Source: Fidelibacterota bacterium (lineage in GTDB: Bacteria; Fidelibacterota; UBA8477). Taken from it: a stretch of 47,646 bases of DNA. Shown piece by piece: positions 1 to 47,646 of the stretch. The stretch is from the NCBI GenBank assembly GCA_021734045.1, contig JAIPJR010000006.1, positions 1 through 47,646 on the forward strand, read 5' to 3'. A program made the translations under genes and the position numbers. Every line of letters starts with the position of its first letter. Within the stretch, counting starts at the first letter, position 1. A model generated the notes under the pieces. The model was not told the DNA's origin. It did not search any database and was given only the letters and a program-made list of their open reading frames with translations.

Positions 1-1111
1 CCAGGTGAAAGCGCAGGATGACTCAGGCGCTGTGGACACATCACCCGCCATGCTGACTCTCCCGGTAGCCAATCAACCGCCGGAAATTGAGTGGGCGGTG
101 AATGCCAATCCCGGTGTCACCGATCCCAATGTGGAACACCTGACATTCCCGACCCGCACATTCGTGTGGACAGTAAGTGATCTGGATGGTGTGGAAACCA
201 TCAGTCGGATTCGCTGGGCGCTGGATGATACCACAAACTGGAATTATATCGCTGGTGACGCCACCAGCAAAACCCTGCGTGAGATCCCGGCAGGCTACCA
301 CACCTTTTATGTTCAGGCCATTGACACCGCAGGTGCCAAAAGCAATCTCCTCATGTATCCCGATTCTGCCGACAACACCACCGCCAATACCTGGCGGGTG
401 CGACAGCCGGTGGGCGATGTGCTTTTGGTGGATGATTTCCGACTGGACAACGCGGGTCCCACCCGAACATTTTACACGGGAATTCTGGATTCTCTCTACG
501 GTTCTTCCACTTACACCGTTCTGGAAGTCCGGGATGGTGTCAAGGCAGTTGCCACTGCATTGAACGACCAGGTTGCCATGTTTGGCTATTTCAAAACCGT
601 TATCTGGTACCATTACTCCGAAGCACCCCATTTACCGGACGCTGACGGCGGTCTGCGGGTTTTTCTGGAAAACGGCGGGAATCTGTTCGTATCCAGTCTG
701 CGGGTTGATGCCGGCTACACATTCACCTCCATAGATTCCAATTTTGTGCTCAATCCCAGTGGCCGAATGATCGCCGGTCTTACCATTAATCTGGTCGATC
801 CGGCGGTGACCGATTCGGTGCGGATTATTCCTGAACTGGCATTAAAAACCAGCGACCTGATTGCGCGCCGGGTGAGTGGATATTTCCCGGGACTGCTGGA
901 TTTTGGGGCCACAAGTCGGGATCTTTTCATTCTTGAGGAACCCCGCAATTCTTACGACGCCTGGACCGGTACACCGCCGGTAGCACAACTCTTCAGTCCC
1001 GGACCCGGCTCCGGCCAATCCGTTTTCTTGTCATTGCCATTCCATGTCTGTAACGGGAATAACAACATCGTGGCGGTCATGGGCTTCATTTTGAATCAGG
1101 TTTTTGAATAG
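1..1111 (+). CDS. Secreted/periplasmic protein with Ig-like and ThuA/GATase-like regions, 5' end missing
   Basis: The reading frame is open to the left edge, so this is the C-terminal ~370 residues of a longer protein. The first ~125 residues look like an Ig/fibronectin-type beta domain (text such as YHTFYVQAIDTAG, typical of FN3-like repeats in FCB surface proteins). The rest, from VLLVDDFR onward, resembles the ThuA/DUF4350 class of glutamine-amidotransferase-like folds: VIWYHYSE followed by LRVFLENGGNLFVSS. No catalytic residues can be named with confidence. The stop codon TAG at 1109-1111 touches the start region of the TonB receptor, so the two are translationally coupled. Context suggests an exported partner of the receptor, perhaps a surface lipoprotein whose signal lies upstream of the window. 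Function is unknown. Confidence 0.7.
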   Translation, partial: QVKAQDDSGAVDTSPAMLTLPVANQPPEIEWAVNANPGVTDPNVEHLTFPTRTFVWTVSDLDGVETISRIRWALDDTTNWNYIAGDATSKTLREIPAGYHTFYVQAIDTAGAKSNLLMYPDSADNTTANTWRVRQPVGDVLLVDDFRLDNAGPTRTFYTGILDSLYGSSTYTVLEVRDGVKAVATALNDQVAMFGYFKTVIWYHYSEAPHLPDADGGLRVFLENGGNLFVSSLRVDAGYTFTSIDSNFVLNPSGRMIAGLTINLVDPAVTDSVRIIPELALKTSDLIARRVSGYFPGLLDFGATSRDLFILEEPRNSYDAWTGTPPVAQLFSPGPGSGQSVFLSLPFHVCNGNNNIVAVMGFILNQVFE

Positions 1112-1116
1112 TGCGG

Positions 1117-3882
1117 ATGTCTTCCACCATAATAAAACTATTCACGGGTCTCCTGATCTGGTCTGGATTAGTCCTGGCCCAACCGGGCGGTATTATCCGC
1201 GGCACGGTCACGGAAGCATCGTCAGGAACACCCTTACCAGGTGTGAATGTGATGCTGAAAGGAACCTATTACGGTGCCGCCACCGATATGGATGGCCGGT
1301 TTGAGGTACGGGGAATGAGTCCCGGAACATACGATGTACAATTCTCCATGATGGGTTATAAGGTGGTCTTAAAAACCGGGGTAAAAGTCACAGCCGGTGT
1401 GCCGGTAGAGCTGGACATTCATCTGGAAGAGACGACGTTGGCGCTGGGACAGGAGATTGTGGTGGAAGGTAAACGACCGCTGCTGGAAGTTGACCAGACT
1501 GCTTCCAGTGTACGGATTACATCCGACGACCTGAGATCGAAAATCGTAAACAATGTGGAGGATGTGCTCAGCGAGCAGGCCGGCGTCTCCACCGTGGATA
1601 ATGAAATCCACATCCGGGGCGGTCGTGTGGACGAAAGCATGTTCATCGTGGACGGCATGTCTGTGAAAGACCCGCTCTCCGGCTACTCTAACAATCTTTA
1701 TGTGAATGTGGACGCCATTGAGGAACTGGAGGTGGTTACCGGCGGGTTTAACGCCGAATACGGCCAGGCCATGTCGGGAATTGTGAATATCAAAATCAAA
1801 GAAGGCTCCCCGGAATTTCACGGCACCTTCACCTACTCCGGAGACCATTTCGGGCTGTCCACCACACCCTGGGAAAACTTCAACACCGACCGGGTAGAAT
1901 TTACCCTGAGCGGACCCGAAATTTTCACCACCACGCTGGGTAAACTGGGAGTAACTCTACCGGGTGAGTTTAGCTTTTTCGCCAATGGCTACACCAAACT
2001 CAGCGACACCTACCTGCCCACGGCGGAAAATTTAGCACCCACCCAAGCCTGGATGACCTCCCTGGCACCGCGGGAGGAAAATGACTGGCACGGCCTGTAC
2101 AAACTCACCTGGCGTTTGAATCCCAAACAGAAATTCAGCCTCTCCTATGACCGGTCGCTGAATATCAACCAGGGCTATTTCATGTCCCGGTTTCAGGGCA
2201 ACCGGTATTACCCGTACGAATATCAGAATGTCCTGGATAAGTACAACACACTCACCAAAGAGACGATTCTTACCACCGGTATGTGGACACACACCCTTTC
2301 GTCAAGTTTATTCTATGAAGTGACCGTAGGCCGGTTTTTCACCAATCTGCACAGTGCCGCGGAAAACAAGCCCTGGTCTGACTATATCCAGACCACCGAT
2401 CAGGAACCCATTCATTATTCCCAATTCAATCCTGACGATGATATCAACATTCGGTTTGGTGATGAGTTTTGGGACTACGGTAATCCCCCTGAGTGGTACG
2501 ACTATTTTTCCGACAATTTCTCCGGTGCCATTGATATGAATTACCAACCCTCCTACCGCCATAGTTATAAAGCCGGATTCAAACATCAGCGCAGCGAAAT
2601 CCAGGTGATTGACATTGATTCACCCTGGCTGGGGGAATCGGGTTTGGGCCGCAATTATGATTTCTACAATGCCACCGCATACAACGGCTCCTTCTATTTC
2701 CAGGACAAAATCACTTTTGACGGCATGATTGCCAATCTGGGCGTGCGGTATGACTATTGGTTTCCGGGGAAATATCTGGAGAATGCCGTGGCGGATAGTG
2801 GCGTGGTGACCATCACGGACGCCGCCCGGACGAAATTCTGCCAGGATACTTTCCAATTCCTGGGCTATCGCGGGAAAGGCCATCTGAGTCCGCGGGTGGG
2901 CATTTCACATCCGGTTACCGATTCCGATGTACTCTATTTCAACTACGGTCATTTCAGCCAGCTCCCCACCTATAATTATGTTTATGCAAAACTACGGGCC
3001 AATGCGGAAGCCACTTATCAGCTCTTCGGAAATCCCAATCTGAATCCCAAGACCACCGTGGCCTATGAAATCGGCCTGAAGCACAAGTTTGACGAAAATC
3101 AGGTCATTGAGTTCAAAGCATTTTATAAGGATATGTTTGATTACGAAACCAGCCAGCGGGTCACCATGTTCAATCCCCGGCTGGGTCATATCAGCTACCT
3201 TATCTATATCAACATGGATTATGCCCGGTCACGGGGCGTTGAGATAAAATTTAAACGCCGTTTTGCCCGCTATTTTTCCACCGATGCGAACTTCAGTTAC
3301 AGCATCACCACCGGGAAAAGCTCTACACCCCTGGACAACCTGCTGGTGGAGGCGGGCCGGCTGGATGAAAAACCTCTGGGTGAAAATTACCTGGCGTGGG
3401 ACCGTCCGGTGCGTTTTTTCACCAATCTGAACTACACGGTGGGTCCAAAAGACAATTTACGTCTTTTTGGCGTAAGCATGCCCCGGAACTGGAGTGTGAG
3501 CGCCCGGATTGATTACGAGAGCGGAAAGCGCTACACGCCCATGACCCAAGTGGTCTTGCGGGAAGAAAATGGCCAGCTCTATTATGACGGGACGCCCAGC
3601 AGTGACAAACCCTATTCTGAGCTGGCGCCTCCGCTCACCACCGTGGACTTGAAATTGAATAAATATTTTGATGTGAATGGTCTGGAGTGGCGGGTTTTCT
3701 GGACGATTAACAACCTGTTTAATATCCGCCAACCCCGTTCCATTAATCCCTTCACCGGAGCGGGTTATGATCCGGGAGATGTTATCGGCTATACATATAT
3801 CAACCGGCCGGATCCACGTTTGGATCCCAGTCGGTACCGCTCGCCACGATCCATGGAATTAGGGGTGACGCTGCGATGGTAG
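1117..3882 (+). CDS. TonB-dependent outer-membrane receptor with carboxypeptidase-regulatory-like N-terminal domain
   Basis: The protein (about 921 residues) is an outer-membrane 22-strand barrel importer that uses TonB energy. A signal peptide (MSSTIIKLFTGLLIWSGLVLAQ) is followed by a CarboxypepD_reg-like beta domain at about 25-105 (GTVTEASSGTPLPGVNV, TDMDGRFEVRGM), a plug domain at about 115-235 (VEDVLSEQAGV, IHIRGGRVDESMFIVDG, GGFNAEYGQAMSGIVNI), then the barrel, ending in the C-terminal aromatic residue (LGVTLRW) used by barrel assembly. ATG at 1117 gives a clean signal peptide; a GTG at 1111 is the alternative and would overlap the preceding stop. It lies in one operon with a secreted protein upstream and PorV-like and NHL proteins downstream. 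The substrate cannot be told from sequence; no SusD partner is seen in the window. Confidence 0.93.
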   Translation: MSSTIIKLFTGLLIWSGLVLAQPGGIIRGTVTEASSGTPLPGVNVMLKGTYYGAATDMDGRFEVRGMSPGTYDVQFSMMGYKVVLKTGVKVTAGVPVELDIHLEETTLALGQEIVVEGKRPLLEVDQTASSVRITSDDLRSKIVNNVEDVLSEQAGVSTVDNEIHIRGGRVDESMFIVDGMSVKDPLSGYSNNLYVNVDAIEELEVVTGGFNAEYGQAMSGIVNIKIKEGSPEFHGTFTYSGDHFGLSTTPWENFNTDRVEFTLSGPEIFTTTLGKLGVTLPGEFSFFANGYTKLSDTYLPTAENLAPTQAWMTSLAPREENDWHGLYKLTWRLNPKQKFSLSYDRSLNINQGYFMSRFQGNRYYPYEYQNVLDKYNTLTKETILTTGMWTHTLSSSLFYEVTVGRFFTNLHSAAENKPWSDYIQTTDQEPIHYSQFNPDDDINIRFGDEFWDYGNPPEWYDYFSDNFSGAIDMNYQPSYRHSYKAGFKHQRSEIQVIDIDSPWLGESGLGRNYDFYNATAYNGSFYFQDKITFDGMIANLGVRYDYWFPGKYLENAVADSGVVTITDAARTKFCQDTFQFLGYRGKGHLSPRVGISHPVTDSDVLYFNYGHFSQLPTYNYVYAKLRANAEATYQLFGNPNLNPKTTVAYEIGLKHKFDENQVIEFKAFYKDMFDYETSQRVTMFNPRLGHISYLIYINMDYARSRGVEIKFKRRFARYFSTDANFSYSITTGKSSTPLDNLLVEAGRLDEKPLGENYLAWDRPVRFFTNLNYTVGPKDNLRLFGVSMPRNWSVSARIDYESGKRYTPMTQVVLREENGQLYYDGTPSSDKPYSELAPPLTTVDLKLNKYFDVNGLEWRVFWTINNLFNIRQPRSINPFTGAGYDPGDVIGYTYINRPDPRLDPSRYRSPRSMELGVTLRW

Positions 3883-3895
3883 GTTTTCTTTTTAA

Positions 3896-4450
3896 GGGGC
3901 TAAAGCCCCGTTTGAGAGGTGTATTCCCTATCCCACGAGCTCAAGCTCGTGGCAACGGAGGATACTCTATAGCCCCGGATTCGCTTCTCGATTCCCCTTT
4001 AAATTCAGAAAATCGTCCGGCTGTCAATTCCGTAGCTCCGGGCTTTAGCCCGGAGACACAATTAACCCAAAAGGTTGGGACTTCAACCCCTTACTACCAA
4101 TCGAATACATCCCCACAACCTCCAGCTCGTGGCAACGGAGGAGATTCCGCAGCTCCGGATTTAGATCTCGATTTTCCCTTCAACACCGAAAATCGTCCGG
4201 CTGTCAATTCCGTAGCTCCGGGCTTTAGCCCGGAGACACAATTAACCCAAAAGGGTGGGGCTTCAGCCCCTTACTACCAATCGAATACATCCCCACAACC
4301 TCAAGCTCGTGGCAACGGAGGAGATTCCGCAGCTCCGGATTTGGTTTACGCTACTTCGCTTAATCCAGGAAATCGTCCGACTATTGATTCCGTAGCTCCG
4401 GGCTTTAGCCCGGAGACACAATTAACCCAAAAAGTTGGGGCTTCAGCCCC
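3896..4450 (+). repeat. REP-like palindromic repeat cluster, left part (three units, 180-bp period)
   Basis: The cluster starts 13 bases after the TonB-receptor stop. It opens with the palindrome GGGGCTAAAGCCCC (3896-3909), then CCACGAGCTCAAGCTCGTGG (3933-3952) and CTCCGGGCTTTAGCCCGGAG (4036-4055), and each unit ends in GGGGCTTCAGCCCC or a decayed copy. The words AGCTCGTGGCAACGGAG and CTCCGGGCTTTAGCCCGGAG recur exactly 180 bases apart (for example the inner GGCTTTAGCC at 4041, 4221 and 4401). One frame (3876-4454) is stop-free through all units, giving a 60-residue repeat rich in Pro, Asn and Ser. I regard that frame as repeat-encoded rather than a normal gene. The palindromes flank a Y1 transposase gene, the arrangement seen for REP sequences and their transposases. 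Confidence 0.9.
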
Positions 4451-4460
4451 TTAAATCCTT

Positions 4461-4886
4461 ATGCCGTACACAAGAAATTGGCTACATCTGATTTGGTCCA
4501 CAAAAAACCGTCAACCACTGCTGGCTAAATCTTTTCGCCAAAAAGCGTTTTACCATATGCGTGAAAATGCTCAATCAAAAGGATTTTATATCGACCATAT
4601 CAACGGCACAGCTAATCATGTCCATTTGCTGATTTCTTTACCTGCAAAGGTAAGTCTTTCGGATTGGGTGCGGTTGGTTAAGGGTGAATCTTCAAATTGG
4701 ATTAACAAACAAGATTTTATAAAAATACGGTTTGGCTGGCAGGAAGAATACATCGGAATCTCGTACAACGAATCGGATTTAAATATCGTCCGGGAATATA
4801 TTCGGAATCAGGAAGAGCATCATAAGCTTCAGAGCTTTGAGGAAGAATATCAATTATTATTGGAAAAATATGGGTTTTTGGTTTAG
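4461..4886 (+). mobile_element. Y1 (IS200/RAYT-type) transposase gene inside the repeat island
   Basis: A 141-residue single-domain HUH transposase. The HUH pair is visible as NHVHLL near residue 54, the catalytic tyrosine is most likely the one in REYIRNQEEHHK near residue 113, and the GWQEEY segment is typical of the PF01797 family. Length is normal for IS200/IS605 TnpA or REP-associated transposases, and there is no accessory TnpB. It begins six bases after the last palindrome of the left repeat cluster and ends ten bases before the first palindrome of the right cluster, so the palindromes are probably its substrate. The family cuts and joins single-stranded DNA at hairpins. The gene is visibly more A/T-rich than the flanking operon, fitting acquired DNA. 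It appears intact. Confidence 0.9.
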
Positions 4887-6267
4887 GGTTATTAAGGGGC
4901 TAAAGCCCCGTTTGGGAGGTGTATTCCATATCCCACGAGCTGAAGCTCGTGGCAACGGAGGATACTCTATAGCCCCGGATTCGCTTCTCGATTCTCCTTT
5001 AAATTCAGAAAATCGTCCGGCTGTCAATTCCGCAGCTCCGGGCTTTAGCCCGGAGACACAATTAACCCATGAAAACGGGGCTTCAGCCCCTTGCTACCAA
5101 TCAAATACATCCCCACAACCTCAAGCTCGTGGCAACGGAGGATACTCTATAGCCCCGGATTCGCTTCTCGATTCTCCTTTAAATTCAGAAAATCGTCCGG
5201 CTGTCAATTCCGTAGCTCCGGGCTTTAGCCCGGAGACACAATTAACCCAAAAAGTTGGGGCTTCAGCCCCTTACCGATTCATCATATCCTTTTTATTTCT
5301 GACACTTTTCTTACTCTCCCAACCCCTCCGCGCTCAGGATCACTCCAACTTCTTTCCCATTCTGGGCGGTCAACGCGCCGGAACATCCGCATTCACATTC
5401 CTGAAAATCGGCGTGGGTGCCCGGGCACTGGGAATGGGAGGCGCTTATATTCCTGTAGCTAACGACGCTACCACCCTTTTTTGGAACCCGGCCGGCCTGG
5501 TTCAGATTACGGAAAAGCGCAGTGTCACCGCCGATCACAACGAATGGGTCGCCGGAATTCAGCACGAGAATTTGGGCATTGTATGGCAATTTGGCGGGAT
5601 CTACGGGATTGGATTATCTGCCACAGCGCTTCACATGGATCCCATGGAAATCACCACCGAATATCAACCCGGCGGCACCGGTGCCTGGTTCAATTACGGT
5701 GATGTGATGGCCGGGCTCTCCTTCGCCATGAAAATGACCGACCGCTTTTCCTTTGGCATTACCGGTAAACTCGTGGATGAACAACTGGCCGAACTCCACA
5801 TGGTCAACACCCTTTTCGATCTGGGAACCTACTACTATACCGGTTTTCAGCAATTACGCTTCGCAGTGGCGCTGGTCAACTTCGGGACCCCTGCTGCACC
5901 GAAAGGCGAGTACACTTATACCGATATTAATGGCGTTCAGCAGACCGAACCCTACGCCGATTTCTCGCCGCCCACGATTTTCCGACTGGGAATTGCCAAT
6001 GAATGGCTCAATTCACCCCACGCCCAATTCACCACCAGCGTTCAGCTCAATCATCCGGTGGATAACGCGGAGAACATCAGTTGGGGCGCGGAATTCAGTG
6101 TGAAAGAGATGCTTTACTTCCGGGGCGGCTATCAATCCAATATGGATGTGGAAACCTGGTCGGTGGGATTTGGAATTCACCTGGCCATGCTGCAGGTGGA
6201 CTATGCCTATACTGATATGCGCGACTGGAACAATGCCCAACGGTTCAGTCTGGGGTGGGCGTTTTGA
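4870..6267 (+). CDS. PorV/PorQ-family outer-membrane protein, N-terminus replaced by in-frame repeat sequence
   Basis: The recognisable protein starts at about 5275: a hydrophobic signal sequence (FIISFLFLTLFLLS, ending in LRAQ), then ~310 residues with the PorV/PorQ hallmark RALGMGGAYIPVANDATTLFWNPAGL, and beta-strand-rich sequence to a terminal SLGWAF. Proteins of this family are outer-membrane barrels; PorV shuttles cargo in type IX secretion, but many relatives in FCB genomes have no proven role. No ATG, GTG or TTG lies in frame between the repeat and the signal sequence. The nearest in-frame ATG is at 4870, inside the end of the transposase gene (an even earlier TTG is at 4837), which would give a fusion carrying ~135 repeat-encoded residues ahead of the signal. 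Either a non-standard start is used, the fusion is made, or the gene is crippled. The stop overlaps the start of the NHL lipoprotein (TGATG). Confidence 0.8.
   Translation: MGFWFRVIKGLKPRLGGVFHIPRAEARGNGGYSIAPDSLLDSPLNSENRPAVNSAAPGFSPETQLTHENGASAPCYQSNTSPQPQARGNGGYSIAPDSLLDSPLNSENRPAVNSVAPGFSPETQLTQKVGASAPYRFIISFLFLTLFLLSQPLRAQDHSNFFPILGGQRAGTSAFTFLKIGVGARALGMGGAYIPVANDATTLFWNPAGLVQITEKRSVTADHNEWVAGIQHENLGIVWQFGGIYGIGLSATALHMDPMEITTEYQPGGTGAWFNYGDVMAGLSFAMKMTDRFSFGITGKLVDEQLAELHMVNTLFDLGTYYYTGFQQLRFAVALVNFGTPAAPKGEYTYTDINGVQQTEPYADFSPPTIFRLGIANEWLNSPHAQFTTSVQLNHPVDNAENISWGAEFSVKEMLYFRGGYQSNMDVETWSVGFGIHLAMLQVDYAYTDMRDWNNAQRFSLGWAF
4896..5270 (+). repeat. REP-like palindromic repeat cluster, right part (two units, 180-bp period)
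   Basis: This is the same repeat as at 3896-4450, on the other side of the transposase and in the same orientation. It begins with GGGGCTAAAGCCCC (4896-4909) and ends with GGGGCTTCAGCCCC (5257-5270). The inner GGCTTTAGCC occurs at 5041 and 5221, again 180 bases apart. The last palindrome is followed directly by TTA and then codons for the signal peptide of the PorV-like protein, so the repeat runs in frame into that gene with no stop and no ATG between. Confidence 0.9.
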
Positions 6268-7631
6268 TGCATTCCCTACAACGAATACCCACTCATGTCC
6301 TGACCTTTATCTTTGCCGGACTGCTGATGCTGTTGCTGGCCAGCTGCGGCACCAAATGGGACCTGCCTACCACGGGTAATTCAGATGACAATACATTCGG
6401 AGCCGGTGACACCACTTACATTCGGATAAGTCCCGACTGGTCAGACGCCAATGGCTATGCCTTCAGCCATCCGCGGGATGTGATTGTGGGGCGGGATGGC
6501 TACATTTTTGTCACCAATCATCTGCCGCCGGGGATTCAGGTTCTGAATGGCGCTGGCAGTGTGATGACCACCGATGCGTATGGGAACGATTTTACCCCGC
6601 TCAGTGAATTGAGCCGTACGCCGTACGCCATTTCACAAGACAGCCGTCTGAACTTGTTCATCACCGACAGCACCAATCAGGTCTGGGTCTGGAATCAATA
6701 CGCTCAGATCGTGGGAATCAAAGCCCTGATCACGGCCATTCAATTCGACACTGACGGCTGGGTCAGCGATCTGGATTCGCTGGCGGACATATTTACCGCT
6801 TACGGCACAGCCACAGGGCAACACATGGACTCAATTGTTACAACCACCACCGGACTGGATGAATGGCTGGGTGTGCGTCCGTTCTGGGATGGCAATTCCA
6901 CGGCAGATTCACTGAATGCTGCTCATTACTACCTGGGCGCCGATACCACCCGCTTCGTGAGTGTGACCGCCGGCCCGGATGGTTCTGATTTCTGCTATGT
7001 GGCAGACGCTGCCTCCGATGCCATTTTGAGAATGTCCTATCACCGGGCAGCATTGGCATTAACCCATGAAGATCAGCTGCTTTTTCTCTATCGCGGGAAA
7101 ATTTCAGCCCGGACAGCATCACACGGAACCGGCAATGGGACCGTGAATGACCCAAAGGGGATGACGGTGGATGCGGAGGGTGGTCTCTATTACGCGCAAT
7201 GGGGGGAGATTTTTGGCGTACACAAAATTGGTGGGAGTTCGGTATTTGATCTGGGGGTAAATCCCATTATGGATTTGAACCGCTTCGCCAGGCCGTCGGA
7301 TGTTGCTGTTGATGCGGTGGGGAATATCTATGTGGCCGACACCGATCACCACCAGATCCAGCAGTTTACACGCAATGGCAACTTCGGTTATTATGTGGGG
7401 GTTTCCAAAGTTCGTATTGATACGACCCTCATCGATTCAGCCCTGTCGGATACCGGTTGGGTGTACACGGAGATAGACACAATTGTTGAAAAATATTCGG
7501 CCGATATTCTGAACCAGCCCCGGGGTGTTGCCGTGGATGCCAATGGTGTGGTGTATATAGCCGATACAGGTAACGACAGAATTATGCGTTTCAAACTGTC
7601 CACCGATTTTGATTACGATCAGCCGGAATAG
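6267..7631 (+). CDS. NHL-repeat beta-propeller lipoprotein
   Basis: The protein carries a lipoprotein signal (FAGLLMLLLASC, lipobox LASC) followed by about 430 residues with NHL/SMP-30-type propeller repeats: FSHPRDVIVGRDGYIFVTN, FARPSDVAVDAVGNIYVADT and LNQPRGVAVDANGVVYIADT, each ending in the D-x-x-H/N-x-R/Q-I turn. Such propellers are usually protein- or ligand-binding scaffolds anchored in the envelope. ATG at 6267 overlaps the PorV-like stop (TGATG) and is preferred over an in-frame GTG at 6255. The segment near 6720-6880 is a non-repetitive insertion between blades. It is followed at once by lspA, the peptidase that matures lipoproteins. The ligand is unknown; an operon partner role with the TonB receptor is inferred. 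Confidence 0.85.
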   Translation: MHSLQRIPTHVLTFIFAGLLMLLLASCGTKWDLPTTGNSDDNTFGAGDTTYIRISPDWSDANGYAFSHPRDVIVGRDGYIFVTNHLPPGIQVLNGAGSVMTTDAYGNDFTPLSELSRTPYAISQDSRLNLFITDSTNQVWVWNQYAQIVGIKALITAIQFDTDGWVSDLDSLADIFTAYGTATGQHMDSIVTTTTGLDEWLGVRPFWDGNSTADSLNAAHYYLGADTTRFVSVTAGPDGSDFCYVADAASDAILRMSYHRAALALTHEDQLLFLYRGKISARTASHGTGNGTVNDPKGMTVDAEGGLYYAQWGEIFGVHKIGGSSVFDLGVNPIMDLNRFARPSDVAVDAVGNIYVADTDHHQIQQFTRNGNFGYYVGVSKVRIDTTLIDSALSDTGWVYTEIDTIVEKYSADILNQPRGVAVDANGVVYIADTGNDRIMRFKLSTDFDYDQPE

Positions 7632-7635
7632 GCTG

Positions 7636-8142
7636 GTGTTTTCCCCGACTTCCACACTTAAAAACTACCTGCTGGTGGTGGTCATCATCACCTTCAGTAT
7701 CGCCGTTGACCAGGTGACCAAATCCTGGGCGCGGCAAAATCTGAAATCGGCCGGGACCATCGAGGTGGTGGGCGATATTTTTATCCTGACTTACGCGGAG
7801 AATGACGGCGCTTTTCTGGGATTGGGTTCCAACTTGCACCAGCCCTATAAAACCATCCTGCTCACCATCTTTCCCGTTCTGCTCACCCTCGGGGCGCTGG
7901 GATACTTGCTGGTAAAGCATCATGATTTAACTCGCGGGGAATTAATCAGTATTGCTTCAATCGTGGGCGGTGGGGGCAGTAATGTATGGGACCGGTTGGT
8001 GCATGCCGGCAGTGTCACGGACTTCCTCAATTTTGGCATCGGTCCGTGGTTTCGCACCGGAATCCTGAACACCGCCGATATGTCCATTACATTTGGCGCG
8101 ATTGCGTTGGTGCTGGTGCATTTACGCAGTAAACAGCCTTAG
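7636..8142 (+). CDS. lspA: Lipoprotein signal peptidase (signal peptidase II)
   Basis: A small four-helix inner-membrane aspartyl protease that removes signal peptides from prolipoproteins after lipidation. Family landmarks are present in order: DQVTKSWA in the first helix region, NDGAFLGLG (usual form N-x-GAAFG), GGGGSNVWDRL, VTDFLNF with one catalytic Asp, and NTADMSITFG with the second. Length (~168 residues) is normal. GTG at 7636 is taken as start, four bases after the preceding stop; a TTG at 7609 inside the upstream gene would add nine residues. It closes the envelope operon. The glycine-rich motif is slightly divergent (GGGGS instead of GGALGN), but both aspartates are kept, so activity is likely. 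Confidence 0.92.
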   Translation: MFSPTSTLKNYLLVVVIITFSIAVDQVTKSWARQNLKSAGTIEVVGDIFILTYAENDGAFLGLGSNLHQPYKTILLTIFPVLLTLGALGYLLVKHHDLTRGELISIASIVGGGGSNVWDRLVHAGSVTDFLNFGIGPWFRTGILNTADMSITFGAIALVLVHLRSKQP

Positions 8143-8169
8143 TCTATTCGTAGCAAATTATGCATTGGC

Positions 8170-8189
8170 AGATCGTTCATAAACGATCT
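8170..8189. promoter_or_regulatory. Perfect 8-bp inverted repeat between lspA and the HNH gene
   Basis: AGATCGTT and AACGATCT are separated by CATA. It lies 28 bases after lspA and 73 bases before the nuclease gene. There is no run of T, only TCTTTAT, so it may be a weak terminator for the lspA operon or an operator for the nuclease pair. Sequence alone does not decide. Confidence 0.45.
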
Positions 8190-8261
8190 CTTTATAGAGA
8201 ACACCTCTGCATCCGGCGAAAAAAGGTCCGGTAAACACAGGTTTCCCGATGGAGAATTATC

Positions 8262-8852
8262 ATGAATCAGAGAGAATCTTTACTCAAACTAGTTATTCAA
8301 TTTTGCCAAGAGAAAGGGAGTCGGACTTTCACGCTCCAGGAGTTGTACGATAAGTTTGGTGATTTTCGTTCAATAGGAGTCGGGGGGAATACACCACATG
8401 CGACTGTCAGGCGACTTTTGCAGGAACTGCGAGATGAAAACATCGTAAGCTTCCGCGATTCTAAGGGCGCCTATAGTTTGAGGGGCATTGACTTGTTAGA
8501 AAACGAGGTTGAGACAGAAAGTATCGAATTAATAACCAATACCTCGAATCCGGTGAAAAAAGAATATCTGATTGAGAGTTTTGCCCGTAACCAAGGCTGG
8601 GTAAAGTTAGCCCGAGAAAAGCTGGGATTTTTGTGTCTGTACCCTAAATGTGAAAACACCTTCATAAAACCAGATGGTACACCGTACATAGAGGTTCACC
8701 ATATTATTCCATTGTATCAGGGTGGCGAGGATGGGCTTTGGAATCTATCGGTTGTCTGTGCTCACCACCATCGGATGGCGCATTTTGCTGAGGATCAGAT
8801 TCGATTAAGAATGGAGAAAATTTTATTAAGGGAGACGCAATGTCGGATATAA
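8262..8852 (+). CDS. HNH nuclease with N-terminal winged-helix-like DNA-binding region
   Basis: The 196-residue protein has two parts. Residues ~1-75 (TFTLQELYDKFG, HATVRRLLQELRDENIVSF, GAYSLRG) resemble the winged-helix domain found at the C-terminus of DpnI-like restriction enzymes. Residues ~115-175 form an HNH domain: C125 and C130, then E144-x-HH-IIP, GGEDGLWNL with N161, C166 and AHHHRMAH. The cysteines may bind a structural zinc. The start ATG has GGAG at 8251-8254. It overlaps the next small gene by 13 bases. The region is more A/T-rich than the neighbours and separates lspA from unrelated genes, suggesting transfer. It could be a solitary restriction-type or modification-dependent nuclease; no methyltransferase for DNA is adjacent. 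Its target is unknown. Confidence 0.8.
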   Translation: MNQRESLLKLVIQFCQEKGSRTFTLQELYDKFGDFRSIGVGGNTPHATVRRLLQELRDENIVSFRDSKGAYSLRGIDLLENEVETESIELITNTSNPVKKEYLIESFARNQGWVKLAREKLGFLCLYPKCENTFIKPDGTPYIEVHHIIPLYQGGEDGLWNLSVVCAHHHRMAHFAEDQIRLRMEKILLRETQCRI

Positions 8853-9034
8853 AACGTTTTGCCCAAGCAATTGCGCTGCGAATTAGTGACGAATGGAGTG
8901 GGAAACATGATTTCCCGGATGATGCAAAACTCTTAAAGTCAGTTTTGGAGACTCTACTGGAAAATAACCCTGATCAGTGTATGCTGTTAATTGGTACAGG
9001 AATTATAGAGGAAAATTATCTGGATTCACTTTAA
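8840..9034 (+). CDS. Small acidic protein, 64 residues, paired with the HNH nuclease
   Basis: The start ATG lies inside the end of the nuclease gene, with AGGGAG at 8829-8834 as a good ribosome-binding site. The product (MSDIKRFAQAIAL ... EENYLDSL) is predicted to be helical and acidic, with no membrane segment and no recognised domain. The overlap and the strong ribosome site support a real, co-translated gene. A modulator or immunity partner of the nuclease is possible, but that is inferred from the pairing only. Its stop is seven bases from the convergent O-methyltransferase stop. Confidence 0.65.
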   Translation: MSDIKRFAQAIALRISDEWSGKHDFPDDAKLLKSVLETLLENNPDQCMLLIGTGIIEENYLDSL

Positions 9035-9041
9035 TAAACCA

Positions 9042-9707
9042 TCACCGCTTCATCGCCAGGGTCAGTCCGTCAGCAATAGGCACCAGCGACAATTCAATCC
9101 GCGAATCGTTTTTCAAGTCCTCGTTAAACTGCCGCATCACCTGTGTACCCGTGTCATCCTCCCCCGGATCGGCCACACGACCACCCCGCAGGACATTATC
9201 GATAGCAATCAACCCACCTGGACGTAACAGCGTCAGAACCCGCTCGTAATATTCCGGATATTCGGTCTTCTCTGCGTCGATAAAGGCGAAGTCAAATGTC
9301 CCGGCTTGGTTTTTATCCGCAATCATCTGATCCAGCGTCTCCAGTGCCGGACCAATACGCAAATCCATTTTTTCTGCCACACCCGCTTTTTCCCAGAATT
9401 CGCGCGCCACGGCGGTGTATTCTTCACTCACATCACAACAAACCACCTCGCCCAGCGCCGGTAACGCCAGCGCCACCGCCAGACTACTGTAACCTGTGAA
9501 GGTGCCAATTTCCAGCGTTTTATGCGCCTTCATGAGCTTCACCAGCAGCGCCATAAACTGACCCTGTTCCGGCGCGATTTGCATGTTGGCGTTTTCCATA
9601 TGAGCGGTGACGTCCCGTAATTCCTTCAGAATCTCAGGCTCTCGTAGCGAAACATCACACAAATACTCATACAGCCTTTCGGTCATGGAAATGGTTTGAT
9701 TGCTCAT
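9042..9707 (-). CDS. Class I SAM-dependent O-methyltransferase (COMT-like family 3)
   Basis: The 221-residue protein matches small bacterial catechol-type O-methyltransferases. Motif I is KTLEIGTFTGYSSLAVALALP, motif II CCDVSEEYTAVAREFW, the metal-binding Asp is in DFAFIDAEKTEYPEYY, and IAIDNVLRGGRV is the conserved post-motif segment with the second Asp-Asn. Length is normal. It would transfer methyl from S-adenosylmethionine to a hydroxyl of a small catechol-like molecule in a Mg-dependent way; the substrate cannot be read from sequence. ATG at 9707 has AAGGAG about 13 bases upstream on the minus strand. It sits alone, convergent with the HNH pair and downstream of the terminator of the DUF1460 gene. 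Confidence 0.93.
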   Translation of the reverse strand: MSNQTISMTERLYEYLCDVSLREPEILKELRDVTAHMENANMQIAPEQGQFMALLVKLMKAHKTLEIGTFTGYSSLAVALALPALGEVVCCDVSEEYTAVAREFWEKAGVAEKMDLRIGPALETLDQMIADKNQAGTFDFAFIDAEKTEYPEYYERVLTLLRPGGLIAIDNVLRGGRVADPGEDDTGTQVMRQFNEDLKNDSRIELSLVPIADGLTLAMKR

Positions 9708-9765
9708 CTGAATTATACTCCTTTACACTTCGCCATTTCAGGACGCTGTCTGGTCAGATTGGGTA

Positions 9766-9792
9766 TTAAAAAAGCAGGCGAAAACCTGCTTT
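9766..9792 (-). terminator. Intrinsic terminator of the DUF1460 gene (minus strand)
   Basis: Read on the minus strand, AAAGCAGG and CCTGCTTT form an 8-bp stem around a TTTTCG loop, followed by a run of T (six in a row counting the stem end). It lies 21 bases past the stop of the minus-strand gene ending at 9813. Confidence 0.85.
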
Positions 9793-9812
9793 GGCTTTCA
9801 AATACCCGGGCG

Positions 9813-10697
9813 TTACGCTCCGATGGATTGCATGCCCGGCAATGGTTTAAAGATATAAATCATAATCCCACCGAAAAATGCGCCGCCGTCCTCCTGAAAA
9901 TAGTATTCCAGAAAAGGAACCCTTACGGTTTCTCCGGCTGACTGGGAGGCGTGGATCAGCTCTTTGCCATCAATGATCATCCCCTCATGCCCAATGACGA
10001 TACCATCTTTGAAAAAGGAGGGTTTCACAAAGGCTACACCGCAAATCTCCGGTAGTTTGGACAGCAAAGCCTCGTCAATTTTGTCATTGGGAATGTAGAA
10101 TACCTTTAACTTTCGGTCCCAGCCCAGCGGCAATAATTCGCTGCCATCCGATTTTTTATTCAGCGTGATGCTCACCGAATCCAGTTCCCACCGGGGAAAA
10201 AGTTGTTGTGTAATATCTGTTGTATAGGGATTGCTGCGAATACGATCGACCGTGAAATGCCAGCGGTTTTTGTAGTCGGGGCGTTTCTCCCCCGAGCTCC
10301 CCCGCTTGTAATGGATCTGGACCATGTTCTGATAAGCCTGTGTCCAGGTGTTGGCCTGGGCGTAAGCCATGGATGTTAAGACATGTCCGGTACAGTCGGA
10401 AACATCCAGACGAATCACCGGATCGGCGTCCGGTTCCTTCCCTTCTCCCAGCTTGAAGATTTCGTACGGCGTTCCCACCCGCCAGATGGCAAAGGCTTTC
10501 AATCGCTGGTGGAAATCAGGGAATTGGCTTTGAAATTGGGGCAGGATTTTGTTCAAATCAGCATCGGTCAATGTCCACGGTTTGGGTTGCTGCGCCAACC
10601 AGGCGTAGGGATCTTCCGTTTTTGCCTGACTACAAGCCGAAACCACAAGCACCACGACAAGGGCAGTGAACAGGAATTTATTGCGTTTGTTGTTCAT
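9813..10697 (-). CDS. DUF1460 (AmiA-like NlpC/P60-fold) lipoprotein
   Basis: A 294-residue lipoprotein (signal LVVVLVVSACS, lipobox VSAC). The pattern LGEGKEPDADPVIRLDVSDCTGHV matches the region around the catalytic cysteine of DUF1460 proteins (PF07313), relatives of N-acetylmuramyl-L-alanine amidase with an NlpC/P60-like fold; GIVIGHEGMI and KELIHASQSA supply the later His segments. Family members act on peptidoglycan fragments in the envelope. The motif is close to but not identical to the usual form, so the catalytic assignment is moderate. It is the second gene of a two-gene minus-strand unit with the PorD-like protein (20 bases apart) and has a clear terminator after it. Confidence 0.8.
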   Translation of the reverse strand: MNNKRNKFLFTALVVVLVVSACSQAKTEDPYAWLAQQPKPWTLTDADLNKILPQFQSQFPDFHQRLKAFAIWRVGTPYEIFKLGEGKEPDADPVIRLDVSDCTGHVLTSMAYAQANTWTQAYQNMVQIHYKRGSSGEKRPDYKNRWHFTVDRIRSNPYTTDITQQLFPRWELDSVSITLNKKSDGSELLPLGWDRKLKVFYIPNDKIDEALLSKLPEICGVAFVKPSFFKDGIVIGHEGMIIDGKELIHASQSAGETVRVPFLEYYFQEDGGAFFGGIMIYIFKPLPGMQSIGA

Positions 10698-10716
10698 TTA
10701 AATCATCCCTTAGCAG

Positions 10717-11565
10717 CTACCAGGCATCCAGCAGCTCCTGATAATATTTGGTATGGTCATCATCCGCCCGCGTCAGGCGCTCTAAATACTTTCGATTACC
10801 AACCTCCCAGAGAAAATCACTGAAATCCCGGTATTTGGCATCCATAAACTGCTTGATATAAATCCGCCCCTTCTCCTGGCGCAATCCGGCTTCCAGATTT
10901 TCCAAAAAAATATTGATCTGGCGGAAAGCTTCCTTGTCCTCATGATTGTTCCAGCGATAAATAGCTTCGTAATATGCAAATTTGAGCTTACGGAAATTTT
11001 GGTTGTTGCTCAAGTCTTCAACGGTGGTCAGCCTGTCTTCCCACCCTTTTTTCAACGACGACTGGGCCCCCTGCTCAGCAATCCGCCGGGCTGCTGCATA
11101 GTATCGTGTGCCACCAAACTGCTCCCAGGTATCCAGTTCGCCGGCCAGTAAAATATTGACCCAATAATCGATTAATCCCGCCAATGGCTCAAAACGACCG
11201 GAATGAATCAGCTGATCGCCGCGGCGATAGTTGAACTGAACCAGCTTGTCATAATGTTTTTGATCCGCACCATTTCCCCAAAACGCTTTGCCGGTGTAGA
11301 GCTGTTGAAAACCGTTTTCCGTGTAAGTATCAATGAAAATCTGTCCCTGGATATTGAAGGGCGAATCGTGCACATCGGTCACCCAGTTCACCGACTCGAT
11401 GTAATGCTGAATCGTGCGTTCCAGTGCCTCGGCGGCCTGTTGCTGGGCATCGTCCAGCCGGGTGGCATCAACGGTTATCTCGGCACTGATGACTTGGGCA
11501 TTCATGCCTATGGGTACACACCAGAATGTAAGGAAAAACAAGCCGATGATCTGTTTGGGTTGCAT
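10717..11565 (-). CDS. PorD-like (DUF4835) periplasmic protein
   Basis: A 282-residue exported protein; the signal peptide ends at MNAQ, typical of FCB proteins. Features fit the DUF4835/PorD family: an N-terminal EITVDATRLD-type start, LERTIQHYIESVNWVTD, an ILLAGELDTWEQFGGTRYYAAA segment, then helical repeats (KLKFAYYEAIYRWNN). PorD is linked to type IX secretion in Bacteroidota, but the biochemical role is not settled. The assignment rests on remembered family pattern, not alignment. It shares an 80-bp divergent promoter region with the nucleotidyltransferase gene at 11646. Confidence 0.65.
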   Translation of the reverse strand: MQPKQIIGLFFLTFWCVPIGMNAQVISAEITVDATRLDDAQQQAAEALERTIQHYIESVNWVTDVHDSPFNIQGQIFIDTYTENGFQQLYTGKAFWGNGADQKHYDKLVQFNYRRGDQLIHSGRFEPLAGLIDYWVNILLAGELDTWEQFGGTRYYAAARRIAEQGAQSSLKKGWEDRLTTVEDLSNNQNFRKLKFAYYEAIYRWNNHEDKEAFRQINIFLENLEAGLRQEKGRIYIKQFMDAKYRDFSDFLWEVGNRKYLERLTRADDDHTKYYQELLDAW

Positions 11566-11645
11566 GGGGTAAGCTAAAAATAATGTCCCGGAATTTTAAC
11601 ACAAGATTGCTTTTTTTTCACCACGCCTGGCCTTTTATTAGTTCC

Positions 11646-13079
11646 ATGGACCTGATTAAAAAAATTCCTGAAAATATTTTAAATGTCTTTCACACAGCCG
11701 GCAAGCTGGCGGATGATCAGCAGTTGGAACTTTACGCCGTCGGTGGCTTCGTCAGAGATCTGCTGCTGAACCAGGCCAATAAAGATGTGGATTTGATGGT
11801 GGTGGGTGATGGTGTGGCTTATGCCCGGCTGCTGGCAAAGAAACTGAAGGTCCGAAATCCGGTCATTTATGCTGAATTCGGCACTGCGCTCATTCCCTAT
11901 GGTGAATTCGTAATTGAAGTAGCCTCCGCCCGGCTGGAAACCTACCAACCCGACTCCCGTAAACCGGAAGTAGTCTATACGGACCTGAAGGGTGATCTCT
12001 CCCGGCGGGATTTCACTGTGAATGCCATGGCACTGGCCCTGAACAAAGATAGGTTCGGTGAATTCATTGACTATTACCAGGGACAGGAAGACCTCGCTCG
12101 GAAATTATTACGCACACCACTGGACGCGGAAACGACCTTTTCGGAAGACCCTTTGCGCATGATGCGTGCAGCCCGCTTTGCCGCTCAGCTGGAATTTACC
12201 GTGGACCCGGCGGCAATAGATGCTATGAAAAAAATGTACAGCAGGATTGAAATTGTTTCTCAGGAGCGTATCACCGATGAGATGATGAAAATTCTGGCTG
12301 CCGACACACCCAGCATTGGATTTTATGTTTTGCAGGAGACGGAACTGCTGAAACTGGTGTTTCCCGAAATCGCCACCCTGGGCGGTGTAGAAGAACGGGA
12401 CGGGCAGCGCCACAAAGATGTGTTTCACCATACGCTCAAGGTGGTGGACAATACGGCGGCCAAATCCGATAAGGTCTGGCTACGATTTGCAGCATTGGTC
12501 CACGACATCGGCAAACCGGACACGAAAAAATTCGTACGAGGCACCGGCTGGACTTACCACGGGCACGATGAATTGGGCCGGAAAATGCTAAACCAGGTGG
12601 GGCAACGCATGAAACTCCCGCGACGACTCACCGCTTACGCCAAGAAAATGACCCGACTCCACCTGCGTCCCATCGCTTTGGCTAAAGAAAATGTCTCCGA
12701 CTCCGCCATCCGGCGTCTCATTGTGGAAGCCGGTGACCATCTTCAGGACCTGATGATTCTCTGCCGCGCGGATGTCACCTCAAAAGACCCCAAGCGGGTG
12801 AAACGCTATTATGGCAATTTCGACAAGGTTATGACCCGCATAGAGGAAGTTTACGAAAAAGACCAGATGCGCGCCTTCCAATCGCCGCTGCGGGGAGATG
12901 AAATCATGACACTGCTAAACATTCGGCCTGGACCGCTGGTGGGCAAAATCAAGCACGACATTGAAGAAGCCATTCTGGATGGTGTTATCCCCAATGAATA
13001 TGAAGCTGCCCGCGCCTATTTTGATACATTGGTAGATAAGTATCATGATGAAATCGCCGCCGTTACACGTGGCACGTAA
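11646..13079 (+). CDS. CCA-adding / poly(A) polymerase-family nucleotidyltransferase with HD domain
   Basis: Class II nucleotidyltransferase of ~477 residues. Residues ~30-170 carry GGFVRDLLL, KDVDLMVVGDG (metal-binding D-x-D) and RRDFTVNAMAL; then the neck and tRNA-binding helices (EDPLRMMRAARFAAQLEF). An HD domain follows, with FAALVHDIGKPDTKK and HHTLKVVDN. It would add or repair the 3' CCA end of tRNAs, or add A tails; the HD domain can act as phosphatase or phosphodiesterase in relatives. ATG at 11646 is preferred because the family starts just before the conserved VGGFVRD; the longer frame from 11583 adds 21 unrelated residues. It stands alone, divergent from the PorD-like gene. Confidence 0.93.
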   Translation: MDLIKKIPENILNVFHTAGKLADDQQLELYAVGGFVRDLLLNQANKDVDLMVVGDGVAYARLLAKKLKVRNPVIYAEFGTALIPYGEFVIEVASARLETYQPDSRKPEVVYTDLKGDLSRRDFTVNAMALALNKDRFGEFIDYYQGQEDLARKLLRTPLDAETTFSEDPLRMMRAARFAAQLEFTVDPAAIDAMKKMYSRIEIVSQERITDEMMKILAADTPSIGFYVLQETELLKLVFPEIATLGGVEERDGQRHKDVFHHTLKVVDNTAAKSDKVWLRFAALVHDIGKPDTKKFVRGTGWTYHGHDELGRKMLNQVGQRMKLPRRLTAYAKKMTRLHLRPIALAKENVSDSAIRRLIVEAGDHLQDLMILCRADVTSKDPKRVKRYYGNFDKVMTRIEEVYEKDQMRAFQSPLRGDEIMTLLNIRPGPLVGKIKHDIEEAILDGVIPNEYEAARAYFDTLVDKYHDEIAAVTRGT

Positions 13080-13171
13080 AAAAACCCATTCTCTGCAAGT
13101 TCTAACCGTTCGGTAACTCCCTAAAAATTATCAACTATTGCTAATTATCCGCTTATTTTTCGGCGCGTGAA

Positions 13172-13287
13172 TTGCAGCGGAGAAAAAAGACACATGGTGA
13201 AGGGCAACCCAATTCCGTTAAGCGAGTCAAACCTGTGATATGTGTCGAAATTGCCTGCAAATAAGCCTGCCCCCTCTTCGGTTTGAC
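13172..13287 (+). ncRNA. Candidate structured 5' leader of the Yip1 gene
   Basis: Nested complementary segments are visible: TTGCAG (13172-13177) with CTGCAA (13255-13260), and inside it GACACAT (13189-13195) with ATGTGTC (13240-13246). A small GGG-CAA-CCC hairpin sits within. In addition, GTCAAACC (13226-13233), inside the stem-closed region, is perfectly complementary to GGTTTGAC (13280-13287), which ends 13 bases before the ribosome site GGAAGGA (13301-13307). This gives either a pseudoknot or a mutually adjusting fold near the start codon at 13316. I do not recognise a known riboswitch class. Confidence 0.4.
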
Positions 13288-13315
13288 CCGTTTCAATTAA
13301 GGAAGGATCACTAGC

Positions 13316-14107
13316 ATGGAACGGCAATCTTTCTTGCAGCGAATGCTGAACGTATTCCTAAACCCCACCAAAGCCTTTGATGATATCGCTAAAAACGTCA
13401 CCTGGCAGGATTGGGTCTGGCCGCTGGTGCTAATCTCAGTCGTTCTGGCATTGGTACCACGGCTTTACCAGGACATTAAACTGAGCGAAGCGCTGACCAT
13501 GATTCAGAAGCAGGAGCGCTCCATCATGGATAATCCTAATGTCCCGGAGGATAGAAAGGCCGATATTCAGAAACGCTTTGATAAAGCTCGCGGGAATATC
13601 CTGGATGCTAAAGAGAATCCCTGGAAGCTCAAGTACATCTGGGGAATTATCCTTTTCCCGGTTTATCTCTTCGTGTTCGTTTCCATCTTTGCAGGCTTAC
13701 TCATGCTCATCGGGAATTTTGGGCTAGGTGAAAAAGCCCGGTTTTTCCAAGTGTTCACGGTTGTCGTGCTCAGTTATTACATCGGTGGGAATGGTGCCAT
13801 GCTGCAAATGCCTGAAGGTATTGGGGTGTTGGAAACCATTGTGAAAACCCCGCTAATCCTGGCCAAACAGAGTAGCAGTGTTTACCTGAGTCCGGGGTTG
13901 TTCATGGAGAATACCACAACATTTTTGGGACGTTTCATGAACCAGCTTGATGTTTTCCGTTTATGGAGTGTGGCGGTTTTGGGTATCGGCTTTGCCAAAA
14001 TCTACCGACGCCCATTCTCTACCGGGATCTGGACGGTGGGTACGTTATGGCTCGTGCTCACGGCACTGGGTGCCGGTTTGTCCGGACTTATCCCCGGAGC
14101 ACAGTAA
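13316..14107 (+). CDS. Yip1-family integral membrane protein
   Basis: A 263-residue protein with an N-terminal amphipathic segment (LNVFLNPTKAFDDIAKN, the usual bacterial Yip1 entry motif: P-x-x-A-F-x-x-I) and about five hydrophobic helices, the first near 35-50, then after a charged cytoplasmic stretch (~60-100) near 108-130, 138-160, 215-230 and 235-258. Bacterial Yip1 proteins (PF04893) have no settled function and often sit beside transport operons. GGAAGGA ahead of the ATG is a strong ribosome site. It precedes the TolC/adaptor/ABC operon on the same strand by 97 bases, so co-expression is plausible. A long leader with apparent secondary structure lies upstream. Confidence 0.8.
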   Translation: MERQSFLQRMLNVFLNPTKAFDDIAKNVTWQDWVWPLVLISVVLALVPRLYQDIKLSEALTMIQKQERSIMDNPNVPEDRKADIQKRFDKARGNILDAKENPWKLKYIWGIILFPVYLFVFVSIFAGLLMLIGNFGLGEKARFFQVFTVVVLSYYIGGNGAMLQMPEGIGVLETIVKTPLILAKQSSSVYLSPGLFMENTTTFLGRFMNQLDVFRLWSVAVLGIGFAKIYRRPFSTGIWTVGTLWLVLTALGAGLSGLIPGAQ

Positions 14108-14204
14108 ACCAAGACTTAGTGGCAGGGATTCCAATCAGCGTTTTGACACGAATAGCGATGACTAAAACAATGACAGCAAGACACGAATATCAGGACACAA
14201 CACT

Positions 14205-15563
14205 ATGCTAAAAAAACGCTTATACCTGACCGCATTTCTATTAATGGCACCCCTCCTCGCATGGAGCCAGGTTGATCAACCACTCACGCTGGAAGAATGT
14301 ATCGAAATGGCGTTGGATCGCAGCCAGGCATTGAAACTGGAAGAATTCCAGGCAAAAACCAGCATCAGTCAGGCCCAATCCGCCAAATCCATCATTCTAC
14401 CCTCTGTGGACTTGAGCCTATCCGGTAATTATGCCGGCGCATTTTCACCGGAGACGGTAACCGGAATTGACTCCATCACCACCTCCGCCGGTACAGTGTA
14501 CTATCCCAGCACACAATTGACCGGTGAGTATGGTGATTTAAGCTGGGCGGATCGTTATTCTTTGAATTTCAGTGTCAGTCAAAACCTCTACGACGGCGGG
14601 CGCTGGTGGAGTACGCTGAAAGCGGCAGATATTTCCTCCGACATGGCGCATCTTTCGCTTGAGCAGAGCCGTATCAATACCATTTACATGGTGAAACAGG
14701 TCTATTATACCTACCTGGGAACCGCACGATTGCTGGAAGTCTATCGGGAGAATCTCAAATCAGCTCAATACCAGCACGACCTGGCACGAGAGCGTTACAA
14801 TGTGGGCGCCGCATCCATCAATGATACCCTGCGTACCCGAGTGGGTGTTGCCCGGGCGCAATTACAGATCATCAACGGGGAAAAGGAACTGGCCCAGCGT
14901 ACCAAAGATTTCAATCTGATTCTGGCGCGTCCATACGACACGCCCGTGCAATTGGCTGAAACCGAGTGGCAGGACGTTACGACTCCCGATGTAGATCAAG
15001 CCTGGCAAATGGCGCTGAAAAATAACCCTGCCCTACAGCAACTGGAACGCTCCCGGGAGTTGGCAGACTACAACCTCAAAATTGCCAAAAGTGACTATAT
15101 TCCCAGCGTCGGTCTCAGTGTTGGTTATGCCAATTCAGCCAATGATCCCGGCGATCTCGTGGCCAAGGACAATACCAGTTTGTCAGCCGGAATTCGTCTG
15201 AATTGGAACCTGTTCAATGGTTTTCGCACCCGGCGTAATGTGGAACAAAAGCAGATCGCCATCCGTTCTGCTGAGGAGAATCTGAACTACTCGGCTGAGC
15301 AGCTCAAAAACAATGTGGCGCAAACGCTGCTTGAAATGGAAGATCAACAGGAGTCTTTACGAATTTCCCAGGTGATACTGGACGCGGCGACCCAGGATTT
15401 CAGCCTCATACAGGAGCAATACCGGGTCGGGTCCGCATCTATTCTGGATGTTATACGGATTACGGCAGATTACGAGGATGCCAGGGCTGGCGTGATTCAG
15501 GCCAGGTACAATCTGAAATTAACGGAAGCCAAATTGTATCAGCTTCTGGGTGAACAGGGATAA
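14205..15563 (+). CDS. TolC-family outer-membrane efflux protein
   Basis: A 452-residue exported protein (signal ending LLAWSQ) of the outer membrane factor family. It contains two OEP repeats, with LTLEECIEMALDRS at the start of the first and a second half beginning near VDQAWQMALKNNPAL; the sequence is dominated by long helices with heptad patterns and coiled-coil hairpins (AREYNVGAAS-type RYNVGAASINDTL and QYRVGSASILDVI, which are the conserved turn motifs of both repeats). It forms the outer-membrane channel of the tripartite pump encoded by the next four genes. Length is normal. AGGA at 14194 is a modest ribosome site. Confidence 0.93.
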   Translation: MLKKRLYLTAFLLMAPLLAWSQVDQPLTLEECIEMALDRSQALKLEEFQAKTSISQAQSAKSIILPSVDLSLSGNYAGAFSPETVTGIDSITTSAGTVYYPSTQLTGEYGDLSWADRYSLNFSVSQNLYDGGRWWSTLKAADISSDMAHLSLEQSRINTIYMVKQVYYTYLGTARLLEVYRENLKSAQYQHDLARERYNVGAASINDTLRTRVGVARAQLQIINGEKELAQRTKDFNLILARPYDTPVQLAETEWQDVTTPDVDQAWQMALKNNPALQQLERSRELADYNLKIAKSDYIPSVGLSVGYANSANDPGDLVAKDNTSLSAGIRLNWNLFNGFRTRRNVEQKQIAIRSAEENLNYSAEQLKNNVAQTLLEMEDQQESLRISQVILDAATQDFSLIQEQYRVGSASILDVIRITADYEDARAGVIQARYNLKLTEAKLYQLLGEQG

Positions 15564-15636
15564 TGACAATACCAGAATTGATGACCATAGAATAGCATAG
15601 CACAGTGAATATTTAGCAGCAAAGGTTCGGGAGCTC

Positions 15637-16884
15637 ATGACCAGAAAAAAAATATTAATCATCATCGGTGTGGTGGTGTTTATTGCGGTTTTAGCCGCTT
15701 TTGCCCTGAAAAAAGACAATCAGGACAAATTGGAAGTACAGGTAGAAAAAGTCACCCGGGGAACCATCGTTCATAAAGTCACCGCATCGGGACGGGTCCA
15801 GCCGATAGTAGAAGTAAAAGTGTCCGCAGATGTGGCGGGGCGTATCATGCGTTTGGGCGTGGCGGAAGGCGATTATGTGGAGAAGGGTCAGTTTTTAGCC
15901 CAATTAGACTCCACCCGGTATGCCGCGGACGTGGAACGCGCCAAGCAAGCCCTCACATCGGCTGAGGCGTCCCTGAAGCTGACAAAACTGGAGCGGGATC
16001 AACAGTATAAATTGTTTCAAAAAAAGCTGGTGAGCGAGCTTGTTTACCAATCTGCAGAATCCCGTTATCAACAAGCCCTCTCCGCAGTTGAACAGGCGCG
16101 CGCCGCCCTGACGCAGGCATTGGATAATTTCAGCAAAACCATCATCCGGGCACCCATGTCCGGTACCGTTACCCGTCTGAACAAGGAAGAGGGCGAAATT
16201 GCCATGGGCTCTACTTTTCAGGCGGATATTATCATGACCCTGGCGGATCTGTCTTCCATGGAATGTCTGATTGAGGTGAACGAAAACGATGTGGTGGCGG
16301 TTTCGCTGCGGGACACAGCGGAAATTGAAATTGATGCCCTGCCCGACACCACATTTTACGGCATTGTCACCGAAATCGCCCACAGTGCCAATCTGCTCAA
16401 TACCGGCAGCATGGACCAGGTAACCAACTTCCAGGTAAAAGTTCGCATGCTGGGTGTGCCGCCTCAGATTCGTCCGGGAATGTCTGCGGCAGTGGATGTG
16501 CGCACCGACATTAAGGAAAAGGCCCTCTCGGTTCCCATTCAGAGTGTCACCATGCGCAAGCCACAAAAATTGGAAGAAAAACCGTCACCGGAAGCGCCAC
16601 CTGCTAAGGATGATTCACTGGATCAAGACCAGGAGGAAAGCGAGCCGGTGGAGGTTGTTTTTGTCGTCGTTGAAGATGATATGGGTGGCAGAAAAGTGGA
16701 AAAACGCGCTGTAACAACCGGCATTACCGGTGAGAAAGAATTTGAAATTCTGGCCGGTGTTTCGGAAGGCGAGCAGGTGGTGAGCGGCCCCTACACCGCC
16801 ATCAGCCGTGAACTGGAAGATGGCACAGCGGTAAAAATCACCCAACGCAAACGATTCAACCCAAATGCTGCCGGCAAAAAATAA
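15637..16884 (+). CDS. HlyD/MacA-like periplasmic adaptor (membrane fusion protein)
   Basis: A 415-residue adaptor with one N-terminal membrane anchor (KKILIIIGVVVFIAVLAAFAL), a lipoyl/barrel-sandwich half at about 60-85 (ADVAGRIMRLGVAEGDYVEKG), a helical hairpin at ~90-165, the second lipoyl half (IRAPMSGTVTRLNKEEGE) and beta-barrel plus membrane-proximal domains. A Pro/Glu/Asp-rich linker (about residues 308-335) interrupts the membrane-proximal region, an extension not needed for the basic fold. It links the inner-membrane permeases to TolC. It lies 73 bases after TolC and 37 before the ATPase gene, in one operon. Confidence 0.92.
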   Translation: MTRKKILIIIGVVVFIAVLAAFALKKDNQDKLEVQVEKVTRGTIVHKVTASGRVQPIVEVKVSADVAGRIMRLGVAEGDYVEKGQFLAQLDSTRYAADVERAKQALTSAEASLKLTKLERDQQYKLFQKKLVSELVYQSAESRYQQALSAVEQARAALTQALDNFSKTIIRAPMSGTVTRLNKEEGEIAMGSTFQADIIMTLADLSSMECLIEVNENDVVAVSLRDTAEIEIDALPDTTFYGIVTEIAHSANLLNTGSMDQVTNFQVKVRMLGVPPQIRPGMSAAVDVRTDIKEKALSVPIQSVTMRKPQKLEEKPSPEAPPAKDDSLDQDQEESEPVEVVFVVVEDDMGGRKVEKRAVTTGITGEKEFEILAGVSEGEQVVSGPYTAISRELEDGTAVKITQRKRFNPNAAGKK

Positions 16885-16921
16885 GTAACCCGTAAACAGG
16901 TTTTTAAAAAAATTCATCATT

Positions 16922-17677
16922 ATGAGTGATACAAACACCAAGACCGCCCAACAGGCAAGTTCCGGCACCGAATCGGAGATGTTGATTCTGGTGAAAGACT
17001 TGTACAAAATCTATGAATTAGGCCATACCGAGGTCCGGGCGTTAGATGGCGTCAGCCTTACTATTCAGAAAAATGAATATGTCTCCATCATGGGACCGTC
17101 CGGATCGGGAAAATCCACCCTGATGAATCTCATCGGTTGCCTGGACACACCATCGAAAGGCGAATATTTCCTGGATGGCATTAACGTGGCACATATGTCA
17201 GATGATGAACTGGCGGCGGTGCGAAACCGTAAAATCGGCTTCGTTTTCCAGACCTTCAATCTATTGCCCAAATCCACCTCATTACGAAATGTGGAACTAC
17301 CGCTCATTTACAACGGTGGAATACCCGCCGATGCCCGCCGCTCGCTTGCCGAGGAAGCACTGAGCCGGGTTGGATTGGAATCCCGCATGCTCCACAAACC
17401 CAATGAGCTCTCCGGCGGTCAGCGCCAACGCGTGGCGGTGGCACGCGCACTGGTGAATAATCCGGCCATTATTCTGGCAGATGAGCCGACCGGAAACCTG
17501 GACTCCAAAACCGGCGAAGAAATTATGCACTTATTTGATGAACTACATGAAGCCGGGAATACCATTATCCTGGTCACCCATGAGGAACACATCGCCCACC
17601 ACGCCAATCGCACCATCCGGCTGCTGGATGGCAAAATTCACACGGATGTGCGTAACGGAGACCGCCTGGAAGGCTAA
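16922..17677 (+). CDS. ABC transporter ATPase, MacB/LolD type
   Basis: A 251-residue ATPase. Walker A is GPSGSGKST (58-66), the Q-loop is in [10 protein letters not shown], the signature is LSGGQRQR, Walker B is [12 protein letters not shown], and the H-loop is LVTHEEH. The GNLD after Walker B and the short length are typical of the MacB/LolD/FtsE branch, which powers mechanotransmission rather than classical transport. The N-terminus has about 20 extra polar residues before the core. It is stand-alone, unlike E. coli MacB where the ATPase is fused to the permease. It serves the two following permeases and may also serve the ATPase-less cluster at 22425-26455. Confidence 0.95.
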
Positions 17678-17686
17678 ACGCACACC

Positions 17687-18916
17687 ATGAAGCAACGGCG
17701 CTACTTTTTCAAAGAAAACCTCAAAATCGCCCTGGCTGAACTGTGGGCCAATAAAATGCGCTCACTCCTCACCGCCACAGGTATTGTCATCGGAATAATT
17801 GCCGTGACACTCATGTCCACACTTATCGCCGGCGTGGATGGGCTTTTCGAAAAAAGCATGGCCTTTTTAGGCAAAGATGTGGTGTACATCGAAAAATGGC
17901 CCTGGGGTGGCGGTGAAGAGTGGTGGACAATCCGGAATCGTCCGGAAATCGACATGGATCTGGCGGATAAAATCGCCGACTGGTCCGACTACGCCCTCTC
18001 CGTGGCAAAAGAACGGGGTCGTGGCGCCGATCTGTCCTACAAGGAAATGAAATCAGAGGGCATTTTTGTCAATGGCGTCACCGCCAACTACCTGGATGTG
18101 AGTACGGTTGAGGTGGAATACGGCCGCTGGTTTACCGAACCGGAGGATCGCACCTATAGCCAGGTCATTCTGCTGGGTTACGAAGTCGCCAAAGCACTTT
18201 TCCCGAATGAAGACCCCCTGGGCAAAGAAGTTCATATGGGTGGTCAACGCTACCTGGTGATTGGTATCCTGGCGCAAATGGGAAAATTCATGGGCCTGCA
18301 AAACATGGACACCCGGGTGGTTATTCCATTCAATACATTCGAGAAAAATTTTCATTCCCGGTGGGGAATGCGCCGGATTGCGGTCAAAGTTCCGGCGGAT
18401 CATGTGGATGAGGCCATTGAAGACCTGCGAGGCACAATGCGTATTCTGCGCCAGCTCAAACCCAACGAACCGGACAATTTCGCTGTGAACCAGCAGCAAG
18501 CATTCGAACAGCAGTATGCCATGATTAAATATTCCATTGGTGGTGTGGGTCTGGTAATTACTGCGCTGTCCCTTTTGGTGGGCGGTATCGGTATCGCCAA
18601 TATTATGTTTGTTTCCGTCAAGGAGCGTACCCGGGAAATCGGGGTCCGCAAAGCATTAGGCGCAAAAAAACGCCACATTAAGGGTCAATTTCTCATCGAA
18701 GCGGTGGTCATTACGGGTGTGGCTGGCATCGTGGGACTTCTGATTGCCGCCGGGTTGAGCTGGTTGATAGATGAATATATTTTCCCGGCCAGCATGTCAT
18801 TTTTCGTGGCTTTTATGGCGATTTTTCTCAGCGTCTTTGTGGGTGTGCTGGCGGGATGGACGCCTGCCCGTCAGGCCGCCAATCTGGACCCCATCGAATC
18901 CCTGAGATACGAATAA
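17687..18916 (+). CDS. MacB-like ABC permease, first of two
   Basis: A 409-residue MacB/FtsX-type permease. The N-terminal helix follows a short cytoplasmic start (ENLKIALAELWANKMRSLLTATGIVIGI), then a large periplasmic MacB_PCD domain (about residues 50-270), then three helices near 285-310, 335-360 and 370-395 with the conserved VKERTREIGVRKALGA segment between them. It ends with PARQAANLDPIESLRYE, the family's C-terminal signature. It begins nine bases after the ATPase gene. With the second permease it probably forms a heterodimer, since both are intact and differ clearly in sequence. The substrate is unknown. Confidence 0.93.
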   Translation: MKQRRYFFKENLKIALAELWANKMRSLLTATGIVIGIIAVTLMSTLIAGVDGLFEKSMAFLGKDVVYIEKWPWGGGEEWWTIRNRPEIDMDLADKIADWSDYALSVAKERGRGADLSYKEMKSEGIFVNGVTANYLDVSTVEVEYGRWFTEPEDRTYSQVILLGYEVAKALFPNEDPLGKEVHMGGQRYLVIGILAQMGKFMGLQNMDTRVVIPFNTFEKNFHSRWGMRRIAVKVPADHVDEAIEDLRGTMRILRQLKPNEPDNFAVNQQQAFEQQYAMIKYSIGGVGLVITALSLLVGGIGIANIMFVSVKERTREIGVRKALGAKKRHIKGQFLIEAVVITGVAGIVGLLIAAGLSWLIDEYIFPASMSFFVAFMAIFLSVFVGVLAGWTPARQAANLDPIESLRYE

Positions 18917-18944
18917 TGACCATGGTGAAACGGCAATAATTTCT

Positions 18945-20195
18945 ATGAAACTCCACGCACTACGAACCGTCTCTGATTCCTTCTTTATGGCTATTGAAGC
19001 TATCCGGGACAACCTGCTGCGCTCCATTCTGACGCTATTGGGCATTATCATTGGTGTGTTCGCTATTATCGCTGTGATGACTGCCATTCGTACGCTGGAA
19101 AACGCCATTAACACAGGTCTGAATATTTTTGGGTCGGACATCATCTGGATCCAGAAAATGCCGGCCATTCGCATCGGCGGGCACGGCTCCATGCGGAAAT
19201 ACTACCAGCGCCCCAATATCACCTACGAACAGGCGCGTGAACTCCGGGAAAAATTACCGGATGCCCAGTTTGTCAGTGCCATGGACGGCCGAGGTGGACG
19301 GACTATCAAAGCCGGTGATGAAAAAACCAACCCCAATGTGGAGGTTGACGGAGCTGATGAATATGGTCTGGAATCTTTTAACATGACCATTGCTGATGGG
19401 CGCAATATTATCGTGGAAGATGTGCGCTACCGGACGCGTGTAGCCATAGTGGGGGTGGATGTCGTGGAAAAATTGTTCCCCTACGCCGATCCGCTGGACA
19501 AGGATATCTCCATTGACGGCATCAAGTTCCGCGTCATCGGTGTGGCAGCGGAGCGAGGCGAAATTTTTGGCCAGAGCCAGGATAATTTTGTCATGATTCC
19601 ACTCACCACCTATCTTCAGTATTTTTCCAGTAACTGGACCAGTCTGGGCATTTCCATTAAAGCACCCAGCCGGGAGGAATTTGAAAATATCAAGGAGGAA
19701 GCCACGGGACAAATGCGGGTGGTTAGGGATTTAAAACCCCATGAGGAAAATGACTTTGAAGTCACCTCCAACGACGCGCTGGTGGATACGTTCGCCGGAT
19801 TTACAGGTGGTGTAAAAATTTTCGCATTCGGTGTAAGTATCATTGCGCTGGTAGTTGCCGGGATTGGTATTATGAATATCATGCTGGTCACTGTCACTGA
19901 GCGTATAAAAGAGATTGGCATCCGCAAAGCGATTGGCGCGACCCGGGCCAATGTTCTGGGACAATTCCTGCTGGAAGCGGTGTTTCTCTCACTAATCGGC
20001 GGCATTATCGGCATCATTCTGGGCGTGGGGGCCGGTAACGCCATCTCCCTTATTATGGATGTGGAGCCCCAGATTCCCGTCGATTGGGTATTTATCGGAT
20101 TATTCGTTTGTTCAGCAGTGGGCATCACATTTGGAATCTATCCGGCCTACAAAGCCGCCAAGCTGGATCCCATCGAGTCACTGCGACACGAATAA
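18945..20195 (+). CDS. MacB-like ABC permease, second of two
   Basis: A 416-residue paralogue of the preceding gene with the same layout: first helix in LRSILTLLGIIIGVFAIIAVM, periplasmic core domain with GVDVVEKLFPYADPL and FRVIGVAAERGEIFG, the ERIKEIGIRKAIGATRANV coupling segment between the C-terminal helices, and a final YKAAKLDPIESLRHE. It starts 28 bases after the first permease. The two are diverged throughout, so this is an old duplication rather than a recent one. No clear terminator was found after it; the 264 bases to the next gene hold only A/T-rich sequence and a 6-bp inverted repeat at 20424-20448. Confidence 0.93.
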   Translation: MKLHALRTVSDSFFMAIEAIRDNLLRSILTLLGIIIGVFAIIAVMTAIRTLENAINTGLNIFGSDIIWIQKMPAIRIGGHGSMRKYYQRPNITYEQARELREKLPDAQFVSAMDGRGGRTIKAGDEKTNPNVEVDGADEYGLESFNMTIADGRNIIVEDVRYRTRVAIVGVDVVEKLFPYADPLDKDISIDGIKFRVIGVAAERGEIFGQSQDNFVMIPLTTYLQYFSSNWTSLGISIKAPSREEFENIKEEATGQMRVVRDLKPHEENDFEVTSNDALVDTFAGFTGGVKIFAFGVSIIALVVAGIGIMNIMLVTVTERIKEIGIRKAIGATRANVLGQFLLEAVFLSLIGGIIGIILGVGAGNAISLIMDVEPQIPVDWVFIGLFVCSAVGITFGIYPAYKAAKLDPIESLRHE

Positions 20196-20459
20196 CCGTC
20201 ACTCGACGACAATTCCTACACGAATAAAAATAGCTAACCACCAAGATCAGCTTTTTTTGTTGGCGAATGCCCATTTCACAGCGTGATCGTAATCGATTTT
20301 ATTCAAAATTTTTCGTCTGAGCAGGATCCCGTTTTGGTCATTAATGCTTGAGATTTTGGAATTGTTTGAGCTTTGGTGGCTGGGACTTGTGAAAATCTCC
20401 AGTGATAACTTGAAAATTTTTTAACACCCTCTCTCTTCATCTGGGTGTATCGAGCCTGA

Positions 20460-21056
20460 TCAATAAATAATCAGCAACAGACCACCAATACCCCCCAGCA
20501 CGAAGAGCGCTCCAAAAATGCGTGGGAATCGCAGCACAAACTCATCGTACTTGCTGTTCACCTCATCAACCGGCCGTAGCAGAGCCCGGGTAGAAATCCA
20601 TTGATTCATTGCAGGCATGATGCGCTCCAGTAAATGGGGTGCGAAAATAAGCAGGAGCCAAACCGGCACACTGATGCAGATCGCCACCAGCAGGAAGTAG
20701 TAAACAAACTGAAGAACCAAATACTGGTCATGGTTTAAGGGCGTACTGAGTGTATCAAAGGATTCAGGAGGCGCCGATATAAAAATCATGAAGTAGATCA
20801 GCACCAGCGAGACGACCAGCATAAACCAACCGTAAATGCGGTGATTTTTGAAAAACCAGGGATCAGTGTCGTGTACAACCTCCATGAACCGAAAGGCTCG
20901 GCGTGTGGAGTACCACTTGTTTAACTTGCGATTCCACCTGGCAATCAGGTCCGGCTTAATGAGCAAAATCGCACCCACACCAATCGCCAGCACCATACCA
21001 ATCATCAGAATTACAAAACTGGCCTGAAGTAATACCTCTGCAGCAATTTCATTCAT
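20460..21056 (-). CDS. Four-helix membrane protein with internal duplication
   Basis: A 198-residue integral membrane protein of no family known to me. It is built from two similar halves. Each has a helix, then P-x-L-[IL]-x-R followed by N-x-W-[YI]-STR and an Arg-rich segment, a Asp/Phe stretch, then an R-I-[YF]-G start to a second helix ending in Tyr. Examples are KPDLIARWNRKLNKWYSTRR against APHLLERIMPAMNQWISTRA. Four membrane helices are predicted at about 9-33, 74-92, 117-137 and 177-198. It stands alone between the efflux operon and the saccharopine-dehydrogenase-like gene. The function is not known. Confidence 0.75.
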   Translation of the reverse strand: MNEIAAEVLLQASFVILMIGMVLAIGVGAILLIKPDLIARWNRKLNKWYSTRRAFRFMEVVHDTDPWFFKNHRIYGWFMLVVSLVLIYFMIFISAPPESFDTLSTPLNHDQYLVLQFVYYFLLVAICISVPVWLLLIFAPHLLERIMPAMNQWISTRALLRPVDEVNSKYDEFVLRFPRIFGALFVLGGIGGLLLIIY

Positions 21057-21162
21057 GAGCGAATTCCCTTCCCTTAACCGGTTTCATCCATATATCATCC
21101 GGAAGTCCCTGCCCGGGGTGATAAATAAAACCTATTGAATTTTAAAAATTTATGCAACAAAA

Positions 21163-22305
21163 CTAATTCCGGTCAATAGCGTTGGAAGCGCTTACCGCAA
21201 CCCCCATGGTTTTCAAGTCCATCCATAGCCTGTCGGTATCCACAAAATTCCCCTGTAGCCACAATCCTGGTTTTCTCCTGGTCCCGTTCAATATCTGTAA
21301 TGCTGTAGCAACCGCACCGGCCGCGGTGAGAAAATAGCCGTCTTCGTGTTCCAGCCGCAGGTGAAACCGGGCAGGTTCATCGGCCTTTTTACCGACGGCT
21401 TGTAATAGCAGGACAGTTCCGAAGGGTGGTTTTGAATAGCGCTGCAATCCCCAAAGAAACAGACGACCTGCCGGATTTGACAGTCGTTGCGGCGCGATTT
21501 TCAGTGCCATCCAGAGCAGCGGCAAAAGAAAATAATCCACTACAGGATTGAACCCGCCCACATAAAATCCGGCTTCCCGCAGCGAAGGAATCGACTGCGG
21601 CAGCGGCTCCAACTCAGGCAGCCACATGGGATAAACACTGCGAATCCCGAAATCACCACCAAAATCAACTTTTCGCACGGCCTGGTTCCACCGCATCTTC
21701 TGCCAATGTCCATTCACCCATTCCAGGCTCTGATAGTCCATGAGTTCCTGCACAAATTCTGTCAGAGTGGCGGGGGAAAATGTCAATTTCGCCCAGTCAA
21801 TGCCAATCACACTTCCCACAATGGCCGCTTCCAGCCGGTCCATTTTTTCCGCGGCCGTTCGAATCATGGCCGCTGGAAGTCCGGGATGAAAGCCGCCTTC
21901 AGTGACAAAACAACGGCCGGTCGCTTGAATCTCATTTTCCATCGCCCGTAATTGCCGGAGCTTGTCACTGCCCAGATTAATATCCAGATAATCACACCCC
22001 GCCTGTAAAGCCGCCCGGGCGATTGTTGCGGCCTGATCCGTCGTACTGGAGGCCACAACCAGCAGATCCACACCCGCCAGAGCTTGCGCCACACCCGATT
22101 CATCAGCCGCATCAACACTCATGACCCCTACCCGGTCACCGGAATAGTCTTGCTGTAGCTGGCGTTGGAATTGAACCACTGAGTGGATGTTGCGGCCGGC
22201 AATGATGACGCGGACCGGCGTGTTCGTTAAAAACAGACGCGCCATCAATCGACCGGTGTTACCGTAACCACCCAGGATGAAGACGGATTGGAGCTGTCTG
22301 ACCAT
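21163..22305 (-). CDS. Saccharopine dehydrogenase-like NAD(P)-binding protein
   Basis: A 380-residue protein. The N-terminal Rossmann domain begins with VFILGGYGNTGRLMARLF (the G-x-G-N-x-G fingerprint) and continues with VRVIIAGRN, VDLLVVASST and CDYLDINLG. The central region has TEGGFHPGLPAAMIR, which matches the family's substrate-side segment. The C-terminal part carries a hydrophobic stretch near 275-300. It is not a clear lysine-pathway enzyme: the family (Sacchrp_dh_NADP) includes many oxidoreductases of unknown substrate, so no reaction is assigned. It is a single gene; the 106-base gap to the next gene and the 119-base gap on the other side hold nothing I can name. Confidence 0.85.
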   Translation of the reverse strand: MVRQLQSVFILGGYGNTGRLMARLFLTNTPVRVIIAGRNIHSVVQFQRQLQQDYSGDRVGVMSVDAADESGVAQALAGVDLLVVASSTTDQAATIARAALQAGCDYLDINLGSDKLRQLRAMENEIQATGRCFVTEGGFHPGLPAAMIRTAAEKMDRLEAAIVGSVIGIDWAKLTFSPATLTEFVQELMDYQSLEWVNGHWQKMRWNQAVRKVDFGGDFGIRSVYPMWLPELEPLPQSIPSLREAGFYVGGFNPVVDYFLLPLLWMALKIAPQRLSNPAGRLFLWGLQRYSKPPFGTVLLLQAVGKKADEPARFHLRLEHEDGYFLTAAGAVATALQILNGTRRKPGLWLQGNFVDTDRLWMDLKTMGVAVSASNAIDRN

Positions 22306-22424
22306 TTTCCCTCCCTGACAGTGGAAATGTAACGACTCAATTCAGAAAACAGGTAAAAATCGTTGACTATCCCGGAGATGGGATAACGATGGGAAAATGT
22401 TGGAAGGAATCGCTTATTGGGAAG

Positions 22425-23846
22425 TTAAAAATCCGCCAGCGTCAGGCGTTTCAGACGATAAAACGCCAACCAGTAACTGCGCAGGTTCTGGATATAGCTT
22501 TTGCGGGCAGCGTCTTTTTCCTGCTGGGCTCGCAGCAGGTTGGTGATGTCCACCCGTCCAATCAGGTAACGGTTTTTGGTTACCTCAAACTGCCGCGCAC
22601 CGATGGTATCCGACTTGGCAGATAGTAGCAACTGCTGCTGTAATTGACGGAACTGACTCACCTGGTAGTACACATCTTCCTCAAACTGGCGGCTCTCCAT
22701 TTCCAGATTGGTGCGGGCTCGCTCACGGCTGGTCAGAGCGGCGTACTCACGCGCTTTCCCCTGACCCCAGTTGAACAACGGAACCTCAAGTCCCACCGAA
22801 AACCGCTGTGTATCAAAGGGATCGTTGTAAACATCATCAATGGTTTCGCCGCTTTTGTTATAACCCCAACTGGCGGAAATATTGGCGTCCAGCCAGCGAT
22901 TGGATTTCGCCTGCTGCAGCGCCCGCTCGGCTTGCAAAAGTTGAAGTTCATAGCCGGGCAACACACTGCTGTTGGACTTGGCCAGGTCCGTCAACCGGTC
23001 AATATTCAAATCCCGGTGCGCCATGGCGGGCGGATCTTCCAGCACCAGCTCTTTATCCAACGGTAAATCCAGTATAATCCGCAAATTTCGCAAGGCCCGA
23101 TCCAGCTCCAGCAGGGAATTGCTCAGGTTCGCTTCGGCGTTCATCCGAGCCAGCTCGGATTGAAGCAGGTCGTTTTCAGCAATTTTTCCCACCGAATAGC
23201 GCCCTTTTGAAATGGTGTATATGGAGTCATTCACCGCCAGATTCAGCCGCGCCAGATTCACATTCATCTGGGCGATGTAAACATCAAAAAAGCGCTGCAC
23301 CGCCGTGATATTCACATCCGCCAGCGCCTCCTGATATTGCAATTCCGCCAGGTGAAACTGCATGTTTTCAATTCGCCGGTTCCAGCGCTGGGTATTGAAC
23401 TGAAACAAGGGCTGGGAAATACCCACGATGAGTGGTACTGACTGCCAGTAAAGCCCGGGCGAGGTGATCCGATTCAAACCACTGGAGAGATACAACTCAC
23501 CGCCGGTGATGGCGATTTTTTGATTCAATGTCAGATTCAATCGGCTGAAGGTTTGTGACTGGGCGCGAAAAAGCACCGAACCATCGTCCTGATCCACCGA
23601 TGAAATCGCCCGGACCAATCCCGGTAGGTCCGCCGTTAAAGCCAACTGGGGCAAATAATCAGCCTCACTGGCTTTGTGATTCCAGGAAGCAGCGTTGAAG
23701 GTTTGACGGGCCATTTTTGCTTCCGGTCCCTGTTCCTGCGCCAGATCAATGCAATTATCCAGGGAAAGCACCATAGGCTGTGCCATAAGTGTCCAGGTCC
23801 ACGCTATCAGGGTACTGATGATGATATATTTCAAAATCTTTTGCAT
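22425..23846 (-). CDS. TolC-family outer-membrane protein of the ATPase-less efflux cluster
   Basis: A 473-residue exported protein (signal ending LMAQ) with the two-repeat OEP layout: LSLDNCIDLAQEQGPEAKMA at the start, KGRYSVGKIAENDLL in the first half and KNRYLIGRVDITNLL in the second, with long coiled-coil helices between. It forms the outer-membrane channel for the adaptor and permease encoded just upstream. Its ATG overlaps the permease stop by one base (TAATG), so they are co-translated. It is the last gene of the minus-strand run that begins at 33526. Compared with the TolC at 14205 it is diverged and belongs to a separate pump. Confidence 0.92.
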   Translation of the reverse strand: MQKILKYIIISTLIAWTWTLMAQPMVLSLDNCIDLAQEQGPEAKMARQTFNAASWNHKASEADYLPQLALTADLPGLVRAISSVDQDDGSVLFRAQSQTFSRLNLTLNQKIAITGGELYLSSGLNRITSPGLYWQSVPLIVGISQPLFQFNTQRWNRRIENMQFHLAELQYQEALADVNITAVQRFFDVYIAQMNVNLARLNLAVNDSIYTISKGRYSVGKIAENDLLQSELARMNAEANLSNSLLELDRALRNLRIILDLPLDKELVLEDPPAMAHRDLNIDRLTDLAKSNSSVLPGYELQLLQAERALQQAKSNRWLDANISASWGYNKSGETIDDVYNDPFDTQRFSVGLEVPLFNWGQGKAREYAALTSRERARTNLEMESRQFEEDVYYQVSQFRQLQQQLLLSAKSDTIGARQFEVTKNRYLIGRVDITNLLRAQQEKDAARKSYIQNLRSYWLAFYRLKRLTLADF

Positions 23847-25177
23847 TACTCATACCTCAATGAAACAATGGGATCCTGTTCGGCGGCACGCTTGGCGGGG
23901 AAGCTGCCAAACGCCAGACCCACGCTGAAGGAGACCACAAATGAAACCACAATTGAAATACCCGAAACAATTGTCGTGATGTGGGTGAACCGTTCGATAC
24001 CCCAGCTCATGGCCATTCCCAGAAAAACTCCCAGAATGCCACCCACCAGACTGATTGTGATGGCTTCCAAAATGAATTGCAGAATAATGTCCCGCTTGGT
24101 GGCGCCCAGTGCCAGCCGGATACCGATTTCCCGGATCCGCTCCATCACCGATGCCAACATGATATTCATAATGCCGATTCCACCGACCACCAGTGAGATG
24201 GAGGCAATAGCTCCCAACACGATATTAAATATGTTTTTCGTGCGCTGCTCCTGCTCCAATAATTGCTCCGGGATGATGATTTCGTAATCCACCACGTCAT
24301 TATGCCGCCGCTGCAACATCCGGCTCATTACCTCCGACACAGATTGGATGTAATCCGAATCTTCCACGCGCACCACCATGCGGTCCAGCTGATGATAATT
24401 ACCCCTCTCCTGTACGGCACCATTCTCCTGGCGCGCGAGTTCCATGATGTCCTGCTTGGTCACCAGTGCACGGTTTTTGTAACGCAGCAACATGGTTCGT
24501 ACCGGTGTATAAATGTCCATGTTATAATCGCGGATACCCAGATGCTGGATATTCTGCTCCGTGATTTTCCGCTCCTTCAAAACACCCACAACCGTGAGCC
24601 ACAGATTACCGGTCTTAATCCGCCGACCCAGTGGCGGCTCGCGGGGGAAAAATTTGGTGGCAATGCCGTGCCCGATAATGCAGACCGGCATGGCATCCAC
24701 TAATTGGGTGTCGTTAAACCACTCTCCGTCCGCCAATTCAAATTCGCTGGTGTCAAAATAATATTCATTTACCCCCACCAGCTTGCCGGTGCGTTTCAAT
24801 CCGGAGCGGACCACCATGGTCTCCATGACAATTTCCGGACTCACGAAGGACACCCTGGGAATAGTCGAGGCAATGGCTGTCGCATCCGCCAGTGACAACC
24901 CGGGTGTAAACCGTTTTTCTCTGGTTTTATCATCACCCAAGCCTTCCTCAACCCGCCCCTCTTCCTGTTTCACTACCGGCTGAACAATGATATTGTTTAC
25001 GCCCAGAAGCTGCATTTGCGACAAAATCTCCTGACGTGCGCCATTCCCGATCGCCAACATGGCTATGACGGATGCCACACCAAAAATGATTCCCAGGGAT
25101 GTGAGAAATGCCCGGGTTTTATTCTGAAATATCGCTTCCACAGCGATGAGAAAATTGAAGGCGATTTTGCGAATCAT
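23846..25177 (-). CDS. MacB-like ABC permease without a dedicated ATPase gene
   Basis: A MacB/FtsX permease of about 443 residues: first helix in KTRAFLTSLGIIFGVASVIAML, a periplasmic core domain (~45-300), then three helices with SVMERIREIGIRLALGATKRDI between them and AAEQDPIVSLRYE at the end. ATG at 25177 gives the usual family start; a TTG at 25201 directly after the adaptor stop (TGATTG) would add eight residues and imply tight coupling. No ATPase of the MacB/LolD class lies in this cluster. The nearest is at 16922-17677 on the other strand; the nearest ATPases in the same operon are the peptide-importer type at 26487-29032. Confidence 0.9.
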   Translation of the reverse strand: MIRKIAFNFLIAVEAIFQNKTRAFLTSLGIIFGVASVIAMLAIGNGARQEILSQMQLLGVNNIIVQPVVKQEEGRVEEGLGDDKTREKRFTPGLSLADATAIASTIPRVSFVSPEIVMETMVVRSGLKRTGKLVGVNEYYFDTSEFELADGEWFNDTQLVDAMPVCIIGHGIATKFFPREPPLGRRIKTGNLWLTVVGVLKERKITEQNIQHLGIRDYNMDIYTPVRTMLLRYKNRALVTKQDIMELARQENGAVQERGNYHQLDRMVVRVEDSDYIQSVSEVMSRMLQRRHNDVVDYEIIIPEQLLEQEQRTKNIFNIVLGAIASISLVVGGIGIMNIMLASVMERIREIGIRLALGATKRDIILQFILEAITISLVGGILGVFLGMAMSWGIERFTHITTIVSGISIVVSFVVSFSVGLAFGSFPAKRAAEQDPIVSLRYE

Positions 25178-25201
25178 TTTCCGGTGTTCCGGTACGTTCA
25201 A

Positions 25202-26455
25202 TCAGTTGGTCGGCAGCGGGACAAAGGTCATTTCATCATGATTGGCGGGCACGGATAACATGAGTTCGTCCGTGGGTTCAATACCGGAAATGATAACAGC
25301 ATTATCCTCATTGATGAGCCCCACTTCAACCTGCTGCTTCACCCAGCCACCCCCATTATGGCGATAGACAAAACTCAGTGAATCCTGGGCATGCAGGCAC
25401 TCCAGCGGCACGTGTAGTACATTGTCTTCACTGGCCACGATAATCGTGTTTGAGGTGGTCATGGCCGGCCGCAGGGTGGAATCGGCGTGATCAATTTCAA
25501 TCCGGACCTCAAAGACTTTGGAGTCGGAGTTGGGACGCTGCTCACCGATATTGGCCACGGATGTGACCCGGCCGGTGAGCTTTTTATTCGGATCAGCATC
25601 CAGACCGATTTCCACCGGCTGACCCTTTTTAATCTTTTGAATGTCCACTTCATTCACATAGGTCACCGATTCCATGACAGACAAGTCCGGCAACGTTGCC
25701 ACCGTGGGCCGCCAAGCGGAGACCTGTGATCCTTCGGTGATTTTGGTACCGTCCCACTCCCGGACATAAATCACCATCCCATTTTCCGGGGCATAAATGG
25801 TGAACTGCTTCTCCAATTCCAGCAGGTCTCGTAACTCGTTTTTGCGCTTGGAAAGTTCCGCCTCCACCTCCCGCATCTTGGCTTCAGATTGGCGAACTTT
25901 GGTCACATAGTTTTCCTGGGCTTGCTTCAGGCTCCGGCGCGCCTTGTCCAGATCAATTTCCGCCTGCCGAACGATGGAGGGTGCCTCAAACTTGGACTGC
26001 TCCATGTAGAGCCGCCGTTCCTCCAGTGCATAGGTCAGGTTAATCAGGTCATTCCGGGCATTGGCCAGAGACAGCGTGCAGTCCAACTGAGCCTGTTCGA
26101 ATTGTGATTCGGCTTTGTCAATGGCTAACTGGGATTCTTCAATCTTGCTGCGCAGCTCTGATTGATCCAGCTCTGCCACGAAATCGCCCGAATCCACCTC
26201 TGTTCCTTCGGGAATCAGCTTTAAAATCTTCATGTTATAAATGCGTAAACGCCGGGCGTTGGTTGGTCCTTGAATGTCGATGGAATTTTTCGCCTGAAGT
26301 TCACCAGCCGTTGTGACCGTTACCTGAAACGGACCTACCGATGGCGTGACAACAATATTTTTCACCTGGGTATCATCTGATGAGTTGAAATACCAGGCAC
26401 TGAATAGGAGTCCCGCCACGATGAGTGCGGTGATAATAAGTTGCCGTTTTGTCAT
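25202..26455 (-). CDS. HlyD-family periplasmic adaptor
   Basis: A 417-residue membrane fusion protein with an N-terminal anchor (LIITALIVAGLLFSAWYF), the first lipoyl half (about 50-100, ending VDSGDFVAELDQ), a long helical hairpin (~100-215; one arm is rich in Glu, Arg and Lys with heptad spacing), the second lipoyl half (IYAPENGMVIYV) and barrel domains. It belongs to the adaptor class used with MacB-like permeases. The gap to the preceding OppF-type gene is only 31 bases and it is followed immediately by the permease, so peptide importer and this pump appear to share one transcript. The cargo is unknown. Confidence 0.9.
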   Translation of the reverse strand: MTKRQLIITALIVAGLLFSAWYFNSSDDTQVKNIVVTPSVGPFQVTVTTAGELQAKNSIDIQGPTNARRLRIYNMKILKLIPEGTEVDSGDFVAELDQSELRSKIEESQLAIDKAESQFEQAQLDCTLSLANARNDLINLTYALEERRLYMEQSKFEAPSIVRQAEIDLDKARRSLKQAQENYVTKVRQSEAKMREVEAELSKRKNELRDLLELEKQFTIYAPENGMVIYVREWDGTKITEGSQVSAWRPTVATLPDLSVMESVTYVNEVDIQKIKKGQPVEIGLDADPNKKLTGRVTSVANIGEQRPNSDSKVFEVRIEIDHADSTLRPAMTTSNTIIVASEDNVLHVPLECLHAQDSLSFVYRHNGGGWVKQQVEVGLINEDNAVIISGIEPTDELMLSVPANHDEMTFVPLPTN

Positions 26456-26486
26456 GAATGCGTTTCCGTTTAATGTGAAGCTGGTA

Positions 26487-27533
26487 TCATCCTGCAGCTT
26501 TTTCCTTTACAATGGGACAGGCCACCCAATGTTCCGGAGCATGTTCTTCCAATGCGGGGATGTCCTCTGCGCAGGATTTCTCTGCCAGGGGACAACGGGT
26601 TCTGAAACCACAGCCGGAAGGTTTGTTCAGCGGAGTCGGCACATCGCCCTCCAGGACAATGCGGCTTTCGCGCTGACGATGGGGATCGGGGCGCGGGACG
26701 GCTGAGAGCAGGGCTTTACTATAAGGATGACGGGGATCGTAATACACCGTGGAACTTTCACCAAACTCCACAATATTGCCCAGATACATCACCGCGACAC
26801 GGTCCGCGATGTGCTCCACCACCGACAGATCATGGGCGATGAACAGGTAGGACATACCAAACTCTTCCTGTAGATCCATCATCAGGTTAATCACCTGCGC
26901 CTGAATAGAGACATCCAACGCCGAAACCGGCTCGTCACAGATAATCAGATCCGGATTCGTGGCCAAAGCCCGGGCAATACCCACACGCTGGCGCTGACCA
27001 CCGGAAAATTCGTGGGGATAACGATAAGCCTGTTCCGGTTGTAGCCCCACCTTGTCCAGCAACCAGCCGACCCGGTCCTTCATTTCCGAATCGTTCATCT
27101 TCGTATGGAGCTGTAGGGGCTCTGAAATGATCTGCGCCACCGTCATCCGGGGGTTTAATGACGCAAAAGGATCCTGGAAGATCATTTGGACTTTGGACCG
27201 GTATTTCCGCAATTCCCGGGGCTTTAAGCGGGCAAAATCCACGGATTTACCCTTGAACTGATAGGTGATGCTACCACCAATTTCCACTTCGGGATAGAGT
27301 TGGCGCAAAATTGCCACCAGCGCCCGGCCGACGGTGGTTTTGCCGCAACCCGATTCGCCCACCAGACCGATGGTCTCTTTACGCTTGATGGAAAAGGAGA
27401 TGCCGTCCACCGCTTTAACCGTGGCTACACGGCGGGACAAAACACCGCCAAACAGGGGGAAGTGGACTTTTAGATTTTGGACATCAACCAATGTTTGATT
27501 ATCGGACATGGCTACTTTTTCTTGTTCATTCAT
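26487..27533 (-). CDS. Peptide ABC transporter ATPase, OppF/DppF type
   Basis: A 348-residue ATPase of the oligopeptide/dipeptide group. Walker A is GESGCGKTT, the Q-loop [12 protein letters not shown], the signature FSGGQRQR, Walker [13 protein letters not shown], the H-loop FIAHDLSV. The C-terminal oligo_HPY region carries the Cys pattern [14 protein letters not shown] and a later Cys, which in relatives can hold an iron-sulfur cluster. Length and layout are entirely ordinary, in contrast to its partner encoded upstream. Its ATG overlaps the partner's stop (ATGA-type, four bases), so the two ATPases are made together and should form the NBD heterodimer of the importer. An internal ATG at 27509 is an alternative start. 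Confidence 0.95.
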
Positions 27534-29032
27534 TGATCATCAACGCTGACCGGGGATTTTTGCTCTGCAACCATTTCATCGATGACCAGATGACAGCGTA
27601 CAGAATGTCCCGGGGTCACCTCCACCAGATCAGGATCCACCGTATCGCATTTATCAATCTTCACATCACAGCGGGTGCAGAATTTACACCCTTCCGGCAG
27701 ATTCAGGATATTGGGCACCATGCCCCGAATGGCTTCCAGACGGGCTTTTTTCTGCAACTCCGGTCGCGGAATAGAGCCCAGCAGTCCTTTGGTGTAAGGA
27801 TGGAGCGGGTTATCAAAAAGCTCTTTCACTTCCGCTACTTCCTGGATTTTTCCGCCGTACATGACGATGACCCGCTCACATGTCTCGGCAATGACCGCCA
27901 GGTCATGGGTAATGAGGACGATGGCCGCGTCTTCCCGCTGGTCTTTGATGTCTTTCATCAATTCCAGAATCTGGGCCTGAATCGTCACATCCAACGCAGT
28001 CGTTGGTTCGTCGGCAATGAGCAGGGATGGTTTTTTCGCCAATGCCATGGCAATCATCACCCGCTGGCGCATCCCGCCGGAGAATTGGTGCGGGTAATCC
28101 TTCAAGCGGGTTTCCGGCGAGGGAATGCCTACCTGATCCAGGAGTTTGATACCCTGTCGCTGCAAGTCCACATATTCTTCGTGGTAATCCTCAGAGATTA
28201 ATTTATCCAGCCCCACCATGAGATAACCCAAAACAAGCGGCAGCGCGGCACCCCAGATGGCTTGTGAAATCAATTGGGTGATTTGAAAACTCCAACCGGC
28301 ACCCAGTTGACCGAAAAACATAAACAGGACGGCCACGATGGCGGATGTTCGCACCTTATTGACCCAGCGGGTGTTCCGAAAGCTGGCGGCCAGATCGATG
28401 ATGCGATCTTTTACCATTTCGCCGAATGATTTGGGCTTAATGGCTTCCACGATCTGCATCCCGATGGTGTACACCGGATTCAGGGAGGTCATGGGTTCCT
28501 GGAAAATCATGGCAATTTCGCTGCCCCTGATCTGACGCATACGGGTGTACATTTTTTCCCGGAACGTGCGCTCGTGCCGCTTGCGGGGTGAATTGAAAAA
28601 TAGATACCAGGTCATGCCCGTCATGAGAATCATGCTGATGAGGAATGGTATAAAACCGGGAATCGGCAGCATCAGGTGGAGGATAAACCAGGCCAACATA
28701 AAGAGAAACGCAATACCGGTACGCTTCGACACATCCAGCTTGTTGAAAAAGCGGTACTGCGGGACCGCCTTGATGCGCTTCAGCTCGTCACCATTGAAAA
28801 TATTTTCACCGTTGAAGGTGATTTCGCCATCCGTCACCTCGCCCGGTGGATTAGGTATGAGCTGAATGAGAGACAAGAGCGACACGGACTTCCCTGAGCC
28901 AGATTCACCCACCACACCCAGGATCTCACCTTTATAGATGTCGAAATCTACGCCATCAACCGCCTTCGCGGTCTGACCGCCGATGTTGAAATAGGTCTTA
29001 AGCCCTTTGATTTCGAATAATTTTTCCCGCAT
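27530..29032 (-). CDS. Peptide ABC transporter ATPase, OppD/DppD type, with two membrane-hairpin insertions in the NBD
   Basis: This 500-residue ATPase has every OppD landmark: Walker A GESGSGKS (42-49), Q-loop [12 protein letters not shown] (176-187), signature FSGGMRQR (317-324), Walker [13 protein letters not shown] (337-348), H-loop LITHDLAV (373-380) and the C-terminal Cys cluster ([14 protein letters not shown]). It is ~160 residues too long. Extra sequence at about 88-168, between Walker A and Q-loop, has two hydrophobic helices (about 105-122 and 127-147). Extra sequence at about 201-286, between Q-loop and signature, has two more (about 229-247 and 253-276). Each pair would leave and return to the cytoplasm, so the NBD could stay folded. 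ATG at 29032 overlaps the permease stop by one base. The upstream-extended frame to 29191 is the permease gene's shadow. I know of no such layout in Opp/Dpp/Yej ATPases. Confidence 0.93.
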
Positions 29033-30120
29033 CAGCGCAACCTTGAATACACCCGTGGATCGAAAGCTTCCCGGATGGCTTCCCCAATAAACACAATTAA
29101 GAGCAATGTGGTGAACAGTGCACCCAGCGGCGCCAGCACCATCCACCATTTCACCATATTCTGGAGCCCCACGGAGACCATCTGACCCCAACTGGGCGTC
29201 GGTGGTGGCAGACCGAACCCAAGGAAGTCAAGTCCCACCAGCGAACCGATACCACCAATCACAGCAAAGGGGAAGTAGGTGATGATGGGCACCAGTGAAT
29301 TGGGTAAAATGTGCTTGAAAATGATTTTTTTATGCGATTGCCCCATGGAAATAGCCGCTGCGACGTAATCCTTCGTCTTCTCGCGGTAAAATTCAGCCCG
29401 CATGTAGTAGGTCATCCCAATCCAGCCAAAGAGGGTCAGAATCACGATAAGCAGGAAAAAGTTTGGGCGCACAATAGAGCTGATGATAATCATGACAAAC
29501 AGAAAGGGCAGGGTGGCCCAGATTTCGATGAACCGCTGGGTAATCAGGTCAAATTTCCCGCCGAAATAGCCCATCATAGCGCCAATGGAAACACCGATGA
29601 GATAGCTGGCGATGGTAAACAAAATCGCGAAGGATAGGGAAATGTTAAACCCATACATAAGCCGTGAAAATACATCCCGCCCCGTATTGTCCGTCCCAAA
29701 CCAATGCACACCGCTGGGCTCCTCATACATTTTGTTTCCCGCTGTGGTGACATCCTCAAAAGGTCCGTAAGGATAGGGTGGCATAATCACCCAGTTTCCA
29801 TTTTCCGAGCGAAATTTTTCTTTCAATTCACGATAATTCGCTTCACCCGGCACATCCTCACCAAAGGTGCTGCCGGCAATATATCCCTGAAACACCGGGA
29901 ACCAGATGTCACCCTCATATTTCACCACCAAAGCCCGGTTGTTAATCAGCAACGGCAGAAAAAACGAGATGATGTAAGCGGTAATCAGGATGATAAAGGC
30001 GTAGTATCCGCGTTTGATAGACTTGAATTTCAACCAGCGTTTTTTCAGTACCGAAAGGCTGATTTGTTGCTGGGCCGTGGCTGCCTGATCGACTGTCGCT
30101 GTATTTTCCATTGCACTCAT
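29032..30120 (-). CDS. Peptide ABC permease, YejE/OppC type
   Basis: A 362-residue inner-membrane permease. After the first helix (YYAFIILITAYIISFFLPLLI) comes a periplasmic stretch with YEGDIWFPVFQGYIAGSTFG and MPPYPYGP, which matches the YejE branch rather than classic OppC. GTDNTGRDVFSRLMYGFNISLSF begins the BPD_transp_1 domain, with five further helices and the EAA coupling loop (AAAISMGQSHKKIIFKHILPNSL). It ends REAFDPRVYSR. It overlaps the OppD-type gene by one base and follows YejB by nine bases. With YejB it makes the translocation pore for oligopeptides. Confidence 0.94.
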   Translation of the reverse strand: MSAMENTATVDQAATAQQQISLSVLKKRWLKFKSIKRGYYAFIILITAYIISFFLPLLINNRALVVKYEGDIWFPVFQGYIAGSTFGEDVPGEANYRELKEKFRSENGNWVIMPPYPYGPFEDVTTAGNKMYEEPSGVHWFGTDNTGRDVFSRLMYGFNISLSFAILFTIASYLIGVSIGAMMGYFGGKFDLITQRFIEIWATLPFLFVMIIISSIVRPNFFLLIVILTLFGWIGMTYYMRAEFYREKTKDYVAAAISMGQSHKKIIFKHILPNSLVPIITYFPFAVIGGIGSLVGLDFLGFGLPPPTPSWGQMVSVGLQNMVKWWMVLAPLGALFTTLLLIVFIGEAIREAFDPRVYSRLR

Positions 30121-30129
30121 GAATTTGAC

Positions 30130-31401
30130 TTACTTAAACCGTATCCGGGGATCCACCGTCGCCAGGGCAATATCAGACAGAATATTCCCTATCAATCTCA
30201 GCAGCACGGCGATAACCAGGAAGCCCATGACAATCGGGTAGTCCCGGTCCAACACGGCCTGATATCCCAGTTTCCCAAATCCGTCGATATTAAAAACCAA
30301 TTCAATCAAATAAGACCCGGCCAGCAGAACACCAATCACATTACCGATGTAGGAGGCGATGGGAATCACTGAGTTTCGTAAGGCGTGAATCCAGATGACC
30401 CGCTTTTCCGTTAGTCCTTTTGAAAATGCCGTCCGGATATAATCCTGAGACATATTTTCGATAATGCTGTTCTTCATCAAAACCGTGAGCGTGGCAAAAC
30501 TACCGATGGTCCAGGCAATCATGGGCAAGACGGCGTGATACAGCTGGTCCATAACCTTCCCCCACAAGGACAGGTATTCCCAGTTTTCTGACCGGAATCC
30601 ACCCAGGGGAAATACATCCCAGAAAGAGCCGCCACCCAGCAGGAGGAGCAGCACGGCACCTAACGCCCAGCCCGGTATGGAATAGGCAATAAAAACAATG
30701 ACACTTGAGAACAAATCGAAGGGCGAACCATGCCGCAATGCCTTGGCAATTCCCAGGGGAATACAGACGATGTAGCTAATAAGAAAGCCGGAAATCCCGA
30801 AGAAAATAGAAATTTTGAATCGAGGCTTCATCACATCCAGTACCGGCTGCATATAGGTGTAGGAAGTGCCTAAATCTCCTGTGAGAATGCCTGAGAGTTT
30901 GGTTTTATAAACCAGAGCACGCGCCGCGCCGTCCTCAGCAGGATCCAGCGGACGAATCAGCCAGTCTGAATTAATACTACCGTCGTCATTGTACATGACA
31001 TAGCCGTCGGCGGTTTTTTTGACCGTCACCCACTGACCGCGTCCCATGTTCTTTTCAACTTCATTCTCACCGGGCCCGAACTCCAGATTCCGTGAATCGT
31101 GTTCCCGCGGCCAAACACCCAGCCAGATGAGATAGCGCTGAATAATCGGTTTGTCAAAACCATAGAATCGCTTCAATTCTTCCATGGCTTCCGCCGGGAG
31201 CCCCGCTCCACCACCAGAAGTCATGTCGCCTGCACCAGCGCTACCCCCTTCTCCCTGTGTCATGCCCCCCATCTGAATCTGTCGAATGGTCTGCTCCAGC
31301 GGTCCGCCGGGTGCTAACTGGAGAATGATAAACACCAGAATTGTCGCCCCAAAAAAAGTGGGGATAAGCAGTAAAAGTCGTCTTAGAAAATAGGTGGCCA
31401 T
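30130..31401 (-). CDS. Peptide ABC permease, YejB/OppB type, with periplasmic insertion
   Basis: A 423-residue permease. The first helix (LLLIPTFFGATILVFIILQLAPGGP) and the Gly-rich stretch after it (residues ~42-68) fit YejB. Between GFDKPIIQRYLIWLG and GDLGTSY, where relatives go straight from one to the other, there is an extra ~70 residues (about 97-168) including QWVTVKKTADGYVMYNDDGS, probably a small beta module facing the periplasm. The membrane domain follows with six helices in total and the EAA loop (IRTAFSKGLTEKRVIWIHALRNS). It ends with TVDPRIRFK. It starts 187 bases after the binding-protein gene, across a hairpin that may attenuate transcription. Confidence 0.93.
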   Translation of the reverse strand: MATYFLRRLLLLIPTFFGATILVFIILQLAPGGPLEQTIRQIQMGGMTQGEGGSAGAGDMTSGGGAGLPAEAMEELKRFYGFDKPIIQRYLIWLGVWPREHDSRNLEFGPGENEVEKNMGRGQWVTVKKTADGYVMYNDDGSINSDWLIRPLDPAEDGAARALVYKTKLSGILTGDLGTSYTYMQPVLDVMKPRFKISIFFGISGFLISYIVCIPLGIAKALRHGSPFDLFSSVIVFIAYSIPGWALGAVLLLLLGGGSFWDVFPLGGFRSENWEYLSLWGKVMDQLYHAVLPMIAWTIGSFATLTVLMKNSIIENMSQDYIRTAFSKGLTEKRVIWIHALRNSVIPIASYIGNVIGVLLAGSYLIELVFNIDGFGKLGYQAVLDRDYPIVMGFLVIAVLLRLIGNILSDIALATVDPRIRFK

Positions 31402-31483
31402 ATTCGTGTTCTACTTAATCACTTACTTGCTTAAGCTGTCCTCTTTTTTCACCGAATTTTTCCGGTGGCCATTCCCCTCACGG

Positions 31484-31519
31484 GAGAACAGAAAGAGGCT
31501 GACCCGGACAGCCAGCCTC
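31484..31519 (-). terminator. Hairpin between binding-protein and permease genes, possible attenuator
   Basis: GAGGCTG (31495-31501) and CAGCCTC (31513-31519) are complementary. Read on the minus strand the stem is followed by TTTCTGTTCTC, a weak T-rich tail. Position just after the solute-binding-protein gene suggests partial termination so that more binding protein than permease is made, as is common for such operons; this is inferred. Confidence 0.5.
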
Positions 31520-31588
31520 GATCGTTAATACGCTCATGACGATACGGGTAAATCATTTGCGGAAATTCTCCGGGAATTGCGAAATGAC

Positions 31589-33526
31589 TTACCAATTAAA
31601 TTTATCTGTTTTGGAAATCAGCTCTTTCCAATACTTCACTTCCAGCTCACCTTGCGGTAAGGATTTTCCCTCAGCCATAGCCTCTTTCAAGGCGGCTGCC
31701 TTGTCCGGATCAATCCACCACAGCGAGTAGATGGAGCGATAGTCACCGGTAAAGCGGCTGAACATGTATTCTGGATAGCCAAATTTATTCCAGTACAAAA
31801 GTCGCTGATAGGGCCGAAAGGTTGTCCATGCCGCCGGATGAATGTCAGAATAAATGCTATCAATCTTCCGGATAATCTTCACCCGCTCTTCCTGGGAGAA
31901 TGTCACATCATAACGATCACATAACCGGTCAATTTCCTCGTTCTTAACGCCGGAGATATTGTTGGTGTAAGTCTCGTCAGCCAATTCCGACTTCAGGGAT
32001 GTTTCCGGATTGGGGAAGACCAACCCACCCCAGCTCTGCATGTAAATGGTGAAGTCCCGTTCCATTAACTGCTTCCAGAGGGTATTCCCGTCCACGAACT
32101 TGATCTGTAAGTCAATACCATAATCTTTCAGCGTCTGCTGATAGGGCGTCACCATATATTCTACACTCTTGGGAATACCAATATCCAGCCGGAAAACCTG
32201 ACCGTCATCATTCACCAACCAGCCATCTTGGTTCCGTTTAGACCAGCCGGCTTCCGCCAGGAGTTTCTGCGCCTCTTCAGGGTTGAATTTCACATCTTCA
32301 TTGTTGGGATTGGCGTAAATGGAGCCAGAGTAGAGCGAGTTCTGCATGAGATATTCGTTATAATACATCTCCTCGTTCATCTTTTCCCGGGGCAGCAAAT
32401 AGGCAAATGCGTAGCGAATACGCCGGTCGTTAAATGGCCATTTCCGCAAATTAAACGCGAACCCGCCCGTACCGGCCGGCTTGTCTGAATAGATTTTACG
32501 CTTCTGCACCCAGCCCTTTTTCACTGCTTCAAAATCCGTGTCTTCCACCCACATTCGGGCCATGTTCACCGTGTAAAAATCCTGCTCGCCCTTCTTGAAT
32601 TTTTCAAACTCCAGAGACGGATTATCCTTCACCACGACAAACTTAATCTTGTCGAAATTTCCCGTGTACCTGTTCTCAGGTCTGTCTTTAGCCCAATAGT
32701 CCAGCCGCCGGGTTACAGTATACGAAATCTGATTTTTAATGTCTGATTCCAGCATGGTATAAGCACCGGTTCCGGGCATAATTTTATACTGATACTCTTT
32801 CAGATATTCACTACCGGTCAGGTCTTTCAAAATATGATGCGGCAGAATCGACATTGAGGCACCGAAATAGAGGAAATTCCGCCAGCTCAATTGCTTGCAC
32901 GCAACGCTGACGATGTATTTGCTCTCAGCCACAGGACGCTCAAACTTGCCGTAAACCAACTGATCCGAGGGGGACAGTATCGTTTCGTCCATGTGCAGGT
33001 CCCAAGTGGTCACCACATCCTGCGCCGTTACCGGCATGCCATCTGACCAGCGAGCGTCCGGATCAATACGGAACCAGAATTTCATTTTGTCATCAGAAAT
33101 TTTCCAATGGGAAGCCAGCCGGGGAATGAATTCCAGCGTAACCGGGTGAAGATCCACCAGGCCTTCATAAAACAGACCCGCCAGAGTGCTGTTCTCCACA
33201 TAATTGGCGTTCTGTCCTTCGGTTCGCATGGTGGCGGGAAACCGGGAAACAATCGTGGTGAGTACACCACCCTTCACTGCCCGTGAATCACCAAAATATT
33301 GAAGTTCATCCTGCGGGATTTTGTAGGTTGTAAACCCCAGATCTGATGCGATTTCATCAAATCCGTATCCGCCCTCTTCTGCAGGTGTCAGCGTATCCGG
33401 TGGTGTTATGGACTCGGCTGTTTTAATCGCCAGTGCCAAGGGTTTGTTTTTGGCACCGCTACCCCCGCAACCTACCATAAAAACCAATCCGGTAATCATC
33501 CCCAAAACCAATAATTTCCGCATCAT
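31589..33526 (-). CDS. Extracellular solute-binding lipoprotein, family 5 (peptide-binding)
   Basis: A 645-residue lipoprotein with signal GMITGLVFMVGC (lipobox VGC). The SBP_bac_5 domain is clear: LAGLFYEGLVDL, FIPRLASHWKISDDKMKFWFRI, WSDGMPVTAQDVVTTWDL, MPGTGAYTML, FNLRKWPFNDRRIRYAFAYL and the C-terminal helical part. Such proteins bind oligopeptides or similar ligands in the periplasm and hand them to the OppB/C-type permeases encoded downstream. The ligand is not readable from sequence. It is the first gene of the minus-strand run; the ~220 bases to the divergent TfoX-like gene should hold both promoters but no clear elements were recognised. Confidence 0.94.
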   Translation of the reverse strand: MMRKLLVLGMITGLVFMVGCGGSGAKNKPLALAIKTAESITPPDTLTPAEEGGYGFDEIASDLGFTTYKIPQDELQYFGDSRAVKGGVLTTIVSRFPATMRTEGQNANYVENSTLAGLFYEGLVDLHPVTLEFIPRLASHWKISDDKMKFWFRIDPDARWSDGMPVTAQDVVTTWDLHMDETILSPSDQLVYGKFERPVAESKYIVSVACKQLSWRNFLYFGASMSILPHHILKDLTGSEYLKEYQYKIMPGTGAYTMLESDIKNQISYTVTRRLDYWAKDRPENRYTGNFDKIKFVVVKDNPSLEFEKFKKGEQDFYTVNMARMWVEDTDFEAVKKGWVQKRKIYSDKPAGTGGFAFNLRKWPFNDRRIRYAFAYLLPREKMNEEMYYNEYLMQNSLYSGSIYANPNNEDVKFNPEEAQKLLAEAGWSKRNQDGWLVNDDGQVFRLDIGIPKSVEYMVTPYQQTLKDYGIDLQIKFVDGNTLWKQLMERDFTIYMQSWGGLVFPNPETSLKSELADETYTNNISGVKNEEIDRLCDRYDVTFSQEERVKIIRKIDSIYSDIHPAAWTTFRPYQRLLYWNKFGYPEYMFSRFTGDYRSIYSLWWIDPDKAAALKEAMAEGKSLPQGELEVKYWKELISKTDKFNW

Positions 33527-33747
33527 AATCTTCCCTTATCTTCCATCCGTTGCTTGTCCGGCTGTCTTGCCGTAGCGGCAAACTTACAAAGAATCCATGC
33601 AAAAACCAGTCCTACCATACACCCCGTCAATGAAAGAACCATACAGTTTTCTCACGAACATCTGCCAGGAGAATGCACACTGAATTCCGGTGTCAACAAG
33701 CAAGGATATTTACTATTTTCAGCCGGTTTTATGAGGAGCGTAATTTC

Positions 33748-34110
33748 ATGACCGTTGATTATCGCTTTGATCTGGTGGATTATCTGGACGAACGATTCGC
33801 CCATTATCCCGAAGTGGAAAACCGGAAAATTTTCGGTCATCCCGGCTACAGCCTGCAGGGTCGGGTTTTTGTATTTGCTTACGATGACGGCTTGTGCATG
33901 AAGCTCCCGCGGGATTTGTACGAAAAAACGCTGACCCGCGATGATACCAAAGCATTCATGCCCGGCAATGACACTCGACCGATGGGGACCTGGGTGGTTA
34001 TCTCCCGCCCCGATGCTCAGGAGTATGATGCTGACTGGGAACTCATTGAAACCGCCATGGCTTATGTCATGACGGCACAGGGCGCACCACCGAAGCGGAA
34101 AAAGAAGTAG
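33748..34110 (+). CDS. TfoX N-terminal-like small protein
   Basis: A 120-residue protein starting at the ATG at 33748, with GAGGAG about ten bases upstream (33732-33738). The segment VENRKIFGHPGYSLQGRVFVFAYDDGLCMKLP fits the TfoX_N / YjbR-like fold, where a surface beta sheet carries the G-x-P-G-[YF] and a D-G-L-x-[LM]-K motif. It ends with a Lys/Arg-rich tail (PPKRKKK). TfoX of Haemophilus regulates competence, but most stand-alone N-domain proteins have no proven role, so none is assigned. It is followed after four bases by the GNAT gene and forms a small operon with it and exonuclease III. Confidence 0.75.
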   Translation: MTVDYRFDLVDYLDERFAHYPEVENRKIFGHPGYSLQGRVFVFAYDDGLCMKLPRDLYEKTLTRDDTKAFMPGNDTRPMGTWVVISRPDAQEYDADWELIETAMAYVMTAQGAPPKRKKK

Positions 34111-34114
34111 TCCC

Positions 34115-34549
34115 ATGGAATTCATCATCAGAAGAATGAATCCTGCAGATTACGATGCCGTCGTCCAGCTCTGGCAGTCGGCGGGCTTGGAATATTTGCC
34201 CCGTGGCAGAGATCAGTATGAACGAATCGTTGCCGAGTTGGCTCGGGAGGAAAATGCCTTCCTGGTTGGTGAATTAAACGGGACTATTGTGGCTTCGGTT
34301 TTCGCCACGCATGATGGCCGCAAGGGCTGGATTAACCGGCTGGCGGTGCATCCGGATCACCAGCACAACGGGTTCGCCCGGCGATTGATACAAGCCGCGG
34401 AAGAGGCGCTGGAAGCCCAGGGAATTGAGATTATCGGTGCGCTTATTGAGTCGGACAATGACCGCTCCCGTACTGTTTTCCAACAATCCGGTTATCAGGC
34501 GCGCCCTCATATCCACTATTTTTCCAAACGCAAACACCCCTGGACTTGA
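34115..34549 (+). CDS. GNAT-family N-acetyltransferase
   Basis: A 144-residue acetyltransferase. The acetyl-CoA-binding motif A is NRLAVHPDHQHNGFARRLIQAAEEAL (split here as NRLAVHPDHQ and HNGFARRLI), preceded by the beta strand GTIVASVFATHDGRKGW and followed by IEIIGALIESDN and a Y near FQQSGYQ, all usual for the single-domain GNAT fold. RimI-like small-molecule or N-terminal acetylation are both possible; no substrate can be assigned. It begins five bases after the TfoX-like gene. Confidence 0.9.
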   Translation: MEFIIRRMNPADYDAVVQLWQSAGLEYLPRGRDQYERIVAELAREENAFLVGELNGTIVASVFATHDGRKGWINRLAVHPDHQHNGFARRLIQAAEEALEAQGIEIIGALIESDNDRSRTVFQQSGYQARPHIHYFSKRKHPWT

Positions 34550-34591
34550 ACTGGAGAGTCCCGGCACATCCACTTATCAACGAGGAACTGA

Positions 34592-35356
34592 ATGCGCATT
34601 ATATCCTGGAATGTGAACGGCATTCGCGCTGTACTGAAAAAAGGGTTTTGGGAATGGTTTAACCAGGAGCAGCCTGACATTCTCTGTCTGCAGGAAACCA
34701 AGGCACAGCCTGATCAATTGGACGACGACATCCTGAATCCACCGGGTTATACCGGCATCTGGCATTCGGCGGAGCGTAAAGGTTACAGCAGCGTTGCCAC
34801 CTTCACAAAACCCAAACCATTGCATATTGAAAATCAGTTTCTGGACGAACGCTTTAATCGGGAAGGCCGTACCATCTTATGCGAATATCCCCAATTTTTT
34901 CTCTACAATGTCTATTTTCCAAACGGCCAGCGTGACGAAGAACGGTTGCGGTATAAATTGGAATTTTATGATGAACTGCTGGGACACGCTCGGGAAAACA
35001 TGAACCGCAAACCGGTCATTATCGTGGGAGATTACAACACTGCCCACACGGAAATTGACCTGGCCCGCCCCAGAGAGAATGAAGAGACCTCCGGCTTCCT
35101 GCCGGAAGAGCGTGAATGGGTGGACCGATATTTATCAGCCGGACTGGTGGATGTTTTTCGCGAGGAGCACCCTGGTGTGAACGGCTATTACACGTGGTGG
35201 ACTTACCGCGCCAACGCCCGCACCAACAATGTGGGGTGGCGGATTGATTATTTTCTGGTTTCTCGCGATTTCGTTTCCCATGTGGATGCAGCCCGTATTC
35301 ATCCGGATGTGATGGGTTCAGACCACTGTCCGATTAGTCTGACTTTAGATCTTTGA
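34592..35356 (+). CDS. xthA: Exodeoxyribonuclease III (AP endonuclease)
   Basis: A 254-residue Mg-dependent exonuclease III/APE family enzyme of base-excision repair, cutting at abasic sites. Motifs in order: ISWNVNGIRAVLKKGF, PDILCLQETKAQPDQLD (catalytic Glu), YNVYFPNGQ, IIVGDYNTAHTEIDLARP (Asp and Asn), and YTWWTYRANARTNNVGWRIDY, with the final VMGSDHCPISLTLDL carrying the catalytic Asp-His. Length is normal. It is 43 bases after the GNAT gene and ahead of mutM by about 400 bases, giving two base-excision-repair genes near each other. Confidence 0.96.
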   Translation: MRIISWNVNGIRAVLKKGFWEWFNQEQPDILCLQETKAQPDQLDDDILNPPGYTGIWHSAERKGYSSVATFTKPKPLHIENQFLDERFNREGRTILCEYPQFFLYNVYFPNGQRDEERLRYKLEFYDELLGHARENMNRKPVIIVGDYNTAHTEIDLARPRENEETSGFLPEEREWVDRYLSAGLVDVFREEHPGVNGYYTWWTYRANARTNNVGWRIDYFLVSRDFVSHVDAARIHPDVMGSDHCPISLTLDL

Positions 35357-35373
35357 CCGCAGACTTCAGTCCC

Positions 35374-35740
35374 ACTGAGCGAAGTCGAATTACGGATGAC
35401 ACAGATTAAATGTAACGATGATTTCGGGCGTTTTCTTGAACGCTTCAGCAGACCTGAAATCAGGTGATCAATACCCAAATGTGTCCTTCGACTGGACAGA
35501 TAAACACATTGAAAGGAAGCCCTCAGTGATAACTCTGTGTTCACTGTGGTTCATTAATTTGTGAAATCTGTGCAATTCGTGGTTTCCCGACGTGTTAATT
35601 ACCATGCCCCCATGAATGTCTTATCATCCCTGCGCGGCTTATAACACTTTTCTGCCTTTCAATTTGTGCAATCCGTGTAATCTGTGGTTCTAGTTTTTGT
35701 TTTGGTTTTCATAATTCATGTAATTCGTGGAGAAAATTCT
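35374..35740. repeat. Intergenic repeat-rich stretch, family A (with 43320-43560)
   Basis: No gene is seen between xthA and mutM. The stretch holds short dispersed words that recur in the window: CCACTGAGCGAAGTCGAA (35376 region, seen in reverse complement near 43460), GTGAAATCTGTGCAATTCGTGGTTT (35561 region), and AATTTGTGCAATCCGTGTAATCTGTGGTTC followed by a short T/G-rich hexamer tract and CATGTAATTCGTGG (35661-35731). These look like members of a dispersed non-coding repeat family rather than coding DNA. Confidence 0.7.
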
Positions 35741-35751
35741 TATTCTTCCCC

Positions 35752-36561
35752 ATGCCTGAATTACCTGAAGTCGAAACCGTCGTTCGCTCCCTTCAACCGG
35801 ATATTACCGGGGAATTCATCAAAAAGGTGGTGATTCAATGGCCAAAAACAGTCGCTGACCCCCAGTCACTCAAGATTGTGGAAAACCAGCCCATCCGGTC
35901 CGTTGAACGGCGGGGAAAATTTATTCTTCTGAATTTAGATTCCGGTTCAATCGTCATCCATCTGCGCATGACCGGCCGACTCTACACCCACGCGCCTGAT
36001 GAAACCCAGGCACCCTACGTCACGGCTGTTTTCCATTTTTCATCCGGAAAACGGCTCCATTTTCAGGACACGCGCAAATTCGGACGAATCTATTTCACAC
36101 CCGATTCAAGTGATTTTTCCCGGCATTTGGGACCCGAACCGCTTGGTCCTGTCTTTACTGCTCAATGGCTGAAAACCCGGCTAAACAGTCGCCAACGGCA
36201 GATTAAGCCACTACTGCTTGACCAGACTTTCCTGGCCGGGCTGGGCAATATTTATGTGGATGAAGCCTTGTACCTGGCCGGCATTCACCCGGTAAGTTTG
36301 AGTCACAAAATTCCAGGAAAACCCATTCAAAAACTCCATCGCGCCATTCGTAAACTGTTGGGAGATGCCATCGAAGCCCAGGGGACCACCATTATAAATT
36401 TTCAGCACGGCGATAATCGCTCCGGCAGTTTTCAACATCAATTACAGGTTTACGGACGTGGCGGAAAGCATTGTAAGAAATGTGAAGCCTTGATTCTTAA
36501 AATGACTGTGGGACAACGCGGGACCCATGTCTGCCCCGCCTGTCAGGTATTGTATAACTAA
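35752..36561 (+). CDS. mutM: Formamidopyrimidine-DNA glycosylase (Fpg)
   Basis: A 269-residue DNA glycosylase/AP lyase that removes oxidised purines such as 8-oxoguanine. The N-terminal MPELPEVETVVRSL carries the catalytic Pro2 and Glu3. ERRGKFILLNLD holds the conserved Lys, followed by the helix-two-turn-helix segment (LLDQTFLAGLGNIYVDEAL). The C-terminal zinc finger is complete: KHCKKCEALILKMTVGQRGTHVCPAC, with four Cys in C-x2-C...C-x2-C spacing. All catalytic parts are present, so it should be active. It is convergent with the MFS gene, 21 bases apart. Confidence 0.97.
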   Translation: MPELPEVETVVRSLQPDITGEFIKKVVIQWPKTVADPQSLKIVENQPIRSVERRGKFILLNLDSGSIVIHLRMTGRLYTHAPDETQAPYVTAVFHFSSGKRLHFQDTRKFGRIYFTPDSSDFSRHLGPEPLGPVFTAQWLKTRLNSRQRQIKPLLLDQTFLAGLGNIYVDEALYLAGIHPVSLSHKIPGKPIQKLHRAIRKLLGDAIEAQGTTIINFQHGDNRSGSFQHQLQVYGRGGKHCKKCEALILKMTVGQRGTHVCPACQVLYN

Positions 36562-36582
36562 CTTTCGAATCGTGGATGCCCG

Positions 36583-37857
36583 TCAGGACTCCTGAACCAT
36601 TGCCGTCTGCCCTGCTGGGTTTTTCACCCCAAATAAGAAAATGCCCAGCCCGGTCAAAACCAGGAGGATGCTGATACCAAACAGTCCGCCATACCCCAGC
36701 CATTCTACCAATTTTCCAGCGAACATGATGTATATAAACAGAACCGGCGCCAGCGCCGAATCCATGGCAGCGTAATAGAGCTTTCTGTCTCCGGATTCCC
36801 CGACAAACTCATAAATAAATACCATAAATGAGGATTGCATGGCGCCCGTGGCCATACCGATGGCAACAAAGACCAGATGCGCCATGAAAGGCGTCTTGGC
36901 AACCAGCACCAGCAGTAACGCCAGAAGATGGCCGATAAAGAAAAATGTGACGACAAACTTTCGGCTGGTGCGATCACCCAGAAGTCCGAACACGAAATTG
37001 AACACCGCCGTCCCACCAACCAGAAAGAGCGTAAACTCCCCAGCCACACCAGCAGTAAACTGGAGTTTTTCGTTCAAATACACGGCGTAAAATGCCAACG
37101 GCATCACAGAGGCCGCCCCCAACACACGGCTGTAGAAGTAGCGCCGGAAGTTGTGGTCGTGCACCAGAATATTTTTCAGGGCCAATGTCATTTTATCTTT
37201 GACCCGGCTGGCAGCATCCACCGGATTAATCACTTTTAGCAGGAAAAACAGGGCTGTCCCCGTTGTGGTAGCGATGAGCATGATCAAAAAGCCAAAACCA
37301 TAATTCCGGGGAAAGTCATACCTGCCGGATTCCAGAATCATTTTCAGGACAAAGCCGCCGGCCATCCCCAGCACAGCGTTCGTGGCGAAGGTAATCCCGA
37401 AAAACCGGCTCCGTCGCTGGGGCATACTTATCGCTGCCAAAAAATCGGCCCAGATTGGATACAGTGCCCCCACCGCCAGGCTATAAGCCACGAATGTAAA
37501 TAGATATAAGACGATTGCCGTAGTTCCCTGCAAACCCAGAATAAAAAACCACACCACCATGAGCACCATCCACGGGAACGTCATCACATGCATGAATATG
37601 TTAACTTTTTTAATGTTGGCTACGCCCCGGAAACGCCACACTGAGAACAATTGAGGCACGCCGATGAGCAGAACAAACATACCCGGAATCATTCCGATGA
37701 TGACCGGCGAAGCACCCAATTCAGCCAAAAATAGCGGAATAACCGCATTAATACTGTGGAATGCCATGGCAAATCCCCACATGCCCTCTCCCAATGCATT
37801 AATCACAGTGTTGCGGGTATGATACCGAATGTGTCGGGGTTGGTAGGTCTGTTGCAC
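36583..37857 (-). CDS. MFS transporter
   Basis: A 424-residue membrane protein with about twelve hydrophobic helices. The loop between helices 2 and 3 (FSVWRFRGVANIKKV) and the start FAMAFHSINAVIPLFLAELGASPVIIGMIPG fit the major facilitator layout, and a second half begins after a charged loop near residue 215 (DKMTLALKNILVHDHNFRRYF). The substrate is unknown; family alignment by eye does not single out a sugar, drug or peptide carrier. ATG at 37857 is used. It is a single gene, convergent with mutM. Confidence 0.85.
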   Translation of the reverse strand: MQQTYQPRHIRYHTRNTVINALGEGMWGFAMAFHSINAVIPLFLAELGASPVIIGMIPGMFVLLIGVPQLFSVWRFRGVANIKKVNIFMHVMTFPWMVLMVVWFFILGLQGTTAIVLYLFTFVAYSLAVGALYPIWADFLAAISMPQRRSRFFGITFATNAVLGMAGGFVLKMILESGRYDFPRNYGFGFLIMLIATTTGTALFFLLKVINPVDAASRVKDKMTLALKNILVHDHNFRRYFYSRVLGAASVMPLAFYAVYLNEKLQFTAGVAGEFTLFLVGGTAVFNFVFGLLGDRTSRKFVVTFFFIGHLLALLLVLVAKTPFMAHLVFVAIGMATGAMQSSFMVFIYEFVGESGDRKLYYAAMDSALAPVLFIYIMFAGKLVEWLGYGGLFGISILLVLTGLGIFLFGVKNPAGQTAMVQES

Positions 37858-38015
37858 GGGGAAAAATCAGCTCAGTAGACCATTTTACAAAGTAAATGTT
37901 TTCAGATAATCCACAGGCCTGACACGATAGCCGGGTCAGTTTCGACAAGCGTCCGGCATCGTGAACGACCCTGAGGGAAAATATTCTAAGCGGGTTCTGT
38001 AAGTTATTTTTCTAG

Positions 38016-38327
38016 CTAACGGCGCAAACGATTGACTGAAGTCGTGACAGATCCGGTATTGGTATACTCGATGCGGAGAAAACCGCAAATCGGGCAAGCG
38101 CTCCTATAACACGATAAGAGCATCAGTGCCGACCAAAATCGTTTGCGTGGTGTTGCCGGGTACGATCTTAAGGTGGTACTTCGGCATTTTGGACAGTCGC
38201 GGTGCCGTCCATCACTCCGCAAAAGCAGATAAGTGCGCATGATAATGGCAAAAATCAGTGCGGGGATTAAAACCAGTCCCAAAAGAACGAGCATTGCTTG
38301 AAGCTGCTTAAAAAAACTCCCATCCAT
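38016..38327 (-). CDS. Small membrane protein with a zinc-ribbon-like Cys pair set
   Basis: A 103-residue protein with one N-terminal membrane helix (LQAMLVLLGLVLIPALIFAIIM) and then two C-x2-C pairs, HRDCPKCRS and ACPICGF, separated by ~33 residues, as in zinc ribbons. It matches no family I recognise. The start codon (ATG at 38327) has no clear ribosome site, so the start is uncertain. The gap to the MFS gene is 158 bases and holds nothing clear. Confidence 0.55.
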   Translation of the reverse strand: MDGSFFKQLQAMLVLLGLVLIPALIFAIIMRTYLLLRSDGRHRDCPKCRSTTLRSYPATPRKRFWSALMLLSCYRSACPICGFLRIEYTNTGSVTTSVNRLRR

Positions 38328-38754
38328 CCAATGAAAAGAAATCTGTGTGGAATATCACAAAAATAAATCAATAAAAAAAGCACAAAATAAAATTGAAAAA
38401 CATTTATTTTTATGTGATATATTTTATCATGTATTGTGATAGAACACCCAATATCAAAACCCGAGAGCCACAATATTTCACTAATCCATAAACACAGTTC
38501 AATATCCTTATCGAGCCCTGCCCTAACAGCCCCATATATCTGGTGATCCGTGAAAATTTGGCTCCCGATACCTACCTTACCATGCAAGCGCGATGGCTAT
38601 CAGAATGTTTAATCTCCCCCGCGCCGAGGGATCGTCCACACCCCCCTGTGTGTTTGACTTCATCGCTGAAAAAATTATCTTAGCCCATGATATTCTTTCT
38701 GTTTTTCGCCCCCCTTAAAATCAATTACAAACCAAATATATTTAAGGAGTTACA
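38328..38754. other. A/T-rich non-coding region upstream of acnA
   Basis: About 430 bases with no convincing gene. The part at 38340-38450 is strongly A/T-rich and includes the inverted repeat TGATA-TATTT-TATCA (near 38415-38430), a possible operator or promoter element. The acnA ribosome site is at the right end. A minus-strand frame (38267-38587) is judged spurious. Confidence 0.5.
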
Positions 38755-41442
38755 ATGTCCTTAACACCCAAATCTCTGGACAGCTTCAAAACCCGCAGTA
38801 AACTCACCGTGCAGGGCAAATCCTACATCTATTACGATTTGAAGAAACTGGGGGCGGATGACAAACTGGCGCGACTACCGGTATCTATCAAGATTCTGCT
38901 GGAGAACATGCTACGCTATGAAGATGGCGAAACGGTCACCCGGGATGATGTCCTGGCAGTTTTGAACTACGACCCCAAGGCCAAACCCTCCCACGAAATC
39001 GCTTTCCGTCCCGCTCGTGTTCTGCTACAGGATTTTACCGGTGTGCCGGCGGTGGTGGATCTGGCTGTTATGCGCGACGCCATCAAAAATTTGGGCGGTG
39101 ACCCGGAGCGCATCAATCCATTGCTGCCTGCCGACTTGGTTATCGATCACTCGGTGCAGGTGGATAAATTCGGTTCCCCGGATGCGTTTGGTTTTAATGC
39201 CAATATCGAAATACAGCGAAATCGTGAACGCTACGAATTCCTCCGCTGGGGACAGAAGGCTTTCGAGAACTTTCGGGTTGTTCCCCCCGACACCGGAATC
39301 GTCCACCAGGTGAATCTGGAATACCTGGCCAAAGTCGCCTTCACCAAAGATACTGCCGAGGGAACGGAAGTTTATCCCGATTCACTGGTTGGTACCGACT
39401 CCCACACCACCATGATTAATGGCTTGGGCGTCATGGGCTGGGGTGTGGGCGGCATTGAAGCCGAAGCCGGCATGTTGGGTCAGCCGGTGACGATGCTCAT
39501 TCCCCAAGTGGTAGGGTTTCGCCTCACCGGAAAATTAGCTGAAGGTGTTACCGCGACCGACCTGGTATTGACAGTCACGCAAATCCTGCGCGCCAAAGGT
39601 GTTGTGGGCAAATTCGTGGAATATTTCGGTCCCGGTCTGCAGACATTATCCCTGGAAGATAAAGCCACCATTGCCAATATGGCTCCTGAATACGGTGCCA
39701 CCATGGGATTTTTCCCGGTGAATGACAAAACACTGGATTATTTGCGCTTCACCGGACGACCGGATGATCTGGTGGCGCTGACGGAAGCGTACACAAAAGC
39801 AAATACGCTTTTCGTAGATGGTGCGGGCGCTGAGCCTCAATTCACCGATGTTGTGGAACTTGACCTTAGCACAGTGGAGCCCTCCCTGGCCGGTCCCAAA
39901 CGTCCCCAGGATCGCGTCCCTCTTCGCAGTTCCAAAACCGCCTGGCAAGAGACGGTGACCACCTTGAAAACCGATGGCGAATCCCCAATGAAAGTGGACG
40001 ATCCGGAACAGGGTACTTATGAATTAAAACACGGCGATGTGGTCATTGCTGCTATCACCTCCTGCACCAATACCTCCAATCCCAGTGTCCTTATCGCAGC
40101 GGGCTTACTGGCTAAAAAAGCCGTGGAAAAAGGACTCGCAGTCAAACCCTGGGTAAAAACATCTCTGGCGCCCGGCTCTAAAGTTGTCACCGAATACCTG
40201 AATAACGCCGGTCTCACCTCCTATCTGGATGAATTGCGCTTCAACCTCGTTGGTTATGGCTGCACCACTTGTATCGGAAATAGCGGACCTTTACCGGAAC
40301 ACATCGCCAAGGCTGTAGTGGACGGCAATCTGGTGGTTTCTTCAGTGCTTTCAGGAAATCGCAATTTTGAAGGTCGCGTGAATCCCCACACCAAAGCCAA
40401 TTATCTGGCCTCTCCACCGCTGGTGGTAGCCTATGCCCTGGCCGGCACCATGGACATTGACCTGTACAATGATCCCATTGGCATGGGCAGTGATGGTGAA
40501 TATGTCTATCTGAAGGATATCTGGCCCTCCACACTGGAAGTGGCGGAAACGCTGCGCAGCGCCGTGACCTCGGAGCAATTCCGCAAAAAATACAACGAAG
40601 TATTTCAGGGTGATGATGCCTGGCAATCGCTCCCGGTACCGGAAGGTTCACTGTACAAATGGATGGATGCGTCCACCTATATTCGCAAACCCTCTTTTTT
40701 TGAGGGAATGACCCGGGACATTCGGGAACCGCAAGACATTCAGGACGCTCGTCTGCTGGCGCTGCTGGGGGATTCGGTTACCACCGACCACATTTCACCC
40801 GCCGGCGCTTTTTCCAAAGACACCCCCGCCGGTCAATATCTCATGGAACACGGCGTTGAACTCAAAGACTTCAATTCTTACGGTTCTCGCCGCGGAAATC
40901 ACGAAGTCATGATGCGCGGGACATTTGCAAATATCCGGCTGCGGAATCGCCTGGCTCCCGGTACCGAGGGTGGCTGGACGCGGTATCAACCGGATGATGA
41001 ACCAATGACCATTTTTGACGCGGCTATGAAATATCAGGAGAATGGTGTTCCGCTGGTGGTGATTGCCGGGAAGGAATACGGTACCGGCTCCAGCCGCGAC
41101 TGGGCCGCCAAAGGCACTTTCCTCCTCGGTGTGAAAGCCGTCATCGCCGAGAGCTTCGAACGCATTCACCGTAGCAATCTGATTGGGATGGGCGTGTTGC
41201 CACTGCAATTCAAAGCGAATGAAAATCAGGAAACGCTGGGACTCACCGGCAAAGAGACCTACACCATTACCGGAATCGCCGATAATCTGCAACCGGGGAA
41301 GGAACTCACCGTCACAGCCGTGGGTGACGATGGCGAGACCAAGTCCTTCACGGTGGACTGCCGGATTGATACGCCCAATGAGCTGGCCTATTACCGCCAC
41401 GGCGGGATTTTGCAGTATGTTTTAAGGTCGCTGATTAAATAG
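38755..41442 (+). CDS. acnA: Aconitate hydratase A (TCA cycle)
   Basis: An 895-residue [4Fe-4S] enzyme that interconverts citrate and isocitrate; length matches AcnA. The cluster cysteines are visible in [17 protein letters not shown] and [14 protein letters not shown]. Substrate motifs include [40 protein letters not shown], and in the swivelling domain [16 protein letters not shown] and [15 protein letters not shown]. The start has AAGGAG at 38744-38749. A rho-independent-like hairpin follows the gene. It stands alone, with a 427-base A/T-rich upstream region that probably contains its promoter. It shows no truncation. Confidence 0.97.
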
Positions 41443-41474
41443 CATCGTTTGAATTACCCAAAGGGATTCAACAG

Positions 41475-41511
41475 AAAATCACCCTGGAATGATTCGGGGC
41501 GATTTTATTTA
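41475..41511 (+). terminator. Terminator-like hairpin after acnA
   Basis: AAAATCACCC pairs with GGGGCGATTTT across an A:C mismatch and an 11-base loop, and the descending arm runs into a T-rich tail (ATTTATTT). It lies 33 bases beyond the acnA stop. Confidence 0.6.
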
Positions 41512-41579
41512 CTTATGGATTTCGTTCGGAACTTATTCCGCATTTAAACGAAAATGGCCGTGAATAACCCTTGTAATGG

Positions 41580-42275
41580 TTATGACCTGACTTTAATCGT
41601 TCTGCTAAATATTAAGCTCGTCACGATCACCACCACCCAATCAATTGTAATCACCGCCACTTCGAACCGGTATTCCCGGTGAATCCCAAACATCACTGAA
41701 ATAACGATCAGCGCCACAATCGTAAGGATGAATCCGGCCAGGAAGATCCACCGCAGGGCTTTTTCACCTCTGCCGGCCCCGGTGAAGGTTAATCCCAGGA
41801 ACAGGAACGAAACACTCATGAGCAGGTAGCCGATCTCCTCCAGTGCGATGAAAAGTCCGTGAGAATTAAACTGGGTCCACAGGGCAATACCGGCGGTTTC
41901 ACCGTTAAGCAACGCAGGCTGAATAATAGTCACCTGGATGAAGTAATCGCTGAACAGAATCAATCCTGACCCGGCGGCAAAGAGCATCCCGATTCGGCTG
42001 TACAGTTTTTTACCCGGTTCGGCAAATTGGTGTATCGTCGCCACCCACACCAGATAAGCCAGCACGAAAAGCATGGCCGGGAACATCCAGTAATAATCCC
42101 GTGGCCAGCGTGAGACAGCCTCGGTGTAGGGGTATTGAAAACAGTCCGCCGGACAAAACGGTCCCGAAAGGGGTGGCGTTCCCACGGCGATTCCCAATGA
42201 GATCACACCCAAGGTGGCAGTGATAATGGAGGTGAAGAAGCTGAAACGGCTGGTGGTGGTCGTTTGGTCAGACAT
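41580..42275 (-). CDS. Six-helix membrane protein of unknown function
   Basis: A 231-residue integral membrane protein with about six helices (near 12-32, 62-82, 93-113, 138-160, 170-192, 202-222). A conserved-looking periplasmic motif PFCPADCFQYPY with two Cys lies after helix 1. No family is recognised. It is followed on the same strand by nothing for over 130 bases; the 218 bases before it, towards the MOSC gene, contain palindromic repeats. Confidence 0.7.
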   Translation of the reverse strand: MSDQTTTTSRFSFFTSIITATLGVISLGIAVGTPPLSGPFCPADCFQYPYTEAVSRWPRDYYWMFPAMLFVLAYLVWVATIHQFAEPGKKLYSRIGMLFAAGSGLILFSDYFIQVTIIQPALLNGETAGIALWTQFNSHGLFIALEEIGYLLMSVSFLFLGLTFTGAGRGEKALRWIFLAGFILTIVALIVISVMFGIHREYRFEVAVITIDWVVVIVTSLIFSRTIKVRS

Positions 42276-42310
42276 GATTCCCCCTTAAACAGTTGATGGC
42301 GTGATAATTC

Positions 42311-42429
42311 CCCTCCTCCGGAGGGGTGTCCCGATTTTAATCGGGGCGGGGTGGGTTTCGTCAATTCTTTTTTGCGAATGGTAATTTACTTCCGTCCCAA
42401 CACCCCTGTTTGCCTCCCCTCAAGGGGAG
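42311..42429. repeat. REP-like palindromes between the MOSC gene and the membrane protein
   Basis: CCCCTCCTCCGGAGGGG (42311-42327) and CCCGAT-TTTA-ATCGGG (42331-42346), followed by GCGGGGTGGG, and an inverted CTCCCCTCAAGGGGAG (42414-42429). Such sets are common intergenic repeats in FCB genomes. They may act as transcription boundaries. Confidence 0.65.
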
Positions 42430-42493
42430 AATAAATAACTTCGATCCGTCGCTTCCGCCGTTTCTGCGCTAGGTCGTGACAAGTCGCTCGGCC

Positions 42494-42964
42494 TCAGGAA
42501 GACAGACGGGAAATTTTATCTCCTGTCTGCACTTTGCCCGGTAAAATGACTTTCGCATACACCCTTGATTCCCCGGGGTACAGCTTTTGGGAGATACGGA
42601 TGAATTTTTCACCTGCGAACGAATGGCGAATGGTTTTGCAGGGCGAGGTGAAATCGGTGATCTCCAGAATTACCGCCTGGCCTAATTGAAGCTTCTGACC
42701 AATTTTTATTTTCTCCCAATCCAAGCCAGTGGTAGTGATGTTTTCTCCGGTTGAGCCGGGAAATATGGGATGACCTTCCGCTTTCAAGGCGTCAATCACC
42801 TCCAACGCGTACAAACACACGGCCCGCCGCGGTCCACCGTGGTGTTTCTGATCGTTTTGATAATCACCCACCAGACCGTTAACGGTGATTTCCACCGATT
42901 CGACTGGTAATTTTGGGACACCACCGGGGGAAATGCTGATTTGATAAATGTGGGGTTGAGTCAT
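42494..42964 (-). CDS. MOSC-domain protein
   Basis: A 156-residue single-domain MOSC protein. HIYQISISPGGVPKLPVESV begins it, then GDYQNDQKHHGGPRRAVCLY (the D-x-x-N-D-x-x-H-H-G-G-P-x-R-A-V segment), PGSTGENITTTGLDW, and TSPCKTI, which carries the conserved cysteine thought to bind sulfur or the molybdenum cofactor. MOSC domains belong to molybdenum cofactor sulfurase and YiiM-like proteins. It stands alone here; no molybdenum genes are adjacent. All key residues are present. Confidence 0.88.
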   Translation of the reverse strand: MTQPHIYQISISPGGVPKLPVESVEITVNGLVGDYQNDQKHHGGPRRAVCLYALEVIDALKAEGHPIFPGSTGENITTTGLDWEKIKIGQKLQLGQAVILEITDFTSPCKTIRHSFAGEKFIRISQKLYPGESRVYAKVILPGKVQTGDKISRLSS

Positions 42965-43607
42965 GAAAATCCTGACCGCAATGGCGCAAAGAGAAACTTA
43001 CCCACAGAAGCCGCCGAGTAAATTGGAGGACATCGTATCGACCAATAAAATTTCAGGTGTCTTGCTGAGCCACGTCGAAGCACACCTGAAATTTGCTGCC
43101 ATTATTATTCCCAAAAAGCCCTTCGACCCTACTCCGCGTTGCTCCGCACGGGCAGGCCTCGTGAAATTCATCTAAAAGGTGAGCATTTCACAGGTGCAGG
43201 CGGGAGTTCAGGGAGACATCTTGAGCTGGATTTCATTTTTAAACGCATGTTGTGTTGCTGCTATTAGTTGGTGATATCTGTGTCCCAAGGGGATCCCTTC
43301 GGGAAATTCGTGGTTGAACATTCTTAAAATTTGTGAAATCTGTGTAATCTGTGGTTCCTGTTTTGGTTTTGGTTTTGGTTTTGGCTTTGGCTTTGGTCTT
43401 CAATTCATGCTTTTCGTGTAATTCGTGGTTTCAAATTCTTAAAATCTGTGTTTTTTGTACTTCGACTTCGCTCAGTAGAACTGCAATCTGTGGTTCCCCG
43501 GTTTTCCATCTTTGAATTCGTGGTTCTGATCTCAATCAGCTTTTTCCGCGCTATCCGCGGCCACTGTGTTTCTTGTTTTTTCTGTGATTGTCTGCGTTTA
43601 TCTGTGG
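42965..43607. repeat. Intergenic repeat-rich stretch with TTTTGG hexamer array
   Basis: About 640 bases without a convincing gene. Near 43332-43361 is AATTTGTGAAATCTGTGTAATCTGTGGTTCC, then a tandem of TTTTGG with later TTTGGC units (43361-43397), then TTCATGC and GTGTAATTCGTGGTTT (43398-43433), and near 43462 ACTTCGACTTCGCTCAGTAGAACTG. The same words occur at 35374-35740, so this is a second copy of that family with a longer hexamer tract. A short frame at 42963-43175 is not convincing. Confidence 0.7.
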
Positions 43608-44816
43608 CTAAAACACACCCGGTGCAGCACCGCTGGTCATGTCCGCTTTTTCATGGTGCAATGGCACCCCGTTATCATACACATCCCGTACCGGTGCGTG
43701 TGACATTAGCCCGGGAAACCGGCGATACAAACTCTCGGCAAAGAGGTAATCCAGGTGCTCGTTGGATTCGGGACTCCAGCCCATGACCCGCTCCCAGATC
43801 TCGGCTGACTCCATGCAGAAATAGATAAACAGATCGTCCCCGCCAACCTGCCGGATGGTGTTATACACCGTGCGATACATATCCAGTCGCAGCGGTTTGG
43901 GATAGCGCATTTTCCCATCCATCCCCCGTATCAATTCGGCGAACATGATCCGGGACTTGGGAAATTTATCCAGCACCTTGTCCTTCATCTCCGGCGGAAA
44001 ACGCAGCGTTCCCATGGAAATCCAGGTCACATTTTTGGGGTCAATCACATTGAATAACTGCCGGATGAGATCGATGTAATTCTCACGCCAATTTTCATGG
44101 TACAAAATAGGGTCAAAATGGAGGCCGATCTTGTAACCCGCAGCCTGAATTTTCGCCATGGCCGCCAGACGCTCCGCCAATGACGCTGCCTTATGCTCCT
44201 CGGCGTCAATAATAGCCTGGGGATTCACCGACCAGGAAATTACCGTGTGTCCCTTATGGTTAAGACCCAACAGATTTTCGATCTTGTTGGATTTCGTCTT
44301 CAGCTCCAACAGCACATTGGGCAATTCGGCGAAATATTCCACCACCTCTTTGGAAAAATCCGACGACCCGTCAAAGGCCAGGCTGTCAGACAATTCACCT
44401 GTTCCAATGCGGAAGAATCGCTCCGGTTGGGTGGCGATTTTCTCCTTCACCTCTGTGAGTAGTTTTTCCGTGTTGGCGTAAACTGTGGTCACGGGATTAT
44501 TCAGATAGAACTGGAGAATGCAGTAGGTGCAGTCGATGGGACAATTGCTGGTTTGATTAATCACATGGTAATTGCAGCAGCGATAGGTGCGGTCGGTGCC
44601 GGGACACTGTTTTACCGTGTGGCCATCCTTCTCGGTGAGCAGAATCTCCCGCTTGCCCTCGTTCAGCGTACGGTGAAACATCTCGGCTTTGCGCTCTTCG
44701 GTAAGCTCGACGATTTGGACATCAGCCTGGGGATTATTGTGTTTATAGCGTTCGACGATGGGTTGATCGGCGACTTTTTTATCGATGGTAATGGTCTGTA
44801 TTTTGGGCTCTTTCAT
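43608..44816 (-). CDS. Spore-photoproduct-lyase-like radical SAM protein
   Basis: A 402-residue radical SAM protein. The cluster motif is CPIDCTYC (C92, C96, C99), preceded by a Cys set (C71, C80, C81) in KQCPGTDRTYRCCNY. The segment FFRIGTGELSDSL, near 138-146, and KTKSNKI and SWSVNPQ resemble the spore-photoproduct-lyase branch. In Bacillus that enzyme uses a Cys ~44 residues after the cluster as hydrogen donor; here there is no Cys between C99 and the one in FIYFCMESAEIWE near 345. It is therefore unlikely to repair thymine dimers in the same way, though other radical chemistry is possible. It is 11 bases downstream of the ParB-domain gene, so co-transcribed with it. Confidence 0.85.
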   Translation of the reverse strand: MKEPKIQTITIDKKVADQPIVERYKHNNPQADVQIVELTEERKAEMFHRTLNEGKREILLTEKDGHTVKQCPGTDRTYRCCNYHVINQTSNCPIDCTYCILQFYLNNPVTTVYANTEKLLTEVKEKIATQPERFFRIGTGELSDSLAFDGSSDFSKEVVEYFAELPNVLLELKTKSNKIENLLGLNHKGHTVISWSVNPQAIIDAEEHKAASLAERLAAMAKIQAAGYKIGLHFDPILYHENWRENYIDLIRQLFNVIDPKNVTWISMGTLRFPPEMKDKVLDKFPKSRIMFAELIRGMDGKMRYPKPLRLDMYRTVYNTIRQVGGDDLFIYFCMESAEIWERVMGWSPESNEHLDYLFAESLYRRFPGLMSHAPVRDVYDNGVPLHHEKADMTSGAAPGVF

Positions 44817-44827
44817 TAGACTTTCGT

Positions 44828-45751
44828 TTAAATTTGGTCAAAGACCGGTTTCAGATTGGCATTTTTGAGCCCCCTCAGAATTTCCTGGAATTCCGTCAAA
44901 TCTTTCGCGTGAAAGGAGAGTTCAACCCCCTGCTTTTCAAAGTAGGGATCCCATTTCACTTTCACATTGTCGGGCAGATTCGCTGCCTGAATCGTTTGTT
45001 TCAATCTCTTTTCGGCAGCGGTGAGATGCGGCAGGCGGGCGGCAGCGATTTTAGACCGAATCTCCATCACCACGGGACGCGGATCGTCGATAGCCTCCCG
45101 GGCAATATCCCACAAGCCCATCTGTTGGGCTTTGGTTTTGAAATCGGTCTCGTCCCGCTGCGCCATTTCCCAGATATTCTGGATGATCTCAGCCGTCATA
45201 TTAATGCCCAGGTGCAGATTTTGGATCAATTGCACCACCCAGTTCAGATGCTCCTCTGCCCGCTGAAAAATCAGCGCCCGCTTCAGACTCAAATCCTTGT
45301 CCACCACCATTTGTTGCAATTCTTGCGGTAATTTCAACAGGAAAAGATAGTCGTTCATGAGATGCGCTTGTGGTGGAATGTCCAGTGGTTCGAACAAACC
45401 TTCCGCGATCTGTGTTTTGCTGAATCCCAACTTCCGGGCAATGCCAATCAGGTTGGCTCTGTCGATGAGTGTCAATGGTGAATAATAAGCCGCCACCAAT
45501 TTCAGCAAATCCATGGAGGAATCCACATTTTCCAGCAAATATGCCGGCAGGTGTGTTACATCGGCTTCCCGAGCCGCTTCGAATCGCTGAATGCCACCCA
45601 CGATTTTGATGCATTTGCCGGTATTCAGCGCCAATAACGGTTTCTGTAACGGCTGACCCGGATCGAATGCTTCCCACCGGAAGGGCAGAGCTTTGAAATC
45701 CGAGTGAATGGTGGGACCAATCAGGCCCATGGGTTTGAAGGTAACTTGCAT
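44828..45751 (-). CDS. ParB N-terminal-domain protein, partner of the radical SAM gene
   Basis: A 307-residue protein. Residues ~30-85 form the ParB/Srx-like domain with GGIQRFEAAREADVTHLPAY, matching the usual G-x-[HN]-R-x-x-A motif with Gln for His. A helix-turn-helix-like region follows (FSKTQIAEGLF, PQAHLMNDYLFLLKLP, LSLKRALIFQRA), as in KorB-type ParB proteins. The C-terminal half (~200-307) is helical and then beta-containing with no family I can name. No parA or parS-like sequence is seen. ParB domains bind CTP in some proteins and act as nucleases or sulfiredoxins in others; none is asserted here. It lies downstream of microcompartment genes by 115 bases, same strand. Confidence 0.8.
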   Translation of the reverse strand: MQVTFKPMGLIGPTIHSDFKALPFRWEAFDPGQPLQKPLLALNTGKCIKIVGGIQRFEAAREADVTHLPAYLLENVDSSMDLLKLVAAYYSPLTLIDRANLIGIARKLGFSKTQIAEGLFEPLDIPPQAHLMNDYLFLLKLPQELQQMVVDKDLSLKRALIFQRAEEHLNWVVQLIQNLHLGINMTAEIIQNIWEMAQRDETDFKTKAQQMGLWDIAREAIDDPRPVVMEIRSKIAAARLPHLTAAEKRLKQTIQAANLPDNVKVKWDPYFEKQGVELSFHAKDLTEFQEILRGLKNANLKPVFDQI

Positions 45752-45866
45752 GTTTTACTTATATCTATTTCTGATTTCTTGATTGGACGTCTTTTATTCC
45801 CCATTATCACTACCCACTAAACTGCAGGTCATCAGATTTTTCAGTCGGAAGTAATTCTGATCAAAC

Positions 45867-46418
45867 TCAAATCCGGTCCGCCAGAATATCGGGTTCCGGC
45901 TGGGGAATGACGACTTTGGCCACCAGAAGTCCTTTGGATTTGATGTAATCCACACCGGCCTGGACGGCGGCTTCCACATCGGCTACGGTACCGGTTAGTG
46001 TGAAATAGGCTTTCCCACCAATCGCCATGGCCAGATGAATCTGGATGAGGTGCACATCCGACGCCTTCACCGCCGCATCGGCTGCTTCGATTAAAGATGC
46101 CACTGAAAAGGTTTCGATCACACCCAGGGCTCCCAGTTCCGGGATGATTTGGGAGCCTGAAATGGCGGGGAAGATTTGGGGATCCACATTGGGAATGATG
46201 AACTCGTCCACCAGCGTGTCATCGGCGATAATCTGGCCCTCGGCAATACTGGAGCGGACCGCATCCGTGTCACCACCAATGACGATCATGTATTTGCCCG
46301 GACAAATGCTGCGATTCATGAGCAGCTTCACATCGGCTGCTTTCAGCATGACATCGGCGACCTGGTATCCCCGGGCGATGCTGGTGGTTTCGATACATCC
46401 GATGGCGGTTAACTTCAT
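45867..46418 (-). CDS. pduT: PduT-like bacterial microcompartment shell protein (tandem BMC domain)
   Basis: A 183-residue protein with two BMC domains. The first begins IGCIETTSIARGYQVADVML, the second LGVIETFSVASLIEAADAAVK. C39 in NRSICPGKYMIVIGGD aligns with Cys38 of Salmonella PduT, which binds a [4Fe-4S] cluster at the pore of the trimer; this residue is kept. The protein ends PQPEPDILADRI. It would pass electrons or a small metabolite through the shell. ATG at 46418 has AAAGGA upstream on the minus strand. It follows a PduS-like flavo-iron-sulfur protein gene by 113 bases. The remaining shell and enzyme genes must lie beyond the window edge, so the cargo pathway cannot be named. Confidence 0.93.
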   Translation of the reverse strand: MKLTAIGCIETTSIARGYQVADVMLKAADVKLLMNRSICPGKYMIVIGGDTDAVRSSIAEGQIIADDTLVDEFIIPNVDPQIFPAISGSQIIPELGALGVIETFSVASLIEAADAAVKASDVHLIQIHLAMAIGGKAYFTLTGTVADVEAAVQAGVDYIKSKGLLVAKVVIPQPEPDILADRI

Positions 46419-46531
46419 GGTGGGTCCTTTATATAAAATTCATTCCTGTTTTAAACTCAAAACTTTCTGGGTGTCTCCCTGAGCTTTGCCTGTCCGGCTC
46501 TCGACGGATCGAAGGGCGAGCTTAAAACATC

Positions 46532-47646
46532 TCACCCCTCAATGACAATAAACTGCCGGCTCACATCCGTGACCGTCCCGGTGATGCTGGCGTGAATATC
46601 GGCACCCAGTTCACTACTGGGAACCAAACCGATCTTATCACCTGCCACCACTTCATCGCCCTTTTTCACCAAGGCATTGGCGGAGACACCGATGTGCTGT
46701 TTCAACGGAATTTTCACCTTCAACACATCCACGTCCGCCGGATCAAATGTGGCCGGTTTGTCCGCATAACGGCGGAGTCCCAGTTTCTGGATCAATTTAT
46801 TCGTGGGGACTTTACGGTATTCATGCAGAGGATGCTCCTCTTTGGTAACCCGGGTCAACTCCTCCGATCTCCACTGAATCTCCCTGGGTTTGAGTTCCCG
46901 CTTGGCAGAAACGCACATATTCCGCGGGTCCAATTCCTCCGGACAGGCGTACAGTGAACAGATATTGCACTCGCAGCAGGCCAGTGCCCACTTGTTCAAC
47001 ACATCGCTCTCCGGTCCGGAAAATTCCAATGCCCGCATCACCAAATGGGGCTTTACCGGCTGGCCCAACAGATAGCGCGGACACATCTCCGTACAATCCG
47101 AACACTGATCACAGGCGGATTTGCCAATTTTTTTGTACGTGCGCTCCGGCGCGGACTTTTTCCAGATCAGCCGATGGTCAGCCGGCAGAACGATATAACC
47201 GGAGCCGGTCTTAGTAATGGGTTTGTCCAGGTCGGTTTCCACCTTGCCCATCATGGCACCACCATCAATCACCACGAATTCCGGTGTGGTCGCACCGCCA
47301 CAGTACGCCAGCACATCCCGAATCGTCATTCCCACCGGTGCCCAAAAAGTTTTTGGGTTTTTCACCTCACCGGCGACTGTGATCATGGTTTTTGTGACCG
47401 GAATGCCCTGTGAAGCATTATAGATATTCAGCAGACTTTCAACATTGTTCACCACCACACCGATTTGCAGGGGAATCCCGCCGGTTGGGATCAGCCGGCC
47501 GGTGGCGGAGAACACCAGTTCATACTCATCACCCGCCGGATAGACATCGTCCATGAAATGCATGTCAACACCCGCCGCTTCTGCCAGCGGCCTTAACTGT
47601 TCAATCTCGTGGGTGCGTTTGCCTTTAATGCCGAAAATAGCCTGCC
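46532..47646 (-). CDS. pduS: PduS-like microcompartment electron-transfer protein (RnfC-related), N-terminus beyond the window
   Basis: The frame is open to the right edge, so this is the C-terminal ~370 residues. It begins in the RnfC-like FMN-binding domain (KGKRTHEIEQLRPLAEAAGV, VYPAGDEYELVFSATGR, GIPLQIGVVVNNVESLL), continues with the SLBB domain (PVGMTIRDVLAYCGG), then two ferredoxin-like motifs, ACDQCSDCTEMCPRYL and CCECNICSLYACPEELDP, each fit for a [4Fe-4S] cluster, and ends in a barrel-sandwich (KGDEVVAGDKIGLV). PduS reduces cobalamin for diol dehydratase in Salmonella, but relatives occur in other microcompartments. It pairs with PduT, which in known loci lies next to it. Confidence 0.92.
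   Translation of the reverse strand, partial: QAIFGIKGKRTHEIEQLRPLAEAAGVDMHFMDDVYPAGDEYELVFSATGRLIPTGGIPLQIGVVVNNVESLLNIYNASQGIPVTKTMITVAGEVKNPKTFWAPVGMTIRDVLAYCGGATTPEFVVIDGGAMMGKVETDLDKPITKTGSGYIVLPADHRLIWKKSAPERTYKKIGKSACDQCSDCTEMCPRYLLGQPVKPHLVMRALEFSGPESDVLNKWALACCECNICSLYACPEELDPRNMCVSAKRELKPREIQWRSEELTRVTKEEHPLHEYRKVPTNKLIQKLGLRRYADKPATFDPADVDVLKVKIPLKQHIGVSANALVKKGDEVVAGDKIGLVPSSELGADIHASITGTVTDVSRQFIVIEG

Follow-up and report, generated by a model that had tools for sequence, protein, structure and literature searches.

Two predicted membrane hairpins inside the nucleotide-binding domain of a DppD/OppD-type importer ATPase from Fidelibacterota

The stretch of DNA analysed here (the window) is 47,646 nucleotides of a contig from a Fidelibacterota bacterium. 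It carries an operon comprising a family 5 binding protein (SBP), two BPD_transp_1 permeases (PermB and PermC) and two ABC ATPases (NBD1 and NBD2), the features of which are given in Table 1. Judged by its genes, the operon probably encodes a peptide-type ABC importer; the binding protein belongs to SBP_bac_5 and scores under every NCBIfam cut-off. Its lipobox is also present in many relatives, and the protein is probably membrane-anchored though the group of the organism is Gram-negative-type. Directly downstream of NBD2, at positions 22425-26455 of the minus strand, a MacA-like adaptor, a MacB-like permease and a TolC-like gene are found; the same block follows the operon in the two other genomes of the genus (G001 and G002), and none was found there in the other families examined.

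Table 1. Positions in the window of the operon genes and of the inserts and predicted helices of NBD1
Feature	Position	Strand	Remarks
NBD2, OppF/DppF-type ATPase without inserts	26487..27533	-	348 aa; operon partner
NBD1, DppD/OppD-type ABC ATPase with two inserts predicted to be membrane hairpins	27530..29032	-	500 aa; PF00005 and PF08352 above cut-off
Insert 2, residues ~200-280	28193..28435	-	81 extra residues; aligned to insert-free orthologues and E. coli DppD
Predicted transmembrane helix 4 (TM4), residues 251-278	28199..28282	-	AlphaFold2 and hydropathy
Predicted transmembrane helix 3 (TM3), residues 223-244	28301..28366	-	Followed by conserved GW[ST]F turn; AlphaFold2, hydropathy, alignment
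Predicted interfacial helix of insert 2, residues 203-220	28373..28426	-	Cationic; AlphaFold2 and charge count
Cationic stalk helix, residues 149-168	28529..28588	-	Runs into native helix preceding Q-loop strand (173-176); AlphaFold2 and charge count
Insert 1, residues ~84-162	28547..28783	-	79 extra residues; aligned to insert-free orthologues and E. coli DppD
Predicted transmembrane helix 2, residues 127-146	28595..28654	-	AlphaFold2 and hydropathy
Predicted transmembrane helix 1 (TM1), residues 101-121	28670..28732	-	AlphaFold2 pLDDT about 95-96; hydropathy 2.2
PermC, YejE/OppC-like permease	29032..30120	-	Stop overlaps NBD1 start
PermB, YejB/OppB-like permease	30130..31401	-	
SBP, family 5 peptide-type binding protein (SBP_bac_5)	31589..33526	-	Lipobox MVGC

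Translation of NBD1 starts from an ATG at 29032, and the product matches PF00005 with 91.9 bits and PF08352 with 73 bits. It contains Walker A (GESGSGKS, residues 42-49), the Q-loop residue Q178, the signature (SGGMRQR, residues 318-324), Walker B (LLIADEPT, with E342), D348 and the switch histidine H376. In alignments of 26 and 64 sequences, these ATPase motifs vary little or not at all. An earlier note, made from the letters of the window, had described all ATPase motifs as intact, and the translation and both alignments bear this out. The best NCBIfam scores were 328.8 bits for DppD (NF008246) and 295.2 bits for OppD (NF007010), well under the curated cut-offs of 541 bits for the DppD equivalog and 575 bits for the OppD subfamily, because the inserts split the matches into three stretches. 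Therefore, the protein is given a family name only and not an equivalog name. From its domains, motifs, predicted fold and operon, we concluded that NBD1 is a member of the DppD/OppD family. The cysteine region at its C-terminus (residues 449-480) has one Cys more (CKFCTRC) than that of E. coli DppD, and this residue is conserved in the family.

Alignment with E. coli DppD (8z1v_C) revealed an offset of 79 residues before the Q-loop and of a further 81 residues between the Q-loop and the signature, in agreement with the previous observation that each of the two spacings is about 80 residues too long. The distance from Walker A to the signature is 276 residues in NBD1 and 276, once 277, across all complete insert-bearing copies, compared with 116 in the insert-free orthologues of the same phylum (G003, G013, G057, G077, G206 and the f14/f26 group), which are 328-353 aa in length, share the operon order and are about 56-72% identical to NBD1 in the core. 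The inserts originally placed at 28529-28771 and 28175-28432 are thus real, while their limits were refined by the alignment to those in Table 1. Insert 1 is located between the beta-strand 76-80 and the Q-loop strand, just before a short native helix. Insert 2 sits in the helical subdomain and starts 4 residues after E196, which is invariant in the 64-sequence alignment and aligns with E114 of E. coli DppD. As part of the contact with the coupling helix, E114 makes a salt bridge with DppB K243 (PMC12136057), so that insert 2 begins four residues past a permease-docking residue.

Using 26 family members, AlphaFold2 gave an overall pLDDT of 71, with the inserts as the best-predicted part; using 64 sequences, the pLDDT was 85.5 and the pTM 0.74, and the inserts were mostly at 90-97. 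The predicted core of NBD1 was superposed on E. coli OppD (8z21_C) with a Z of 33.5 and an rmsd of 2.6 over 319 aligned residues, which is the normal OppD fold. The structure prediction that the earlier note had proposed as a check thus keeps the ATPase fold and yields helical hairpins with positive-inside flanks, and the ATPase fold is, as had been argued, topologically possible despite the inserts. A helix at residues 281-300 comes after predicted TM4, near the end of which there is a conserved Asp/Lys pair.

The hydropathy peaks of NBD1 are at residues 106-124, 128-146, 231-249 and 255-273. Averaged over 32 members, the four peaks reach Kyte-Doolittle values of 1.8, 2.1, 1.8 and 2.0, respectively, over 19 residues, comparable to those of the permease helices of the window on the same scale (1.75-2.7). 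The two hydrophobic stretches that had been noticed in each insert correspond to the peaks and to the AlphaFold2 helices. Only one segment above 1.6 was found in a total of 23 insert-free NBD1 proteins and none in 54 NBD2 proteins; the sister ATPase at 26487 has no peak above this threshold, as expected from the first reading. Evidence against a membrane location includes the moderate hydropathy of the inserts, the weakness of TM1 or TM3 in a few members (minimum 1.0) and the Asp/Lys pair near the end of TM4. The biological-scale sums, which are approximate, average +1.3 to +2.9 per 19-residue window, higher than those of the best permease helices and similar to those of other permease helices. 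As to charge, the 32 members have on average 7.2 K/R versus 2.3 D/E in residues 148-170 and 7.2 K/R versus 2.5 D/E in residues 199-229. The mean numbers of K/R are 5.4 and 7.2 in the flanks of hairpin 1 and 7.2 and 3.1 in those of hairpin 2, and the loops joining the paired helices are almost uncharged (0.03 and 0.12 K/R). Such a distribution is predicted to be a positive-inside pattern with both ends of each hairpin in the cytoplasm. As would be expected of an integral membrane protein with two hairpins, the 32 members and the AlphaFold2 model display an even number of membrane-length hydrophobic helices with positive-inside flanks.

The predictions suggest that the four insert helices would fit a membrane, with cytoplasmic flanks, and that the core fold is ordinary. 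We therefore consider it probable (about 0.7) that NBD1 is a self-anchoring integral membrane subunit in the DppD/OppD position, with two hairpins each predicted to insert into and cross the inner membrane twice and with a cytoplasmic core. It is unlikely that the inserted helices form instead a soluble or peripheral helical domain, such as a bundle that mediates dimerisation or a surface on which another protein docks, with their hydrophobic faces buried mutually or on the permease. The moderate hydrophobicity of some members would suit such a domain, and the AlphaFold2 confidence indicates that the helices form but says nothing on where they are; however, the 32 members have two antiparallel helix pairs, each helix being 20-28 residues long, with mostly uncharged interiors and loops and with cationic flanks, and the chance Pfam matches of the inserts, none of them significant, are largely to integral membrane families.

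The double insert was detected in 44 of the 245 genomes of the phylum Candidatus Neomarinimicrobiota/Marinimicrobia (current NCBI name Fidelibacterota), belonging to 12 families and 16 genera; a 45th match in this search (E 1e-3) was a partial chance match. The carriers are uncultured bacteria from marine and groundwater environments. All named records with insert 2 are from this phylum, bar one titled only 'bacterium'. In a wider sample of 392 relatives, the single strong match outside the phylum came from a genome of a second small phylum (G348), and the other examined genome of that phylum (G392) also has the inserts in the same gene order (2 of 2 genomes). Retention of the insert in related genomes, which had been suggested as a test, was thus observed in 44 genomes of the phylum and 2 of another. 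The profiles of the two inserts match the same genomes, except for G216, in which the copy runs off the end of a contig, and no intermediate form with a single insert was seen in these profile searches. The insert-bearing NBD1 is always in the fixed order SBP-permease-permease-ATPase-ATPase.

In the NBD1 tree, which was built with the insert columns removed, one branch with a support of 100 parts the insert-bearing from the insert-free proteins, and likewise one branch with a support of 100 in the NBD2 tree parts the partners of the two forms. We concluded that the insert form had a single origin and was inherited together with NBD2. In the permease trees, the permeases from insert-free systems in families f26 and f14 are nested inside the insert-bearing clade; constraining the insert-bearing permeases to group together cost 141 log-likelihood units (AU p 4e-7), and one genus has both insert-bearing and insert-free forms (G185 and G186, respectively). 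Therefore, on at least two occasions the permeases have come to be combined with a different ATPase pair. In the insert-free f14/f26 operons (L117-L134), NBD2 is shorter, about 290-320 aa, and lies on its own long branch, which indicates that both ATPases and not NBD1 alone were exchanged. Experiments have shown that type I importers can exchange NBDs (PMC7658222).

At least two lineages combine permeases of the same clade with an insert-free ATPase pair; the hairpins therefore belong to the ATPase as an accessory and are not indispensable to the permease. It is thus quite improbable that they are structural parts of the permease channel, lying on PermB or PermC and required to form the path of transport or to select the substrate. 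The emergence of insert 2 beside the coupling-helix contact and the constant operon order of the insert form would be in keeping with such a role, but the permeases have the usual number of hydrophobic segments and no signal of permease co-adaptation was found at the clade-conserved sites: in the swapped lineages, 5/201 and 11/201 sites of PermB and 6/198 and 11/198 sites of PermC were changed, no excess over the control lineage (13/223 and 7/192). The pairing with insert-free ATPases and the lack of extra changes at conserved sites also leave the packing of the hairpins on the permease, which the earlier note had anticipated, unsupported. Of the membrane-embedded importer NBD that it had put forward, the embedding, although predicted, is supported by conservation, by the AlphaFold2 hairpins and by the charged flanks, while the packing is not.

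The inserts are 25-89% identical to those of NBD1 in the window and their length is kept. The sites conserved in at least 90% of the sequences include R104, F111, W115, G126, F145, S148, P149 and Y162 in insert 1, and R228 or so, Q242, G246, W247, F249, G261 and P265 in insert 2. The dN/dS of the inserts is 0.03-0.22 in the close pairs where it was computable, with dS near saturation in several of these; it is higher than that of the core yet clearly purifying, and the inserts are under purifying selection. Although the source genomes are metagenome-assembled, this selection and the identical length and position of the double insert, in open frames without stops, in more than 40 independent assemblies leave a vanishingly small chance of an assembly artefact, frameshift or pseudogene, the first of which had been named as an outcome that would overturn the claim.

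For a self-anchoring NBD1, the model suggests the following arrangement. Each insert would form a helical hairpin that passes twice through the inner membrane and returns to the cytoplasm, leaving the ATPase core complete. Hairpin 1 would be borne on the long cationic stalk helix leading to the Q-loop strand in the RecA-like lobe, and hairpin 2 would grow from the helical lobe, four residues past the homologue of the residue holding the coupling helix. From this topology we infer that the hairpins tether NBD1 to the bilayer beside its permease. Since one hairpin is attached to each lobe, it is conceivable that they also link the rotation of the lobes when ATP binds to the membrane-embedded part. 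In Dpp, the inward- and outward-facing states differ by a turn of the helical lobe of about 20 degrees (PMC12136057), and a bundle of both hairpins could restrain or transmit this rotation. We regard it as possible, but rather doubtful, that both hairpins make up one four-helix bundle bridging the RecA-like and helical lobes, by which NBD1 would be mechanically coupled to the bilayer and the permease while being swappable for a soluble ATPase; ATP-driven lobe rotation would then directly move membrane helices, or the membrane would restrain the lobes.

Importer NBDs are regarded as soluble motors that touch the membrane only via the coupling helices of the permeases, and to our knowledge the ATPase subunit of peptide importers is purely water-soluble in all well-studied relatives. 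NBD1 has in common with the DppD/OppD proteins of solved importers (E. coli DppBCDF 8z1v-8z1y and OppBCDF 8z21, M. tuberculosis OppD 8j5q) the core fold (Z 31-33.5, about 320 residues), the ATPase motifs, the C-terminal oligo_HPY region with cysteines and the operon make-up; its two inserts, with four predicted membrane helices, are absent from these structures. ABC half-transporters and fused exporters also have an ATPase and membrane helices on one chain (the helices being predicted in NBD1), but their membrane domain is fused to the N- or C-terminal end of the NBD, whereas the helices of NBD1 interrupt the NBD between Walker A and the signature and the permeases are separate. Large insertions between these motifs occur in the SMC/Rad50 and UvrA ABC ATPases, which are non-transporters, and consist of coiled coils or of domains that bind DNA or protein rather than of hydrophobic hairpins. 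The Mollicutes OppD (NCBIfam NF043079, 561 positions) is, like NBD1, long, with extra length before the signature; residues 291-494 of NBD1 match its model positions 345-545, and the two proteins are not closely related. None of the literature searched describes membrane hairpins within the NBD of an importer, which is no proof of absence. What appears to be new in NBD1 is thus the presence of two predicted membrane hairpins inside the NBD of a known family. If this is true, membrane insertions can be accommodated by the ABC ATPase fold at two sites, one next to the coupling-helix contact and the other just ahead of the Q-loop strand, and the related permeases with insert-free NBDs provide a natural control for the role of a membrane-anchored motor.

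With regard to the source of the inserts, no Pfam match above cut-off was obtained (best E 0.0034 and 0.0051, from single members) and PDB sequences gave E 0.15 or no match; a borrowed known membrane domain thus found no support in these sequence searches. Duplication of one hairpin into two was rejected, the comparison of the two insert profiles giving a probability of 0.9%. Only five OppD-like matches, all distant, were found on viral contigs.

A few operons deviate in detail. An apparent PermB-PermC fusion in G071 was a run of N between contig parts. In G218 (L080, 745-2691), the binding-protein gene is in two consecutive frames (496 + 152 aa), likely due to a stop or an assembly error. In G164 (L071, 6800-8560), two extra ORFs of 432 and 172 aa lie between PermC and NBD1 in the operon direction, the latter ending in a secretion-sorting-like tail; an operon interruption of such size was seen only in this genome.
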